DNA of 64,000 bases from Pseudomonadota bacterium (GTDB taxonomy: Bacteria > Pseudomonadota > Alphaproteobacteria > Acetobacterales > Acetobacteraceae): assembly GCA_021849425.1 (NCBI GenBank), contig JAJZSY010000012.1, positions 1 through 64,000 of the forward strand, read 5' to 3'. Positions within the stretch are counted from its first letter, which is position 1. The number at the start of each line of letters is the position of its first letter. Both the position numbers and the translations under genes were made by a program. The notes under the pieces are model-generated. The model was not told the DNA's origin. It worked only from the letters and a program-made list of their open reading frames with translations, and did no database searches. Positions 1 through 64,000 of the stretch are shown in pieces.

Positions 1-11
1 CGGGAGATGGC

Positions 12-635
12 ATGATGGACAGGTTCGAACGGCTGGAGGCGGTCGCCGCCCCGCTCAGGATGGCGAATGTCGATACCGACAAGATCATCCCGGCGCGCTT
101 CCTCAAGACGATCAAGCGCTCGGGGCTGGGCAAGCACGCCTTCGCCGGGCTGCGCTACAACGAGGATGGCAGCGAGACCCCCGATTTCGTGCTGAACCGC
201 GAGCCCTACCGGCACGCGCGAATCCTGGTCGCCGGGGAGAATTTCGGCTGCGGCTCGTCGCGCGAGCACGCGCCCTGGGCGCTGCTGGATTTCGGCATCA
301 AATGCGTGATCGCGCCGAGCTTCGCCGACATCTTCTTCAACAACTGCTTCAAGAACGGCATCCTGCCGATCGTGCTGCCCAGCGCGCAGTGCGAGGCGCT
401 GATGGAGGATGCGGAATCGGGGGCGAACGCGCGGATCATCGTCGATCTCGCGGCGCAGACCGTCTCGCGGCCGGATGGCGAGGCCTATGGGTTCGAGATC
501 GATCCGTTCCGCAAGCGCTGCCTGCTGGAGGGGCTCGACGATATCGGCCTGACGCTGGAGAAGGCGCCCTCGATCGACGCCTATGAGGCGAAGCTGGATG
601 GCGCCGCCTGGCGGCCGCGGATCGAGGCGGTCTGA
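12..635 (+). CDS. leuD: 3-isopropylmalate dehydratase small subunit
   Basis: Small (swivel-domain) subunit of isopropylmalate isomerase, which with LeuC converts 2- to 3-isopropylmalate in leucine synthesis. At 207 aa it has the usual family length. The hallmark [17 protein letters not shown] lies at about residues 75-91, and the N-terminus has the typical [19 protein letters not shown]-like ribosome site at 1-6 serves one of two adjacent ATG codons (12 or 15). leuC is expected just outside the left edge. leuB follows in the same direction, so this is the tail of a leu operon. Confidence 0.97.
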
Positions 636-692
636 CCCGCCCGCCATCCGGCGAGACGACATTCTGCAAGCGACCCCAAGGGAGAGACGATC

Positions 693-1805
693 ATGATTGC
701 GAACCGGAAACTGCTGCTCCTGCCGGGGGACGGCATCGGCCCCGAGGTGATGGCGGAAGCCCGCCGGGTGATCGACTGGCTGGCGCGCAGCGGCCGGGCG
801 CGGTTCGAACTCGCCGAGGATCTGGTCGGCGGCGCCTCGATCGAGGCGACCGGCAAGCCGATCACGGAGCCGGTGATCGGGCGGGCGCTGGAGGCCGATG
901 CCGTGCTGTTCGGCGCCGTGGGCGGGCCGCAATGGGATTCGCAGCCCTTCGACAACCGGCCGGAACTCGCCATTCTCGAACTGCGCAAGCGGCTCGGCCT
1001 GTTCGCCAATCTGCGTCCGGCGCCGGTGTTCGACGCGCTGATCGACGCGAGTCCGCTCAAGCCGGAGATCGTGCGCGGGCTCGATATCATGATCGTGCGG
1101 GAATCGACGGGCGGGATCTATTTCGGCGAGCCGCGCGGGGTCGAGACGCTGGCGGACGGCACGAAGCGCGGGATCAACACCGAGGTCTATACCACGCCGG
1201 AGATCGAGCGGGTGGCGCGCGTCGCCTTCGAGCTGGCGCGCAAGCGGCAGGGACGGCTGACCAGCGTGGAGAAGGCGAACGTGATGGAATCCGGCCTGCT
1301 CTGGCGGCAGACGGTGGCGGCGCTCGGCGCGGCGGAGTATCCGGACGTGCAGCTCTCGCACATGTATGCCGATAATTGCGCGATGCAGCTGGCGAAGAAT
1401 CCGCGCCAGTTCGACGTGATCGTGACCGGCAACCTGTTCGGCGACCTGCTCTCCGACCTCGCCTCGATGCTGACCGGCTCGCTCGGCATGCTGCCTTCGG
1501 CCACACTCGGCGCGCCGGATGCGGCGGGGCGGCGGCATGCGCTCTACGAGCCGATCCACGGTTCGGCGCCGGACATCGCCGGCAAGGGCATCGCCAATCC
1601 GCTGGCGCAGATTCTCAGCCTGGCGATGCTGCTGCGCTATTCCTTCGACATGCAGGAGGATGCGGCGGCGATCGAGGCCGCCGTCTCGAACGTGCTGGCG
1701 AGCGGCATGCGCACCGCCGATATCGAGCAGAAGGGCACGGCGCGGATCGGCACCCGCACGATGGGCGATGCGGTGCTGCGCGAGCTGGACCGCATCGGCG
1801 GCTGA
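693..1805 (+). CDS. leuB: 3-isopropylmalate dehydrogenase
   Basis: NAD-dependent oxidative decarboxylation of 3-isopropylmalate to 2-ketoisocaproate, the third leucine-specific step. The 370 aa protein has the N-terminal [11 protein letters not shown], the substrate-binding arginine region ([14 protein letters not shown]), the catalytic metal-binding [10 protein letters not shown] and the C-terminal [26 protein letters not shown] ribosome site lies about 8 nt before the ATG. It lies 57 bp after leuD and is followed by a strong intrinsic terminator, so it closes the leu operon. Confidence 0.98.
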
Positions 1806-1823
1806 TCCGGCCGGAAAATGGCC

Positions 1824-1858
1824 GGGGCGGCAGGTTTCGCGCCTGCCGCCCCTTTTTT
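1824..1858 (+). terminator. intrinsic terminator of the leu operon
   Basis: Perfect 11-bp stem (GGGGCGGCAGG, 1824-1834, pairing with 1842-1852), 7-nt loop, then six T residues. It sits 19 bp after the leuB stop and 25 bp before the end of the convergent glycosyltransferase gene. Confidence 0.93.
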
Positions 1859-1882
1859 GTGCGCGATGCGAAACCCTGGCCG

Positions 1883-4594
1883 TCAGTCGCCGGCGGCGGT
1901 GCGGGCGCTGATCGGCATGCGGGAGCGGGGGAGAATGGATGCCTGCCGGACCGGCAGGGCCTGCCGCGCCGTGCCGGGAAGGGCGGCGATGACCGAGACC
2001 GAGACCGAGGCGAGATAGGGCAGGGACTGGGTCAGCAGCACCACGCACCAGAGGCGGCATTCCGGCGTTGCCCAGTGATGGCTGAAGCCGACGCCGAGCA
2101 GCGCGCCCCAGGTGAGGACGAGAAGGGCGAGTTCCTCGCGCACCATGAACAGGCCCTGCACCAGCGCGGGCGCGTTCTCCATTTTCGGGGTGCGGATGAA
2201 GGGCAGGCGGTTGGTGAACAGGCCCTTCCAGACCGCCTTGCCGATGCTGTGCGAGAGCGCGAGGCCGGCGATGGCCGCCCCCAGCCGGTCGGCCGGGCCG
2301 CAGGGCACGCGGGCGGCGTAGAGGGCGAAGATCTGCACGATCTTGAAGGCGAACAGGCCGATCGATGGCAGCATGAACAGGATGATCGGGAATTCGAAGC
2401 GCACCGGGTCGAGGATCAGCCCGGCCGACCAGGCGAGGCCGAGCAGCACGAAGGCGAGACCCAGCGCATCGCCGATCCAGGGCAGCCAGCCGGTGACGAA
2501 GTGCCAGCGCTGGCCGATCGTCAGCGTGCGGTCGAAGGGGGAGAGGAACGCCTTCCAGTGGCGGCGGGAAATCCGCATCGCGCCATAGGCCCAGCGGTAG
2601 CGCTGCTTGCGGAAGGCGTTGAAATCGTCCGGCATCACGCCGCGGCCGAAGCTGCGGCTGGAATAGACCGCCTCGAACCCCTCGCGGAACAGGCGCAGGC
2701 CAAGCTCGCTGTCTTCGGTGATGCACCATTCGGCCCAGCCGCCCTCGGCGGCGAGCGCCGCCTTGCGGATCAGCGTCATCGTGCCGTGCTGGATGACGGC
2801 GTTGCGCTCGTTGCGGTTGACCATGCCGATATGGAAGAAGCCGGCATATTCCCAGAACATCATCCGCTTGAAGAGCGAGCCGTCATTGTCGCGGTAGTCC
2901 TGCGGCGACTGGGTGAAGCCGATTTTCGGATCGGCGAAGGCGGGAACCATGCAGCGCAGCCAGTCGGGATCGACGATGTAGTCGGAGTCGATGATGCCGA
3001 CGATCTCGGCGTCCGGCGCGGTTTCGCGCAGGGCGAAGTTCAGCGCGCCGGCCTTGTAGCCGGGGTACTGGCCGAGGGTGAAGAAGCGGAAATGCTCGCC
3101 GAGCCGGGCGCAATGGGCGGCGACGGGCTCCCACATCGCCGGATCGTGCGTGTTGTTGTCGATCACCAGCACCTCGAAATTCCCGTAATCGAGGGCGGCG
3201 AGGGCGTTGAGCGTCTGTTTCACCATCTCGGGCGGTTCGTTGCAGATGGCGACGTGCAGCGAGACCTTGGGCAGCTTCGCGCCCTGAGGGGCGGGCACCG
3301 GCTCGAAATGGCGCATCCGCACCCGGCCGAACAGGGTTTCGACCAGGTCGAAACTGTCGGCGACGAGCAGGAGGAGCAGCAGCGCCTGGCCGGCGGCGAG
3401 CGTCGCCCAGACGGCGGCGGCGGACCAGGAGAGGTAGGTTTCGCCCATTGTCATCAGCAGCGACGCGAGGGCGGCGCCGAAGCCCTGCACCAGGGCGGCG
3501 AAGAGGAGCTTGCCGGGCCAGCGCAGATCGGGCCGGGTGCGGAGCATCAGCAGGGTGACGAGGGCGCCGAGCAGGGTGGAGCCGAGCGCCCAGGCGAGCC
3601 AGGCGCGGTTCTGCTGCACCGGGCCGGTGAGCGACCATTTGGCCTGGCGGTTGAGCGACCACATGCCCCAATAGCCGGCGGCGCGGCCCTCGAAGCTGGT
3701 TTTCCAGGGCTGGTCGAACGCCTCCATCACGAAGTAGTCGAGATGCTGTTTCTGCGCGATGTTGAAGAAGTCGCGCAGGAAGCGCGCCTGCAGGACGCGC
3801 GAGGCGCGGGCGGCGCCGATATCGATGCCGTCCGACGGCCAGCCGATCTCGCCGATGACGACCTTCTTGCCGGGGAAGCGCTTCTCGACCTCGTGCAGCC
3901 GCATCAGCGCGTAGTTCACCGCGTCCTTTTCCGGAACGCCCTCCCAGTAGGGGAGGAGATGCACGGTGATGAAATCGACCGATTTCGCAAGTTCGGGGTG
4001 GTGCAGCCAGACATGCCAGGGCTCGGCGGTGGAGACCGGCACATGCACGCGCTGCTTGACGTAATTGATGTCGGCGGCGAGTTCGGGGACGGTGAGGTTG
4101 CGGCGCAGGATCACCTCGTTGCCGACCATGACGGATTTCACGTCGGCATTGGCGTTGGCGACCTTGACGACCTTTTTCAGCTCGGCCGCGTTGGCTTTCG
4201 TGTGCTGGTCGAGCCAGGCGCCGAGGGTGACGTTGAGATGATAGGGGGCGGCGAGGGCGGGAATTTGGCCGAGATCGCCCTCGACCGTGTAGGTGCGGAT
4301 GTCGTGCGTTTGTTTCGCGACGAGGGCGAGATCGGCGCGGATCTGGGCGACCGAGGGATAGACGCCGCTTTGCGGGCTCTGCCCGGCGCGGAAGGGCGAG
4401 AAGGCGAAGCCGCCGATCTCGCCGCGATAGGCGGGAATGTTGGTGGCGGGGCGGTTGAGCACGGCCCATATGCCGAACGCGGCGGCGCCGGTGGCGATGG
4501 CGGCGAGCCAGGCGCCGGCATGGCGCCAGCCGCCGGCGGTCCGGCGCGGGCTGGTGCGAGGCGACAGGGGGCTGATCCGCGCGAGATGCGTCAT
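1883..4594 (-). CDS. GH17-GT2 fusion, beta-(1,3)-glucan synthase type (NdvB-like)
   Basis: A 903 aa membrane protein in two enzymatic parts. After an N-terminal membrane segment (about 27-47), residues 55-325 form a glycoside hydrolase 17-like domain with both expected glutamates, E160 in VGNEVILR and E249 in GEIGWPS. Several membrane helices follow (330-410), then a family 2 glycosyltransferase with DSD at 536-538, TED at 626-628 and QRYRW at 664-668, and C-terminal membrane helices. Family knowledge: rhizobial NdvB/NdvC-type proteins build periplasmic or exported beta-1,3/1,6-glucans. Likely role: synthesis with transglycosylation of an envelope glucan. A stand-alone GH17 protein is encoded at 51733-53322. 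The exact product cannot be read from sequence. Confidence 0.85.
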   Translation of the reverse strand: MTHLARISPLSPRTSPRRTAGGWRHAGAWLAAIATGAAAFGIWAVLNRPATNIPAYRGEIGGFAFSPFRAGQSPQSGVYPSVAQIRADLALVAKQTHDIRTYTVEGDLGQIPALAAPYHLNVTLGAWLDQHTKANAAELKKVVKVANANADVKSVMVGNEVILRRNLTVPELAADINYVKQRVHVPVSTAEPWHVWLHHPELAKSVDFITVHLLPYWEGVPEKDAVNYALMRLHEVEKRFPGKKVVIGEIGWPSDGIDIGAARASRVLQARFLRDFFNIAQKQHLDYFVMEAFDQPWKTSFEGRAAGYWGMWSLNRQAKWSLTGPVQQNRAWLAWALGSTLLGALVTLLMLRTRPDLRWPGKLLFAALVQGFGAALASLLMTMGETYLSWSAAAVWATLAAGQALLLLLLVADSFDLVETLFGRVRMRHFEPVPAPQGAKLPKVSLHVAICNEPPEMVKQTLNALAALDYGNFEVLVIDNNTHDPAMWEPVAAHCARLGEHFRFFTLGQYPGYKAGALNFALRETAPDAEIVGIIDSDYIVDPDWLRCMVPAFADPKIGFTQSPQDYRDNDGSLFKRMMFWEYAGFFHIGMVNRNERNAVIQHGTMTLIRKAALAAEGGWAEWCITEDSELGLRLFREGFEAVYSSRSFGRGVMPDDFNAFRKQRYRWAYGAMRISRRHWKAFLSPFDRTLTIGQRWHFVTGWLPWIGDALGLAFVLLGLAWSAGLILDPVRFEFPIILFMLPSIGLFAFKIVQIFALYAARVPCGPADRLGAAIAGLALSHSIGKAVWKGLFTNRLPFIRTPKMENAPALVQGLFMVREELALLVLTWGALLGVGFSHHWATPECRLWCVVLLTQSLPYLASVSVSVIAALPGTARQALPVRQASILPRSRMPISARTAAGD

Positions 4595-4788
4595 GAGCGA
4601 TCGTCCGGTTGAGCCGCGGAAGAAGTCCGCGGTGGTCCGGTTCTGATGGCGCAGTGCGGCAACGCGTCGGCTGGATTATGGCCAAAGAAAGGCGTGTGGT
4701 TCGCGGCGCGCGTGTCGGCTATGCTGGGTTGGGGGAGATCGTTGCGGGGGTGGCACCGGTTTTCCTTTCACCGGAACTGAAGGATCGC

Positions 4789-6081
4789 ATGCACGTTATT
4801 GTTCTGGTTATGATCTTGACCTTGCTCATTCTGCTGAACGCGGGATTCGCGCTGGCGGAGATGGCGCTGGTCTCGTCGCGCAAGGCGGCGCTGGCGCTGT
4901 TCGCGCGGAAAGGTGTCGGCGGGGCCGCGCGGGCCCGCGCGCTGGCGGAGACGCCGGAGCGCTTCCTGCCCACCGTTCAGGTCGGGATCACCGCGATCAG
5001 CGTGCTGACCGGCGTGGTGGGCGGCGCGCAGCTCGCCCAGTCGCTGGCGCCGGCGATCGCGCTGATCCGCCCGCTGGCGCCGCTGGCCAATACGCTGGCG
5101 CTGGCGATCACGGTGGTGGGCGTGACGCTGCTGACGCTGGTGTTTGGCGAGCTGGTGCCCAAGCAGCTGGCGCTGCGCAATGCCGAGCGGATCGCCTGCC
5201 TCGTCGCCTTGCCGATCGACATGTTCGCCCGCGCCGCCGCCCCGCTGGTCTGGCTGCTGGGGGCGACCTCGGACCTGGTGTTGCGGATGTTCGGGCCGGT
5301 CGATCCGCACCGGCGGGCGATCAGCGAGGAGGAGCTGAAGGCGATCCTCGCCGAGGGGACCGAGTCGGGCATGCTGGAATACGAGGAGCGGGACATGATG
5401 GAGCGGGTGATGCGGCTGGCCGACAAGCCGGTGCGCGCGATCATGACGCCGCGGCAGGACATCGCCTGGCTCGACCGCACGGCGCCGCGCGGGCAGGTGA
5501 TCTCGGCGCTGAAGGCGGCGCCGCATTCGCGTTTCGTGGTGTGCGACCGCAGCATCGACAACGTGGTCGGCATCGTCCAGGCCAAGGACATTCTCGACCG
5601 GATGCTGGATGGCAAGGACATCTCGATCGCCACCGCGCTGCGCCAGCCGCTGGCGGTGCCGGACGCGGTCTCGGCGCTGGATGCGCTGGAGCGGCTGAAA
5701 TCGGACCCGCTCGGGGTGGCGTTCGTGCTCGACGAATATGGCAGTTTCGAGGGGATGGTGACGGTGGGCGACCTGCTGGAGGCGATCGTCGGCGATGTCG
5801 AGGAGGCGGCGTATGGCGAGGTCGGCGAGCCGGCGCCGGACCGCTACGAGCTGGACGGGCTGGAGCCGATCGACGAGGTGGCGCACCGTTTCGGGCTGGA
5901 AAGCCTGCCGGCGCATGGATCGTATCATACGCTCGGGGGGTTTCTGCTGGCGCTGCTCAAGCGGGTGCCGCGGCAGGGCGACGCCATCGCCTATGGCGGG
6001 TGGCGGTTCGAGGTGCTGGAGATGAACGGGCGGCGGGTGGAGCATGTGCGGATCAGCCGCGACCCGACGGCGGCGCCCTGA
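4789..6081 (+). CDS. CNNM/CBS-domain membrane protein (CorC/HlyC-type hemolysin family)
   Basis: The N-terminal CNNM (DUF21) membrane domain (about residues 1-180 of 430, several hydrophobic helices, GELVPKQLALRNAE motif) is followed by a CBS pair (VRAIMTPRQDIAWLD to DEYGSFEGMVTVGDLLEAIVGD). The C-terminus is a CorC/HlyC transporter-associated domain. Related proteins act in Mg/Co efflux or metal homeostasis; the hemolysin name is historical. The frame is open from 4609, but ATG 4789 is preferred: AAGGA lies just upstream and the first membrane helix starts immediately after. A small hairpin (4614-4632) lies in the leader. Confidence 0.85.
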   Translation: MHVIVLVMILTLLILLNAGFALAEMALVSSRKAALALFARKGVGGAARARALAETPERFLPTVQVGITAISVLTGVVGGAQLAQSLAPAIALIRPLAPLANTLALAITVVGVTLLTLVFGELVPKQLALRNAERIACLVALPIDMFARAAAPLVWLLGATSDLVLRMFGPVDPHRRAISEEELKAILAEGTESGMLEYEERDMMERVMRLADKPVRAIMTPRQDIAWLDRTAPRGQVISALKAAPHSRFVVCDRSIDNVVGIVQAKDILDRMLDGKDISIATALRQPLAVPDAVSALDALERLKSDPLGVAFVLDEYGSFEGMVTVGDLLEAIVGDVEEAAYGEVGEPAPDRYELDGLEPIDEVAHRFGLESLPAHGSYHTLGGFLLALLKRVPRQGDAIAYGGWRFEVLEMNGRRVEHVRISRDPTAAP

Positions 6082-6092
6082 GTTTGAATAAT

Positions 6093-6108
6093 TTAGACTT
6101 TTGTTAAC
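6093..6108 (+). promoter_or_regulatory. CtrA-like box upstream of the chemotaxis receptor
   Basis: TTAG-N7-TTAAC in the AT-rich stretch before the receptor gene, one mismatch from the alphaproteobacterial CtrA consensus TTAA-N7-TTAAC. Two similar boxes lie in the flagellar intergenic region. Function is inferred from the motif and neighbours only. Confidence 0.4.
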
Positions 6109-6176
6109 GCGCTCCTGATATCTCGATGGCTTGGGTCTTTATGGAAAGGACCTGTCTGGCGAGAGGAGCCTGGCCG

Positions 6177-6236
6177 ATGAAGTCCGATCCCGTCACGTTT
6201 CTGGGCGCACGCGGCGTGCGGGCGCTGGCGTCGTGA
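6177..6236 (+). other. 19-codon leader reading frame overlapping the receptor start
   Basis: The ATG at 6177 has the best ribosome site in the area (GAGAGGAG, 6161-6168, 8-nt spacing). It encodes 19 residues beginning MKSDPVTFLGARGVRALAS and stops at TGA 6234-6236, which overlaps an in-frame GTG (6233) of the receptor. Either this is a translationally coupled leader peptide or it is the true N-terminus of the receptor separated by a one-base frameshift (mutation or sequencing error). The basic residues just before a membrane helix favour the second reading. Confidence 0.45.
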
Positions 6237-7906
6237 TCATCGGGACGCTGGCGGCATGCGCCGTGGTGGCCGCGGCGGCGGTGGCGATCATGGGGCGGCT
6301 GTTCGCCGTCAGGATCGGGCGCCTGGCTGCCGACCTGCACGCGGTGGCGCAGCATGCCGCCGAGGCGCAGCGGGACATGACGGCGCAGAACGGGCTCGAC
6401 CGCAATATCGACGCGCTGCGCAGCCGGCTGGCCGAGCTTGGCGAGCCGCGGATCGAGGATGACAGCCTGTGGTTCGGCGGATACCGGATCAATGGCGATG
6501 AGAGCATCGTCGATGACATCAAGGCGCGGTTCGGCGGCACGGTGACGATCTTCATGCGCGACCTGCGGGTGGCGACCAATGTGCAGAAGCCGGAGGGCGG
6601 CCGGGCGGTGGGCACGCGGCTGGCGCCGGGGCCGATTCATGACGCGGTGCTCGGCAAGGGCATCACCTATCGCGGCGAGGCGGAGATTCTGGGTGAAAAA
6701 TATTTCTCCATCTACGAGCCGGTGATCGCCAATCACGAGACGATCGCGATCATCTATGTCGGCGTGAAGAAGCTCGCCGTGCCGCAGGATCGGGTGCTGC
6801 GCCGGGCCGGGAGCTTCCCGCGCATGCGGGCCGATATCGAGGCGCTGAAGACGGTGCTTGCCGGGCAGGTGACGACTGCCGGCGAGGCCGTGGCGCAGCG
6901 GCAGGCGGCCGATGATACGCGCCGCGCGCTCGATGCCGAGCGGATCGAGCGCGCCCGCCAGCAGGCGCAGGCGATCGAGGCGCTCGGGAACGGGCTCGAA
7001 CGCCTGGCGGGCGGCGACCTGCTGTTCCAGCTCAACCGGCCGCTTGCCGCCGAGTACGAGAAACTGCGCCACGATTTCAACGGCGCGACCAGTCAGCTGC
7101 ACGACGTGATGGTGATGATCGCGCGCAACGCCGATGCCGTGCGGTCGGGGGCGCATGAAATCACCGCCGCCTCGGACGATCTGGCGCGGCGGACCGAGCA
7201 GCAGGCGGCGACGCTGGAGGAGACGGCGGCGGCGCTGGAGCAGATCACCGCCACGGTGCGGCGCACCGCCGAGGGCACCGGCGAGGCGAAGAAGCTGGTG
7301 GGCGGCGCACGGTCGGAAACCGACCACTCTGACGATATCGTGCGCAAGGCGGTGCAGGCGATGAGCGCGATCGAGGCGTCGTCACGCGAGATCGGGCAGA
7401 TCAGCGGGCTGATCGACGAGATCGCGTTCCAGACCAATCTGCTGGCCCTGAATGCCGGGGTCGAGGCGGCGCGGGCGGGTGATGCGGGCCGCGGCTTCGC
7501 GGTGGTCGCCACCGAGGTGCGCGCCCTGGCCCAGCGCTCGGCCGCGGCGGCGCGGGAAATCCAGGGGCTGATCGCTACCTCCGATCGGGAGGTGTCGGCC
7601 GGCGTGCAGCTCGTGGGCGAGACCGGCTCGGCCTTGCAGCGCATCGCACGGCAGGTTTCCGCGCTCGATGGGCTGGTCGCGGAGATCGCCGCGTCGTCGC
7701 AGGAACAGTCGACCGGGCTGGCCGAGGTCAATCTCGCGGTCAGCCAGATGGATCAGGTGACGCAGCAGAACGCGGCGATGGTGGAGGAAACCACGGCGGC
7801 GAGCCATAGCATGTCGTCCGAGGCGGCATCGCTCGCGGAATTGCTGGGCCAGTTCCGCATCGCCGCGGACGCGAACGTTCAGCTTCTGCCGGCCCGGGTG
7901 GCCTGA
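6233..7906 (+). CDS. methyl-accepting chemotaxis protein with Cache-like sensor
   Basis: Chemoreceptor that would signal through CheA/CheW to the flagellar motor. From GTG 6233 it is 557 aa: a membrane helix at the very start, then a Cache-like ligand domain (about 25-190, ending IAIIYVGVKK), a long linker, a HAMP-like stretch (LERLAGGDLLFQLN) and a classical signalling domain with the hairpin tip EIAFQTNLLALNAGVEAARAGDAGRGFAVVA (cited in part). Oddly, no second membrane helix follows the Cache domain, so sensor and signalling domain would be on the same side. The start is uncertain: the frame is open back to TTG 6131, and the only good ribosome site (6161-6168) serves an ATG in another frame. 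Confidence 0.85.
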   Translation: MIIGTLAACAVVAAAAVAIMGRLFAVRIGRLAADLHAVAQHAAEAQRDMTAQNGLDRNIDALRSRLAELGEPRIEDDSLWFGGYRINGDESIVDDIKARFGGTVTIFMRDLRVATNVQKPEGGRAVGTRLAPGPIHDAVLGKGITYRGEAEILGEKYFSIYEPVIANHETIAIIYVGVKKLAVPQDRVLRRAGSFPRMRADIEALKTVLAGQVTTAGEAVAQRQAADDTRRALDAERIERARQQAQAIEALGNGLERLAGGDLLFQLNRPLAAEYEKLRHDFNGATSQLHDVMVMIARNADAVRSGAHEITAASDDLARRTEQQAATLEETAAALEQITATVRRTAEGTGEAKKLVGGARSETDHSDDIVRKAVQAMSAIEASSREIGQISGLIDEIAFQTNLLALNAGVEAARAGDAGRGFAVVATEVRALAQRSAAAAREIQGLIATSDREVSAGVQLVGETGSALQRIARQVSALDGLVAEIAASSQEQSTGLAEVNLAVSQMDQVTQQNAAMVEETTAASHSMSSEAASLAELLGQFRIAADANVQLLPARVA

Positions 7907-7935
7907 GCGGCAGAGCGGCGCGCGGCCCGGCGGGA

Positions 7936-7959
7936 CCGGACCGCGTTCCGCGGTTCCGG
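7936..7959. terminator. possible bidirectional hairpin between convergent genes
   Basis: CCGGA-CCGCG-TTC-CGCGG-TTCCGG forms a GC-rich stem with one bulge between the convergent receptor and argB genes. No T-tract follows on either strand, so termination is only suggested. Confidence 0.3.
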
Positions 7960-7978
7960 CCTGACGCGGCCGGGCGGC

Positions 7979-8878
7979 TCAGGCGTGGATGAGCGTGCCG
8001 ATGCCGCCTTCGGTGAAGAGTTCGAGCAGGCAGGCATGGGGAACGCGGCCATCGAGGATGGTGGCGCCCTTGACGCCGTGGCGGACGGCGTCGATGCAGG
8101 TTTCGACCTTCGGGATCATGCCGCCGGAGATCGTGCCATCGGCGCGCAGCGCCTCGATTTCGGGGATCGACAGGTCGGGGATCAGCGCGCCGCCGCGGTC
8201 GAGCACGCCGGGGACATCGGTCAGCATCAGCAGCCGGTTGGCGCCGAGCGCGCCGGCGATGGCGCCGGCCACCGTGTCGGCGTTGATGTTGTAGGTTTCG
8301 CCATCGTCGCCGACGCCGACCGGGGCGACGACGGGGATGAGCCCCGCGCCGGTGAGCGCGTGGATCACCCGCACATCGACATGCGCGGGTTCGCCGACGA
8401 AGCCGAGATCGAGCGCGCGCTCGATCGCGCCATCCGGGTCGCGCGTCGTCCGCGTCAGCTTGCGGGCACGGATCAGCCCGCCATCCTTGCCGCAGATGCC
8501 GACGGCGAGGGCGCCGGCCCGGTTGATCAGCCCGGCGACCATCTTGTTCACCGTGCCGGCGAGAACCATTTCGACGACCTCGACCATCGCCGCGTCGGTC
8601 ACGCGCAGGCCATCGACGAAGGTGGACTGGATCGCCAGCCGCTTGAGCATGGCGTTGATCTGCGGCCCGCCGCCATGCACCACCACGGGGTTGATGCCGA
8701 CCTGCTTGAGCAGGGCGATGTCGCGGCCGAATTCCTCGGCGAGCGAGTCCTCGCCCATGGCATGGCCGCCATATTTCACCACGATCGTCGCGCCGGCATA
8801 GCGGCGCAGATAAGGCAGGGCGAGGGCGACGATGCGGGCCTGTTCGGCGGCGTCGGCGTGGCGGTCGGAAATCGTCAT
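7979..8878 (-). CDS. argB: acetylglutamate kinase
   Basis: Phosphorylates N-acetylglutamate in arginine biosynthesis. At 299 aa it matches the family. It has the amino-acid kinase signatures [10 protein letters not shown] (nucleotide binding) and [10 protein letters not shown] (substrate binding), then [17 protein letters not shown] and the C-terminal [14 protein letters not shown]. It is the last gene of the minus-strand run from rpmH; 55 bp separate it from yihA. Confidence 0.97.
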
Positions 8879-8933
8879 GACGGCAGGATCTTCCCTTGCT
8901 GTTCCGGCTGTCTATGAAGGCGGGCGCGGGCGG

Positions 8934-9599
8934 TCAAGCCAGCAGGCTGTTGATCGCCGCGCGCAGTTCGGCGATGCCGGCGCCGGTTTCGCCGGAGGTG
9001 AGGAACACCTCGTTCAGCGCCGCCGGATGGCGCCGGGCGATCGTCTCGATCGCGGCGCGCTTGGCGGCGAGCGCCTCGGGCTTCATCTTGTCGGCCTTGG
9101 TCAGCACGACCTGGAAGGAGACGGCCGCCTGGTCGAGCAGTTCCATCACCGCGTGGTCGGCCGGCTTGTCCTCGATCCGCGCGTCCATCAGCAGCAGCAC
9201 GCGGCGCAGGTTGGGCCGGCCGCGCAGGTAGCGGAACATCAGGCCCTGCCAGTCCCGCTTCACCGCCTTGGGGGCGGCAGCGTAGCCATAGCCGGGCATG
9301 TCGACGATGGTCAGCGGTCCGTCGCCGATGCGGAAGAAGTTGAGCTGGCGCGTGCGGCCGGGCGCCTGGGCGACGCGGGCGAGGGCGACCTGGCCGGTGA
9401 TCGCGTTGATCAGCGTCGACTTGCCGACATTCGAGCGGCCGGCGAGGGCGATTTCGATGCCTTCCGGCTCGGGCAGGCCCTCGGCGGTTTGCGCGGCGTG
9501 GAAGAACCGCGCCCCGCGGGCGAAGAGTTTCCGCCCGTCCTCGATCGGGTCGATCGCGTCGGTCGGGTCTTGCGCCGCGGGTGCTTCGGTTTCGTCCAT
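8934..9599 (-). CDS. yihA: ribosome biogenesis GTPase YihA/YsxC (EngB)
   Basis: Essential small GTPase involved in large-subunit assembly. The 221 aa protein has G1 GRSNVGKST, the G2 region GRTRQLNFF, G3 DMPGYGYA and G4 TKAD, the normal order for TrmE-Era-EngA-EngB GTPases. An N-terminal extension of about 30 acidic residues precedes the core. It starts 10 bp after the yidC stop, as in many alphaproteobacteria, so co-expression with the membrane insertase is likely. Confidence 0.96.
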   Translation of the reverse strand: MDETEAPAAQDPTDAIDPIEDGRKLFARGARFFHAAQTAEGLPEPEGIEIALAGRSNVGKSTLINAITGQVALARVAQAPGRTRQLNFFRIGDGPLTIVDMPGYGYAAAPKAVKRDWQGLMFRYLRGRPNLRRVLLLMDARIEDKPADHAVMELLDQAAVSFQVVLTKADKMKPEALAAKRAAIETIARRHPAALNEVFLTSGETGAGIAELRAAINSLLA

Positions 9600-9609
9600 G
9601 AACGCGCGC

Positions 9610-11448
9610 TCAGCCCTTGGCGTTGGCGTTGGCGGCGCCGCGCGGGGCGGCGTTGGTGCTGCGCATGATCGTCCATTGCTGGATGATCGTGAGCGTGTTG
9701 TTCACGCAGTAATACAGCACGAGGCCGGCGGCGAAGCGGCCGAGCATGAAGGTGAAGATCACCGGCATGAACTGCATCATCTTCGCCTGGGTCGGGTCCG
9801 GCGGCGGCGGGTTCAGCCGCTGCTGGCCCCACATGGTGATGCCCATGATGATCGGCAGGATGCCGAGATGCAGGAAGGGCGAGAGCGTGCTCGGGTGGAA
9901 CGGGATGAGGCCGAAGAGGTTGAAGAGGTTGGTCGGGTCCTCGGCCGAGAGATCGTGAATCCACAGCGCGAAGGGCGCGTGGCGCATGCCGATGGAGATG
10001 AAGATGACCTTGTAGAGCGAGAAGAAGATCGGCACCTGCGGCAGCATCGGCAGGCAGCCGGCGGCGGGGTTGACGCCCTCGGCCTTGTAGAGCGCCATGA
10101 TCTCCTTCTGCTGCTGCATCTGGTCGTCCTTGTAGCGCTCGCGCAGCGCCTGGACCTTGGGGGTGATCGCGCGCATCCGCGCCATCGAGCGGTAGGAGGT
10201 GCGGACCAGCGGGAACAGGACCAGCTTCAGCCCGATGGTGAAGACGATGATCGCCACACCCATGTTGCCGAACGCGGCGGCGAGATAGTCGAGGGCGATG
10301 AAGATCGGCTTGGTGAGGAAGAAGAACCAGCCGAAATCGATCGCCCGCTCGAACAGCGGGATGCGATATTGCGTTTCGTAGTGGCTGAGGATGCTGAGCA
10401 CCTTGGCGCCGGCGAAGACATGTGTGGTGGCCGAGGCGGTGGCGCCGGGGGCGGCGTCCACCGGTTTCGCGGTCATGTAATCGACCTGATAGGCGCCGTG
10501 ATCGGTCTTGCCCGGGGTCGCGAGGTAGCGATAGGCGCCGATCGACTCGCGGCCCTGGCTCGGGATCAGCGCGGTCAGCCAGTATTTGCCGGTGATGCCG
10601 GCCCAGCCGCCGAGATTGGTGGTCTGGTAGGCGGTGCCGGGCGCCTCGCCGGCATTCGGGTGCTTGCCGCCGGATTTCACCCCCTCATAGCCCATCTCGT
10701 GCAGCGTGCCGTGGAACACGCCGATCGGCCCCTTGTGCAGGGTGAAGGAGCCGGGCTCCTGCGGCAGGAAGTCGCGGCGGATGCGCGACCAGGGATAGAC
10801 CTCGATTTGCGCCGTGCCGTGATTGATCACGCGCTGCTGGACGGTGAACATGTATTGCCGGTCGACCGCGAGGAGAAGTTCGAAGGTGACGCCGGCGCCG
10901 TTGCTCCAGGAGAGGGTGACCGGATGGCCGGGCGAGAGATCGCCGCCGGAGCTGGTCCAGACCGTCTGCGGGCCGGGCACCTTGAGGCTGCTGCCGGGGG
11001 CGGCATCCCACCCGAACTGCACGTAGTAGGATTTCGCGCTGCCGGCGCGGGAGAGCAGGCGCACCAGCGGCGAGGTTTTCTGCACCGTTTCGTGATAGCG
11101 GGTCAGCACCAGGTCATCGAGCCGGGCGCCGACGAGGCTCATCGAGCCCTTCAGCAGCGGGGTCGAGATTGCAAGGCGCGGGCCGGCGGCGGCGGCGGCG
11201 GCGGCCGTCCCGCCGGGAGTTGCGGCCGGTGCGGCTTCCTGCGGCGCCGGCACGCCGGGTCCGCCCGCGGCGGGGCCCGTCTGTGTCTGCGCCGTCTGTG
11301 TCTGCGCCGTCTGTGTCTGCGCGGTGTGCGCGACCGCGTGGGGCGGCGCCTTTTTCGGCGGCGGCATCACATAGCTCGCGATGACCTGGAACAGCACGAG
11401 GATCACCAGAGAGATCGAAATCGCGTAGAGGAGCCGTCGGTTATCCAT
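9610..11448 (-). CDS. yidC: membrane protein insertase YidC
   Basis: Inner-membrane insertase working with or without SecYEG. The 612 aa protein has an N-terminal anchor (LLYAISISLVILVLFQVIAS), then a low-complexity Ala/Pro/Gln/Thr linker with three TAQTQ repeats. The large periplasmic beta domain (about 90-360) and the five-helix insertase core (about 370-590, including YKAEGVNPAAGCLPMLPQ) follow, and the tail is short and basic. The start overlaps the yidD end by 8 bp. It is part of rpmH-rnpA-yidD-yidC-yihA-argB. Confidence 0.97.
   Translation of the reverse strand: MDNRRLLYAISISLVILVLFQVIASYVMPPPKKAPPHAVAHTAQTQTAQTQTAQTQTGPAAGGPGVPAPQEAAPAATPGGTAAAAAAAGPRLAISTPLLKGSMSLVGARLDDLVLTRYHETVQKTSPLVRLLSRAGSAKSYYVQFGWDAAPGSSLKVPGPQTVWTSSGGDLSPGHPVTLSWSNGAGVTFELLLAVDRQYMFTVQQRVINHGTAQIEVYPWSRIRRDFLPQEPGSFTLHKGPIGVFHGTLHEMGYEGVKSGGKHPNAGEAPGTAYQTTNLGGWAGITGKYWLTALIPSQGRESIGAYRYLATPGKTDHGAYQVDYMTAKPVDAAPGATASATTHVFAGAKVLSILSHYETQYRIPLFERAIDFGWFFFLTKPIFIALDYLAAAFGNMGVAIIVFTIGLKLVLFPLVRTSYRSMARMRAITPKVQALRERYKDDQMQQQKEIMALYKAEGVNPAAGCLPMLPQVPIFFSLYKVIFISIGMRHAPFALWIHDLSAEDPTNLFNLFGLIPFHPSTLSPFLHLGILPIIMGITMWGQQRLNPPPPDPTQAKMMQFMPVIFTFMLGRFAAGLVLYYCVNNTLTIIQQWTIMRSTNAAPRGAANANAKG
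11279..11323 (-). repeat. three 15-bp tandem repeats inside yidC
   Basis: GTCTGTGTCTGCGCC occurs three times head to tail (the last copy differs at its final base), encoding repeated TAQTQ units in the periplasmic linker after the first membrane helix of YidC. In-frame slippage would only alter linker length. Confidence 0.85.
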
Positions 11449-11695
11449 TCTGTTTCATCTCGTCGTGGTGAGGGGGCGGCGGCACGGGGTCGACCCCGCC
11501 CGGGTTCCAGGGATGGCAGCGCAGGATGCGCCGCGCGGCGAGGGCGGAGCCGCGCAGGGCGCCGTGAACCGCGAGGGCTTCCATCGCATAGGCGCTGCAG
11601 GAAGGATAGAAGCGGCATTGCCCGCCCAGCACCGAAGACAGGGTGAGCTGGTAGGCGCGCACGCCGCCGCGCAGCAGTTTCGTCGCCGGAGTCAC
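11441..11695 (-). CDS. yidD: membrane protein insertion efficiency factor YidD
   Basis: Small (84 aa) membrane-associated protein that assists YidC-dependent insertion. It carries the conserved core RAYQLTLSSVLGGQCRFYPSCSAYA (cited in part) and HPWNPGGVDPVP. Its ATG overlaps the rnpA stop (ATGA) and its end overlaps yidC by 8 bp, indicating translational coupling through the three genes. Confidence 0.95.
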   Translation of the reverse strand: MTPATKLLRGGVRAYQLTLSSVLGGQCRFYPSCSAYAMEALAVHGALRGSALAARRILRCHPWNPGGVDPVPPPPHHDEMKQNG

Positions 11696-12060
11696 GGCGC
11701 GCCGGCCGGGGCGGTGGGCGCGGGGAAGGCGGCATCGAGCACCGCGCGGAGATCGGCCCGCAGGGTGGCGAAATCGGTTTCGGCGGTGCCCTTGCGGGCG
11801 ATCAGCACGATGTCGGCGCCGCTGAGCGCGCGGGCGCGCAGTTCCTCGCGCGCGAGGGCGCGCAGCCGGCGCCGGGCGCGGTTGCGGATGACCGCGTTGC
11901 CGACCTTGCGGCTGGCGGTCAGGCCGAGGCGGAGGGGAGCGCCGGGGGTGGTTTGCAGGATCTGCACGACAAAGCCGGGGCGCGCCGCCTTTCGCCCATG
12001 GCTCGCAGCGCGCAGGAAATCGGCACGCTGGGGCAGGGAGTGAAGGGGCGCGGCGCGCAT
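11692..12060 (-). CDS. rnpA: ribonuclease P protein component
   Basis: Protein subunit of RNase P, which matures tRNA 5' ends. The basic core LRLGLTASRKVGNAVIRNR-ARRRLRAL carries the RNR signature. The frame is open up to 12216, but ATG 12060 gives a 122 aa protein of normal size beginning MRAAPLHSLPQRADFLRA, which matches the family N-terminus. It lies 67 bp after rpmH in the standard rpmH-rnpA pair. Confidence 0.93.
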   Translation of the reverse strand: MRAAPLHSLPQRADFLRAASHGRKAARPGFVVQILQTTPGAPLRLGLTASRKVGNAVIRNRARRRLRALAREELRARALSGADIVLIARKGTAETDFATLRADLRAVLDAAFPAPTAPAGAP

Positions 12061-12127
12061 GATCGTGATCAGTTCCCGGCCCGGCCGCGCAGGCAGGCGC
12101 GCGGCGCCGGGCGGACGCGAGGAAGAA

Positions 12128-12262
12128 TCAGGCGGAAAGGCGCTTCCGACCCTTGGCGCGGCGGTTCGCCAGGACCTTGCGGCCGCCGACGGTTTCCATC
12201 CGCGAGCGGAAGCCATGACGACGCTTGCGGACGAGCTTGGAGGGTTGGTAGGTGCGCTTCAC
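12128..12262 (-). CDS. rpmH: 50S ribosomal protein L34
   Basis: A 44-residue protein, [20 protein letters not shown] onward and ending GRKRLSA, a clear L34 of standard length. It starts with GTG at 12262. It heads the rpmH-rnpA-yidD-yidC-yihA-argB run, and the 216 bp to the divergent patatin gene presumably hold the operon promoter. Confidence 0.97.
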
Positions 12263-12478
12263 GGTCTCAACTCCGATGACTGCCGGTGAGGCGGTTGCCG
12301 CAGGCAAACGCCGGTGGAATTCAGAAAACAGATAGGATGCCGCAACCGGTCCGGAGCGGCTTCCTGCTGGGTGTTGTCATAGGCATTGTGGGGGGCGGCG
12401 TCAACAAAGCCGGTGGCGCGGGGGATAAAGATCGTTCCCCGCTTGCCCAACCCCGCTCCGACCGTGCAGATTGAGGCC

Positions 12479-13405
12479 ATGAAGACGCTGGCGCGACGCC
12501 GTTGCCGAACCGCGCTCGCCCTGCAGGGGGGCGGGTCGCACGGGGCCTATGCCTGGGGCGTGCTCGACGCGCTGCTGGCGGCGGGCGAGACGTTCGATGC
12601 CGTTTGCGGTGTCTCGTCCGGGGCGATTCTGGGCACGATGGCGGTGCAGGGGATGGTGCGCGGCGGCGCGGACGGGGCGCGGGCGGCGATGGCGCAGTTC
12701 TGGGACCGCGTGGTCGCCACCAACATGCTCGCACCGCTGACCTCGCATCTCGACCGCTGGCTGCCGGGCTTCGAGCTGGGGCGCGAATTCGGCAGCAACC
12801 TCGCGATGCAGGGGATCGCCACGGTCCTCAGCCTGTTCGGCCAGGCCTCGGTCAACCCGCTGGGGCAGAACCCGCTCCGCCCGATCATCGCCGACCTGCT
12901 CGACCGCGAGGCGCTGCGCGCGCCGGCGGCGCCGCGCCTGTTCATCGCCGCGACCGCGGTGGAATCGGGACGCGCCCGGATTTTCACCAATGACGACGTC
13001 ACCGTTGACGCGCTGCTGGCCTCGTCCTGCCTGCCGACGCTGTTCCCGCCGGTGATGATCGAGGGGGTCGCGTATTGGGACGGGGCCTATTCGGGCAACC
13101 CGCCGCTCGCGCCGCTGCTGGAGCTGGCGCCGGAGCGGCTGGTGCTGATCCGCGCGCAGAGCCGGCTGCGGGCGGGGGTGCCGAGCCAGCCGGCGGATAT
13201 TCTCAACCGGGTGCAGGAGCTGGCGTTCCAGACCGCGATCGACGCCGAGTGCGCGCTGCTGCCGGCGGGTCTCGACTTCGTCGAATATCCGGCCGACCGG
13301 GCGCTGGCTGGGCTTTCGCCGGAATCGCGCGCCTATGCCGACCGCGCCTTTCTCGACCGGCTGTTCGAGGCCGGGCGCGCCGCCTTCCGGGCGGAGGCCG
13401 CCTGA
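12479..13405 (+). CDS. patatin-like phospholipase family protein
   Basis: Predicted acyl hydrolase of 308 aa from ATG 12479. It has the oxyanion-hole GGGSHGAYAWG at the N-terminus, the nucleophile elbow GVSSG (GxSxG) and the catalytic dyad Asp in WDGAYSGNPPLAP. The frame is open from 12386, but the upstream codons look non-coding. Bacterial patatin-like proteins cleave phospholipids or, in some PHB producers, act near storage granules. It is followed within 5 bp by a histidine kinase and probably shares its transcript. Confidence 0.85.
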   Translation: MKTLARRRCRTALALQGGGSHGAYAWGVLDALLAAGETFDAVCGVSSGAILGTMAVQGMVRGGADGARAAMAQFWDRVVATNMLAPLTSHLDRWLPGFELGREFGSNLAMQGIATVLSLFGQASVNPLGQNPLRPIIADLLDREALRAPAAPRLFIAATAVESGRARIFTNDDVTVDALLASSCLPTLFPPVMIEGVAYWDGAYSGNPPLAPLLELAPERLVLIRAQSRLRAGVPSQPADILNRVQELAFQTAIDAECALLPAGLDFVEYPADRALAGLSPESRAYADRAFLDRLFEAGRAAFRAEAA

Positions 13406-13410
13406 GCGCG

Positions 13411-14808
13411 TTGCGCAAAGTCTTCGGGCGCTGGATCGGCCACAGCCTGTCGGCAAGGCTGCTCTGGCTGACGGTGATCGTCACGCTGCTGACCGAGGTG
13501 ATGATCCTGCTGCCCAGTCTCGGGCGCGAGCGCAGCGCCTGGCTGATGAACCGGGTGACCGAGGCGCATCTGGCGGCGCTGACGGTTTCGGCGGCGCCGC
13601 ACGGGGTTGTCGACCTGTCGACCCGCAACGAATTGCTGCGGCTTTCGGGCACCGAGGCGATCCGGCTGGCGCAGGGGGGGCGCAGCATTCTGGTGTTGCC
13701 GCCGCGCGGCACCGTTCACGCGGAAGGGGCGATCAACCTCGCGCATGAAACGCTGTTCGGCTCGGTGATCCGGGCGATCGAGGTGCAGTTCGGCCTGGCG
13801 CCGCGCGATGTGCTGGTGACCGCGCCGAGCCCGTTGCAGCATGGCGTGATCGTGCAGATCGTGGTGCATAATCCGGTTCTCGCGGCGCATCTGTGGCGCT
13901 ATGTCGAGCATATCGCCGCGCTGTCGGTGGCGATCGCGCTGCTGACGGGGCTTGTGGTCTATCTCGTGCTCAACCGTGTGCTGGTGCTGCCGATGCGGCG
14001 CCTGACCGAGAGCATCGCCCGCTTCCGCGAGGACCCGGAGCACGCGGCGCCGCTGGCCCTGGCCGCTGGCGCGCCGCTCAGGGATGATGAAATCGCCATC
14101 GCCGCGCGCGAGCTTGCGACGATGCAGACCGAGCTGCGCGCGGCGCTGTGGCGCAATGCGCGGCTGGCGGCGCTGGGCACGGCGGTGGCGAAGATCAGCC
14201 ACGACCTGCGCAACATCCTCTCGACCGCGCTGCTCGTCGCCGACCGGCTTTCGGGCAGCGCCGATCCCGCCATCCGCAGCGGCGCGGCGACGCTGGTCGA
14301 CGCGGTCGAGCGGGCGACGGAGCTTGTGACCCATACGCTCGGCTTCGCCCGCGAGGGGCCGCCGCCGCTGCTGCGGGCGGCCTGCCCGCTCGCGGAGCTG
14401 GTGGGCGAGGTGGCGGGGCAGACGCGCCTGTTGCACGAGGGGCTCGTGATCGGGATCGACGTGCCGGAGGATATCGCGCCGATGCTCGACCGCACGCAGA
14501 TCCAGCGCGCGCTGCTCAACCTAATGCGCAACGCCGCCGAGGCCGGGGCCGGGCGGATCGTTGTCAGCGGCAGGGTGGAGGCCGGGCAGTTGCTGATCGA
14601 GATCGGCGATGACGGGCCGGGCCTGCCGGAGCGCGCGCGGGCCAATCTGTTCCGCCCCTTTACCGGCTCTGCGCGCAGCGGCGGAACCGGGCTCGGCCTT
14701 GCCATCGCGCGCGATCTGGTCCGCGCGCATGGCGGCGAGCTGTCGCTGGTGGCGACGGGCGACCGGGGCACCCAGTTCCGCCTCGCGATCCCGCTGGAGC
14801 CGGCCTGA
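13411..14808 (+). CDS. orphan membrane sensor histidine kinase
   Basis: A 465 aa protein from TTG 13411 (the open frame extends upstream inside the patatin gene, which is not coding there). It has two membrane helices (about 18-36 and 168-188) flanking a periplasmic domain of roughly 130 residues without a recognisable fold, then a HAMP-like linker. The dimerisation domain carries the phosphoacceptor H264 in KISHDLRN, and the ATPase domain has the N box NLMRNAAEAG, DDGPGLP and GGTGLGLAIARDLV. No response regulator lies nearby. It converges on fliP. Confidence 0.85.
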   Translation: MRKVFGRWIGHSLSARLLWLTVIVTLLTEVMILLPSLGRERSAWLMNRVTEAHLAALTVSAAPHGVVDLSTRNELLRLSGTEAIRLAQGGRSILVLPPRGTVHAEGAINLAHETLFGSVIRAIEVQFGLAPRDVLVTAPSPLQHGVIVQIVVHNPVLAAHLWRYVEHIAALSVAIALLTGLVVYLVLNRVLVLPMRRLTESIARFREDPEHAAPLALAAGAPLRDDEIAIAARELATMQTELRAALWRNARLAALGTAVAKISHDLRNILSTALLVADRLSGSADPAIRSGAATLVDAVERATELVTHTLGFAREGPPPLLRAACPLAELVGEVAGQTRLLHEGLVIGIDVPEDIAPMLDRTQIQRALLNLMRNAAEAGAGRIVVSGRVEAGQLLIEIGDDGPGLPERARANLFRPFTGSARSGGTGLGLAIARDLVRAHGGELSLVATGDRGTQFRLAIPLEPA

Positions 14809-14838
14809 TCGCGGCGGCTGGATTTCAGCTTCGGGACA

Positions 14839-15603
14839 CTAGAAATGGATGGGCGGGAAGCTTCGCACCAGGCTACCGCAGACGAGCTGCCAGCCATTCA
14901 CCAGGACGAAGAAGATGATCTTGAACGGCATGGAGACCGCGGTGGGCGGCAGCATCATCATGCCGAGGCTCATCAGGATCGAGGAAATCACGATATCGAT
15001 GACCATGAAGGGCAGGAAGATCATGAAGCCCATCTCGAAGCCGCGGCGCAATTCGCCGACGACGAAGCCGGGGATGAGCACGCGCCACGGCACGTCCTGC
15101 ATGTTCGCCGGGAGTTTCACATGTGCGAGGGAGAGGAACACGCGGATATCGGCCGGGCGGGCATTGTCGGCGAGGAAGGTGTGGAAGGGGGCGGCGGCCA
15201 GTTTCAGCCCCTCGATCGTGCCGACATCGCCCTGTGTCATCGGCAGGAGGCCGACATGCCAGGACTGCGCGAAGACCGGCGCCATCACGAAATAGGTCAG
15301 GAAGAGGGCGAGGCCGATCAGCACCGAGTTCGGCGGCGTGGTCTGCGTGCCGAGCGCCGTGCGCAGCAGGCTCAGGACGATGACGATCCGGGTGAAGGCG
15401 GTCAGCATCACCAGCAGGCTCGGCGCCAGCGACAGGATGCCGATGAGCAGGATGAGCTGCACGAGCTTCGCGGTTTCGGGCGCGCTGCCCGAGCCGAGAT
15501 GGAAATCCACCGATTGCGCGCTCGCCACATGCGGGAAGACCAGCAGCGCGAGGCCGAGACCGGCCACCGACAGCGCGGCGAGGCGCAGGAGGCGCGTCAT
15601 CAT
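14839..15603 (-). CDS. fliP: flagellar type III export gate protein FliP
   Basis: Core export-gate subunit, the pentameric FliP of the FliP5Q4R1 complex. From ATG 15603 it is 254 aa with a signal-like N-terminus (LAALSVAGLGLALLVFPHVASA), the family segments LTAFTRIVIVLSLLRTALGTQ and GFEMGFMIFLPFMVIDIVIS (cited in part), and a C-terminal hydrophobic hairpin. Its start overlaps the fliO stop (ATGA); two ATG codons are adjacent (15603, 15600). Confidence 0.96.
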   Translation of the reverse strand: MMTRLLRLAALSVAGLGLALLVFPHVASAQSVDFHLGSGSAPETAKLVQLILLIGILSLAPSLLVMLTAFTRIVIVLSLLRTALGTQTTPPNSVLIGLALFLTYFVMAPVFAQSWHVGLLPMTQGDVGTIEGLKLAAAPFHTFLADNARPADIRVFLSLAHVKLPANMQDVPWRVLIPGFVVGELRRGFEMGFMIFLPFMVIDIVISSILMSLGMMMLPPTAVSMPFKIIFFVLVNGWQLVCGSLVRSFPPIHF

Positions 15604-15884
15604 GGCGCGGTGCTGCCGGGTTCGGAGGGCGGGAGGAGCTGCAACTGGTCGGTTCTCGGGCCGTTCAGCACCGCGAAGCGATGCCCGCCGAGGGTGACGA
15701 TCGAGAGCGTGGTGCCGCGGCCCACCCGGCAGGACAGGGTCTGGCCCGAAACGCCCCACGCCGCCGCGAGGCCGGCGAGCGCGCGGCCGGAGCGCAGCTT
15801 GCGCAGAAGGAAGGCGGCGATCGCGATCAGGAGCAGAACCGCCCCGAGCGCGATGATGACGCTGCCGATTTGTGCCATGCTCAT
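15600..15884 (-). CDS. fliO: flagellar biosynthesis protein FliO
   Basis: Short (94 aa) single-span membrane protein (membrane helix about 6-26, VIIALGAVLLLIAIAAFLL). The cytoplasmic tail resembles FliO/MopB (LSIVTLGGHRFAVLNGPRTDQLQLL), and FliO chaperones FliP assembly. Identification rests mainly on size, topology and the overlapping position directly before fliP. The start could also be ATG 15878. Confidence 0.8.
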   Translation of the reverse strand: MSMAQIGSVIIALGAVLLLIAIAAFLLRKLRSGRALAGLAAAWGVSGQTLSCRVGRGTTLSIVTLGGHRFAVLNGPRTDQLQLLPPSEPGSTAP

Positions 15885-15975
15885 CGCATGAAGGTCTCCG
15901 GATCCGATCGACCGGATCGCCGCCCCGCCGAATCGGGGGAGGCGCGGTCTTGGCGGTGACATGACGGTAAAAAGG

Positions 15976-15990
15976 TTAATTAAATATTGA
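15976..15990. promoter_or_regulatory. CtrA-like box, fliO-side
   Basis: TTAA-N7-TTGA in the AT-rich 210-bp divergent region between fliO and flgB, one mismatch from a paired CtrA half-site. Motif-based inference only. Confidence 0.45.
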
Positions 15991-16039
15991 TTTCATGATC
16001 TTTGCGTCCAGGAAATAAAAAAATCGCCGGCGTTGTTCC

Positions 16040-16055
16040 TTGACTGTTCGTTAAC
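16040..16055. promoter_or_regulatory. CtrA-like box, flgB-side
   Basis: TTGA-N7-TTAAC, 40 bp before the flgB start. It is the mirror-type mismatch of the box at 15976. Two boxes between two divergent flagellar operons fit CtrA control of motility seen in other alphaproteobacteria. Confidence 0.5.
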
Positions 16056-16094
16056 CTTTGGGTGGCATTTTCCGTTCGGGTTTCGGAGGGCAAA

Positions 16095-16475
16095 ATGACC
16101 TTGAATCTACTCGGCCTTGCGGCCGACCGGCTGGTGTATCTGGCGCAGTCGCAGTCCGTTCTGGCGGGCAACATCGCCAATACCGACACGCCGGGCTACG
16201 TGCCGAAGGCGCCGGTTGCCTTTTCGAACGTGCTGAACGGGGGCGGCAATCTGGCGATGGTCACGACCAGCGCCAATGACATTCCCTCGCCGGCCGGCCA
16301 GTCCTTCTCGACCCGGATCGCGACGGTCGCGGCGAAGTCGCCGGACGGCAACGGCGTCTCGCTCGAAAGCCAGCTTGCGGCGATCGCCGGGAACCAGATC
16401 AACCAGCAATACGCGGTGAACATCTACAAGACCTATCTCGGCATGTTCACGACGGCACTTGGCCCCAACCCGTAA
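16095..16475 (+). CDS. flgB: flagellar basal-body rod protein FlgB
   Basis: Proximal rod subunit of 126 aa. The N-terminal rod signature reads VLAGNIANTDTPGYVPKA, and the C-terminus is the coiled LESQLAAIAGNQINQQYAVN. The start ATG 16095 has GGAGGG 6 nt upstream, which is preferred over the in-frame codon at 16062. First gene of flgB-flgC-fliE-fliQ-fliR-flhB. Confidence 0.95.
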   Translation: MTLNLLGLAADRLVYLAQSQSVLAGNIANTDTPGYVPKAPVAFSNVLNGGGNLAMVTTSANDIPSPAGQSFSTRIATVAAKSPDGNGVSLESQLAAIAGNQINQQYAVNIYKTYLGMFTTALGPNP

Positions 16476-16490
16476 TCGGGGGATATCATC

Positions 16491-16895
16491 ATGAAATTCG
16501 GTACCACGCTGGACATTTCGGCGGCGGCTCTCTCCGCGCAGAATTCCCGCCTGCAGGTGATCGCGCAGAACCTCGCGAACGCCGACAGCACAAGCTCCAC
16601 CCCCGGCGGCAACCCCTATCAGCGCAAGACGATCGCGTTTCAGGACGTCTACAGCCAGGCGGCCGGGACCAATGTCGTCGAGGTCGCGGCGATCGGCCGG
16701 GACAAGACGCCGTTCCCGATGAAATACGATCCGTCCAACCCGGCGGCCAACGCACAGGGCTACGTCAAGATGCCGAACGTCAACAGCCTCGTGGAACTGA
16801 TGGACATGCAGCAGGCGCAGCGGTCGTATGACGCCAATCTCTCGGTGATGAACGCGACGCGCGGCATGATGACCCGCACGCTGGGGCTGATCTGA
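16491..16895 (+). CDS. flgC: flagellar basal-body rod protein FlgC
   Basis: Rod protein of 134 aa, normal length. It has the rod-family N-terminus SAAALSAQNSRLQVIAQNLA with NADS following, the FlgC-specific PYQRKTIAFQD and the C-terminal heptad region SYDANLSVMNATRGMMTRTL. The stop overlaps the fliE ATG by one base (TGATG). Confidence 0.96.
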   Translation: MKFGTTLDISAAALSAQNSRLQVIAQNLANADSTSSTPGGNPYQRKTIAFQDVYSQAAGTNVVEVAAIGRDKTPFPMKYDPSNPAANAQGYVKMPNVNSLVELMDMQQAQRSYDANLSVMNATRGMMTRTLGLI

Positions 16896-17197
16896 TGTCG
16901 GGCACCATCAGCGGGCTGGTCAGCCCTTCCAGCGCCCTTTCGGCCTATGGGCGCGTTGCCGGGCCGGGATCGTCGGCCGGGCCGAGCTTCGGCGATTTCG
17001 TCTCCAATGTCGTCACCAGCGCCGTCCATCAGAGCGCCTCGACCGAGACGGCGGCGAATGCGGGGCTGCTGGGCAATGGCGATCTCACCCATGTCGTCGC
17101 CTCGGTCGCGCAGGCGCAGGTGGCGCTGCAGACGACCGTCGCGATCCGCGACCGGCTGATCACGGCGTATCAGTCGATCATGAACATGCCGATCTGA
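16895..17197 (+). CDS. fliE: flagellar hook-basal body complex protein FliE
   Basis: Adaptor between the MS ring/export gate and the rod. A 100 aa protein with the expected flexible N-terminus and the conserved C-terminal helix VASVAQAQVALQTTVAIRDR followed by LITAYQSIMNMPI. It is tightly coupled to flgC. Confidence 0.95.
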   Translation: MSGTISGLVSPSSALSAYGRVAGPGSSAGPSFGDFVSNVVTSAVHQSASTETAANAGLLGNGDLTHVVASVAQAQVALQTTVAIRDRLITAYQSIMNMPI

Positions 17198-17282
17198 CCA
17201 TGATCGTTCGGCCCCAGCGCGCGCGCCGGCTCCTGGTCCGCGCCGGCATGCCCGGGTGTGGCGCGGCGTTGCGGGATCGCGC

Positions 17283-17558
17283 ATGCAGGGCATGACCGAT
17301 CCGGCGGTGATCACCACGCTGCATGCGGCGCTGGTGGTCGCGGCGAAACTGTCGGCGCCGCCGCTGATCGCCTCGCTGGTTTCGGGCGTCGTGATATCGC
17401 TGTTGCAGGCGGTGACCCAGATCAACGAGGCGACCATTTCGTTCCTGCCGAAGATCGCCGCCGTGGTCGGCACGCTGATGGTCATGGGCGGGTTCCTGTT
17501 CAGCACGCTCGCTGCGTTCGCCCACCAGATCTTCAGCGCCATGATCCACGTGGGCTAG
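17283..17558 (+). CDS. fliQ: flagellar export gate protein FliQ
   Basis: Two-helix membrane protein of 91 aa. It has the family pattern PPLIASLVSGVVISLLQAVT (first helix), QINEATISFLPKI, then a second helix VVGTLMVMGGFLFSTL. Start chosen at ATG 17283 because GCGGGA lies 8 nt upstream; ATG 17292 (88 aa) is the alternative. Two bases separate it from fliR. Confidence 0.93.
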   Translation: MQGMTDPAVITTLHAALVVAAKLSAPPLIASLVSGVVISLLQAVTQINEATISFLPKIAAVVGTLMVMGGFLFSTLAAFAHQIFSAMIHVG

Positions 17559-17560
17559 CC

Positions 17561-18340
17561 GTGTTCCCGCACGATCTGGCCAATCTGGTCTATGGTCCGC
17601 TGCTGGTGCTGGTCCGGATTTCGAGCCTCGTCATGGCCGTGCCGTTCACCGGCAACGGCACCGCGCCGGCGCAACTGCGCATCGGGCTGTCGGTGGCGCT
17701 GACCGCGATCGTCGTGCCGCTGATCGGCGGGGCGATGCCGGGCGTGCCGGCATCGATCCTGGTCTTTGCGCTCGAGATCCTGCGGGAGATCGTCATCGGC
17801 CTTTCGCTCGGCTGGCTGACCGGGGCGATCCTGCTGAGCCTGCCGGTTGCCGGGCAGATCATTTCCTACCAGATCGGCCTTTCGAGCGTGCTGCTGCCCA
17901 ATTCGACGATCGGGCCGAACAGCACCGTCATCGCCAATGCGATGGGATTGCTGCTGCCCGCCCTCGTCTTTGCCAGCGGGATCTTCCTGCTGCCGGTGCT
18001 GGCGATCGTCCGCTCGTTCCGCACCCTGCCGCTGCCTGCCGGACTCGGGGGGGCGAATCTGCCGGCCGCCGGCGTGCTGCTGGACCTCGCGGTGAAGGCG
18101 GTTTCGGCGGAATTCGTTGCAGCCCTGCATCTCGCGGCACCATTTCTCTTCATCGGCCTGGTCTGGCAGGCGGGGCTCGGCCTGATGTCGAAAGCGGCGC
18201 CGAACATCCAGGTCTTCTTCATCGCCGCTCCGCTGCAACTGCTTGGCGGGACGGCGCTGCTGGCCTTTCTCGCCTCGCCGATGATCTCGGTCTGGCATGA
18301 TGCGACGCTGCCGCTGCTGCGGGCCTATGCCGGCTGGTAG
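17561..18340 (+). CDS. fliR: flagellar export gate protein FliR
   Basis: Multi-helix export-gate subunit. From GTG 17561 it is 259 aa, standard for FliR, beginning MFPHDLANLVYGPLLVLVRI. It contains VPFTGNGTAPAQLRIGLSVA and a run of hydrophobic helices through to the C-terminal AYAGW. The same frame is open upstream through fliQ but is not coding there. It starts 2 bp after fliQ. Confidence 0.93.
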   Translation: MFPHDLANLVYGPLLVLVRISSLVMAVPFTGNGTAPAQLRIGLSVALTAIVVPLIGGAMPGVPASILVFALEILREIVIGLSLGWLTGAILLSLPVAGQIISYQIGLSSVLLPNSTIGPNSTVIANAMGLLLPALVFASGIFLLPVLAIVRSFRTLPLPAGLGGANLPAAGVLLDLAVKAVSAEFVAALHLAAPFLFIGLVWQAGLGLMSKAAPNIQVFFIAAPLQLLGGTALLAFLASPMISVWHDATLPLLRAYAGW

Positions 18341-18384
18341 GACCGCCGGCCGGGCCCGGTGGCGTCGGATGAGGCCGTCCGGCC

Positions 18385-19452
18385 ATGGATGACGACAAGG
18401 AAAGTAAAACCGAAGCCGCCACGCCAACCCGGCTGGCGAAGGCGCTCGGCGATCATGGCCAGGGCGCGTCGCGCGAGGTCGCGGCCCTCGCGGGGCTGGC
18501 GGTTGCCTTTGTGTATACCAGCAGCAGGCTGCCCGCGTCCGCCGATCATCTGGTGAGGGTTCTCGCCTCGCTGTTCACGCGAGCCGCGACCATCGATGCC
18601 GGCGCGTCGCTCGGCCGGGCGACATCGCAGGTCGCGGTGGCGGCGGCGGGGGTCGTTCTACCGCTCGCCGCGGCGATGGTGCTGGCGGCGGCGATCGTCA
18701 CGCTGCTGCAGACGGGGATGAAGCTCAACATGTCGGCCGTCGGGTTCAACTTCGCGCGGCTGAACCCGCTGACCGGGCTGACCCGGATGTTCGGCGCCCA
18801 GAGCCTCGGGGTTTCGGCGCAGACCATTCTCAAGCTCGTCGCGATCGGCGGCGCGCTCTATGTCGTCATGGCGGACCGGCTGCGCGGGATCGAGACGCTG
18901 CTGGTCGGCTCGGACATCGCGCTGGTCCGGGCGATTTTTGGCTCGATCGTGGCGATGCTGGGCGGGGCCCTGGCCATCCAGGCGATTGCCGGGCCGCTCG
19001 ACTTCGTCATGACGCGGCGGCGGTTTTCCCAATCGACGAAGATGTCGCAGCAGGAGATCAAGGACGAGCAGAAGGAAATGGAGGGCGATCCGCGGATCAA
19101 GGCGCGGATCAAGGCGGCGCAGACCGCGCTGGCCAAGCGGAGCCTGCAGGTGGCGATGACGCGGGCGGCCGTGGTGGTGACCAACCCGACGCATTATGCC
19201 GTCGCGCTCGAATATCGGCCCGGGCAGGCGGAGGCGCCGAAGATCGTCGCCAAGGGCGTGGACGAGCAGGCCGCGCGCATCCGCGACCTCGCGCGCGATG
19301 CGCGGATTCCGATCGTGCCGAATCCGCCGTTGGCGCGCGCGCTCTTCCAGCAGGAGCTGGAATCGGAAATCCTGCCCGAGCACTACCGGACGGTTGCGGA
19401 GATCATCGCCTATATCTGGCGTCTCGCCGAGAAGCAGGCCCAGCATATCTGA
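18385..19452 (+). CDS. flhB: flagellar export switch protein FlhB
   Basis: Export-gate protein that switches secretion from rod/hook to filament substrates. The 355 aa protein has an N-terminal polar stretch (ESKTEAATPTRLAKAL), four membrane helices and a cytoplasmic domain with the autocleavage motif NPTHYAVALEY. The tail after it (LARALFQQELESEILPEHYR) is conserved. Last gene of the flgB-flhB run. Confidence 0.97.
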   Translation: MDDDKESKTEAATPTRLAKALGDHGQGASREVAALAGLAVAFVYTSSRLPASADHLVRVLASLFTRAATIDAGASLGRATSQVAVAAAGVVLPLAAAMVLAAAIVTLLQTGMKLNMSAVGFNFARLNPLTGLTRMFGAQSLGVSAQTILKLVAIGGALYVVMADRLRGIETLLVGSDIALVRAIFGSIVAMLGGALAIQAIAGPLDFVMTRRRFSQSTKMSQQEIKDEQKEMEGDPRIKARIKAAQTALAKRSLQVAMTRAAVVVTNPTHYAVALEYRPGQAEAPKIVAKGVDEQAARIRDLARDARIPIVPNPPLARALFQQELESEILPEHYRTVAEIIAYIWRLAEKQAQHI

Positions 19453-19508
19453 GCGGTATGGCTGGGCGGTATGTCCGGCAGGGGCGGCGGATTGTCCGGC
19501 GTGCCGGG

Positions 19509-19532
19509 CCGGGTGACGCGCCGGGTGACGCG
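19509..19532. repeat. 12-bp tandem duplication
   Basis: CCGGGTGACGCG occurs twice head to tail in the 96-bp gap between convergent flhB and the LON-domain gene. It is probably a neutral local duplication. Confidence 0.7.
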
Positions 19533-19548
19533 CTCTGGCGGCCGGTGT

Positions 19549-20220
19549 TCAGCCGCGGCGGGCGTTGATCTCGAGGATCGCCAGCAGGGCTTCCGCCCGC
19601 TCGGCCTCGTTTTTCGCCTCGAGCAGCACCTGTTTTTCCGCCGGGCTGAAGGGGCAGGCCATGCAGAGCGTGACGATCAGGGCCTCGTCGGAAATTTCCT
19701 CGATCGCGTCCCAGTTCGCATCAATTCCGGTTGCCTCGAAATAGTGGCCGAGCGCCTCGACCAGCATGGCGCGGGTCACCGGCGCGGCGTCGTCCACGGG
19801 GTTGCCGGAGAGGGCCGCGACATCGTCGCGGAAAGCGGAGACATCGCCCTGCACCCGCCGGTAGCCGCGGCGCATTTCGGCCTCCTCGACGACCTCGAAG
19901 CGCATCAGCCCGGTCAGGGTGATGAGGTAGCGGCCATCCTCGGTCTCGCTGAAGGCGGTGATCCGGCCGAGGCAGCCGACGCGGTGGATGGCCGGGCCGT
20001 GCTCGGTGCGCGGCGCGTCCGGCAGGGGCTGGATCATGCCGAACAGGCGGCCGGCGGCCATCGCGTCGTCCACCATCGCGAGGTAGCGCGGCTCGAAGAT
20101 GTTGAGCGGCAGCCGCCCGCCGGGAAACAGCACGGCGCCGGTGAGGGGAAAGACCGGAAAGACTTCCGGCACCCCTTCCAGCCGCGCGTGAGCGCCTGAC
20201 ATGCCGAACAGCGAACTCAA
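19549..20220 (-). CDS. LON peptidase substrate-binding domain protein
   Basis: 223 aa consisting of the Lon N-terminal (PUA-like) domain alone, without AAA+ or protease parts. The start region reads FPVFPLTGAVLFPGGRLPLN and then IFEPRYLAMVDDAM, typical of the family. Possible adaptor or substrate-recognition protein; the molecular role of stand-alone members is not established. The ATG overlaps the stop of the thioredoxin/TPR gene (ATGA), so the two are co-translated. Confidence 0.88.
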   Translation of the reverse strand: MSSLFGMSGAHARLEGVPEVFPVFPLTGAVLFPGGRLPLNIFEPRYLAMVDDAMAAGRLFGMIQPLPDAPRTEHGPAIHRVGCLGRITAFSETEDGRYLITLTGLMRFEVVEEAEMRRGYRRVQGDVSAFRDDVAALSGNPVDDAAPVTRAMLVEALGHYFEATGIDANWDAIEEISDEALIVTLCMACPFSPAEKQVLLEAKNEAERAEALLAILEINARRG

Positions 20221-21158
20221 CTGAACAACAGCGCGGAGAGCTTGCGCCGGGCGGCCATCGTGTCGGCGTCGTCAACGCCCCAGGCGTCGAAGAACTTGAG
20301 GAGCTGGAGCCGGGCGGCGTCGTCGTTCCAGCCACGCTGGCGGCGCATGATGTCGAGCAGGGCGTCGGCGGCCTCGGTGCGGTTGCCGGTCGCGTTCAGC
20401 GCGACCGCCAAAGCGAGGCGGGAGTCGTGATCGTTTTCGTTCGCCGCGAGCTTCTGTTGCAGCTCGGCGAGCTGGCGGGCGGCGGCGCGGCCCTCGCGCG
20501 CCACCGAGAGCGCCGTTTTCGCCGCGGTGATTTCGGCGTGATCGGCGAGGGCGGGCGGGATTTCGGCGAGGATGGCGGCGGCGCGGTCGTCCGCGCCGAG
20601 GGCGATCAGGGCGCGGACCAGGCCGGCCCAGGCCTCGGGGCGGTTTTCATCCTCATCGAGCGCGGCGCCGAAGAGCGATGCGGCTTCCTCCGCCCGGTTG
20701 CCCTCCATCGCCGCGCGGGCCTGGGCGATCAGGTCCGCCGAGGGGGCGGACGAGCCGGCGGCCTTGAGCAGGGCGTCGACGAAGCGGCGCACGTCGCTTT
20801 CCGGCAGCGCGCCCTGGAACAGGTCGGCGATCTGTCCCTGCCAGAAGGCGGCGACGGTGGGGACGGATTGCAGCGGCAGGCCGAGGCTGGCGAGCTGCTG
20901 GACGAGGGCGCGGTTCTGGTCAATGTCGATCTTGACCAGGCGGATGCGCCCGCCATAGGCCCGCACCACCTTTTCGAGCGTCGGCGTCAGGGTCTTGCAG
21001 GGGCCGCACCAGGTCGCCCAGAAATCGACCAGCACCGGCACCTTGCGCGATGCCTCGACGACATCGGCCATGAAGGTGGCCTGGCTGCCTTCGATGATCT
21101 GGGCGTCGGCGCCGGCCGGGCGCCGCGCATCGGGGTCTGTCAGATGATCCATGGTCAT
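20217..21158 (-). CDS. cnoX: thioredoxin-TPR co-chaperone CnoX (YbbN)
   Basis: A thioredoxin domain (about residues 20-130) with an intact active site WATWCGPCKTLTP is followed by a TPR-type C-terminal half (about 140-310). The family is CnoX, a holdase/redox protector that hands clients to GroEL or DnaK. The E. coli homologue lacks the CxxC pair, whereas this one keeps it, so disulfide chemistry is possible. At 313 aa it is slightly longer than E. coli CnoX. It is coupled to the downstream LON-domain protein, suggesting a stress or proteostasis unit. Confidence 0.88.
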   Translation of the reverse strand: MTMDHLTDPDARRPAGADAQIIEGSQATFMADVVEASRKVPVLVDFWATWCGPCKTLTPTLEKVVRAYGGRIRLVKIDIDQNRALVQQLASLGLPLQSVPTVAAFWQGQIADLFQGALPESDVRRFVDALLKAAGSSAPSADLIAQARAAMEGNRAEEAASLFGAALDEDENRPEAWAGLVRALIALGADDRAAAILAEIPPALADHAEITAAKTALSVAREGRAAARQLAELQQKLAANENDHDSRLALAVALNATGNRTEAADALLDIMRRQRGWNDDAARLQLLKFFDAWGVDDADTMAARRKLSALLFS

Positions 21159-21263
21159 GATCCGTTTCTATGCCTCACTAGATGATAGACAACGGCGCCG
21201 GTGCAAGCCAGTCGCACGCATGGGTGCGTGAAATGGGGCGCGGAACCGGGTGCGGGAGGGATT

Positions 21264-21626
21264 TTATGGGGTGTCGCGCCGCAGTCCGGCGGCGTCGAGC
21301 GCCTTGAGATAGGCGGCCCAGCGCTGGGCGTGCTCGCGGCCCAGCCGGTGCAGGTAGTCCCATGAATAGATGCCGGTGGAATGGCCGTCGTCGAAGGTGA
21401 TCCGCACGGCGTAGTGGCCGTTGGGTTCCAGCCGGGTGATGCCGACGCCCCGCTTGCCGGCGACGAGCTGGCGCTCGGCGGGGCTGTGGCCCTGAACCTC
21501 GGCGCTCGGGCTCTCGACGCGGAGATATTCGGCATCGAGCGCGAAATGCGCGCCGTCGGCGAAGCTGATCTCCAGCACCCGCTCGGCGCGGCGCAGGCGC
21601 AGTTCGGTGGGTTCGGGCGCGGTCAC
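21264..21626 (-). CDS. DUF971 domain protein
   Basis: 120 aa made almost entirely of a DUF971/GBBH-like N-terminal domain: [20 protein letters not shown] near the start, later the [20 protein letters not shown] core. In other proteins this domain sits before gamma-butyrobetaine hydroxylase or in iron-sulfur (Mrp/ApbC-linked) contexts; the stand-alone function is unknown. The ATG overlaps the trm112-like stop (ATGA). Confidence 0.82.
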
Positions 21627-21808
21627 GGCTCGATCTGGCGGGCTTCGTCGACCAGCATGATGGGAATGCCGTCGCGCACGGGGAAGGCGAGGCCCGCGGT
21701 GGGGCTGATCAGCTCGGCGGCCTCGCGGTCGTAGATCAGCTTGCCCTTGGTCAGCGGGCAGACCAGGACTTCGAGAAGGCGAGGGTCGATCGGCGCGGTA
21801 TCGGCCAT
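21623..21808 (-). CDS. Trm112 family protein
   Basis: 61 aa, a compact Trm112/UPF0434 protein: [20 protein letters not shown] followed by [20 protein letters not shown]. Bacterial members are thought to partner methyltransferases; the eukaryotic homologue activates tRNA and rRNA methyltransferases. ATG 21808 is chosen because AGGGG lies 9 nt upstream. tRNA-Arg lies immediately upstream on the same strand. Confidence 0.88.
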
Positions 21809-21916
21809 GAAGGACATCCCCTGAAATGAACCCGATGCGGCGGAGCTGGCGCGGCGGCCGGGATTGGCAAGGTCCGGTCGGCGAGGTCGGGCGGCGTGCG
21901 CCAGCATCGCGACATA

Positions 21917-21993
21917 TGGCGGACCCGAAGAGACTCGAACTCCTAACCCCCAGATTCGTAGTCTGGTGCTCTATCCAGTTGAGCTACGGGTCC
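21917..21993 (-). tRNA. tRNA-Arg (anticodon ACG)
   Basis: 77-nt cloverleaf including a genome-encoded CCA. The acceptor GGACCCG pairs with CGGGTCC, the anticodon loop reads CTACGAA, and the T arm carries GTTCGAGTC. Anticodon ACG (A34 presumably modified to inosine) reads CGN arginine codons. Confidence 0.97.
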
Positions 21994-22123
21994 GCCGTGG
22001 GAGGCGCATTAGCGGATCGGCGGCGATCCCGCAACCCCATGGGACGGTTGTGTGCGCCGCATGACATGGCGGAGGGGCGCAAATCCGGTTTCGCGGCGGG
22101 GCGGGGCGTGCTAAGCCGCCGCA

Positions 22124-22572
22124 ATGAGCGAGACAAGGACACTGGTGGTCGGCGCCGATCATGCCGGGTACGAACTGAAGGACCGGCTGGCGGAGGCCGC
22201 GCGCAAGGCGGGGTGGGACGTGGTCGATTGCGGCACCAATTCGCCGGCGAGCGTCGATTATCCCGACATCGCCCATGCGGTGAGCGCGCGCGTCGAGGCC
22301 GGGGCGGCGCGGTTCGGGCTGCTGGTCTGCGGGTCGGGCATCGGGATGGCGATCGCGGCGAACCGGCATGAAGGCGTGCGCTGCGCCCAGGCCCATACGG
22401 CGACGGAGGCGCGGCTTTCGCGCCAGCACAACGACGCCAACATATTAGCGCTGGGTGCGCGGCTGACCGGCGAGGTGGTCGCGCTCGAAGCCCTCGACGC
22501 GTTTCTGACCACCGAGTTCGAAGGCGGCCGGCATCAGGGCAGGGTCGCCAAACTCAATCCGGAGCCAAAAGC

Positions 22573-22576
<4 letters not shown>
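22124..22576 (+). CDS. rpiB: ribose-5-phosphate isomerase B
   Basis: 150 aa RpiB/LacAB-type isomerase interconverting ribose-5-phosphate and ribulose-5-phosphate. Features are [13 protein letters not shown] near the start, [14 protein letters not shown], the catalytic-cysteine segment [16 protein letters not shown] and the [17 protein letters not shown] motif. Its stop overlaps the glyA start by 4 bp, so the two are coupled, an arrangement common in alphaproteobacteria. Confidence 0.96.
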
Positions 22577-23871
<1,295 letters not shown>

Positions 23872-23878
23872 ATGCGCG

Positions 23879-24334
23879 GTGCGCTGCCCGTTCTGCGGTG
23901 AGGCCGACACCCAGGTGAAGGACAGCCGGCCGGCGGAAGATGGCACCGCCATCCGCCGCCGGCGCTTCTGCCCGCAATGCAGCCAGCGCTTCACCACCGT
24001 CGAGCGGGTGCAGCTGCGCGAGCTGGTGGTGATCAAGGCGGATCAGCGACGGGTCGGTTTCGACCGCGACAAGCTGGCCCGCTCGATTCGTACCGCGCTG
24101 CGCAAGCGGCCGGTGGATGACGAGCGGATCGAGCGGATCGTCAATGGCATCGTCCGCAAGCTCGAAGCCTCGGGCGAGGCGGAAATTCCTTCGAGCGAGA
24201 TCGGCGAGCTGGTGATGGATACGCTGAAGGAGGTCGACGCGGTGGCGTATGTGCGCTTCGCCTCGGTCTATCGCGATTTTCGTGAAACCAAGGATTTCAA
24301 GGCTTTCCTTGGCACGATGGACCAGCCGAAATAG
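23879..24334 (+). CDS. nrdR: transcriptional repressor NrdR
   Basis: Represses ribonucleotide reductase genes in response to ATP/dATP. From GTG 23879 it is 151 aa: an N-terminal zinc ribbon ([17 protein letters not shown], then [17 protein letters not shown]), then an ATP-cone domain ([20 protein letters not shown]). Placed between glyA and ribD in the usual alphaproteobacterial order. ribD starts 2 bp later. Confidence 0.97.
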
Positions 24335-24336
24335 GC

Positions 24337-25428
24337 ATGGACGATCTGGCCCCGATGCGTTCCGCCCTCGCGCTCGCCCGGCGCGGCCTGGGCGAGACCT
24401 CGCCCAATCCGAGTGTCGGCTGCGTGATCGTGCGGCAGGGAAGGGTGGTCGGGCGCGGACGGACGGCGCCCGGCGGGCGGCCGCACGCGGAAACCGAGGC
24501 CCTGGCCATGGCCGGGGACGCGGCGCGCGGGGCGACCGCCTATGTCACGCTCGAACCCTGCGCCCATCATGGCCGGACCCCGCCCTGCGCGGAGGCGTTG
24601 ATCGCCGCCGGGATCGCGCGCGTCGTCATCGCCATGACCGATCCCGACCCGCGGACCGATGGCGCGGGCATCGCCCGGCTGCGCGCCGCGGGGATCGAGG
24701 TGGTGACGGGGGTGGGGGAAGCGGAGGCGGCGGAGATCAATGCCGGGTTCATCCTGCGGGTGCGCGCCGGGCGGCCGCTGGTGACGCTGAAGCTCGCGAC
24801 CTCGCTCGACGGGCAGATCGCGACCCGGACCGGGGCAAGCCAGTGGATCACCGGGGCGGCGGCGCGCCAGCTGGGCCACGCGCTGAGGGGGATGCATGAC
24901 GCGGTGATGGTCGGGGTGGGGACGGTGCTGGCCGACGACCCCGAACTGACCTGCCGGATCGAGGGATTTCGGGCGCGCCCGCTGGTGCGGGTGATCGTGG
25001 ATTCGCATTTACGGATTCCGCTGGATGGCCGGCTGGCGCGCGGGGCGGCGCGCGATCCGCTGTGGATCGTGCATCGCGACGGCGCCGACCCGGCGCGGCG
25101 GGCGGCGCTGCTGGCGCTGGGCGCGCGCCTGTTCGAGGTGCCGGCGGCGCCGGTGGGCGTCGATCTCGGCGCGGCCTTCGCCGCGCTGGGGGCGGCGGGG
25201 CTGACCCGCGTGCTGGCCGAGGGCGGCGGCACTCTTGCGGCCGCGCTGATCCGCGCCGATCTGGTGGACCGGCTGGAATGGTTCACCGCGCCGATCGTGA
25301 TCGGCGATGACGGGATCGGCGCGGTGGCGGGATTCGGCATCGAGACGCCGGCGGCGGCGGCGCGGTTCGCGCGCCTTGGCGAAACGGAGTGCGGCGGCGA
25401 CCGCCGCGCGCGCTATCGGAGGGACTGA
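24337..25428 (+). CDS. ribD: bifunctional riboflavin deaminase/reductase RibD
   Basis: 363 aa. The N-terminal deaminase has the zinc ligands HAETEAL and PCAHHGRTPPCAEAL, and the C-terminal reductase has KLATSLDGQIATRTGASQWI and AEGGGTLAAALI. It performs two successive steps on the GTP-cyclohydrolase product. It is compactly arranged with nrdR upstream and ribE 3 bp downstream. Confidence 0.96.
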   Translation: MDDLAPMRSALALARRGLGETSPNPSVGCVIVRQGRVVGRGRTAPGGRPHAETEALAMAGDAARGATAYVTLEPCAHHGRTPPCAEALIAAGIARVVIAMTDPDPRTDGAGIARLRAAGIEVVTGVGEAEAAEINAGFILRVRAGRPLVTLKLATSLDGQIATRTGASQWITGAAARQLGHALRGMHDAVMVGVGTVLADDPELTCRIEGFRARPLVRVIVDSHLRIPLDGRLARGAARDPLWIVHRDGADPARRAALLALGARLFEVPAAPVGVDLGAAFAALGAAGLTRVLAEGGGTLAAALIRADLVDRLEWFTAPIVIGDDGIGAVAGFGIETPAAAARFARLGETECGGDRRARYRRD

Positions 25429-25431
25429 GCG

Positions 25432-26046
25432 ATGTTCACCGGGATCATCACCGGGGTTGGCGCGGTGCGCGAGGTGCGGCCCGGCGGGGCGGCGACGGAT
25501 ACGCGGCTCGTGATCGGCGTGCCGGCGGACAACCCCGCCTGGGCGGGGATCGGCGAGGTGGCGCTCGGCGCGTCGATCGCGTGTTCGGGCTGCTGCCTGA
25601 CCGTGATCGAGCGGGGGGCGGACTGGTTCGCCGTCGAGGTTTCGGGGGAGACGCTGTCGAAGACGACGCTCGGCACCTGGCGGGCGGGGACGGCGGTCAA
25701 TCTCGAACGGGCGCTGCGGATGGGCGACGAGCTGGGCGGGCATGTCGTCTCCGGCCATGTCGACGGGCTGGGCGAGGTGGTCTCGACGCGGCCGGAGGGC
25801 GGTTCGACGCGGTGGCGCTTCGGCGTGCCGCGCGACCTCGCCCGTTTCATCGCGCCGAAGGGCAGCGTTGCGGTCAATGGCGTGTCGCTCACGGTCAACG
25901 AGGTTGACGGCGCGGAATTCGGGGTGAACATCATCCCGCACACGGAAACGCATACCAGCTTCGCCACGCTGGCGGTGGGCGATGCGGTGAATATCGAAAT
26001 CGACATGCTGGCGCGCTATGTGGCGCGGCTGGCGGAGGCAGGCTGA
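25432..26046 (+). CDS. ribE: riboflavin synthase alpha chain
   Basis: 204 aa, with the duplicated lumazine-binding barrels typical of riboflavin synthase. It begins MFTGIITGVGAVREV and contains CSGCCLTVIE and GHVVSGHVDGLGEV, then the second-half VNGVSLTVNEVDG and NIIPHTETHTSF. It dismutates two lumazines to riboflavin. The stop overlaps the next ATG by one base. Confidence 0.96.
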   Translation: MFTGIITGVGAVREVRPGGAATDTRLVIGVPADNPAWAGIGEVALGASIACSGCCLTVIERGADWFAVEVSGETLSKTTLGTWRAGTAVNLERALRMGDELGGHVVSGHVDGLGEVVSTRPEGGSTRWRFGVPRDLARFIAPKGSVAVNGVSLTVNEVDGAEFGVNIIPHTETHTSFATLAVGDAVNIEIDMLARYVARLAEAG

Positions 26047-27173
26047 TGGACCATCTGAAGACCGCGTCGTTGCAGGAATATCTGGCATCGGCCGAGGAGA
26101 TCATCGAGGAGGCGCGGGCGGGGCGCATGTTCATCCTGGTGGATGACGAGGACCGCGAGAACGAGGGCGACCTCGTGATCCCGGCGCAGTTCGCCACACC
26201 GGATGCGGTGAATTTCATGGCCCGGCACGCCAGGGGGCTGATCTGCCTCGCGCTGACGCGGGCGCGCTGCGAGACGCTGGGGCTCAAGCTCATGGCGCAG
26301 TCGAACGGGTCGCGGCACGAAACCGCCTTCACCGTGTCGATCGAGGCGCGCGAGGGGGTGACGACGGGGATTTCCGCCGCCGACCGGGCGCGCACCGTCG
26401 CGGTGGCGATCAACCCGGAATGCGGGGCGGCGGACATCGTGACGCCGGGGCATATCTTTCCGCTGATGGCGCGCGACGGCGGCACGCTGGTGCGCACCGG
26501 CCATACCGAGGCGGCGGTGGATATCGCGCGGCTCGCCGGGCTGACGCCGGCCGGGGTGATCTGCGAGATCATGAACGACGACGGGACGATGGCGCGGCTG
26601 CCGGACCTCGTGTCGTTCGCGCAGTATCACAACCTCAAGCTCGGCACGATCGCCGACCTGATCGCCTATCGGCGGCGGATGGAGAAGCTGGTGCGGCGCG
26701 CGGGCGACGGGATGATCACCGATGGCGCCGGCCAGCAATGGCGCAGCGTGGTCTATGAGAACACGATCGACCGGGTCGAGCATGTGGCCCTCGTCAAGGG
26801 CGATATCGCCGCCGACGAGCCGGTGCTGGTGCGGATGCACGCGGTCAGCACCATCGACGATATTCTGGGCGGCGACCATATCCGCGATCTCCGGCGGGCG
26901 ATGGCGCAGATCGCGCAGTCGGGCCGGGGGGTCGTCGTGCTGATCCGCGAGGCGCGGCCGGATGCGGTGTCCTCAAGGTTGCAGCAGATCGTCGGCGGGG
27001 CGCGCACCGGCGCGGTGCTGCGCGACTATGGCGTGGGCGCGCAGATTCTCGCCGATCTCGGCGTGCGCGACATGGTGCTGCTGTCGAACCACAAGCGCGC
27101 CGTGGTCGGGCTTGAGGGCTACGGGCTGAACATCGTCGAACAACTGCCGATCGAGGAGCCCGCGAGGTCATGA
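26046..27173 (+). CDS. ribB: DHBP synthase with degenerate GTP cyclohydrolase II domain (RibBA-like)
   Basis: 375 aa. The N-terminal 205 residues are a complete 3,4-dihydroxy-2-butanone-4-phosphate synthase (DDEDRENEGDLVIPAQF, then RTGHTEAAVDIARLAGLTP). The C-terminal part resembles GTP cyclohydrolase II (VRMHAVSTIDDILGG, RDYGVGAQILADLGV, GLEGYGLNIVEQLPI). The segment that should carry the three zinc cysteines has none, so cyclohydrolase activity is not expected. Such RibBX proteins are known in alphaproteobacteria, where a separate RibA supplies the activity; none is in this window. Confidence 0.93.
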   Translation: MDHLKTASLQEYLASAEEIIEEARAGRMFILVDDEDRENEGDLVIPAQFATPDAVNFMARHARGLICLALTRARCETLGLKLMAQSNGSRHETAFTVSIEAREGVTTGISAADRARTVAVAINPECGAADIVTPGHIFPLMARDGGTLVRTGHTEAAVDIARLAGLTPAGVICEIMNDDGTMARLPDLVSFAQYHNLKLGTIADLIAYRRRMEKLVRRAGDGMITDGAGQQWRSVVYENTIDRVEHVALVKGDIAADEPVLVRMHAVSTIDDILGGDHIRDLRRAMAQIAQSGRGVVVLIREARPDAVSSRLQQIVGGARTGAVLRDYGVGAQILADLGVRDMVLLSNHKRAVVGLEGYGLNIVEQLPIEEPARS

Positions 27174-27652
27174 GCACCGCCGATGCCCCCGAAGCCGAGG
27201 TGCCGGACGTGCCGGGCCCGGCGCCGCGCGTCTTGCTGATCCGCGCGCCGTATTATCGCCAGGTCGTCGACGGGATGACCGATGCGGCGGTGATGCTGCT
27301 CGGCCGCGCCAATGCGACGATCGAGACGGTGGATGTCGCCGGCGCGTTCGAGCTGCCGCAGGCGCTCGCCATCGCGCTGCGCGGGCGGGCGCGGTTCGAC
27401 GGCTATGTGGCGCTCGGCTGCGTCGTGCGCGGCGAGACCGATCATTACGAGTTCATCTGCGATTCGGCGATGAACGGGCTGATGCAGGTGGCGATCGACC
27501 ACGCCGCGCCGCTCGGGACGGCGCTGCTCACCGTCGATACGCTCGCGCAGGCGGAAGCGCGCTCGGCCGAGACGGGCTCAAACAAGGGGGCGGAGGCGGC
27601 TTCGGCCTGCCTGCGGCAGATCGCGCTCGCGCGGCGGATGGGCCTCGCATGA
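27170..27652 (+). CDS. ribH: 6,7-dimethyl-8-ribityllumazine synthase
   Basis: 160 aa lumazine synthase condensing the RibD and RibB products. Family features are VDVAGAFELPQALAIALRG and GYVALGCVVRGETDHYEFIC (cited in part), then TVDTLAQAEARS and NKGAEAASACL. It overlaps the upstream ribB end and the downstream nusB start by 4 bp each, so the operon is translationally coupled. Confidence 0.96.
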   Translation: MSTADAPEAEVPDVPGPAPRVLLIRAPYYRQVVDGMTDAAVMLLGRANATIETVDVAGAFELPQALAIALRGRARFDGYVALGCVVRGETDHYEFICDSAMNGLMQVAIDHAAPLGTALLTVDTLAQAEARSAETGSNKGAEAASACLRQIALARRMGLA

Positions 27653-28146
27653 AGCCCGCAGCGAAAGGCGCGCGGCCGCGCACCCTGGCGCGGGCCGCCG
27701 CGGTGCAGGCGCTCTATCAGTGCGAGCATGCCGGGGAGACGGCGGAAACCGTGATCGACCAGTTCGTCCGCCATCGCTTCGGGCGGATGGCCGGGCTGCT
27801 CGATGCCGGGGAGAGCGAGGTGGCGCCGCCGGACGTGCCGCTGTTCTCGCGCATCGTCCGCACCGCGACGGCGCAGCAGGACGTGGTCGATCCGCTGATC
27901 GCCGGGGTGCTGCCGGAGGCCTGGCCGATGCCGCGGCTCGACCCGGTGCTGCGCGCGCTGCTGCGCGCCGCCGGCGCCGAGCTGTGGATGACCGACGGGC
28001 CGCCGGCGCGCGTCGTCATCAACGAGTATCTCGACGTGGCGCACGGGTTTCTCGAAGGCGAGGCGGTGCAGATGGGCAATGCCGTGCTCGACCGGATCGC
28101 CCGCACGCTGCGGGAGGGCGAGTTCGCCGGCGAGGCCCGGGCTTGA
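27649..28146 (+). CDS. nusB: transcription antitermination factor NusB
   Basis: 165 aa helical protein binding boxA RNA with NusE during rRNA transcription. N-terminal RTLARAAAVQALYQCEHAGE and C-terminal VINEYLDVAHGFLEGEAVQM fit the NusB fold. The ribH-nusB-thiL order is a widespread proteobacterial linkage. Confidence 0.95.
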   Translation: MKPAAKGARPRTLARAAAVQALYQCEHAGETAETVIDQFVRHRFGRMAGLLDAGESEVAPPDVPLFSRIVRTATAQQDVVDPLIAGVLPEAWPMPRLDPVLRALLRAAGAELWMTDGPPARVVINEYLDVAHGFLEGEAVQMGNAVLDRIARTLREGEFAGEARA

Positions 28147-28147
28147 G

Positions 28148-29101
28148 GTGAGCGGGCTTGAGGTGAGCGGCGAGTTCGGCCGCATCGCCCGGTATTTCGC
28201 GCCGCTCGCCGCGGCCGAGGGGCTGGGACTTGCCGACGACGCCGCGCTGTGGACACCGCCCGCCGGGCTTCAGGCGGTGCTCACGGTCGACCAGATGATC
28301 GAGGGCGTGCATTTCCTGCCCGACGATCCGCCCGATCTCGTCGCCCGCAAGCTGATGCGCCGGAACCTGTCCGACCTCGCCGCGATGGGGGCGCGGCCGG
28401 AGGGGTATCTGCTCGCCACGGCGCTGCGGGCGGAGACGCCGGAAGCCTGGCTCGCGGGATTCGCCGCGGGGCTGGCGGCCGACCAGGCGGAATTCGGGGT
28501 GCGGCTGTGGGGCGGCGACAGCTCGTCCACCCCCGGGCCGGTGACCACCGCGATCACCATGATCGGCAGTCTCGAACCTGGGACCGCGCTGCGGCGCGGC
28601 GGCGCGCGGCCGGGGGATGCGGTGTTCGTGACCGGCACGATCGGCGATGCGGTGCTCGGGCTGCACGCGGCGCGCGGCGGGATTGCCGATCCGACCGGCC
28701 ATTTCCGGGCCCGCCGGCTGTTGCCGACGCCGCGCATGGGCCTGGCGCTGGCCGGGATCGCGACCGCGGCGATCGATGTCTCGGACGGGCTGGTGCAGGA
28801 TCTCGGCCATGTGTGCCGGGCGTCGGGGTGCGGTGCGGTGATCGAGGCGGGGCTTGTGCCGCTGTCGGACGCGGCGCGGGCGGCGGGGATGGGCTGGCGC
28901 GCGACGATCCTGACCGGTGGCGATGACTACGAGTTGCTGCTCGCGGCGCCGTCCGGGCGGGCGGCGGCGCTGGAGGCGGCCTGCGCGCCGGTGCCGCTGA
29001 CGCGGATCGGCCGGTTCGTGGCGGGGGCGGCGGAGGTGCGGGTGATCGACGAGACGGGCCAGCCGGTTCCGCTCGGGCGGGCCGGCTGGCAGCATTTCTG
29101 A
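28148..29101 (+). CDS. thiL: thiamine-monophosphate kinase
   Basis: Makes thiamine diphosphate from thiamine phosphate and ATP. The protein begins GEFGRIARYF-APLA and carries the metal-binding LADDAALW, VDQMIEGVHF, RRNLSDLAAMGA, GGDSSSTPG and the C-terminal TGGDDYELLLA. Two GTG codons are possible starts (28148 or 28163) because a 15-bp sequence is duplicated here; lengths would be 317 or 312 aa. It overlaps the region of the nusB stop. Confidence 0.94.
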   Translation: MSGLEVSGEFGRIARYFAPLAAAEGLGLADDAALWTPPAGLQAVLTVDQMIEGVHFLPDDPPDLVARKLMRRNLSDLAAMGARPEGYLLATALRAETPEAWLAGFAAGLAADQAEFGVRLWGGDSSSTPGPVTTAITMIGSLEPGTALRRGGARPGDAVFVTGTIGDAVLGLHAARGGIADPTGHFRARRLLPTPRMGLALAGIATAAIDVSDGLVQDLGHVCRASGCGAVIEAGLVPLSDAARAAGMGWRATILTGGDDYELLLAAPSGRAAALEAACAPVPLTRIGRFVAGAAEVRVIDETGQPVPLGRAGWQHF

Positions 29102-29108
29102 CGCGAGG

Positions 29109-29999
29109 TCAGGCGGTTGTGGCGTCGGGCGGGGCCTTGAAGGCGACGTCGCGCTTCAGCGAGAACGGATCGCTCGGGTTGCGCTGGTTGAGAATGTCCT
29201 GCATCCGCAATTCGACCGTGCCGAGAATTTTCGGGTGGGTCAGGCAGTAGAAGCGGTTCTGCTCGATGCAGTCGAAGATGCGGGCGGCGACATCGGCGGC
29301 GCCGAGGCGGCCCGAGTTGACGGCCTTGCGGGTCTGTTCCTCGGCGAGGCGCTGGCTCGGCGTCGGCGGCGCGTCGTTGGCGAGTTCGGCCGGGCGGTTG
29401 CGCGCCGCGTCCTTGATGCCGGTATCGACGAAGGCGGGGCAGAGCACGGTGACGCCGAGTTTCGCCCCGGCGATCCGCAGATCCTGGAACAGGGTTTCGG
29501 ACAGGGCGACGACGCCGTGCTTGGAGACGTTGTAGACCCCCATCGTCTGGGCGGCGACCAGCCCGGCGACGGAGGCGGTGTTGACGATGTGGCCCTCCTC
29601 GCCATTCGCGATCATGCGGGGGACGAAGCAGCGCACGCCGTGGATCACGCCCCAGAGATTGACGCCGAGCACCCATTGCCAGTCGCGCACGGAATGTTCC
29701 CAGAGCAGCCCGCCGCCGCCGACCCCGGCATTGTTGAACAGCAGATGGGCGTTGCCGTATCGCGCGAAGACCGCATCGGCGAAGCGCTCCATCGCCGCGG
29801 CGTCGCTGACATCGAGGCGTTCGGTGAGCACCTCGGCGCCGGCGGCGCGCAGCTCGGCGGCGGTGGCCTCCAGCGCGTCGGGCTGGATGTCGGCCAAAGC
29901 CAGGCGCATGAAGCGGCTGGCTGCGATGCGGGCGAATTCGCGGCCGAAGCCGCTGCCCGCGCCGGTGATGACGGCAACCCGGTTGTGGAAATCCTTCAT
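29109..29999 (-). CDS. short-chain dehydrogenase/reductase
   Basis: 296 aa classical SDR: cofactor loop TGAGSGFGREFARIA, NNAGVGGGG, catalytic serine in NTASVAGL and the YNVSKHG pair. Residues after the cofactor loop (ALADIQPDALEATAA) put an aspartate at the end of strand 2, which favours NAD. The substrate is not predictable. It is translationally coupled to the upstream quinone oxidoreductase-like gene (overlap of 4 bp), so it probably belongs to the same catabolic unit as the acyl-CoA dehydrogenase. Confidence 0.9.
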   Translation of the reverse strand: MKDFHNRVAVITGAGSGFGREFARIAASRFMRLALADIQPDALEATAAELRAAGAEVLTERLDVSDAAAMERFADAVFARYGNAHLLFNNAGVGGGGLLWEHSVRDWQWVLGVNLWGVIHGVRCFVPRMIANGEEGHIVNTASVAGLVAAQTMGVYNVSKHGVVALSETLFQDLRIAGAKLGVTVLCPAFVDTGIKDAARNRPAELANDAPPTPSQRLAEEQTRKAVNSGRLGAADVAARIFDCIEQNRFYCLTHPKILGTVELRMQDILNQRNPSDPFSLKRDVAFKAPPDATTA

Positions 30000-30969
30000 G
30001 GCAGAATCACGATCTTTCCGGTGACGCGGCGCGCCGCCATGTCCCGCAGGGCGTCTTCCGTCTGCTCGAGGCGGTAGGTTTTCGACACCAGCGGGCGGAT
30101 TTCGCCGCGCGCCAGCATGGCGAACAGGTCTTCCATCATCCGGATCTGGTTCTTCGGCTCGCGGCGGGCGAACTCGCCCCAGAACACGCCGACCAGCGAC
30201 GCGCCCTTGAGCAGCGGCAGGTTGAGCGGCAGGGCGGGGATGGTGCCCTCGGCGAAGCCGATGACGAGGTAGCGGCCGCGCCAGGCGATCGAGCGGAAGG
30301 CGGGCTCGGCGAGCTTGCCGCCGACGGGATCGAAAATCACGTCCGGCCCCTTGCCGCCGGTATGTTCGCGGATCGCGGCGCGCAGGTCTTCGGTCGTGTA
30401 ATTGATGAGGGCGTCGGCGCCGTGGGCGCGGCAGAGTTCGAGCTTTTCCGCCGACGAGGCGGCGGCGATGACCCTCGCACCCTTGGCCTTGGCGATGTCG
30501 ACCGCGGCGAGGCCGACGCCGCCGGCGGCACCGAGCACCAGGATCGTCTCGCCCGGCTTGATCTCGCCGCGATCGACCACGGCGTGGTGCGAGGTGCCGA
30601 AGGCGAGCATCAGCCCGGCGGCGACCTCGAAGGAGACGCCGTCCGGCACCGGCACGCAGCGATGCGCGTCGATCGCGATCTTTTCAGCGAATCCGCCGGT
30701 GGAGCAGAGGGCGAGCACGCGGTCCCCCGGCTTGTAGCCGGCGACACCCTCGCCGACCGCCTCGATCTCCCCGGCGATTTCGGCGCCGGGGGTGAAGGGC
30801 AGTTCGGGCTGGACCTGGTATTTTTTCTGGATGATCAGCACGTCGGGGAAATTCACCCCGGCGGCGCGCACCCGGATCAGCACCTCGCCCGCCTGCGGGA
30901 CGGGATCGGGCAGGTCGCGCAGGAGAAGCGTTTCCGGCCCGCCCCACGCCTCGCAGCGGATCGCGCGCA

Positions 30970-30970
<1 letters not shown>
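29996..30970 (-). CDS. zinc-independent quinone oxidoreductase-like MDR protein
   Basis: 324 aa medium-chain dehydrogenase/reductase from ATG 30970 (MRAIRCEAWGGPETLLLRDL). The groES-like N-half has PGAEIAGEIEAVGEGV, and the Rossmann half has VLGAAGGVGLAAVDIAKAKG. No structural zinc cysteine cluster is visible, as in NADPH:quinone oxidoreductase and enoyl reductase-like members. It overlaps the acyl-CoA dehydrogenase stop and the SDR start by 4 bp each. Confidence 0.9.
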
Positions 30971-32250
<1,280 letters not shown>

Positions 32251-32427
32251 GGTGGCATTTCCCTCGTGGTCTGATTCTGCTGGACGATCGATTTGACCCA
32301 ACTGTGCGAGGTGCGCGCGGGTTATGCAAGTCCCCCAAGCGGCAGAGCGGATACGGCTGGGGCACTGCCGCTTGACAGCGCGCCGCCCGCCGCCGATTTT
32401 CCCGGCCGTTTCGGAGGAGGAAACCGG

Positions 32428-33489
32428 ATGAGCACGGACAACCAGCCGCGTCTTGTCGAGATGCTGCCGCAGCACAGGATCGACGAGGCGGCGCTGTTCG
32501 CCTATCTGGCCGCCAATGTCGACGGTTTCGCTCCGCCGGCCGCGATCCGCCAGTTCCAGGGCGGGCAGTCCAACCCGACCTACCTGATCGAGACGCCGGG
32601 GCGGAACTACGTGCTGCGCAAGAAGCCGCCGGGAACGCTGCTGCCCTCGGCGCACCAGATCGACCGCGAATATCGCATCCAGAGCGCGCTGGCCGCGAGC
32701 GCGGTGCCGGTGGTGCCGATGCTGCATTACTGCACCGACGCCGCGGTGATCGGCACCGAGTTCTACGTGATGGGCCATGTGGCGGGCCGGGTGTTCCACG
32801 ACGTGATGATGCCCGGGCTCGCGCCGCAGGAGCGCGGCGCGATCCACCGGCAGATCATCGAGACCATCGCCGCATTGCACATGGTGGAGTACGAGGCGGT
32901 GGGGCTCGCCGGATTCGGCCGGCCGGACCATTATGTCGCCCGCCAGATCGAGCGGTGGACCAAGCAGTACGAAGCCTCGAAGACCGAGGATTTCGCGCCG
33001 ATGGCCAATCTGATCGCGTGGCTGCGCGGCAATATTCCCGAGCGCGACGAGAGTTCCATCGTGCATGGCGATTTCCGCCTCGGCAACATGATGATTCACC
33101 CGACCGAGCCGCGCATTCTCGCGGTGCTGGACTGGGAGCTTTCGACCATCGGCCATCCGCTCGCGGATCTCGCCTATTGCTGCATGTCCTACCACCTGCC
33201 GCCCGGCTCGGGGCCGGCGATGGCGGGGTATCAGGGGGTCGATCTCGCCGCGCTCGGGCTGATGAGCGAGGCTGAGGCGCTGGAACTTTATTGCCGGCGG
33301 ACCGGGCGGGAGCGGATCGAGAACTGGCGCTTCTTCCTCGGCTTCTCGCTGTTCCGCTCGGCGGCGATCGTCGAGGGGGTGTATGCCCGCGCGCTGGCCG
33401 GCAATGCCGCCGACCAGCGCGCCCACCGGATGCACGACGTGTTCCTGCAGGTTGCGAAAACCGGCTGGAACGTCGTGCGCGGCGACTGA
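32428..33489 (+). CDS. aminoglycoside phosphotransferase-fold kinase (ACAD10/11 kinase type)
   Basis: 353 aa from ATG 32428 with a strong GGAGGAGG ribosome site 6 nt upstream. It has the kinase-like fold: nucleotide loop [13 protein letters not shown], lysine in YVLRKKPPG, catalytic loop [14 protein letters not shown] and metal motif [17 protein letters not shown]. In mammals this domain is fused to an acyl-CoA dehydrogenase (ACAD10/11), and in P. putida LvaA plays the kinase role with LvaC. Inferred substrate: a hydroxyacyl-CoA rather than an aminoglycoside. Divergent from the dehydrogenase across 177 bp. Confidence 0.88.
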
Positions 33490-33583
33490 GCGGCGATGGA
33501 TCGCGGCCGGCGCCGCCCCCTCGCGTAACGGTATCGGTGGCCCGGGATGCGACCGGTGCCGCCAGCAGAAGGAAGTCCGACAC

Positions 33584-34183
33584 ATGAAGCTGTTTCACTC
33601 CGTCACCAGCCCGTATGTCCGCAAGGTGATGGCCTGCGCGATCGCCCGCGAGATCGACCAGCGGATCGAGCTGATCCCGACCAACCCGCATGAGAGCCCG
33701 GCGGCGCTGACCGCGGACAACCCGCTGTCGAAAGTGCCGTGCCTGGTGACCGACGAGGGGGTGGCGCTGTTCGACAGCCGGGTGATCTGCGAATATCTCG
33801 ACCAGATCGGCGATGCGTTGCCGCTGTTTCCGGGCAGCGGGTCGGCCCGCTGGACGGCGCTGCGCTATCAGGCAATGGGCGATGGCATTCTCGACGCCGC
33901 CGTGGGCATCCGCATGGAAAGCCTGAAGCCGAAGGAAGCGGCGCGGGCGGCGTTCATGGAGCGGCAGATGCAGGCGATCGAGCGGACGCTGGCCGTGCTC
34001 GAACAGGACCCGCCGGGCCGGATGCTGGATATCGGCTCGATCGCGGTGGGCTGCGCGCTGGGCTATCTCGATTTCCGCCTCGCCGCGCATGACTGGCGGA
34101 AAGCCTGCCCGGCGCTGGCCGAGTGGTTCGCCGCCTTCGCGCGCGAGCCGGCCTTCGCGCGGACCGCGCCGCCGGCGGCCTGA
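33584..34183 (+). CDS. glutathione S-transferase family protein
   Basis: 199 aa. The N-terminal thioredoxin-like domain has [19 protein letters not shown] with a serine in the active-site region, [23 protein letters not shown] binds glutathione, and the C-terminal helical domain follows. Family members detoxify electrophiles; the substrate is unknown. It lies 94 bp after the kinase gene, same strand, and is likely co-transcribed. Confidence 0.9.
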
Positions 34184-34202
34184 GGCCGAGGCGCGGCCAG
34201 GG

Positions 34203-34820
34203 TCAGGCGGCGACCCAGCGCGCCGCCAGAGCGCCCGCGCCATCGAGCGTGCCGATGGCGCGGCGGTGGCCTTCCGGCCGCAGCCACAGAACATCATACA
34301 GCGCGGGGCGCAGGTGGCAGACGGCGAAATGCCGGGCGGCCTCTTCCATCGTCAGGGTCAGATCAAGCTGCGCGGGCGCTGCTTCGCTGCCGGGCGGGAG
34401 CCAGGCGCGGTAGATCTGCCGCGCGCCCTCGGGCAGGGCGCGCCAGATGGCGGCCGCCTCTTCATCGTCGTGATGCAGCGTCACCCGGCCTTCGATGCGG
34501 ATTTGCAGCTTCGCGGCGTGTGAATAGGCGAGGAGCGCGGCGCGGCCATCGCGGCTCAGCTCGGCGAATTTGGCGGAGCGCGCATCGGTGTGGAAGGTGA
34601 TCTGTCCGCCCTGCGCCGCGCGGCCGCGCAGCACGACGCTGCGCAGGCGGGGCGCGCCGTCCGCCCCGGTGGTGGCGAGGCCGATCACGTGGAAATCGCT
34701 GCGCCGGTCGCGCACGCCGCTTGTCAGCCGGGCGAGCGCGGCGGCGATGAAATTTTCTGCCGGATGCAGGGCGGGATCGGTGTCGTGCGCGATGGCGGCT
34801 TGTGGGGCGGGTTCGGTCAT
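34203..34820 (-). CDS. pyridoxamine 5'-phosphate oxidase-like FMN-binding protein
   Basis: 205 aa split-barrel flavoprotein of the PNPOx-like superfamily: RLRSVVLRGRA, then FHTDARSAKFAELSRDGRAA and the C-terminal LPEGARQIYRAWLPPGS. It lacks the full PdxH C-terminus, so it is a family member rather than a certain pyridoxine biosynthesis enzyme. Convergent with the GST gene, 20 bp apart. Confidence 0.82.
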   Translation of the reverse strand: MTEPAPQAAIAHDTDPALHPAENFIAAALARLTSGVRDRRSDFHVIGLATTGADGAPRLRSVVLRGRAAQGGQITFHTDARSAKFAELSRDGRAALLAYSHAAKLQIRIEGRVTLHHDDEEAAAIWRALPEGARQIYRAWLPPGSEAAPAQLDLTLTMEEAARHFAVCHLRPALYDVLWLRPEGHRRAIGTLDGAGALAARWVAA

Positions 34821-34870
34821 GGGCGAAGATCTGGACCGTTTCGGGCGGATGAAAACCCCGCCGGGGCAAG

Positions 34871-34904
34871 AAGAAAGGCGGATGGGGGAGGCCCCATCCG
34901 CCTT
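34871..34904 (-). terminator. intrinsic terminator for the APC permease
   Basis: 13-bp perfect stem (34875-34887 with 34892-34904, AAGGCGGATGGGG arm) and a 4-nt loop. Read on the minus strand it is followed by a T-rich TCTTCTT. It sits about 50 bp past the permease stop. Confidence 0.75.
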
Positions 34905-34955
34905 GGCGGTCTCAGTCAGGTGCGTGGTCCGGCCCGCAGGGGCCGGGTTGCGCGG

Positions 34956-36569
34956 TCAGTCGGCGCCGAAGATTTCGGGTTCGCCGGCGAGGATCGTCGC
35001 TTTCGCTTCTTCCGGATCGGGCGAGCCGGAATTCACCGCGACCTGGATGACGATCAGGCTGAAGACGATCAGGATGATCGAGGCGACGAGGTTGGAGAAC
35101 GTGCCGGTGCCGCCGGTCAGGTTCTTCGGGCCGAGATAGGTGATGAGCCACAGGCCGAAGAAATACGGCGCCAGCCACCACGCGCCGCGCCAGTGCAGGT
35201 TGCCGAGCCCTTCGCCCATCGTCGCCTCGTAGCCGACATAGACGATCGTGAAGAGGAGGATGATGCCGAACAGGAAGTTGTCGGTCGAAGCGCCGCTCCA
35301 GAACACGATGAAGTTGGAGATGATGAAGGCGAGGGTCGAGACCAGCGTGCCGCCGGGCAGCTGGTAGGGCCGCTTGTATTGTTCGACCGGCATGGTCTTG
35401 CGCAGGGTCAGCAGCACGATCGGGCCGGTGCCGTAGGAGAGCACCGAGGCCGAGGAGATGAAGCCGATGATCTTCTGCCAGGACGGGAAGGGGAACATGA
35501 AGAAGACGCCGACGATCAGCGTCATGATCAGGCCGCCGATCGGCACGCCCACCTTGGACAGTTTCGCGAAGGTCTGCCCGCCGAGCAGCCCTTCCTGGCC
35601 GGTGGCGTAGACCACGCGCGAGGTGGTGGTGAAGTAGATGATGCCGGTGCCGGCGGGCGAAACCACGCTGTCGATATAGAGCAGGATGGCGAGCCAGGTG
35701 GCGCCGACGATGGTGGCGAGACCGGCGAACGGGCCGGAGGCGCCGGCGAAGGTCAGCGCATCCCACCCCTTGGCGAGGTCGGACGGGCGGAGCGCGCCGA
35801 TGAAGGCGACCTGCAGGCCGACATAGAGCACCAGCGCGATGGCGACCGAGCCGACGATGGCGATGGGCAGGTTACGGCGCGGGTTGCTCGATTCGCCGGC
35901 GAGTTCCACCGCCTGGCGGAAGCCGAGATAGGCGAAGATGACGCCGGATGTGGCCACGGCCGAGAACACGCCGGCCGTGCCGTGCGGGGCGAAGCCGTGG
36001 GCCGAGAAATTGCCGGGATGGAAGCCGGCGATGATCAGCACGATCACCGTCAGCGCCGGGACCGCGAGTTTCCACCAGGTCAGCGCGCTGTTGACCGTCA
36101 GCACGAGGCGCACCGCCAGCGCGTTGATGCCGGTGAAGACCAGCATCAGGATCAGCGAGGCGAAGAAGCCGAAGCCGGTGAGCACGCCGGATTTGTCGAC
36201 CAGGCCGGGGATGTAGTTGTTGCCATAGGTGATGACCGCCGAGGCTTCGGCGGGCGGCACGGAGACATAGCCGAGAAACACCACGAAGCTCATGATCACG
36301 GCCATCAGGTTGCCGTGCGAGAGTTTCGGGAAGGCGATCACCGCGCCGCCGCGCGGGAAGGCCGTGGCCAGCTCGGCATAGACGAAGCCCAGCAGCAGGA
36401 CCGCGACACCGCCGATCAGCCAGGCGAAGATCGCCGCCGGACCGGCATCCTTGGCGGCGTGAAGCGGGCCGAACAGCCAGCCCGAGCCAATGATGCCGCC
36501 CAGACTCGCGAAGAGCAGGCCGATGATACCCGCATCCCGCTTGAGTTTGACACCCGATTTTCCACTCAT
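34956..36569 (-). CDS. APC-superfamily amino acid permease
   Basis: About 12 hydrophobic helices in 537 aa, with the APC start LFASLGGIIGSGWLFGPLHA and the family-type GFRQAVELAGESSNPRRNLP. It is probably a proton-coupled amino acid transporter; the substrate is unknown. ATG 36569 is preferred because GGGGG lies 8 nt upstream, whereas ATG 36584 has no ribosome site. It is transcribed alone, with its own terminator. Confidence 0.88.
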   Translation of the reverse strand: MSGKSGVKLKRDAGIIGLLFASLGGIIGSGWLFGPLHAAKDAGPAAIFAWLIGGVAVLLLGFVYAELATAFPRGGAVIAFPKLSHGNLMAVIMSFVVFLGYVSVPPAEASAVITYGNNYIPGLVDKSGVLTGFGFFASLILMLVFTGINALAVRLVLTVNSALTWWKLAVPALTVIVLIIAGFHPGNFSAHGFAPHGTAGVFSAVATSGVIFAYLGFRQAVELAGESSNPRRNLPIAIVGSVAIALVLYVGLQVAFIGALRPSDLAKGWDALTFAGASGPFAGLATIVGATWLAILLYIDSVVSPAGTGIIYFTTTSRVVYATGQEGLLGGQTFAKLSKVGVPIGGLIMTLIVGVFFMFPFPSWQKIIGFISSASVLSYGTGPIVLLTLRKTMPVEQYKRPYQLPGGTLVSTLAFIISNFIVFWSGASTDNFLFGIILLFTIVYVGYEATMGEGLGNLHWRGAWWLAPYFFGLWLITYLGPKNLTGGTGTFSNLVASIILIVFSLIVIQVAVNSGSPDPEEAKATILAGEPEIFGAD

Positions 36570-36702
36570 TTTACGTGCCCCCATGACAGTTTATGAACAA
36601 ACCCTAATGCAGTTTTGCATCGGAGGAAACCGGTCCGTGAATCTGCCATGACAAAATCGGGGTTTACAACCTTGCCGTTCATCATGGGCGGCAGGGGGGC
36701 CT

Positions 36703-36724
36703 GTCCGATCCGCCGGGATCGGAC
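36703..36724. terminator. hairpin downstream of the DMT transporter gene
   Basis: GTCCGATCC-GCCG-GGATCGGAC, a perfect 9-bp stem 20 bp beyond the transporter stop (minus strand). No T-tract, so termination or transcript-end protection is only suggested. Confidence 0.4.
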
Positions 36725-36743
36725 ATCATGCTAATGTCGGGGG

Positions 36744-37610
36744 TCAGGCGTCTGCCGGTTCGCGGGCGGGGCGGCGGCGCTGCGGGCGGAGGATGAGCAC
36801 CATCGAGACGAACAGGGCGGCGAAGCCCATCGCATCGCCCCGGGTGAACGGTTCGGCGAGAACGAGCACGCCCATCAGCGTGGCGGTGGCGGGCAGCAGG
36901 GCGGTGAAGGTGCCAGCGATGCCGGCCTGGACCCGCCGCATGCCGTGATACCACAGGATCACCGCGAGCACGCTGGAGGTGAGGCTGTTGACCAGCAGCA
37001 ATCCGGCGATCGTCCAGGTGAAGTGGACCTGCCCGAAACCGGCGATGGCGAGCGGGGCGGTCATCGCGGCGCCGCAGGCCTGCATCCAGAAAGTGGCCTG
37101 CATCACCGGGAGCAGGCCGGCGGCGCGGCGGGCGAACAGCGCGTATCCGGCCTCGCCGCAGACCGCGCCGAAGATCAGCGCGTCGCCCAGCAGGCTGAAG
37201 CCGCCGCCGCCGCGCGCGAGGGCGGCGATGCCGACGCCCGCCAGCACCACCGCCGCCCATTGCAGCGGCCGCAGATGCTCGCGCAGGAACAGCGCGGCGC
37301 CGAGCGCGATCACCGCCGGCAGGCTGGCGAGGACCAGCCCGGCCTGCACCGCGCCGGTGAGTTTCAGCCCGGCGACCATCATGCCGTTGTAGAGCAGCGT
37401 GCCGCACGCCGCCTGCATGAACAGGATGGCCAGCGTGCGCGGCGCCGGCAGGCGGGGTGCGACCAGCGGGGCAAGGCACAATGTCGCGAAGCCCGTCCGC
37501 ATGAACAGCAGCGGGAAGGTCGGCAGGTGGGCGGCCAGCAGTTTGAGCAGGACGACATTGCCGCCGACGATCACCATCGAGGCGGCCAGCGCCGCATAGG
37601 CCGCGATCAC
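36744..37610 (-). CDS. DMT/EamA-family transporter
   Basis: Ten-helix EamA-type exporter, 288 aa from GTG 37610, with the internal duplication of two EamA halves (MVIVGGNVVLLKLLAAHLPT near the start, ALIFGAVCGEAGYALFARRA in the second half). The substrate is unknown; relatives export metabolites or amino acids. The start GTG overlaps the stop of the upstream FemAB-like gene (GTGA), so it is translationally coupled to it. Confidence 0.87.
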   Translation of the reverse strand: MIAAYAALAASMVIVGGNVVLLKLLAAHLPTFPLLFMRTGFATLCLAPLVAPRLPAPRTLAILFMQAACGTLLYNGMMVAGLKLTGAVQAGLVLASLPAVIALGAALFLREHLRPLQWAAVVLAGVGIAALARGGGGFSLLGDALIFGAVCGEAGYALFARRAAGLLPVMQATFWMQACGAAMTAPLAIAGFGQVHFTWTIAGLLLVNSLTSSVLAVILWYHGMRRVQAGIAGTFTALLPATATLMGVLVLAEPFTRGDAMGFAALFVSMVLILRPQRRRPAREPADA

Positions 37611-38755
37611 GGCGAAAGATCGCTGCGATAGGGGGATTGCTCGCCGAGCATCGCCATTTCCTCCTCCACCGCCGGGCGCTCGGCGTCGAGAAACCGCGCC
37701 ACGGCGTCGCTGAGGCCGGGATGGCCGATCCAGTGCGCGGAATAGGTGCGGCTCGGCAGGTAGCCGCGCTGGATCTTGTGCTGGCCCTGGGCGCCGGCCT
37801 CGACGCGGGCGAGGCCGGCGCCGATCGCGTAGTCGATCGCCTGGTAGTAGCAGAGTTCGAAATGCAGGAAGGGGATGTCTTCCACGGCACCCCAGTTGCG
37901 GCCGTAGAGCGCGTCCCGGCCGCGCAGGTTGAGCGCGCCGGCGATCGGGCGGCCGGCGCGGAAGGCCATCATCATCACCACCGCATCGCCGAGGCGCTCG
38001 CCGAGCAGGGGGAAGAAGCGCTCGGTGAGGTAGGCGCCGCCCCATTTGCGGTCGACGGTGGAGAGGTAGAAATTGTAGAAGGCGGCCCATTCGCGCCGAC
38101 CCATCTCGCTGCCGCGCAGGGCGCGGATTTCGAGCCCCGCCTGGGCGTCGCGCCGCTCGCGGCGGATCGCCTTGCGCTTGCGCGAGGACAGGGCGGCGAG
38201 GAAATCCTCGAACGCGGCATAGCCGCGGTTGTGCCAGTGATATTGCACGCCCATGCGCCGCAGCCAGCCGGCCTCGCCCAGCGCGTGCCATTCCGCCTCG
38301 GTGCAGAAGGTGGCGTGGATCGAGGAGCAGCCGAGCCGCTCGGCGGCGATTTCGAGGCCGCGGGCGAGGAGCGACGGGGGCAGGCCGTCGGCCATCAGCA
38401 GGCGCGGGCCGGGGACCGGGCTGAACGGGGCGGCGACTTGCAGCTTCGGGTAATAGCGCCCGCCGGCGCGCTCGAAGGCGTTGGCCCAGCCGTGATCGAA
38501 CACGTATTCGCCGTAGGAATGGGCTTTCACATAGGCGGGGGCGGCGCCGAGCAGGCGGCCCGCGCCGTCGCGCAGCGCCGCGTGCTGGGGATACCAGCCG
38601 CTGTCGCCGCCGACCGAGGCGCTGTCTTCCAGGGCGGAGAGAAAGGCGTGGCTGACGAACGGGTTGCCGCCGGCGAGCGCATCCCAGTCCGGCGCCGGGA
38701 TCTCGTGGATGCTCTGGTGCAGCGAGAGGGAGAGGTCGTCCGCGGTGCCGTTCAT
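37607..38755 (-). CDS. FemAB-like GNAT protein (DUF482, peptidoglycan-bridge type)
   Basis: 382 aa. COG3146-type protein with FVSHAFLSALEDSASVGGDS at the N-terminus, the DUF482 hallmark FDHGWANAFERAGGRYYPKL, and FLAALSSRKRKAIRRERRDA in the centre. The tail is GYLPSRTYSAHWIGHPGLSD. The fold is that of Fem/GNAT aminoacyl transferases; the biochemical role of this group is unproven. It shares a coupled transcript with the DMT transporter and has an upstream leader of about 190 bp before the divergent pepN. Confidence 0.85.
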   Translation of the reverse strand: MNGTADDLSLSLHQSIHEIPAPDWDALAGGNPFVSHAFLSALEDSASVGGDSGWYPQHAALRDGAGRLLGAAPAYVKAHSYGEYVFDHGWANAFERAGGRYYPKLQVAAPFSPVPGPRLLMADGLPPSLLARGLEIAAERLGCSSIHATFCTEAEWHALGEAGWLRRMGVQYHWHNRGYAAFEDFLAALSSRKRKAIRRERRDAQAGLEIRALRGSEMGRREWAAFYNFYLSTVDRKWGGAYLTERFFPLLGERLGDAVVMMMAFRAGRPIAGALNLRGRDALYGRNWGAVEDIPFLHFELCYYQAIDYAIGAGLARVEAGAQGQHKIQRGYLPSRTYSAHWIGHPGLSDAVARFLDAERPAVEEEMAMLGEQSPYRSDLSP

Positions 38756-38947
38756 GAATCCCGTTTGCGATGCGGGAGGGAGCGTGGCGTCCCGCGGAAC
38801 ATTGATGGGATGATAGGTGGTGACGCGCCGGATGCAACCATCCGCCGGGCAGGTCGGAGTCCCGCTCGGGGCAATTCGGGGAGGTGGGGCGATTTGCGCG
38901 CTGGCAGCCGGCGGGCCAGATAAGGGGGCATTCGCAAGGAGACAAAG

Positions 38948-41611
38948 ATGGCCGAACGTCCCGTCCCGCTGCCCGACGCCGCCCCGCGCCGCCTCGACGA
39001 ATACCGGCCGCCGGCTTTTCTGGTCGATAGTGTCGATCTCATCTTCGATCTCGATCCGGCGGCGACGCGGGTGCGCGCCAGCCTGACGCTGCGGCGCAAC
39101 GCGGCGCACGGGATCGCGGATGCGCCGCTGGAACTCGATGGCGAGGCGCTCGACCTGCGATCGGTGCTGCTCGACGGCGAGGCGCTCGGCGCCAATCGCT
39201 ACGCGCTGGGCGATCATGGCCTCGTCATTCGCGACGTGCCGGACGAGTTCACCCTGGATACCGAGGTGATCATCGCGCCGGAGCGCAATTCCGAGCTTTC
39301 GGGGCTGTATGTCTCGGGCGGGGATTTCTTCACCCAGTGCGAGGCAGAGGGGTTTCGCCGCATCACCTTCTTCCCCGACCGGCCGGACGTGATGGCCCGC
39401 TACACCGCGACGCTGATCGCCGATCCGGCGCGCTGCCCGCTGCTGCTCTCCAACGGCAATCCGGTCGATCGCGGGGTGCTGCCGGACGGGCGGCACTGGG
39501 CGAAATGGGAGGACCCGCATCCCAAGCCGTCCTATCTGTTCGCGCTGGTCGCGGGCGACCTTGTGTCGGCGCATGATGAATTCGTCACCCGGTCGGGGCG
39601 GCAGGTGCAGCTCGGCATCCATGTTCGCCGCGGCGACGAGGACAAGGTGGACCACGCGATGGCCTGCCTCAAGCGGGCGATGCGCTGGGACGAGGAGGCG
39701 TTCGGCCTCGAATACGACCTCGACATTTTCAACATCGCCGCCGTTGCCGACTTCAACATGGGGGCGATGGAGAACAAGGGGCTCAACATCTTCAACACCG
39801 CCCTCGTGCTCGCCCGGCCGGACACCGCGACGGATGCGGATTATCAGCGGATCGACCGGGTGATCGCGCATGAATATTTCCACAACTGGACCGGCGACCG
39901 GGTGACCTGCCGGGACTGGTTTCAGCTCTCGCTCAAGGAGGGGCTGACCGTGTTCCGCGACCAGGAATACGGTGCGGCGACCACCGATGCGGCGCTGTCG
40001 CGGATCGACGACGTGAAGATGCTGCGCGCCCGGCAGTTCGCCGAGGATGCCGGGCCGCTGGCGCACCCCGTCCGCCCCGCCGCCTATCGCAAGATCGACA
40101 ATTTCTACACCGCGACCGTCTATGAGAAGGGGGCGGAGGTGGTGCGGATGATCCGCACGATCATCGGCCACGAGGCGTTCCGCCGCGGCTTCGACCTTTA
40201 TATCGCCCGCAACGACAATGCGGCGGCGACGATCGAGGATTTCGTGGCCGCGATGGGCGAGGAATCGGGGTTCGATTTTTCGCAGTTCATGCGCTGGTAC
40301 GAGCAGGCCGGCACGCCGCAATTGCGGTTCGAGGGCGACTACGACGCGGCGGCGCGGCGCTATACGCTCACATTGCGGCAGATGACGGCGCCGACGCCGG
40401 GACAGGCGCGCAAGGAACCGTTTCTCATTCCGGTGGCGATGGGGCTGATCGGGCCGGATGGCGCGGAGCTTGCCGCCCGGCTGGAAGGCGAGGACGCGGC
40501 GCATGCAGGCACGCGGCTGCTGCTGTTGCGCGCGGCGGAGCAGCGCTTCGTGTTCGAGGAGGTCGCCGCCCCGCCGGTGCCCTCGCTGCTGCGCGGGTTC
40601 TCGGCGCCGGTGAAGCTCTCGGGGCACGAGGCGGCCGGGCTCGCACGGCTTGCCGCGCACGATACCGACGGGTTCAGCCGCTGGGAGGCTGGGCAGGAAT
40701 ATGCGACGCGGGCGCTGCTCGACGCGATCGCCGCATTGCAGCGCGGCGAGGCAGTGGCGACCGATCCGGCGCTGGTGGCGGCGATGGCGGCGGCCCTCGA
40801 CCTCGCGACGGAGGCGCCGGCGCTCGCGGCACGGATATTGTCGCTGCCGGGCAAGGACGTGCTGGCGGACCGGATGGCGGTGATCGATCCGGATGCGATC
40901 CATGACGCGCTGGAGACGACGCGGGCGGCAATCGGCCGGCGGCTGCGGGACCGCTTCGCTTCACTGTGCGGGGTGGAGGACCCATCGGCGCCGTTCAGCC
41001 TCGATCCGGCGAGCATGGGGCGGCGGGCGCTCGGCAATGTCGCGCTGGCCTATCTGATGGCGGCGGACCCGGCGGCGGCGCTGGAGGTGGCGCAGCGCCG
41101 CTTCGAGACCGCGCCGACCATGACCGTGCGACTGGGCGCGCTGGCGCTGCTCGCCGATACCGCGACGCCGGCGCGCGATGTGGCGCTGGCGGCGTTTCAC
41201 GCGCGCTGGCGCGGCGATGCGCTGGTGGGCGACAAGTGGTTCCGCATCCAGGCGATGGCGGCGGCGCCGGACACGCTGGACCGCGTCGAGGCGCTGACCC
41301 GGCACGCCGATTTCGACCTGCGCAACCCCAACCGCTTCCGCGCCCTGGTGCAGGCGTTCGGGGCGGGCAACCAGCGCTGGTTCCACGATTCGTCGGGGCG
41401 CGGCTATGCGCTGGTGGCGCGGATGATCGGCGAGGTCGACCAGGTGAACCGGCAGATCGCGGCGCGCTGCATCGACGTGTTCGCGAACTGGCGGCGCTTC
41501 GACCCGGCGCGGCAGGCGCTGATGCGGGGCGCGCTGGATGAGATTCTGGCCGCCCCCGCCTTGTCGGCGAATGTGCGCGAAATGGCCGAGCGGGCGCGGG
41601 CGGGGTCGTGA
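38948..41611 (+). CDS. pepN: aminopeptidase N
   Basis: 887 aa M1 zinc metallopeptidase of the E. coli PepN type. GAMENKGLNIFN at about residue 272, the zinc site HEYFHNWTGDR at about 307 and the downstream glutamate in LKEGLTVFRDQE are all intact. The C-terminal armadillo-like half extends to the end. AAGGAGA lies 7 nt before the ATG. It trims N-termini of peptides in the cytoplasm. Confidence 0.97.
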   Translation: MAERPVPLPDAAPRRLDEYRPPAFLVDSVDLIFDLDPAATRVRASLTLRRNAAHGIADAPLELDGEALDLRSVLLDGEALGANRYALGDHGLVIRDVPDEFTLDTEVIIAPERNSELSGLYVSGGDFFTQCEAEGFRRITFFPDRPDVMARYTATLIADPARCPLLLSNGNPVDRGVLPDGRHWAKWEDPHPKPSYLFALVAGDLVSAHDEFVTRSGRQVQLGIHVRRGDEDKVDHAMACLKRAMRWDEEAFGLEYDLDIFNIAAVADFNMGAMENKGLNIFNTALVLARPDTATDADYQRIDRVIAHEYFHNWTGDRVTCRDWFQLSLKEGLTVFRDQEYGAATTDAALSRIDDVKMLRARQFAEDAGPLAHPVRPAAYRKIDNFYTATVYEKGAEVVRMIRTIIGHEAFRRGFDLYIARNDNAAATIEDFVAAMGEESGFDFSQFMRWYEQAGTPQLRFEGDYDAAARRYTLTLRQMTAPTPGQARKEPFLIPVAMGLIGPDGAELAARLEGEDAAHAGTRLLLLRAAEQRFVFEEVAAPPVPSLLRGFSAPVKLSGHEAAGLARLAAHDTDGFSRWEAGQEYATRALLDAIAALQRGEAVATDPALVAAMAAALDLATEAPALAARILSLPGKDVLADRMAVIDPDAIHDALETTRAAIGRRLRDRFASLCGVEDPSAPFSLDPASMGRRALGNVALAYLMAADPAAALEVAQRRFETAPTMTVRLGALALLADTATPARDVALAAFHARWRGDALVGDKWFRIQAMAAAPDTLDRVEALTRHADFDLRNPNRFRALVQAFGAGNQRWFHDSSGRGYALVARMIGEVDQVNRQIAARCIDVFANWRRFDPARQALMRGALDEILAAPALSANVREMAERARAGS

Positions 41612-41615
41612 AGGA

Positions 41616-41646
41616 TCGCGGGCCGGATCGGCGATCCGGCCCGCGA
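41616..41646. terminator. perfect palindrome between convergent pepN and metY
   Basis: A 15-bp arm (41616-41630, TCGCGGGCCGGATCG) repeats inverted at 41632-41646 with a single base between them. No T-tract on either strand. It probably acts as a bidirectional transcript-end hairpin. Confidence 0.6.
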
Positions 41647-41663
41647 CATCGGGATACTGAAGC

Positions 41664-42959
41664 TCAGCGCGCGGCGGCCAGCGCCTGATCCAGATCGGCG
41701 ATGATGTCCTCGATGTGTTCGAGGCCGATCGACAGCCGGACATAGCCGGGCGTGACGCCGGTGGCCGCCTGTTCCTCGGCCGAGAGCTGGGAGTGGGTGG
41801 TGCTGGCGGGGTGGATGGCGAGGCTGCGGGCGTCGCCGATATTGGCGACGTGGTAGAACATCCGCAGCGCCTCGATGAATTTCCGCCCCGATGCGGCGCC
41901 GCCGGTCAGCTCGAAGCCGACCAGCGCGCCGTTGCCGCCGGTGAGGTAGGTTTCCGCCCGCCGCCGCGCCTCGCCGGTGGCGACGCTGGGATGGATCACC
42001 CGCACGACGTCGGGATGGCTGGAGAGGAAATCGACGACTTTCTCGGCGTTCTCGCAATGCCGCGCGATGCGCAGCGGCAGCGTCTCCAGCCCCTGGATGA
42101 GCTGGAAGGCGTTGAACGGCGAGAGCGCCGCACCCTCGTCGCGCAGGATCACGGTGCGGGCGCGGATGATGTAGGCGATGGGGCCGAGCGGCTTGACCGC
42201 CTCGACCCAGACGGCGCCGTGATAGGAGGGGTCGGGCGCGTTCAGCAGCGGCTGGCGCTCGGGCTGCGCCGCCCAGTCGAAATTGCCGGAATCGATGATC
42301 ATCCCGCCGATCGAGGTGCCGTGGCCGCCGATATATTTGGTGGCGGAATAGACCACGATGGCCGCGCCGTGGTCGAAGGGACGGCAGAGCAGCGGGGCGG
42401 CGGTGTTGTCCATGATCAGCGGGATGCCGAGCGGGCGGCCGATCGCCGCGACCTCGGCGATGGGGAAGACCGCGAGCTTCGGGTTGGGCAGGGTTTCGGC
42501 GTAGTAGGCGCGGGTCTTGTCATCGGTCGCGCGGCGGAAATTCTCGGGGTCGGTCGGGTCGACGAAGCGGATCTCGATCCCCTGGTCGCGCAGCGTGTTG
42601 GCGAAGAGGTTCCAGGTGCCGCCGTAGAGATCGGTGGAGGCGACGACATTCTCGCCCGCGCGGGTCAGCGTGCGGATCGCGCTGGCCGAGGCGGCCTGGC
42701 CGGAGGCGACGGCAAGGGCCGCGACGCCGCCCTCGATCGCGGCGAGGCGCTGTTCGAGCACATCCGTCGTCGGGTTCATGATGCGGGTATAGATGTTGCC
42801 GAGCTCGGAGAGCGCGAACAGGTTGGCGGCATGTTCGGTGCTGTTGAACTGGTAGGAGGTGGTCTGGTGGATCGGCACCGCGACCGAGCCGGTCGTGGGG
42901 TCGGCGCGCCAGCCGGCGTGCAGGGCGAGGGTTTCCGGGTGGTGGCTCTTGACCGTCAT
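41664..42959 (-). CDS. metY: O-acetylhomoserine sulfhydrylase
   Basis: 431 aa PLP enzyme of the Cys/Met metabolism family, forming homocysteine from O-acetylhomoserine and sulfide. It has LALHAGWRADPTTGSVAVPI, the YTRIMNPTTDVLEQRLAAIEGG segment (cited in part), the Schiff-base lysine in YSATKYIGGHGTSIGG, and the C-terminal LSIGLEHIEDIIADLDQAL. The length of MetY, longer than MetB or MetC, supports the assignment. A 100-bp structured leader precedes it. Confidence 0.95.
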   Translation of the reverse strand: MTVKSHHPETLALHAGWRADPTTGSVAVPIHQTTSYQFNSTEHAANLFALSELGNIYTRIMNPTTDVLEQRLAAIEGGVAALAVASGQAASASAIRTLTRAGENVVASTDLYGGTWNLFANTLRDQGIEIRFVDPTDPENFRRATDDKTRAYYAETLPNPKLAVFPIAEVAAIGRPLGIPLIMDNTAAPLLCRPFDHGAAIVVYSATKYIGGHGTSIGGMIIDSGNFDWAAQPERQPLLNAPDPSYHGAVWVEAVKPLGPIAYIIRARTVILRDEGAALSPFNAFQLIQGLETLPLRIARHCENAEKVVDFLSSHPDVVRVIHPSVATGEARRRAETYLTGGNGALVGFELTGGAASGRKFIEALRMFYHVANIGDARSLAIHPASTTHSQLSAEEQAATGVTPGYVRLSIGLEHIEDIIADLDQALAAAR

Positions 42960-42990
42960 GGACTGTCTCCGTCGGGGGCTCTGGTTTTCA

Positions 42991-43042
42991 GGGCACGTTC
43001 CGAGACTTCCGGGCCGGAGGTCGTGCTCTGTCGGGCCGGAGG
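42991..43042 (-). promoter_or_regulatory. structured leader with paired 11-bp repeats upstream of metY
   Basis: In the metY 5' region, CGGGCCGGAGG occurs at 43010-43020 and again at 43032-43042, 22 bp apart (two helical turns). GCACG/CGTGC arms can close a stem around one copy. It could be a regulator binding pair or an RNA leader. I could not fit it to a known SAM riboswitch consensus. Confidence 0.35.
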
Positions 43043-43113
43043 CTAAGCCGCGGGCGGGTGGCGTGGCAAGGGTGGCTGTGGCAGGGGCGGCTGTCGCGCG
43101 GGGGGGGCGGGGT

Positions 43114-44943
43114 TCAGCCGCGCACGCCGGCGAGCACGGCGAGCACGGCATCGCCATAGCGCTCGATCTTGCTCGCGCCGATGCCGGGGACGGCCGCGAG
43201 GTCGCTGCGGTCGCGCGGATGCGCGGCGGCGAGGGCGGCCAGGGTGGCGTCGTGAAAGATGACATAGGCCGGCACCTGCTGCGCCCGCGCGGTTTCCCGC
43301 CGCCATTCGCGCAGCGCGGTGAAGGCGGGGGAGTCGGTGGCGGCATCCGGCGGGACGGCGCCGCGCCGTGTGGTCTGGCGCGTGCCGGCGGGGTCGCGGC
43401 GCAGGCGGAGCGATTCCTCGCCGCGCAGCACCGGGCGGGCGCGGGGGGTGGCGAACAGCGCGCCATGGGCGTCGTGATCGACCTCGATCAGCCCGGCGAC
43501 GATCAGCTGGCGGAACACCGAGCCCCATTGGCGGCGGTCGAGATCGGCGCCGACGCCGAAGGTGGGCAGGCGGTCATGGCCGAGCTGGTGGATCCGTTCG
43601 GTCCCGGTGCCGCGCAGGATGTCGATCAGGTGGCCGGCGCCGAAGCGCTGGCCGGTGCGCAGCATGGCGGAGAGCGCCTTGCGCGCGGCCTCGGTGCCGT
43701 CCCACGTCTCGACCGGCTGGCGGCAATTGTCGCACTGGCCGCAATCGCGCGGATAGGCCTCGCCGAAATGGGCGAGGATCGCCCGCCGCCGGCAGCCGGC
43801 GGTTTCGCAGACGCCGAGCAGCGCGTCGAGCTTGGCGCGGGCGACGCGCTTGACCTCGTCCGGCGCGTCGCCCTGGTCGATCATCCGCCGGCGCAGTGTG
43901 ACGTCCTGCATGCCATAGAGCATCAGGGTTTCGGCCGGCGCGCCGTCGCGCCCGGCGCGGCCGGTTTCCTGGTAATAGGCTTCGAGGCTCGACGGCAGGT
44001 CGAGATGCGCGACGAAGCGGATGTCCGGCTTGTCGATCCCCATGCCGAAGGCGATGGTCGCGACCAGGATCAGCCCCTCGTCGGCGAGGAAGGCGTCCTG
44101 GTTGCGGTTGCGCGTTTCGGCGGCGAGACCGGCATGGTAGGGCAGGGCGCGCAGGCCCTGGCCGCAGAGCCAGGTTGCGGTGTCCTCGACCGCGGCGCGG
44201 CTGAGACAGTAGACGATTCCGCTCTCGCCCGGATGGGCGCGCAGGAAACCGAGAAGCTGGCGCCGCGGCTCGGTTTTCGGGGTGATGGCGTAGGTCAGGT
44301 TGGGGCGGTCGAAGCTGGAGAGGAACAGGCGCGCGCCGCCGAGGCCGAGGCGGCGCGCGATGTCGTCCCGGGTCTGCGGGTCGGCCGTCGCGGTCAGCGC
44401 GACCCGCGGCACGCCGGGGAAGCGCGCGCCGATGGTCGCGAGCTGGAGGTATTCCGGCCGGAAATCGTGCCCCCACTGGCTGACGCAATGGGCCTCGTCG
44501 ATCGCGAACAGGGCGATCCGCACCGGTTCGAGCAGGGCGAGGAACTCCTCGGTGACCAGCCGCTCGGGGGCGACATAGAGCAGGTCCAGCTCGCCCGCGC
44601 GCAGGGCCCGGCGCACCTCCATCCGTTCCGCCGGGCTCTGGGTCGAATTGAACGAGGCCGCGCGCACGCCGAGCTGGCGGATCGCCTCGACCTGGTTGCG
44701 CATCAGCGCGATCAGCGGCGAGACCACGATGCCGACACCCGGCCGGCAGAGGGCGGGCAGCTGGTAGCAGACCGACTTGCCCCCGCCGGTCGGCATCAGC
44801 ACCAGCGCATCGTGGCCGGCGATCACATGCTCGACGACGTCGCGCTGGCTGCCGCGGAAACCGCCATGGCCGAAGACGCGGCGCAGCATCGATTCGGGAT
44901 CGGCGGCGGCAGCGGGCGGCGGGAAGGGAAGATCGATTCGCAC
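43114..44943 (-). CDS. recQ: ATP-dependent DNA helicase RecQ
   Basis: 609 aa from GTG 44943. 3'-5' DNA helicase acting in replication-fork repair. Walker A is [16 protein letters not shown] and the box is [18 protein letters not shown]. The RecQ zinc-binding subdomain [17 protein letters not shown] to CGQCDNCR is complete, and the winged-helix and C-terminal HRDC domains ([20 protein letters not shown], then [16 protein letters not shown]) are present. The open frame continues upstream to 45036 but loses coding character. Confidence 0.96.
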
Positions 44944-45022
44944 GCCGCAAGGTGTAGGGCGCGCGCCGGGACCGCGGCAATGGTGCCTTATCTGCAACAC
45001 CATGAAACAAGCCGTCACAATA

Positions 45023-45036
45023 TTGATCTCGATCAA
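45023..45036 (+). promoter_or_regulatory. perfect FNR/ANR-type box
   Basis: TTGATCTCGATCAA exactly fits TTGAT-N4-ATCAA. Its centre is 75 bp upstream of the outer-membrane cytochrome ATG, a position compatible with class II activation if transcription starts around 45070. It lies in the 160-bp gap shared with the divergent recQ gene. It suggests oxygen-dependent control by an FNR/FixK-type regulator. Confidence 0.75.
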
Positions 45037-45103
45037 CGACCGCGCGGTTCGGCCCTGATACCCCCGGCATCGTCACTGAATGAAAGTCAACGGGAGACTG
45101 CAC

Positions 45104-46447
45104 ATGAAACCCCGGTCACATCATGGTTCCTGGCGCCTGGCGGCTGCGGCTGGCATGGTCGCCGCGGCATCGCTGGCGGCGCCGGGCGCCGCCTATGCCA
45201 TTCCCGCCTTCGCGGCGCAGACCGGAGAGCCCTGCTCGGCCTGTCATATCGGCTTTCCGCAGCTGACCCCATATGGGCGGGATTTCAAGCTCGAGGGCTA
45301 TATCGCCGGCGGCATGTTCCCGACCTGGAAGAATTTCGCGGCGATGTCGCAGATCGGCTGGACCCAGCAGCACGACAAGATACCGGGCGGGTTGCAGCCA
45401 GGCTTCAAGTCGAACGACGCCTGGGCGGCGCAGCAGACCAGCCTGTTCTATGGCGGCGCGCTGGATTCGGCGATCGGGCTCGGCGCGTTCGTGCAGGTCA
45501 CGTATGATGGCGTGGCCCGGCAGTGGAGCTGGGACAATACCGATATCCGCCTCGCCCGGCCGGGCAAGCTGTTCGGCCATCCGCTGTTCTGGGGTGTCAC
45601 GCTCAACAACAATCCGGGTGTCACCGATCTGTGGAACACGCCGCCGAGCTGGGGGTATCCGTATATCCCCTCGGGCCTCGCCAACGCGCCGGCCGCGGCA
45701 CAGCAGATCGCCTCGCTCGCGCAATCGGTCTATGGCATCGGCGTCTATGGCGCGCTGAACGTGACGCCGGCGGACATGATCTATGCCGAGGCGGATCTTT
45801 ACAAATCGCTGCCGCAGCGGCTGGGCTACGCGCTCGGCGCCGGGGGCGGGGTGAAGATCGATGGCGTAGCACCCTATGTGCGGCTCGCCGTGCAGCACCA
45901 GTGGGGCAATTCCTCGATCGAGGTCGGCACCTATGCGCTGATGGACCGAACCTATCCGACCGGCGTCGCCAGCGGGCCGACGAACCGGTTCTTCGACATC
46001 GCCGCCGACTCCCAGTTCCAGTACATCACGCAGAACCAGGCCTTCTCGGTGCAGGCCAACCTGGTTCACGAATCGCAGGAATGGGCGCCGGGTGCCGCCA
46101 GCAACCGGGCCGACAGCCTCAATGTCGCGACGATCACGGTTTCCGACCTGATCTATCAGAAATACGGGATCACGGAATCGTTCAACACGATCTATGGCAA
46201 CGCCGATGCGGGCGAGTATACGAGCAGTGCCAATGGCAAGCCGAACAGCAATGCCTGGACGACGGAACTCGATTACTATCCGTTCAACAATGGCGGGCCG
46301 AAATGGCTGCCGTGGCTGAATGCGAAACTCTTCGTTGAAAACACGATCTACCCTGTATTCAACGGCAGTGTGCGCAACTATGATGGCGCGGGAACGAACG
46401 CGCAGGCGAACGATACGCTCTTTGCGGGCGTGTGGCTGGCTTTCTGA
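45104..46447 (+). CDS. Cyc2-like fused monoheme cytochrome c / outer-membrane porin
   Basis: 447 aa from ATG 45104 (GGGAG 7 nt upstream; ATG 45080 is possible but lacks a ribosome site). A signal peptide probably cleaves after AYA32. The mature N-terminus carries one heme motif, C44-S-A-C-H48, in IPAFAAQTGEPCSACHIGFP followed by LTPYGRDFKLEGY, the pattern of the Cyc2 cytochrome cap. The remaining 380 residues alternate aromatic and polar residues as in a beta-barrel and end in phenylalanine, the usual outer-membrane sorting end. Known relatives move electrons between Fe and the periplasm across the outer membrane. A soluble cytochrome follows 53 bp later. Direction (Fe(II) oxidation or Fe(III) reduction) is not decided by sequence. 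Confidence 0.82.
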   Translation: MKPRSHHGSWRLAAAAGMVAAASLAAPGAAYAIPAFAAQTGEPCSACHIGFPQLTPYGRDFKLEGYIAGGMFPTWKNFAAMSQIGWTQQHDKIPGGLQPGFKSNDAWAAQQTSLFYGGALDSAIGLGAFVQVTYDGVARQWSWDNTDIRLARPGKLFGHPLFWGVTLNNNPGVTDLWNTPPSWGYPYIPSGLANAPAAAQQIASLAQSVYGIGVYGALNVTPADMIYAEADLYKSLPQRLGYALGAGGGVKIDGVAPYVRLAVQHQWGNSSIEVGTYALMDRTYPTGVASGPTNRFFDIAADSQFQYITQNQAFSVQANLVHESQEWAPGAASNRADSLNVATITVSDLIYQKYGITESFNTIYGNADAGEYTSSANGKPNSNAWTTELDYYPFNNGGPKWLPWLNAKLFVENTIYPVFNGSVRNYDGAGTNAQANDTLFAGVWLAF

Positions 46448-46500
46448 CGAACATGACGCACCCGCCCAGGGGGGCGGGTGCCGGACAGGAGAGACTGCAC

Positions 46501-46875
46501 ATGAAATCCTTAACCATCCTTGCCCTGGCTGCCGGTGCCCTGAGCATCGCCGGGGCGCATGCGGCGAATGTCGCGCATGGCGAGGCGTTGTTTCAGGCCC
46601 AGTGCGCGGCGTGCCACAGCGCCAAGGCGGGGCAGAACGGGATCGGGCCTTCGCTGGCGGGGATCTATGGTGCCAAGGCGGCGGCGAGCGCGGGGTTCCA
46701 GTTCTCGCCGGCGCTGAAGCATTCCGGCATCGTCTGGAACGCGGACACGCTTTCCAAATTCCTCGCCAATCCGCAGGCGGACGTGCCGGGCACCAAGATG
46801 CCCTATATGGGCATGCCGAATGCGACGGACCGCGCCGATGTGGTCGCCTATCTCAAGACGCTGAGCGGCAAGTAG
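46501..46875 (+). CDS. periplasmic class I cytochrome c
   Basis: 124 aa with signal peptide MKSLTILALAAGALSIAGAH (cleaved near AHA/ANV). One heme site CAACH at 35-39 and likely axial methionine at about M100-M105 in GTKMPYMGMP. The NPQADVPGTKM and YLKTLSGK features are those of mitochondrial/bacterial c2- or c550-like cytochromes. Its ribosome site and first codons (GAGACTGCACATGAAA) are identical to those of the upstream cytochrome-porin gene. Likely partner that carries electrons across the periplasm. Confidence 0.93.
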   Translation: MKSLTILALAAGALSIAGAHAANVAHGEALFQAQCAACHSAKAGQNGIGPSLAGIYGAKAAASAGFQFSPALKHSGIVWNADTLSKFLANPQADVPGTKMPYMGMPNATDRADVVAYLKTLSGK

Positions 46876-46891
46876 GGCGGTTGCGGCACGA

Positions 46892-46915
46892 CCCGGCCCA
46901 GGCGGGCCGGGTTTT
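46892..46915 (+). terminator. intrinsic terminator of the cytochrome unit
   Basis: Stem CCCGGCCC (46892-46899) with GGGCCGGG (46904-46911), 4-nt loop, then TTTT. It lies 16 bp after the cytochrome c stop. Confidence 0.88.
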
Positions 46916-46946
46916 GCCGTGTTTCGTGAACCGGTCTTTCGGGCGG

Positions 46947-46979
46947 GCCTCATCCGGCGGGAGCGGATGAGGCCTTTTT
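46947..46979 (+). terminator. second tandem terminator
   Basis: Stem GCCTCATCCG (46947-46956) with CGGATGAGGC (46964-46973), 7-nt loop, then C and five Ts. A backup terminator before the convergent ilvH. Confidence 0.88.
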
Positions 46980-47016
46980 CGTTGGCGTGGGCCGGCGGCG
47001 CGGGCCGGCGGCGCCG

Positions 47017-47535
47017 TCAGATCGTGCGGGTGCCGCGGGCGATGGCGGCGACGCCGGTGCGCGAGACCTCGGCGAGGCCGAGCGGGCGCATCAGTTCGAG
47101 GAACGCGTCGAGCTTGTCGGTCGCGCCGGTGAGTTCGAAGACGAAGCTTTCGGTCGTCGCGTCGATCACGCGGGCGCGGAACGCATCGGCGAGGCGCAGC
47201 GTTTCCAGCCGCTTCTCGCCGCCGCAGATCACCTTGATGAGGGCGAGTTCGCGGGCGATGTGCGGCCCTTCGGCGGAGAGGTCGGACACCCGGTAGACCG
47301 GCACGAGGCGATCGAGCTGCGCCTTGATCTGCTGGATCACCAGCTCGGTGCCGGAGGTGACGACGGTGATGCGGCTCTTGCGCCGGTCGTCCTCGACGGG
47401 GGCGACGGTCAGGCTGTCGATATTGTAGCCGCGACCTGAAAACAGGCCGATGACGCGCGCGAGAACGCCGGACTCGTTCTCGACCAGCACGGAGATCGTG
47501 GCGGCGCGCATGGGTTCCTGGACGATGGCGTTCAT
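47017..47535 (-). CDS. ilvH: acetolactate synthase small subunit
   Basis: 172 aa regulatory subunit that confers valine feedback and full activity on IlvB. It has an N-terminal ACT domain (ISVLVENESGVLARVIGLFS, then GRGYNIDSLTVAP), a second ACT-like half and the C-terminal tail. It is coded after ilvB on the minus strand, 51 bp apart. Confidence 0.96.
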   Translation of the reverse strand: MNAIVQEPMRAATISVLVENESGVLARVIGLFSGRGYNIDSLTVAPVEDDRRKSRITVVTSGTELVIQQIKAQLDRLVPVYRVSDLSAEGPHIARELALIKVICGGEKRLETLRLADAFRARVIDATTESFVFELTGATDKLDAFLELMRPLGLAEVSRTGVAAIARGTRTI

Positions 47536-47586
47536 GTCGGCTCTTTCAGGTTCGGTGTCTCGGGATCTCGGCGGCGATGGCGGGGC

Positions 47587-49368
47587 TCAGACGAGCACGA
47601 GCCCCTCATCGGTGATGCCGGCGGCGCTCGCCTCGTGTTCCGGCCCGAGGATCATCTCGTTGTGCGCCGCCCCCGAGGGGATCATCGGGAAGCAGTTCTC
47701 CGCGCGGTCGACATGGATGTCCGCGATCACCGGGCGGTCGGTCGCCAGCATCTCGTCGATCACCCGGTCGAGATCGTCGATGCTCTCGGCGCGCAGGCCG
47801 ACGGCGTGGAAGCTCTCGGCGAGGCGCACGAAATCGGGCAGGGCGGCGGAATAGCTCTCGGAATAGCGGCCGCCATGCAGCAATTCCTGCCACTGGCGGA
47901 CCATGCCCATGTATTCGTTGTTGAGGATGAAGATCTTCACCGGCAGGCGGTATTGCGCGAGCGTGCCCATCTCCTGGATGTTCATCAGGATGCTGGCCTC
48001 GCCGGCGATGTCGATCACCAGCGCGTCGGGATGGGCGATCTGCACGCCCATCGCCGCGGGCAGGCCGTAGCCCATCGTGCCGAGGCCGCCCGAGGTCATC
48101 CAGCGGTTCGGCTTGTCGAAGCGGAAATGCTGGGCCGCCCACATCTGGTGCTGGCCCACCTCGGTCGTGACATAGGTTTCGCGGCCCTGGGTCTTTTCCC
48201 ACAGCCGGCGGATGGCGTGCTGCGGCTTGATGATCGCGCCGGTCTCGAAGCTCTGGGTGAAGCGCAGCGAGTCCTTCTCGCGCCAGGTCTCGATCATGCG
48301 CCACCATTCGGCGAGCGCTGCACTGTCCTGCCGGGCGTCATCCTGCTTCCAGGCGGCGATGAGGGCGCGCAGCGCCTCGGTCGCGTCGGCGGCGATGGCG
48401 ATGTCGACCACCACGTTCTTGTTGATGTTCGAGGGGTCGATGTCGATGTGGATTTTCTTCGAATGCGGGGCGAAGGCGTTGAGCCGGCCGGTCACGCGGT
48501 CGTCGAACCGGGCGCCGATGTTCAGCATCACGTCGCAGCCATGCATCGCGAGGTTGGCCTCGTAGGTGCCGTGCATGCCGAGCATGCCGAGAAAGGCCGA
48601 GTTCGAGGCCGGGAAGGCGCCGAGGCCCATCAGCGTCGAGGTGACGGGCGCGCCCGTCAGCTTCGCGAACGCGACGATCAGTTCGGCCGATTCGGGGCCG
48701 GCATTGATCAGTCCGCCGCCGGTGTAGATGATCGGCCGACGCGCGCCCTTGAGCAGCTTCACCGCCGCGGCGACGTGGGAAAGATCGGGCTCGGTGCGCG
48801 GGCGGTAGGAGCGGTGCGGGCCGTCCGGCGCCTCGGTATAGGGCGCCGGATTGATGAGGATGTCCTTCGGCAGGTCGATCAGCACGGGGCCGGGCCGGCC
48901 GGTCCGCGCGACGTGGAACGCCTCGTGCACGATGCGGGCGAGATCGTCCGAGCGCTTGACCAGATAATTGTGCTTGGTGGCCTGACGGGTGATGCCGGTG
49001 GTGTCGGCTTCCTGGAAGGCGTCGTTGCCGATCAGGTGGGTCGGCACCTGGCCGGTGAGGCAGACGACGGGAATGCTGTCCATCAGCGCGTCGACCAGGC
49101 CGGTGACGGCGTTGGTGGCGCCGGGGCCGGAGGTGACGAGGACGACGCCGACCTTGCCGGTCGAGCGGGCATAGCCTTCCGCCGCGTGAACCGCCGCCTG
49201 TTCGTGGCGGACCAGGATATGGCGGATCGCGTTCTGCTGGAACAGCGCATCGTAGATCGGCAGCACGGCACCGCCCGGATAGCCGAAAATGACCTCGACC
49301 CCCTGCGCCTTGAGCGCGCGGAGAAGGGTTTCGGCTCCGGAAGCGACGGAATTGTTCACGGCGTTCAT
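47587..49368 (-). CDS. ilvB: acetolactate synthase large subunit
   Basis: 593 aa ThDP/FAD enzyme, first common step of branched-chain amino acid synthesis. Signatures are EVIFGYPGGAVLPIYDALF, the catalytic glutamate region RHEQAAVHAAEGYAR, GPGATNAVTGLVDALMDSIP and the ThDP-binding IAGEASILMNIQEMGTLAQY. With ilvH it forms ilvBH. miaA lies 53 bp upstream on the same strand, so it may be read through from there. Confidence 0.97.
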   Translation of the reverse strand: MNAVNNSVASGAETLLRALKAQGVEVIFGYPGGAVLPIYDALFQQNAIRHILVRHEQAAVHAAEGYARSTGKVGVVLVTSGPGATNAVTGLVDALMDSIPVVCLTGQVPTHLIGNDAFQEADTTGITRQATKHNYLVKRSDDLARIVHEAFHVARTGRPGPVLIDLPKDILINPAPYTEAPDGPHRSYRPRTEPDLSHVAAAVKLLKGARRPIIYTGGGLINAGPESAELIVAFAKLTGAPVTSTLMGLGAFPASNSAFLGMLGMHGTYEANLAMHGCDVMLNIGARFDDRVTGRLNAFAPHSKKIHIDIDPSNINKNVVVDIAIAADATEALRALIAAWKQDDARQDSAALAEWWRMIETWREKDSLRFTQSFETGAIIKPQHAIRRLWEKTQGRETYVTTEVGQHQMWAAQHFRFDKPNRWMTSGGLGTMGYGLPAAMGVQIAHPDALVIDIAGEASILMNIQEMGTLAQYRLPVKIFILNNEYMGMVRQWQELLHGGRYSESYSAALPDFVRLAESFHAVGLRAESIDDLDRVIDEMLATDRPVIADIHVDRAENCFPMIPSGAAHNEMILGPEHEASAAGITDEGLVLV

Positions 49369-49421
49369 ATCCCCATCATGTGCGATCGCGGAGCAGGCCT
49401 AGCCCGGTCCGCTGCGCTGCG

Positions 49422-50399
49422 TCAACCCGGCCCATTAATAAATGAAATGATATTGCCGAGCGTGCTTTCGGAAAATTGCGCGGAATCGGTAAAACGTGAA
49501 CTGATCGTATGCGTATCGCGCTGATCTGCCAGTTTCTGGTGGCGGAACCAGGTGGCCTGGCGTTTCGTGTAGGCGATGGTGGCGGCGATGGCGCGGGCGG
49601 CGGCCTCATCGAGGCCGATCTCGCCGGCGAGATGCGCCCGCAATTCCGGCACGCCGTGGGCGCGCAGGCCGGGCAGCGCGGGATCGGGGTGGCGGGCGGT
49701 GACGGCGGCGACTTCCGCCAGCGCGCCCGCGGCGAGCATCGCGGCGAAGCGCGCCGCGATCGCCTCGCGCAGCGCAAGGCGGGGCGGGTCGAGCAGCAGC
49801 AGCATGACGCGGTATCCGTTGAGACCGTCGCGCGGTGCGGCGTGCCAGGCGGCGAGGCCGCGCCCGGTGCCGAGCAGCACCTCGGCGGCGCGGGCGAGGC
49901 GCTGGGGGTCGCTCGGCCGCAGCTTCGCCGCCGTGGCCGGATCGCGCGACGCAAGCCAGGCGTGCAGCGCGGCCGGGCCATCCGCCGCGAGCATCTGCCG
50001 CGCCGCCGCCCGCGCCTGCGGCCCGGGATCGGGGATCGGGGCGATGCCGTTGACCAGCGCCGAGAGATACATGCCGGTGCCGCCGCACAGGATCGGCAGC
50101 GCCGCCGCCTCCAGCTCGGCCAGCGCCCGGCCGCGCCACCAGGCGGCATCGACCGCGTCTTCCAGCGCCCGCACGCCATAGAGGCGGTGCGGCGCCGCCG
50201 CCTCGTCCGCCGGCGAGGGGCGGGCGGTGATGATCCGCCAGTCGGCATAGCATTGCATCGCGTCGGCGTTGATGATCGTGCCGCCGAAGCGCTGTGCTGC
50301 GGCGAGGGCGAGGGCCGACTTGCCCGAGGCGGTGGGGCCGGCGACGATCAGCAGCGGCCTTGCCGGGGAGGCGGAACTTGCTCTAGGCGACTGGGTCAT
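49422..50399 (-). CDS. miaA: tRNA dimethylallyltransferase
   Basis: 325 aa enzyme adding the isopentenyl group at A37 of tRNAs that read UNN codons. P-loop IVAGPTASGKSALALA, DAMQCYADWRIITARPS, LYGVRALE, ILCGGTGMYLSALVNGI and the TIAYTKRQATWFRHQ C-terminal motif. ATG 50399 overlaps the divergent serB ATG by two bases (CATG), so neither gene has a normal 5' leader at this start. Confidence 0.95.
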   Translation of the reverse strand: MTQSPRASSASPARPLLIVAGPTASGKSALALAAAQRFGGTIINADAMQCYADWRIITARPSPADEAAAPHRLYGVRALEDAVDAAWWRGRALAELEAAALPILCGGTGMYLSALVNGIAPIPDPGPQARAAARQMLAADGPAALHAWLASRDPATAAKLRPSDPQRLARAAEVLLGTGRGLAAWHAAPRDGLNGYRVMLLLLDPPRLALREAIAARFAAMLAAGALAEVAAVTARHPDPALPGLRAHGVPELRAHLAGEIGLDEAAARAIAATIAYTKRQATWFRHQKLADQRDTHTISSRFTDSAQFSESTLGNIISFINGPG

Positions 50400-51270
50400 G
50401 AAATTCGTTCTGGTGCTGGTCGCGGCGCGCGACAAGGTGACGTTGACCGATACGATGGTGGCGCGGGTGCGCGAACTGGCCGCCGGCGGCGCGCCGGCCT
50501 GGCTTTCGCCCGGCGAGGCCGCCGAAATTCCGTGCATGAACCCGCCCGATTTCGCCCTGGTGCGCGCGGCGCTCGACAATGCGCCGGTGGATGTGATGTG
50601 CGTCAGGGATCGCGGGCGGCGCAAGGCGGTGCTGGTGGCCGACATGGACAGCACGATCGTCACCTCGGAAACGCTCGACGAGCTGGCGGCGGAGGCGGGG
50701 ATTGGCGAGCGCGTTGCCGCGATCACCGCGCGCTCGATGGCGGGGGAGCTGGATTTCGCCGATGCGCTGCGCGAGCGCGTCGCCCTGCTGGAGGGGCTCG
50801 ACGTGGCGGCGCTGGAGCGCACCTGGCGGCGCACCGCGATCATGCCGGGGGCGCGCGCGCTGGTCGCGACGATGCGCGCGCATGGCGCGGTGACGGCGCT
50901 GGTTTCGGGCGGGTTCACCTGGTTCACCAGCCGGGTGGCGGCGGAGGTCGGGTTCGACACGCATCGCGCCAACGAGCTGCTCGATGACGGTTCCCGGCTG
51001 ATCGGCCGCGTCGCCGAGCCGGTGCTGGACCGCGACGCCAAGCGCGCGGCGCTGCACGAACTGGCGGCGACGCGCGGGGTGAAGCTGTCGGCGACGCTGG
51101 CGGTGGGCGACGGGGCGAACGATCTCGCGATGATCGCCGATGCCGGGCTGGGGGTGGCGTATCACGCGAAGCCGATCCTCGCCGAGGCGGCGGCGGTGCA
51201 CGTCGAGCATGGCGACCTGCGCGCGCTGCTCTTCGCCCAGGGCTATCCGGCCGCGTCGTTCAAGGAGTGA
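50398..51270 (+). CDS. serB: phosphoserine phosphatase
   Basis: Final step of serine synthesis, HAD superfamily. 290 aa: an N-terminal region of about 75 residues without clear ACT motifs, then VADMDSTIVTSE (catalytic aspartates), VTALVSGGFTWFTSRVA and VGDGANDLAMIADAGLGVAY. Start ATG 50398 overlaps the miaA start codon on the other strand; the same frame is open further upstream. Its end overlaps the convergent CoA-binding gene by 11 bp. Confidence 0.95.
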   Translation: MKFVLVLVAARDKVTLTDTMVARVRELAAGGAPAWLSPGEAAEIPCMNPPDFALVRAALDNAPVDVMCVRDRGRRKAVLVADMDSTIVTSETLDELAAEAGIGERVAAITARSMAGELDFADALRERVALLEGLDVAALERTWRRTAIMPGARALVATMRAHGAVTALVSGGFTWFTSRVAAEVGFDTHRANELLDDGSRLIGRVAEPVLDRDAKRAALHELAATRGVKLSATLAVGDGANDLAMIADAGLGVAYHAKPILAEAAAVHVEHGDLRALLFAQGYPAASFKE

Positions 51271-51685
51271 GGCCGAGCCGCGGGCGCTCGATCAGCGGGC
51301 AGCGGTTCATCACCACGACGAGCCCGGCGGCGCGGGCGAGGGCGGCGGCGTCCTCGTTCGCCACGCCGAGCTGCATCCAGATCGTCTTCGCGCCGAGGCG
51401 GATCGCGTCGCGCACCGCCGGCAGCACCCGTTCGGAGGCGCGGAACAGCTCGACCATGTCGAGCGGGGCGGCATCGTCGAGCGAGGCGGCGACCACTCGC
51501 CCGTGCAGCCTGGTGCCGGCGAGGCCGGGATTGACCGGGGTGACGTCGTAGCCGAGGCGGAGCAGCGCGCCGAGCACCTCGTTCGAGGGGCGGGACGGGT
51601 TGGCCGAGGCGCCGACCAGCGCGATCCGCCGCGTGTTCGTCAGGATGCGCGCGATCGTCGTGTCGTCGAGCCCGTCGATGCTCAT
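51260..51685 (-). CDS. CoA-binding domain protein (YccU-like)
   Basis: 141 aa single Rossmann-type CoA_binding domain: RIALVGASANPSRPSNEVLG at the N-terminus, YDVTPVNPGLAGTRLHGR, then KTIWMQLGVANEDAAALA and VVVMNRCPLIERPRL. Common in proteobacteria; the physiological role is unproven. It overlaps serB tail to tail by 11 bp. Confidence 0.88.
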   Translation of the reverse strand: MSIDGLDDTTIARILTNTRRIALVGASANPSRPSNEVLGALLRLGYDVTPVNPGLAGTRLHGRVVAASLDDAAPLDMVELFRASERVLPAVRDAIRLGAKTIWMQLGVANEDAAALARAAGLVVVMNRCPLIERPRLGLTP

Positions 51686-51732
51686 GAGCCGCCTCTGGTC
51701 TGCCGGTGGAGCCTCCTGTAAGCGCACGGACC

Positions 51733-53322
51733 ATGCGCACCGCAAGACCTTACGTGATCTTTCTGCTCGGCCTGCTGAGCGTCGCCGCGTGGTACCTGCC
51801 GAACCGGCCGCGTGCCGGCGGTGTCGCCATGCCGGATGCGCGGTTCAACTCGGTCTCCTACGCGCCGTTCCGCAATGGCCAGTCGCCGCTGACGAAAACC
51901 TTCGCCTCCGCCGCCGAGGTGGCGCAGGATCTGCGCCTGATCGCGCGCCATGCGCGCGGCATCCGCACCTATTCCTCGATCGAGGGGGATTTCGATATCG
52001 GCGCGCTGGCGAAGCGGGCGGGGCTGAAGGTCTGGGCCGGGATCTGGCTCGGGCCGAACGCGAAGGACAATGCGCGGGAGATGGCGGCGGGGATCGCCGC
52101 GGCGAACGCGCATCCGCACACGATCACACGCGTCGTCGTCGGCAACGAGGTGCTGCTCCGGCGCGATCTGTCGGTGGGGGAACTGATCCGCGACATCGAC
52201 CATGTGCGCGCCCGGGTGAAGCAGAAAGTGGCCTATGCGGATGTGGCGAGCTTCTGGTTCGAGTTTCCGCAAGTTGCCAGGCATGTCGATGTCGTGATGA
52301 TCCATCTGCTGCCCTACTGGCAGAACCACCCGGTGGGGGTGAATGGCGCGATCGCGCGGATCGGGCGGACCATCCGCAAGGCCGAGCGTCTGTTTCCGGG
52401 CAAGACGATTTCGGTGGGCGAGACCGGCTGGCCGAGCCGGGGGCGCTGGCGGGCGGATGCCGCCCCCTCGCGGGTCAACGAGGCGGTGTTCCTGCGGCGC
52501 TTCGTCAGCCTCGCCGATCGCGCGCATGTGGATTACAACCTGATCGAGGCGTTCGACCAGCATTGGAAATATCACGACGAGGGGATCGCCGGCGCGAACT
52601 GGGGTATCTGGTCCGCCGGGCGGGCGCCGAAATTCCCGCTCTCCGGGCCGGTGGTGGAGATGCCGCACTGGCCGCTTTATGCCGGGGCAGGGATCGCGCT
52701 GTCGGTGGTTTTCGCGCTGCTCGGCGGGATGGCGGCGGCATCCGGCCTCGCGCTCGCCTTCGGGCTTGGCAATGCGCTGGTCTATGCCTGGGCGATCACG
52801 CATCATGTTCTGTATGACGAATCCCTGCTGATCTGCGCCGCGGTGAACCTGCCGGCGCAGCTCGCCCTGGCGCTGGCCGCCCTGCGCCGGGCCTCGCGCG
52901 GCGCGGCGACGCCGGCGGCGGATGGGGCGGCGACGGTGCTGCTGCTGCGCGCGAGCCTGTTCGGCAAGGCGGGTCTGGCCGACTGGGGCCGGCGGCTGTT
53001 CGACCACCTCTGGTTCCTGTTCGTGGCGGCGGCGGTCATCGTGCAGGCGGGGCTGGTGTTCGATCCGCGCTATCGCGATGCGCCGTTCCCGGTGTTTGCG
53101 GTGCCGGTCGTGATCGCGGCCTGGCGGCTTGCCCGCGGCGACTGGCCGGCATCGCGGAGCTGGCGGGACTGGCTGCCAAGCGCGCTGCTGGCGGCCGGCG
53201 CGGTGGCCAGCGCCGTCATCTCCGGCGTGCTGAACCTGGAGTTCATGCTCTGGAACGCGCTGATGCTGGTTGTCGCGGCGCCAGGGCTGCTGGCGCTCCG
53301 GCTGGGCGGTGAGCGGCGGTAA
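51733..53322 (+). CDS. GH17-like membrane beta-glucosidase/transglycosylase
   Basis: 529 aa. An N-terminal membrane anchor (about 7-23) is followed by a GH17 domain (about 38-330) with both expected glutamates, E139 in VVGNEVLLRR and E230 in VGETGWPSRG. Five or six C-terminal membrane helices follow (340-520). It has no GT2 module, unlike the gene at 1883-4594, whose GH17 half it closely resembles. It may process or transglycosylate the same beta-1,3-glucan, a role shared by rhizobial NdvC. ATG 51733 is chosen; GTG 51706 is an alternative. Confidence 0.83.
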   Translation: MRTARPYVIFLLGLLSVAAWYLPNRPRAGGVAMPDARFNSVSYAPFRNGQSPLTKTFASAAEVAQDLRLIARHARGIRTYSSIEGDFDIGALAKRAGLKVWAGIWLGPNAKDNAREMAAGIAAANAHPHTITRVVVGNEVLLRRDLSVGELIRDIDHVRARVKQKVAYADVASFWFEFPQVARHVDVVMIHLLPYWQNHPVGVNGAIARIGRTIRKAERLFPGKTISVGETGWPSRGRWRADAAPSRVNEAVFLRRFVSLADRAHVDYNLIEAFDQHWKYHDEGIAGANWGIWSAGRAPKFPLSGPVVEMPHWPLYAGAGIALSVVFALLGGMAAASGLALAFGLGNALVYAWAITHHVLYDESLLICAAVNLPAQLALALAALRRASRGAATPAADGAATVLLLRASLFGKAGLADWGRRLFDHLWFLFVAAAVIVQAGLVFDPRYRDAPFPVFAVPVVIAAWRLARGDWPASRSWRDWLPSALLAAGAVASAVISGVLNLEFMLWNALMLVVAAPGLLALRLGGERR

Positions 53323-53339
53323 GCGGCGCCGCCGCGAGG

Positions 53340-54710
53340 TCAGCGCATCGCCAGGCTTTCGTTGCCCGGCGGGATGATGAAGCAGGACTGGTGGGCGCGC
53401 TTGAGATCGTCGCAGACCATCCTCGCGCTCCGGTGGTCGAGCCCGGCGATCTGGGCGCGCCAGACGCGGCGGCGGTGGACGAGTGTGCTGCCGACGCGGG
53501 CGATGCCGACGCGATGCTGGCCGCGCACGAGCAGGGCCTGCCGCCGGGCGAGGCTGTAACTGTCATAGGCGCCGACCTGCGCGGTCCAGCCGGGGACGAT
53601 GTCGCGCGTGACGCTGGCGTGGTGCGTGACGGGGGCGGCCGCGGCGAGGCGCAGGTGATTCGGGGCCGGCCGGGCGAGATGCGCGAGCCGGGGCGCGGCC
53701 GGCGCCGGGGCCGCGGCGGGATGACGGATGGCGGCGGGCGGGGCCGGCGACCTCGCCGGGGCGTTGGCGGCCACCACCATCGCCGGCGCGCCGCCTTCGG
53801 CCGCGAACCCGGCATCGAGCAGATGGGCCATGTTGTCATAGGCCACGATCCAGGATGGGGCGTGCATTTCCACGCCGATCAGCATGTGGCCGTTGCGCAC
53901 CGCGGCGGTGACGAGATTGAACCGGGCGAGGTTGGTGAAGCCGGTTTTCATGCCGATCGCGCCGTCGTAGCGCTTGAGCATGCCATCGATATTGGGGATG
54001 GTGCGGCCTTCGAAGCGGAAGCTCGGAACCGAGAAGAGGTAGCGGTATTGCGGATAGTCGAGCAGCAGATGGCGGGCGAGGATCGCCATGTCGTAGGCGT
54101 CGGTCACCTGGCCGGGGTCGGGCAGGCCGGAGGGGTTGCGAAAGACGCTGCGCTGCATGCCGATGGCGTGGGCGTGCGCGGTCATTTCGGCGGCGACGCG
54201 GCGGATGCTGCCATTGCCGAGATACTGGCCGAGCGCGGTCGCCGCATCGTTGGCGGAGAGCGTGGTCATGCCGAGCATGGCCTGGCGGACGGTCACGGTC
54301 TGCCCGGCCACGAGATTGAGCTTCACCGGCTGGACCGCGGCCGCCGCGGCGCTGACCGGCAGCGCCGTGTTCATGCGCAGCCGCCCGTCCTTGAGCGCGG
54401 TGAAGGCGAGGTCGAGCGTCATCAGCTTGGTCAGGCTGGCGGGATAGCGGATGTTGTAGGCGTTGTTCTCGGAGATGATCTTGCCGGTCGCGGCGTCCAT
54501 CACCACCCAGTCGATCCCCGGGGCGAGCGGGCCGGACCCGGTGGCCGCCGCCGCGATCGGGGTGATGTGCCGGTAGGGTCGGTGGTGATGCGCATACGCC
54601 TTCGCCGCCGGCGCGGCCAGCAGGGCGGCCGCGCCGGCGCCGCCAATGGCAATGCCCGCGCAGCGCTTCAGGACGCCTCCCGCGCGATCACGCAACCCGG
54701 CAAAACCCAT
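53340..54710 (-). CDS. D-alanyl-D-alanine carboxypeptidase with SPOR domain
   Basis: 456 aa periplasmic penicillin-binding protein, family S11. N-terminal hydrophobic export segment (about 17-35), SxxK in SLTK (S92, K95), SxN in TLSANDAATAL, KTG in GMKTGFTNLARF. After an Ala/Pro linker a C-terminal SPOR-type domain (AQVGAYDSYSLARRQALLVR and onward) is predicted to bind denuded peptidoglycan at the septum. Trims pentapeptide stems during cell wall maturation. Confidence 0.9.
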   Translation of the reverse strand: MGFAGLRDRAGGVLKRCAGIAIGGAGAAALLAAPAAKAYAHHHRPYRHITPIAAAATGSGPLAPGIDWVVMDAATGKIISENNAYNIRYPASLTKLMTLDLAFTALKDGRLRMNTALPVSAAAAAVQPVKLNLVAGQTVTVRQAMLGMTTLSANDAATALGQYLGNGSIRRVAAEMTAHAHAIGMQRSVFRNPSGLPDPGQVTDAYDMAILARHLLLDYPQYRYLFSVPSFRFEGRTIPNIDGMLKRYDGAIGMKTGFTNLARFNLVTAAVRNGHMLIGVEMHAPSWIVAYDNMAHLLDAGFAAEGGAPAMVVAANAPARSPAPPAAIRHPAAAPAPAAPRLAHLARPAPNHLRLAAAAPVTHHASVTRDIVPGWTAQVGAYDSYSLARRQALLVRGQHRVGIARVGSTLVHRRRVWRAQIAGLDHRSARMVCDDLKRAHQSCFIIPPGNESLAMR

Positions 54711-55074
54711 ATCGATCTCCCGAACATGAACGATACCTCATGCGTCGGATAGGATGATTTTTCCCGCCTGTCCAGTTGAAATAATGAAATTAATAAAAAA
54801 GCCAAAGGGTTAATGGTGGATGTTGCGTTGTCGGGCGCCGATCTCGGTGCCCGGCCCGGTCGTTCCGTCCCCGATTTGTCATTGTGCGATGCACAAAAAA
54901 GTTTGACTCCGTCTTCGATAGCGCCTAGATCGGCGATGTTGCACTGCACTATCAACGTGCGTGCGGGACTTTTGGCCGTCGTGTTTCTTCCTGAGACGAA
55001 AGTGGCGACAGCCAAGATTGGGTGCCTGCGGGCGCCGGCAATCGTTGCAACGGACTGACAAGGAGTGGATAGCG
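54711..55074. other. 364-bp intergenic region between dacA-like gene and phasin gene
   Basis: The longest gene-free stretch. The first 120 bp are AT-rich and lie upstream of the carboxypeptidase (minus strand), so its promoter is probably there. The second half holds the phasin promoter and two operator-like elements described separately. No further gene is seen. Confidence 0.7.
54882..54949 (+). promoter_or_regulatory. phasin promoter with two TGC/GCA operators
   Basis: A -35 TTGACT (54903-54908) and -10 TAGATC (54926-54931) are spaced 17 bp. A perfect inverted repeat TTGTGC-GAT-GCACAA (54882-54896) lies just upstream and TTGCACTGCAC (54939-54949) at the likely start site. The layout and the TGC-rich half-sites resemble PhaR-type operators at phasin genes of other alphaproteobacteria. 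Confidence 0.6.
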
Positions 55075-55608
55075 ATGACGACAAAGGCAAAAGCTGCCGA
55101 TACCGCCCAGAACACCGCCGAGGCGGCTGTGGAGGCGACGAAGGCCCAGGTCGCGGCCGGGTTCGAGAAGACCCTGGCTTCGATGAAGGAGGGCATGGAA
55201 AACGCCGCGAAGGGTTTCGAGACCCAGCAGGCCAAGATGAAGGAGCAGGTTGTGAAGGCGATGAAGACCACCGAAGAGATGATGGCGTTCGGCCAGGGCA
55301 ATTTCGAGGCGCTGGTGAAGGCGAGCCAGATCTTCGCTTCCGGCATGCAGGGCATCTCGAAGCAGATCGCCAGCACCACGCAGAATTCGGTTGAGGAAAC
55401 CGTCGCGATGACCAAGGCGCTCGCCGGCGTGAAGTCGGTCAAGGAAGCGGTGGACCTGCAGACCGGTTTCGCCCGCTCGCTGATGGAGAAGGCGGTTGCC
55501 GAGACCGGCCGCATCACCGACGCCTCGCTGAAGCTGACCGAGCAGACCATCGCGCCGCTGACCGCGCGCGTGACGCTCGCCGTCGAGAAGTTCGGCGCGG
55601 CTCTCTGA
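55075..55608 (+). CDS. phasin family protein
   Basis: 177 aa, strongly helical and amphipathic, rich in Ala, Lys, Glu and Thr. It starts MTTKAKAADTAQNTAEAAVE, with VKAMKTTEEMMAFGQGNFEA and LVKASQIFASGMQGISKQIA in the centre and a DLQTGFARSLMEKAVAE helix. Phasins coat polyhydroxyalkanoate granules. The ribosome site (AAGGAG) is good. Likely repressed by PhaR until granules titrate it. Confidence 0.93.
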   Translation: MTTKAKAADTAQNTAEAAVEATKAQVAAGFEKTLASMKEGMENAAKGFETQQAKMKEQVVKAMKTTEEMMAFGQGNFEALVKASQIFASGMQGISKQIASTTQNSVEETVAMTKALAGVKSVKEAVDLQTGFARSLMEKAVAETGRITDASLKLTEQTIAPLTARVTLAVEKFGAAL

Positions 55609-55619
55609 GCCGATAAAGA

Positions 55620-55651
55620 TGCCCCAGAAACCCTGACGGGTTTCGGGGGCA
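55620..55651 (+). terminator. hairpin after the phasin gene
   Basis: TGCCCC-A-GAAACCC (from 55620) pairs with GGGTTTC-G-GGGGCA (to 55651) around TGAC. Strong 13-bp stem with an A/G mismatch, but no T-tract; may protect the transcript end or act with the terminator 40 bp further on. Confidence 0.5.
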
Positions 55652-55690
55652 TGACGACTGCCCGATACTGGCGACGCCAGTGTTTGCCTG

Positions 55691-55722
55691 AAGCCTGGAA
55701 TCCTTCGGATTTCAGGCTTTTT
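55691..55722 (+). terminator. intrinsic terminator after the phasin gene
   Basis: AAGCCTGgAATCC (55691-55703) pairs with GGATTtCAGGCTT (55707-55719) across a 3-nt loop, followed by TTT. The G/T pair near the middle does not disrupt it. Confidence 0.85.
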
Positions 55723-55729
55723 GCGTTTG

Positions 55730-55809
55730 GAGCAGGTTCCGATCGGATGACCCGTCCGATCGGATGATGCTCACATTATCAACGTGCTCTGGTTATCAAC
55801 GTGCTCTGG
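55730..55809. repeat. palindromic repeat and tandem 17-bp duplication
   Basis: GAGCA...TGCTC arms (55730-55772) enclose two copies of TCCGATCGGATGA (55738-55750 and 55755-55767). A 17-bp unit TTATCAACGTGCTCTGG follows, repeated head to tail (55776-55792, 55793-55809). The arrangement resembles small palindromic intergenic repeats of alphaproteobacteria. Confidence 0.6.
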
Positions 55810-55817
55810 CAACGCTG

Positions 55818-56861
55818 TCAGGGCGCGCTGGCGCGGACCACCAGCACGCGGAAACTCCCCGGCTTGAACGCCCGCCTTGGGTAGGTTTTTCCCGGCGCCG
55901 GCGGCAGCACGGCCACCTGCCTCGCCGTGGAAAGGTAGGCCGTTCTCGTCGCGGCGTCGAAGGTCATGGTTCGGGCGCCCGGTTCGGTTCCAAGGCGCTG
56001 GACGATGCGATATCCACCTCTGGGCGACGCGCCGATGACGGTCAGCGTGCCGTCGATGCTCGGCGCCAGCGCCAGAGCGTCCCGCGCATCGTAGCGCACC
56101 GCGTCGGCAAAGCCTGGCAGTTGCAGCGAGGCGACCACTTTCCCGCCGCGCGCATCGACCACCGCCAGCACGTCGTTGCGGCAGGATACGAACAGGCGCG
56201 CCGCCGCGCGGTCGATCGCGAGGCCGGTCGGCCCCGTGCAGGCGTGCGAGACGTCGATCTCGCGCAGGATGCGCATGCGCCGCGGATCGATCACCGCGAT
56301 CCGGTTGGCGGATTTGAGGTTGAGATACACGCGCCCGCGCCCGTCGGCGACGATGAATTCGGGATCGGCATGGAAGGGCAGGGAGCCGACGATCCCGCCA
56401 TTTGCCGGGTCGATCGCGAACAGGGTCTGGCTGACTTCGTTGGGCACGAGAACCCGCCGCGACGAGGGATCATAGGCGATCGCATCCGGCCCCTTGCCGA
56501 CATCGATGGTGCGGATCGTGCGCAAGGTCTTCAGGTCGAACATGGTCACGGTGCCGGCCATTCCGGCGGTGGCGAACCCGTGGCCGAAGCGCGGCGCGAG
56601 CGCGATGCCATGCGCCCCCCGCACGTTGGCGATCGTGCCGACGAGGCGATCGGTGCGCGTGTCGATCACGTCGACCTGGTCGCCCTGGGCGGCGAAGATG
56701 CGGTGCGCCGACGGCTCATCGGCGAGGTAATCCCATTTCACCGGGCCTGCGGGCAGGGCGATCTGGCCGGCGACATGGAAGCGGGGCGTTGCGGCGCGCG
56801 CGAAGGGCGCTGCGCACAGGCCGGGCGGCAGGGCGAGAGCGAGGAGGCGCGGCTTGATCAT
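55818..56861 (-). CDS. periplasmic YncE/YVTN-type beta-propeller protein
   Basis: 347 aa with signal peptide (LLALALPPGLCAAPFARA-AT). Repeating strands of about 42 residues follow, such as QGDQVDVIDTRTDRLVGTIA, GTVTMFDLKTLRTIRTIDVG and ANRIAVIDPRRMRILREIDV, the YVTN motif. A seven-bladed propeller is expected. Exported YncE-like proteins bind ligands or DNA; the role is unknown. No obvious partner gene; it is flanked by the repeat cluster downstream. Confidence 0.85.
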   Translation of the reverse strand: MIKPRLLALALPPGLCAAPFARAATPRFHVAGQIALPAGPVKWDYLADEPSAHRIFAAQGDQVDVIDTRTDRLVGTIANVRGAHGIALAPRFGHGFATAGMAGTVTMFDLKTLRTIRTIDVGKGPDAIAYDPSSRRVLVPNEVSQTLFAIDPANGGIVGSLPFHADPEFIVADGRGRVYLNLKSANRIAVIDPRRMRILREIDVSHACTGPTGLAIDRAAARLFVSCRNDVLAVVDARGGKVVASLQLPGFADAVRYDARDALALAPSIDGTLTVIGASPRGGYRIVQRLGTEPGARTMTFDAATRTAYLSTARQVAVLPPAPGKTYPRRAFKPGSFRVLVVRASAP

Positions 56862-57058
56862 GAAGGGTCCGTTCCGGTTTGAGGGAGCATGGCCTTCACC
56901 GATCGGACGCGCGCGGGCAAGCCTCAGTCGCGGGAATTCATCGGAACGTCATGGCGCGGGCCGGGCGGCGAACGGGCGCATGCGGTGCCGGCGCCGTGAT
57001 CGGGCTGGAATTAGCGCCGAAATCGGGATTCGGGAGGGGGAGAAGACATTGAAACCAG

Positions 57059-57135
57059 TGGTCGGAGCGGCGGGATTCGAACCCACGACCCCCAGTCCCC
57101 CAGACTGATGCGCTACCAGGCTGCGCTACGCTCCG
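57059..57135 (-). tRNA. tRNA-Pro (anticodon GGG)
   Basis: 77 nt with encoded CCA. The acceptor CGGAGCG pairs with CGCTCCG, the anticodon loop is CTGGGGG (anticodon GGG) and the T arm carries GTTCGAATC. Reads CCC and CCU. Confidence 0.96.
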
Positions 57136-57186
57136 ACAGGGGGGTCTTAGCAACTGATTCCGGGTGAGGCAATCGACCCCGGGCGC

Positions 57187-57780
57187 TTATCTCGGGTCGA
57201 GGCTGGCGCGCAGGGTTTCCAGCTCGTCGAGCACCGCGCGGATGGCGGTGCGCAGCACCGTGGTGGTGGCCTGGGCGCGTTCGAGTCGCCGGTCCGGCGC
57301 GGCATCGACGGGCCGCCCCGGTTCCGGCCGGGATGCGGCGGCACCGGCGAGGATCGGCAGTTCGGGCGCGTCTTCGCTGGCCTCGGACGGCAGGCCGGCC
57401 TCGGCAGTCGCGCGCATGCGCTCGGCGGCGGAGGCGGCGCGTTCCTCTTCCGAGGCGGGCGGGATCTCCCCATGCAGCAGCCCACCGCCCTCGCGGAGCA
57501 ACCGCTGGACTCCCTTGATCGTATAGCCCTGGGTATAGAGCAGGTCTGCGATGCGTTGCAGCAGCACGACATCGTCCGGACGGTAGTAGCGGCGGCCGCC
57601 GCCGCGCTTGAGGGGCTTGATGCGGGGAAACTTGGTTTCCCAGAAGCGCAGCACATGCTGGGGGACATGCAACTCGTCCGCCACCTCGCTGATGGTGCGG
57701 AACGCCTCGGCTGATTTGCGCACCCGGGCGCGGCCCTGCTCGTCCTGCCGCGGATCGTCCGGCGGCGCCTCGTCGGTCAA
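57187..57780 (-). CDS. MerR-family transcriptional regulator
   Basis: 197 aa. A winged-helix MerR domain ([41 protein letters not shown]) is followed by an alpha-helical linker and an Ala/Pro-rich tail with a short coiled coil. No cysteine metal-binding site is visible. The conserved position after ihfA is shared across alphaproteobacteria; the role is not established. The ATG overlaps the ihfA stop (ATGA). Confidence 0.9.
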
Positions 57781-58091
57781 GACCGGCCCGCCGATGACGG
57801 GGATTTGCCGGTATCGACCGCTTCGCGCAGGATCTGGCTGGGGCGGAAGACCAGCACGCGGCGCGGCAGGATCGGCACCTCGTGGCCGGTTTTCGGGTTG
57901 CGGCCGATGCGACGGCCTTTCTGGCGCACGGAAAAGGTGCCGAAGCCGCTGATCTTGATCGACTCGCCTTCGGCAAGGGCGTGCTTCATGCGGTCCAGCA
58001 CCGCTTCGAGCAGCGCCGCGGATTCGTTGCGCGACAGTCCAACTGCCGCATAGATCGACTCAGCCAGTCCGGCGCGTGTCAACGTGCTCAT
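57777..58091 (-). CDS. ihfA: integration host factor subunit alpha
   Basis: 104 aa HU/IHF-fold DNA-bending protein. It starts [20 protein letters not shown] and contains [20 protein letters not shown] and the beta-arm [20 protein letters not shown]. Slightly longer than E. coli IhfA by its C-terminal tail. Part of yceD-rpmF-plsX-fabH-ihfA-merR. Confidence 0.96.
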
Positions 58092-58170
58092 TTTTCAAGA
58101 TTAGCAAGAAAGATCGCCGGGTCAACACGGAACCGGCATCGCCGCGGCGCGGGTGAGGTGCGGCGCCGGG

Positions 58171-59133
58171 TCAGAACCGGAACAGCGCCGAGCCCCAGGT
58201 CAGCCCGCCGCCCAGCGCCTCGATCAGCACGAGATGGCCCGGCTGGATCCGCCCGTCCCGCACCGCCTCGTCGAGTGCGAGCGGGATCGAGGCGGCGGAG
58301 GTGTTGGCGTGCCGGTCGACCGTGACGACGACCTGTTCGGGCGACAGGCCGAGCCGCTTGCCCATCGCATCGATGATGCGGCGGTTGGCCTGGTGAGGGA
58401 CCAGCCAGTCGATATCCGACTGCGAGAGCCCGTTCGCGGCGAGCGCCTCGTCCACCGCGCCGGCGAGCTTGCTCACCGCGTGGCGGAACACCTCCGAGCC
58501 CTTCATCACCAGATGCTGGGGCCGGTCGGCCTGGCCGGTCGCGCCGTCGATATAGAGGATGTCGCCGTAGCGGCCATCCGAATGGATATGGGTGGAGATC
58601 AGCCCGCGATCGGCGTCGTCCTGTGCCGCGCGCAGCAGCACCGCGCCGGCGCCGTCGCCGAACAGGACGCAGGTGCCGCGGTCTTCCCAGTTGAGGATGC
58701 GGGAATAGACCTCGGTGCCGATCACCAGCACGCTGGCGCACTGGCCGGAGCGGATGAAGGCATCGGCCACCGAGACGGCGTAGACGAAGCCCGAGCAGGC
58801 CGCCGAGAGGTCGAACGCGAAGCCGCGGGTGATGCCGAGGGCGGCCTGGATGCTGACCGCGGTTGCGGGAAAGCCCTGATCCGGCGTTGATGTCGCGACG
58901 ATGATGGCATCGACCGTCTCGGGCGCGGCGCCGGCATAGGCGAGCGCGCGGCGCGCGGCCTCGGCGCCCATGAAGGTCGCGGTTTCGTGCGGGGCGGCGA
59001 GGTGCCGCTGGCCGATACCGGTGCGCTCGCGGATCCAGGTATCGGAGGTGTCGACCCGTGTGGCCAGTTCGTCGTTGGTGACGATGCGTTCCGGCAGGTA
59101 GCTGCCGACCCCTTCGAAAACGGTGCGTTTCAT
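58171..59133 (-). CDS. fabH: beta-ketoacyl-ACP synthase III
   Basis: 320 aa condensing enzyme that starts fatty acid synthesis from acetyl-CoA and malonyl-ACP. The catalytic triad residues are in SAACSGFVYA (Cys), VPHQANRRIID (His) and HANTSAASIPLAL (Asn). It starts 5 bp after plsX, and ihfA is 79 bp downstream. Confidence 0.97.
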   Translation of the reverse strand: MKRTVFEGVGSYLPERIVTNDELATRVDTSDTWIRERTGIGQRHLAAPHETATFMGAEAARRALAYAGAAPETVDAIIVATSTPDQGFPATAVSIQAALGITRGFAFDLSAACSGFVYAVSVADAFIRSGQCASVLVIGTEVYSRILNWEDRGTCVLFGDGAGAVLLRAAQDDADRGLISTHIHSDGRYGDILYIDGATGQADRPQHLVMKGSEVFRHAVSKLAGAVDEALAANGLSQSDIDWLVPHQANRRIIDAMGKRLGLSPEQVVVTVDRHANTSAASIPLALDEAVRDGRIQPGHLVLIEALGGGLTWGSALFRF

Positions 59134-59138
59134 GTCGG

Positions 59139-60287
59139 TCAGCCGGATGTGACAGGTGTGGATGGCGTAACGCGGAAGGCGTCGCTGGCGAGGCGCTCGC
59201 GATCGACGTGCTGGGTCAGGTCGTCGCGGATGCGGTCGTTGAAGCGGTTGACGATCATGTCCATCGCGACGTCGACGGCATGGGCGAAGCCCTCGGCGTC
59301 GGCGCCGCCGTGGGATTTGACCACGACGCCGTTCAGCCCGAGCAGGACCGCGCCGTTGTAGCGCCGCGGGTCGAGCCATTCGCGCAGGCGCGACAGGCCG
59401 GGGCGGGCGAGGAGATAGGCAAGGCGGGCGGCGATGTTGGCGGTGAAGATCCGCCGCAGCAGGTCGCCGACCAGGCGCAGCGCGCCCTCGCCGGTCTTGA
59501 GCGCGACATTGCCGGTGAAACCGTCGGTCACGACGACATCGACGGTGCCGCCGGCGATGTCGTGGCCTTCGATGAAGCCGTGGAACTGCGGCCCGATCGG
59601 GCTTTCGCGGAGCGCCTCGGCGGCGCGGCGCAGGGTTTCGTCGCCCTTCATTTCCTCGGAGCCGACATTGAGCAGGCCGATCGTCGGGTGCGGCAGGCCG
59701 AGCACGGTGCGGGCGAACAACTCGCCCATGATGGCGAATTCGACGAGGTTGCGGGCATCGCAGACGACATTGGCGCCCAGATCGAGCATCACCACGTCGC
59801 CGCGCGCCGAGGGGCCGATGGCCGCCATCGCGGGGCGGTCGATCCCGCTCATTGTCTTGAGGACGATCTTGGCGAGCGCGAGCATCGCGCCGGTATTGCC
59901 GGCCGAGACCACACCGGCGGCCTCGCCATTGGCGACGGCGTCGATCGCCCGGCGCAGCGAGGCATCCCGAAGCCGCAGGGCGGCGGTGGGTTTCAGCTCG
60001 TTGGGGATGACTTCCGTCGTCGCGCGGATGGTGACGCGGTTGCGCAGGCGCTTGCTCAGCCGGATCAGCTCGTCGAGCCGCGGCGCGTCGCCGAACACCT
60101 CGAACCGGGCGCTCGGGTGGCGCTCGGCGGCGATGTCGAGCCCGGCAATGACCACATCGGGGGCATTGTCGCCGCCCATCGCATCGACAGCAAGCACCGG
60201 GGCTCCCGCGGCGGCAAGCGGGCGATCGGGGCCCTGCGGCGGATGCGGCACGGAGGAGGCGGAGTCGGGAGGGGATCCGGTCGTCAT
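59139..60287 (-). CDS. plsX: phosphate acyltransferase PlsX
   Basis: 382 aa enzyme forming acyl-phosphate from acyl-ACP for phospholipid synthesis. LAVDAMGGDNAPDVVIAG, AGNTGAMLALAKIVLKTMSG and GFTGNVALKTGEGALRLV are the family motifs. The N-terminal 30 residues are a low-complexity extension. Same operon as rpmF and fabH. Confidence 0.97.
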   Translation of the reverse strand: MTTGSPPDSASSVPHPPQGPDRPLAAAGAPVLAVDAMGGDNAPDVVIAGLDIAAERHPSARFEVFGDAPRLDELIRLSKRLRNRVTIRATTEVIPNELKPTAALRLRDASLRRAIDAVANGEAAGVVSAGNTGAMLALAKIVLKTMSGIDRPAMAAIGPSARGDVVMLDLGANVVCDARNLVEFAIMGELFARTVLGLPHPTIGLLNVGSEEMKGDETLRRAAEALRESPIGPQFHGFIEGHDIAGGTVDVVVTDGFTGNVALKTGEGALRLVGDLLRRIFTANIAARLAYLLARPGLSRLREWLDPRRYNGAVLLGLNGVVVKSHGGADAEGFAHAVDVAMDMIVNRFNDRIRDDLTQHVDRERLASDAFRVTPSTPVTSG

Positions 60288-60332
60288 CGGCTGTGCGGAG
60301 GCACGGACGGTGGCGACAAGGTCACGGCCGGA

Positions 60333-60536
60333 TCAGATCCGGACCGTGCCCTTGAGATCCTTGCCGGCCGCGACGACTTCACGCCCGTCATAATGGCCGC
60401 AATGGCCGCAGACGTGATGCGGACGCTTCAGCTCGCCGCAGTTGCTGCACTCGGCATGAGCCTGCTGGCCCACGGCGTGGTGGCTGCGGCGCATGCCTTG
60501 GCGGGAGGGGGAGGTCTTGCGCTTGGGTACGGCCAT
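60333..60536 (-). CDS. rpmF: 50S ribosomal protein L32
   Basis: 67 aa: [20 protein letters not shown] and the zinc-ribbon [20 protein letters not shown], with four cysteines. Standard L32 length for alphaproteobacteria, placed before plsX as usual. Confidence 0.97.
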
Positions 60537-60684
60537 GGGTCGCTCTCGGTTCTGTACGTTTCGTCGCGAAAGGTCCGGGCGCGCCAGCAGGTGACGCCCC
60601 GCGGACCGGGGGGAACGGAAAGGGGCGCTCTAGCAGAGAGAGGGGCGGAGGGCAAGATTGGCGGTGGGGCGGACTGGGCTGGGC

Positions 60685-61209
60685 TCAGTCCGGCCGGCGG
60701 AGCTTGGCGAGGGCGGCGAACGGGTGCGCCTGCGGCGCCGCGCCGGCATCGGGTGCTGCGGGCGGTTCCGCGCCGGGCCGGCGGGGATAGGGATCGAGGG
60801 CGAGGGCGAGCTGCTCGACGAGCAGGGCGCCGAGATCGGCCATTGTGCCGTCCAGCGCGATCTGGTCTGGCGCGTCGGGGTCCAGCATGTCGTCGTCCTC
60901 CGCCGGCGCGCCGTTGGTGACGAGCAGCAGCGCGGCGGTTTCGGCGATCGACTGCTCCACCGGTTCGAGCGAGACGATGCAGGATTGCGTGACCTCGGCC
61001 GCGAGCTCCAGCCGCGCCGCGATCCGCGGTCCGCCGGCGCGGCGCAGGTGGAAACGGCCCGACAGCGCGGCGATCGCGGGGATGCCGAAGGCGGCGGCGA
61101 TGGCGGCGCGCTCTGCCGGTGTGGACTCGATGGTCAGGGTTTCAGGCTCATCGCCGAGGCGGGCGAGATCGAGGCGCCGGATGAGCGGGGCGGGGGCTGC
61201 GTCAGTCAT
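60685..61209 (-). CDS. yceD: YceD/DUF177 family protein
   Basis: 174 aa from ATG 61209. DUF177 signature around AEVTQSCIVSLEPVEQSIAE, then acidic DDDMLDPDAPDQIALDGTMA and LGALLVEQLALALDPYPRRP. In E. coli YceD/RluC region proteins are tied to 23S rRNA metabolism and rpmF expression. The frame is open to 61311. Divergent from bamE across 82 bp. Confidence 0.9.
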   Translation of the reverse strand: MTDAAPAPLIRRLDLARLGDEPETLTIESTPAERAAIAAAFGIPAIAALSGRFHLRRAGGPRIAARLELAAEVTQSCIVSLEPVEQSIAETAALLLVTNGAPAEDDDMLDPDAPDQIALDGTMADLGALLVEQLALALDPYPRRPGAEPPAAPDAGAAPQAHPFAALAKLRRPD

Positions 61210-61291
61210 GTTAAAACAGTGCCGCATCTTGCACGGCGAGGGAAGCTCGCTCATAGAGCCTGAACCAGCCGCAACCCGAGGATCGAGCCGC

Positions 61292-61789
61292 GTGCGCAGA
61301 TTGGCGATCAAGCTCCGCCCATTTCTCCCCTTGCTGATGCTGCCGGCGCTCGCCGGCTGTGCCGTGTTTTCGGCGCAACCGCGCTATCGGGGCACCGCGG
61401 TGACCGAGGCGCAGCTCAAGCAGCTCACTCCCGGCGTTTCGACCGAGGCGGACGCCACCGCCCTGCTCGGTTCGCCGACGCTGCGGGAATCGTTCAACGA
61501 CCACGACTGGCTTTATGTGAGCCAGGTGACGCGGCCGCGCATCGGCCAGACCCTCGGCGTCGAGAAGCAGCAGGTCGTCGTGCTGGATTTCGGCGGCGGC
61601 GGGGTGCTGAAATCGATCCGCCGGGTTGGCAAGAAACAGGCGGTGAATGTGGCGATGGCGGGCGGCAGAACGCACGCGCCGGGCGGCCATGCAGGTTTCC
61701 TGCAGCAGCTTGTCGGCGGTGTCGGGCATTATAACCCGGGCCTTGGCGCCGGACAGTCCGGCGGCCTGGGCGGAGCGAGCGGATTCTGA
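61292..61789 (+). CDS. bamE: outer membrane assembly lipoprotein BamE (SmpA/OmlA)
   Basis: 165 aa from GTG 61292 (GAGGA 9 nt upstream). Lipoprotein signal with lipobox LAGC at C23 (LPALAGCAVF), then the BamE fold LKQLTPGVSTEADATALLGS and NDHDWLYVSQVTRP, and a disordered glycine-rich tail. Non-essential part of the BAM complex. Divergent from yceD as in other alphaproteobacteria; the PhoX-like gene begins 4 bp later. Confidence 0.92.
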   Translation: MRRLAIKLRPFLPLLMLPALAGCAVFSAQPRYRGTAVTEAQLKQLTPGVSTEADATALLGSPTLRESFNDHDWLYVSQVTRPRIGQTLGVEKQQVVVLDFGGGGVLKSIRRVGKKQAVNVAMAGGRTHAPGGHAGFLQQLVGGVGHYNPGLGAGQSGGLGGASGF

Positions 61790-61793
61790 TCGC

Positions 61794-63389
61794 ATGATCG
61801 GGCGGCGCGGCATTCTGGCCGGAACCGGGACCGTGGCGGCGCTGGCGATGGCCGGGACCGCCCGCGCCTCGACCTCGGTGCTCGGCATGGCTGAGCCCGT
61901 CACCAGCCTGCCGCCCGGATCGGAGGCGCCGCAACTGAACGACGTGGTGGCGCCGGGGTGGCGGCGGGACGTGCTGATCCGCTGGGGCGATCCCGTGCTG
62001 CCCGGCGCGCCGCCCTTCCGCCCGGACGATGTCACCCTTTCGGCCGCCAGCCAGCAATTCGGCTGGGATGCGATCATCGCCGGGCTGGTGAAGATGCCGC
62101 CTGCCGATGATGGCGTGCGCCGGCTGCTGATGGTCCTCACCCACCCCGACGTGCAGACGCGCATGGCGTTTCCGGGCGGGAGGGAGCCGGCCATTGTGGC
62201 CGGCAAGATGCAGGGCGCGGCCGTGCTGAACCTCGCGGTGCAGGGCGGGCGCTGGGTGGTGGTGGCCGGCGGTTATCAGTCCCGCCGCATCACCGACGGG
62301 ACGCTGTGCCGAATCGCCGGGCCTGCCGCCGCCTCGATCGGGCAGACGGTGCAGGGCGTGCTCGCGCCATCCATCGGCGGTGTGACGCCCTGGAACACGG
62401 TGCTGCTGCCGGAGGGCCACACCGCGGGCTGGATCAGGCGTCTCGCCGGCCATGCGCCGGGATTCGGCAGCCCGAGCGTGGGCGCCGGTTTTGGCTGGGT
62501 GGTCGAGCTCGATGCGGCCAATCCGATGTCGTTTCCGGTGAAGCGCACGGCGCTCGGCCGGCTGCCCCGCGCGGGCGTGGCCTGCGGCCTCGCCGCCGAT
62601 GGCAGCGCCGTGGTCTTCATGAGCGAGGACGGCCCGATGGGACGCCTGTTCCGCTTCAAGGGTGCTGCGCCAGCCGGCGCCGGCGAGGGCGCGCTGGATG
62701 CCGGGACGCTCGCCGTCGCGGCGATCGACGGGTCGCATATCGTCTGGCACGATCTGCCTGAAGGCTTGCCCACGCTGACCGCGACGGCTTCGGCCGGGCA
62801 TCGCGAGTCCGGGTTCGACGCGCCGGCCGGCATGGCGATCGGCGCGGACGGCACGCTCTACCTGGCCTGCCGCGGCAATCCGGGGCGGGGGATCAGCCAG
62901 ATCAACCCGCTCAATCCGCGCGCCGGCAATGGCGCCGGCCATCTGCTCGCCTTTGCGCCCGAGGGCGGCGATCTGGCGGCCCGCCGGTTTGCCGGGCGGG
63001 TTGTGCTGCTGGGCGGCAATCCGGCGCATGATTCGTCCTCGCGCTATGCGCCGGGTTCGACGGCCTGGCTGCGGGCGCCATCGACCCTGGATTTCGATGG
63101 GCGCGGCCGGCTGCTGATCGGCACCGACCAGCGCGGCGCCGTGACCGACACGGCGGACGGGCTGTTCGCGATGCGCCCGCATGGCGGGCTCCATCTGCTC
63201 TACAGCGCGCCGGTGGGCGGGGCGGTGGGCGGCGCCGCTGCCGATCCGCACGGGAAGACGCTGTTCACCGTGGCGCGGCATCCCGGTGCGACGCGGCAGG
63301 CGGATTTCGCCCATCCGGCGACGCGCTGGCCGACGGTGCAGCCCGGCATGCCGCCGCAGACCACGATGGTGTCGCTCACCCCGGGCTGA
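61794..63389 (+). CDS. exported PhoX-like (DUF839) protein, motif-poor
   Basis: 531 aa with a Tat-type N-terminus (MIGRRGILAGTGTVAALAMA) and a predicted beta-propeller. DUF839/PhoX-like segments are WDAIIAGLVKMPPADDGVRR, RITDGTLCRIAGPAAA, GGVTPWNTVLLPEGH and GFDAPAGMAIGADGTLYLAC. Where alkaline phosphatase PhoX has TPWGTWLxCEE, this has TPWNTVLLPEG, so metal-binding acids differ and the cysteine is missing. Phosphatase activity is therefore doubtful. Starts 4 bp after bamE. Confidence 0.75.
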   Translation: MIGRRGILAGTGTVAALAMAGTARASTSVLGMAEPVTSLPPGSEAPQLNDVVAPGWRRDVLIRWGDPVLPGAPPFRPDDVTLSAASQQFGWDAIIAGLVKMPPADDGVRRLLMVLTHPDVQTRMAFPGGREPAIVAGKMQGAAVLNLAVQGGRWVVVAGGYQSRRITDGTLCRIAGPAAASIGQTVQGVLAPSIGGVTPWNTVLLPEGHTAGWIRRLAGHAPGFGSPSVGAGFGWVVELDAANPMSFPVKRTALGRLPRAGVACGLAADGSAVVFMSEDGPMGRLFRFKGAAPAGAGEGALDAGTLAVAAIDGSHIVWHDLPEGLPTLTATASAGHRESGFDAPAGMAIGADGTLYLACRGNPGRGISQINPLNPRAGNGAGHLLAFAPEGGDLAARRFAGRVVLLGGNPAHDSSSRYAPGSTAWLRAPSTLDFDGRGRLLIGTDQRGAVTDTADGLFAMRPHGGLHLLYSAPVGGAVGGAAADPHGKTLFTVARHPGATRQADFAHPATRWPTVQPGMPPQTTMVSLTPG

Positions 63390-63449
63390 CCCTGTCCCGG
63401 CCGGTGCGCCTGAAGCCATGATGCTGACGATCACGACGAGGAGGGCAGG

Positions 63450-64000
63450 ATGCTGAACACGACCGGGACCGTAAGGCTGAACGACCCGACGCTGCTGCGG
63501 GAAGCCAATTACATCGATGGCGCGTGGGTGCAGGCGGAGAGTGGCCGGACGCTCGATGTCCTGAATCCGGCGACGGGCGATCTGGTGGGCCGCGTGCCGG
63601 CGATGGGCGAGGCGGAGACCCGCCGCGCGATCGAGGCGGCTGGCCGCGCCCTGGCCGGCTGGCGGGCGATGCTGGCGAAGGAGCGTGCCGCGATCCTGCG
63701 CCGCCTGTTCGAGCTGATGATGGCCAATCAGGACGATCTCGGCGCGATCATGACGGCCGAGCAGGGCAAGCCGCTGGCCGAGGCGAAGGGCGAGATCGCC
63801 TATGCCGCCGGGTTCATCGAGTGGTTCGCCGAGGAGGGCAAGCGGATTTACGGCGACACGATTCCGCAGAACGCCCCCGGCCGGCGGATCATCGTGCAGA
63901 AGCAGCCGATCGGCGTGTTTGCCGCGGTGACGCCGTGGAACTTCCCCGCGGCGATGATCACCCGCAAGGCCGGGCCGGGCTGGGCCGCGGGCTGCACCGG
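63450..64000 (+). CDS. gabD: succinate-semialdehyde dehydrogenase, truncated by window
   Basis: First 183 residues of an NAD(P)-dependent aldehyde dehydrogenase; the gene continues past the window edge. The visible part has ANYIDGAWVQAESGRTLDVL, EQGKPLAEAKGEIAYAAGF, the oxyanion/cofactor segment TPWNFPAAMITRKAGPGWAA and the GCTG end, which fits GabD. GGGCAGG precedes the ATG. Catalytic cysteine and glutamate lie outside the window. Confidence 0.88.
   Translation, partial: MLNTTGTVRLNDPTLLREANYIDGAWVQAESGRTLDVLNPATGDLVGRVPAMGEAETRRAIEAAGRALAGWRAMLAKERAAILRRLFELMMANQDDLGAIMTAEQGKPLAEAKGEIAYAAGFIEWFAEEGKRIYGDTIPQNAPGRRIIVQKQPIGVFAAVTPWNFPAAMITRKAGPGWAAGCT

Follow-up and report, generated by a model that had tools for sequence, protein, structure and literature searches.

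The Two-Gene Locus

The window, that is, the whole stretch of 64,000 nucleotides analysed here, carries at positions 45104–46875 two genes lying on the same strand, separated by a spacer of 53 bases and each preceded by a purine-rich ribosome-binding stretch (see Table 1); this span, assigned to two genes by the original prediction, is correct. Gene 1 starts at an ATG at 45104 with GGGAG on its 5' side, an alternative in-frame ATG at 45080 giving a protein of 455 aa, and its translation, in which both AFAAQTGEPCSACH and LTPYGRDFKLEGY are found, proceeds from a signal peptide through AIPAFAAQTGEPCSACHIGFPQLTPYGRDFKLEGY and a long beta-rich part to a terminal Phe; the signal peptide, the single CSACH and the C-terminal Phe named beforehand are all present, and just one CXXCH occurs. 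Gene 2 had been described as a small class I cytochrome c, and its score against PF00034 (46.2 bits, cut-off 21.3) bears this out; it contains one CAACH (residues 35–39), followed further on by PGTKM, which we take to be the probable sixth-ligand site by likeness to mitochondrial cytochrome c. The best PDB sequence match of gene 2 is itself a cytochrome c, the top matches including cytochrome c-y; in NCBIfam, every family listed for gene 2 lies under its cut-off.

Table 1: Positions, strand and basis of the features of the gene pair.
Feature	Positions	Strand	Basis
Gene 1, Cyc2-like monoheme cytochrome-porin, 447 aa	45104..46447	+	Open frame, relatives, 16-strand model, dN/dS
Signal peptide of gene 1, residues 1–32, cut after AYA	45104..45199	+	Translation; by eye, -3/-1 rule
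Cytochrome segment of mature gene 1 (AIPAFAAQT motif, PQL, GRxFKxxGY)	45200..45313	+	Conservation
Heme-binding CSACH of gene 1, residues 44–48	45233..45247	+	Translation
Predicted 16-strand beta barrel, residues 77–446, then C-terminal Phe 447	45332..46441	+	AlphaFold2 model; Foldseek and VIA-align matches
GC-rich hairpin in the spacer between genes 1 and 2	46458..46481	+	RNA fold of 46445–46505, z -4.5 vs shuffles
Gene 2, periplasmic class I monoheme cytochrome c, 124 aa	46501..46875	+	PF00034 E 1.2e-11; PDB match E 5e-26
Terminator-like hairpin 3' of gene 2	46883..46920	+	Fold z -4.0
Second terminator-like hairpin with T run, 3' of gene 2	46945–46975		

The upstream neighbour is a divergent recQ, and downstream ilvN and ilvB lie on the opposite strand, so that the pair stands alone; overlapping antisense frames in this GC-rich DNA were dismissed as spurious. 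A scan for sigma-70-type promoters at the pair found none, and a terminator pattern scan (2 found versus 1.1 expected) lends weak support to the hairpins after gene 2. The two genes may well be cotranscribed.

The Heme Segment of Gene 1 Compared with Cyc2

As set out in the relevant sections of PMC8406198, Cyc2 is recognised by AXPXFAR[QK][TY] before the CXXCH, by PXL four residues after it, by a length of at least 365 aa and by a 16-strand porin. In gene 1, the single CXXCH stands near the N-terminus behind the signal peptide (the latter assigned by eye), PXL is found at the proper distance in CSACHIGFPQL, and the 447 aa exceed the minimum length; the motif reads AIPAFAAQT, agreeing at six of the seven specified positions and having Ala in place of Arg. 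The Cyc2-like character that had been claimed is borne out as to CXXCH, PXL, length and predicted barrel, and departs from the published definition at the Arg. Because the defining motif is not matched in full, gene 1 is not filed here as Cyc2; it is a Cyc2-like variant that probably works as Cyc2 does.

The cytochrome segment is strongly conserved, both across the 18 sequences of the gene 1 alignment (A1) and across a wider set of 50 rows. In the former, 116 columns are invariant, among them the heme site, together with Ala30 and Ala32 of the signal peptide; in the latter, both Cys and the His of the heme site occur in 50 of 50 rows, these having been chosen by a pattern that contains CXXCH, as do the Pro and Leu of PXL and Lys62. 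His322 is invariant in the 18 rows of A1, yet it is kept in only 39 of the 50. Where a fixed sixth heme ligand was looked for, no Met, the start Met aside, is invariant over the 18 rows. Neither Pfam nor NCBIfam returned a family for gene 1, which agrees with the poor conservation of the porin part of Cyc2 noted in PMC8406198, in the part concerned; when Pfam was run over all 18 sequences, a single match at chance level was obtained (1/18, E 0.19), and the PDB sequence search, with gene 1 and its profile as queries, gave no significant match.

The Predicted Barrel

The original prediction had proposed a barrel-like region and had called for structure prediction, and the AlphaFold2 model built from the 18-sequence alignment upholds it, displaying 16 strands (mean pLDDT 67, pTM 0.71) with a poorly resolved heme segment (block pLDDT 33–54). 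The structures matched by the model in Foldseek and VIA-align are 16-strand porins, the best Z scores being those of OprO (4rjw, 21.7) and OprP (2o4v, 21.5), with PorB, OprB and others tied; the fusion of a 16-strand porin with a cytochrome is therefore found in gene 1 as a prediction, not as a solved structure. A viral fold library gave porin-like best matches and was uninformative. Since the number of strands is even, both ends of the modelled barrel would be periplasmic. Mariprofundus Cyc2 has likewise been modelled on OprO and OprP by Keffer et al. (PMC8406198, in the part on the model).

By the published criteria, rather than by alignment to a named Cyc2 sequence, gene 1 shares with Acidithiobacillus Cyc2 and Mariprofundus Cyc2PV-1 the signal peptide, the N-terminal CXXCH, the PXL, a length above 365 aa and the predicted OprO/OprP-like 16-strand porin; it differs from them in the Ala for Arg, in the monoheme class I nature of its neighbour and in a host genus noted for Fe(III) reduction. 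The Cyc1 of Acidithiobacillus is a diheme cytochrome of the c4 type; gene 2, with its one CAACH, does not carry the two CXXCH of a Cyc1-type partner. As to other class I cytochromes of the mitochondrial and c2 types, gene 2 has PF00034 and PGTKM in common with them and differs in being encoded beside a cytochrome-porin. The MtrAB and PioAB conduits also combine an outer-membrane barrel with a cytochrome; here one heme is fused to a 16-strand barrel, and the MtrB/PioB barrel that, with a decaheme partner, characterises MtrCAB and PioAB was not found, gene 1 having one heme motif and PF11854 giving no match in the window genome, as well as none above its cut-off in 14 control genomes.

The link from the outside to the periplasm for which the pair had been put forward is plausible. 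The wider claim of extracellular electron transfer is supported in part: a single heme at the periplasmic mouth, its presumed place here, would suit dissolved iron rather than conduction to solids, an argument made in the relevant part of PMC8406198.

The Acetobacteraceae Clade, Its Motif, and Its Partner Cytochromes

Window gene 1 falls into an Acetobacteraceae clade of 21 rows, supported at 100/99 in both trees computed (48 and 75 rows), which contained no named Cyc2 rows; the nearest row, from genome G153, is 88% identical, and the nearest named relatives are Acidiphilium, as the supposition of an Acidiphilium-type host would have it. Only weak support (80/57 in the 75-row tree) joins this clade to the Arg-type FPEL rows, and the tree program warned of one long branch (L135); window gene 1 is far from the rows of family f38, which bear the exact motif.

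The motif Arg is absent from all 21 clade rows (19 Ala, one Gly, and one Glu) and lost in most other Acetobacteraceae rows as well; applied strictly, the published Cyc2 motif would overlook the whole of this branch. Among 76 distinct rows, those with Arg have a diheme partner nearby in 8 cases, a monoheme one in 7 and none in 16, those without Arg a diheme partner in 0, a monoheme one in 26 and none in 19, the last count of each group being a weak result, as many of the 76 loci have a flank of about 1.5 kb or less. For rows with a partner, the association of Arg with partner type gives a Fisher p of 7e-5, over rows that are non-independent; Arg is not bound to a diheme partner, since the partner is monoheme in 7 of the 15 Arg rows that possess one.

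Parts of this picture are already known: Acidiphilium lies inside the similarity network of Acidithiobacillus Cyc2 (PMC10654088), and the Cyc2 homologues of acidophilic Acetobacteraceae often adjoin a mono- or diheme cytochrome c gene (PMC10715153), so that the presence of Cyc2 homologues in Acidiphilium and, for Acetobacteraceae, both a Cyc2 gene next to one for a c-type cytochrome and a deranged bc1 complex are on record in the relevant parts of these two papers. The homologues described there come from the same bacteria and are likened to gene 1 by description; the relevant parts of both papers make no mention of the departure at Arg or of the split between partner types.

A monoheme cytochrome gene lies downstream in 15 of the 21 clade rows, with a gene remnant in between in one of them (L070), and is missing from the other six (L012, L013, L014, L017, L019, and L027). 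The flank of L012 is just 333 bases long; a longer stretch (L143), whose copy is identical over the last 300 residues, is likewise without the partner, and no other electron carrier was recognised by eye beside the partnerless copies at L143, L014, L017, and L019. When the neighbourhood of the window was compared with 29 loci, several of which are the same place fetched twice and some of which are short, G153 alone was found to have recQ, metZ, and pepN in common, and the 5.3 kb beyond the opposite end of the G153 locus yielded neither ilvN nor ilvB. As the recQ neighbourhood recurs in one of 29 loci, yet 15 of 21 rows are paired, the pair is kept at differing genomic places. The six partnerless rows are what could be cited for the view that genes 1 and 2 are neighbours by accident and have no joint function; against it, 15 of 21 rows and several plasmids keep the two side by side at differing places, and we regard this view as extremely improbable.

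Distribution and Selection

When G153, the closest relative, serves as reference, gene 1 has a dN/dS (NG86) of 0.083 and gene 2 one of 0.124, and both genes look to be under purifying selection. All 13 genus genomes searched, the window genome included, carry a relative of gene 1, G157 having a fragment only; the A1 profile has matches in 41 of 150 genomes of the family and in 88 of 398 of the phylum (window genome counted in). A single family, f38, accounts for 65 of these 88; its matches cover the N-terminal part only (to profile position 149 at most, often to about 67), and the exact AXPXFAR[QK][TY] motif is present in all 11 f38 loci looked at. As a guess, f38 may be Gallionellaceae. A contig scan with gene 1 gave 19 loci, in records titled Acidiphilium, Acetobacteraceae, Rhodospirillales or just Proteobacteria; relatives are found also in soil-, lichen-, and methane-associated bacteria and on nine plasmid records, among them those of Acidiphilium, Caballeronia, Methylocystis, and Ideonella.

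Related genes are present in soil and other bacteria that are not known to us for iron metabolism, a point against the exchange with iron proposed below. Gene 1 could, alternatively, be a redox-gated or redox-sensing porin, or serve in metal or peroxide stress rather than in respiration, gene 2 recycling its heme; the wide spread, including organisms in which no iron respiration is known to us, and the loss of the hallmark Arg in the clade and in most other Acetobacteraceae rows would suit such a function. The dedicated cytochrome alongside and the conservation of the whole heme segment point instead to electron transfer, and with the strong purifying selection make a sensing or stress porin very unlikely.

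The Respiratory Chain of the Window Genome

The window genome is 94% complete. Its sole COX1-family match and the neighbouring subunit II exceed the NCBIfam cut-offs for cytochrome c oxidase; one aa3 oxidase is thereby indicated, which could accept electrons from a cytochrome c. The cytochrome b of a bc1 operon is recognisable (L107:5762-7158, contig C23 of the window genome); when aligned to solved structures, it has Glu and Thr where we take the b_H histidines to belong and PPWY where we place the PEWY motif, this comparison covering the cytochrome b of the window genome. The short frame just 5' of it has no Pfam match, and a full Rieske subunit was not found in this genome, the only bc1-type Rieske match being partial (E 6e-4) and located elsewhere. 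NapC/CymA is absent from all 13 genomes of the genus, with a positive E. coli control. Taken together, the missing b_H histidines, full Rieske subunit, NapC/CymA, and MtrB match mean that the searched routes from quinol to cytochrome c look closed, and the bc1 complex of the window genome looks dead. Loss of both b_H histidines and of the Rieske gene has been described for Acidiphilium in the relevant part of PMC10715153. This argument is not valid for the whole genus, because Rieske matches exist in G152 (above the cut-off) and in G155, G157, and G159 (full-length, weaker).

Among other carriers, HiPIP is present in 12 of the 13 genus genomes (11 above the cut-off), whereas rusticyanin reaches its cut-off in 0 of 13 and gives weaker matches in 2, no control having passed that cut-off either; these weaker matches are a rusticyanin-like protein in L111 (G159) and L112 (G155), with 104 bits against a cut-off of 146.7. 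In the window genome, 22 PF00034 matches reach E 0.01, and grouping by hand assigns them to about 14 open frames, gene 2 included; there are two PQQ alcohol dehydrogenase matches above the cut-off, and a SoxX-like cytochrome, read by eye, adjoins another monoheme cytochrome. A further frame (L109:2340-3785, contig C48 of the window genome) encodes a hydrophobic N-terminal stretch followed by three tandem class I heme domains, each of which shares 44–47% identity with gene 2; it is possibly a membrane-tethered electron wire.

Proposed Function and Direction of Electron Flow

Acidiphilium is a heterotroph often met in acid mine drainage, where it cycles iron; the literature searched, most of it by listing alone, yielded no experimental work on Cyc2-like genes from this genus. 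ApcA is a small protein. In the relevant parts of the sources, it is called a metal-reducing cytochrome occurring in all Acidiphilium clades (PMC7677001), an outer-membrane cytochrome has been suggested for the iron respiration of A. cryptum (PMC7142476, citing the ApcA paper), and two genome papers name no conclusive iron reductase in Acidiphilium, though ApcA is suggested (PMC4571130, PMC7142476). Gene 2 and ApcA of A. cryptum are both small c-type cytochromes of Acidiphilium, ApcA having several copies in some strains; they are likened here by description (PMC7677001, PMC7142476, as far as these describe ApcA).

The best explanation of the pair, in which we place moderate confidence, is that genes 1 and 2 form a bicistronic electron-transfer unit exchanging electrons with iron, with mainly inward flow under oxygen. 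Gene 1 would be an outer-membrane 16-strand porin whose N-terminal segment, with one heme presumably attached at CSACH, lies where the barrel opens to the periplasm; a redox ion in solution, most probably iron, would enter the barrel from outside and exchange one electron with this heme. The heme in turn would exchange the electron with gene 2, the soluble cytochrome c encoded alongside, and the latter would connect to the aa3 oxidase. Under oxygen, the net flow would most likely run from Fe(II) or another reductant to O2, and would keep cytochrome c supplied with electrons where bc1 fails to do so; inward flow is the simplest reading because bc1 does not seem to function and an aa3 oxidase is present, and an inward role for Cyc2 has been proposed for acidophilic Acetobacteraceae (PMC10715153, in the part on this point). 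Counting against it are the Ala at the motif Arg, the six clade rows of 21 without a cytochrome, the lack of rusticyanin above the cut-off in 13 genus genomes, the Rieske matches of some relatives and the low pLDDT of the modelled heme segment; moreover, the relevant part of PMC8790237 gives Fe(III) reduction as a known trait of Acidiphilium and lists A. acidophilum as a non-oxidiser of iron.

The original prediction had pointed to Fe(III) reduction, which is supported in part; as a direction it lacks support in the window genome, where the searched quinol-to-cytochrome-c routes look closed and an aa3 oxidase is present, although four other genus genomes do have a full-length Rieske-type match. 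Run outward, the same pair would be a terminal Fe(III) reductase, electrons passing from PQQ-type dehydrogenases or Sox to gene 2, gene 1, and dissolved Fe(III), bypassing the quinone pool and bc1; the PQQ alcohol dehydrogenase matches and the SoxX-like cytochrome would provide the sources, and the occurrence of gene 1 in all 13 genomes searched, one with a fragment, of a genus known to reduce Fe(III) with no conclusive reductase (PMC4571130, PMC7142476, in the parts concerned) fits this role. An ordinary class I cytochrome c has a potential of about +0.25 to +0.4 V; if gene 2 is of this kind, electrons would run downhill to Fe(III) at pH 2, and outward flow would be favoured. There are also precedents in the relevant sections of the literature, Acidithiobacillus Cyc2 having been proposed as a terminal ferric reductase (PMC8790237), and the small ApcA of A. 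cryptum being called ferric-reducing and present in all Acidiphilium clades (PMC7677001); gene 2 could be ApcA. With bc1 deranged and NapC/CymA absent from all 13 genomes, however, electrons from most organic carbon would not arrive, and the relatives in soil-, lichen-, and methane-associated bacteria are hard to fit to it; on balance, we hold outward flow to be somewhat unlikely. A more specific form of it, which we rate as unlikely, would make an Arg-less Cyc2-type porin with a low-potential class I cytochrome the acidophilic Fe(III) reductase of Acidiphilium, working outward past a dead bc1 by way of PQQ and Sox oxidations, the loss of Arg and the simpler partner setting the potential for that direction.

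Related Loci on Plasmids

In eight plasmid loci that were opened, a c-type cytochrome is the next annotated gene downstream of the gene 1 relative in seven, one broken copy counted; two of these loci do not differ over the part compared, which leaves six of seven distinct loci with this arrangement, and on pOLGA1 the cytochrome lies upstream, one gene away. The broken copy type is seen on pACMV3 (L073), where the gene 1 relative is split over two frames and the cytochrome gene still lies 3' of it, and the same layout, a split relative with a downstream cytochrome, recurs on contig C2 of G153 (L066, L069). On pACRY03, the leftover that separates the intact gene from the cytochrome gene is gene 1-like (L070:5420-5822). 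A plasmid stretch of CP084173.1, deposited as Acidithiobacillus ferrooxidans YQ-N3, is 100% identical to A. cryptum pACRY03 over the 6,748 bases compared (L070/L071), which would reflect either a transfer of recent date or a mixed culture that contained the Acidiphilium plasmid. Finally, plasmid pSBC1_3 of Caballeronia, a soil member of the Burkholderiales, carries in a row a HiPIP gene, located upstream, a Cyc2-like gene with the full FARQT, and a diheme cytochrome gene (L072:4897-7914).
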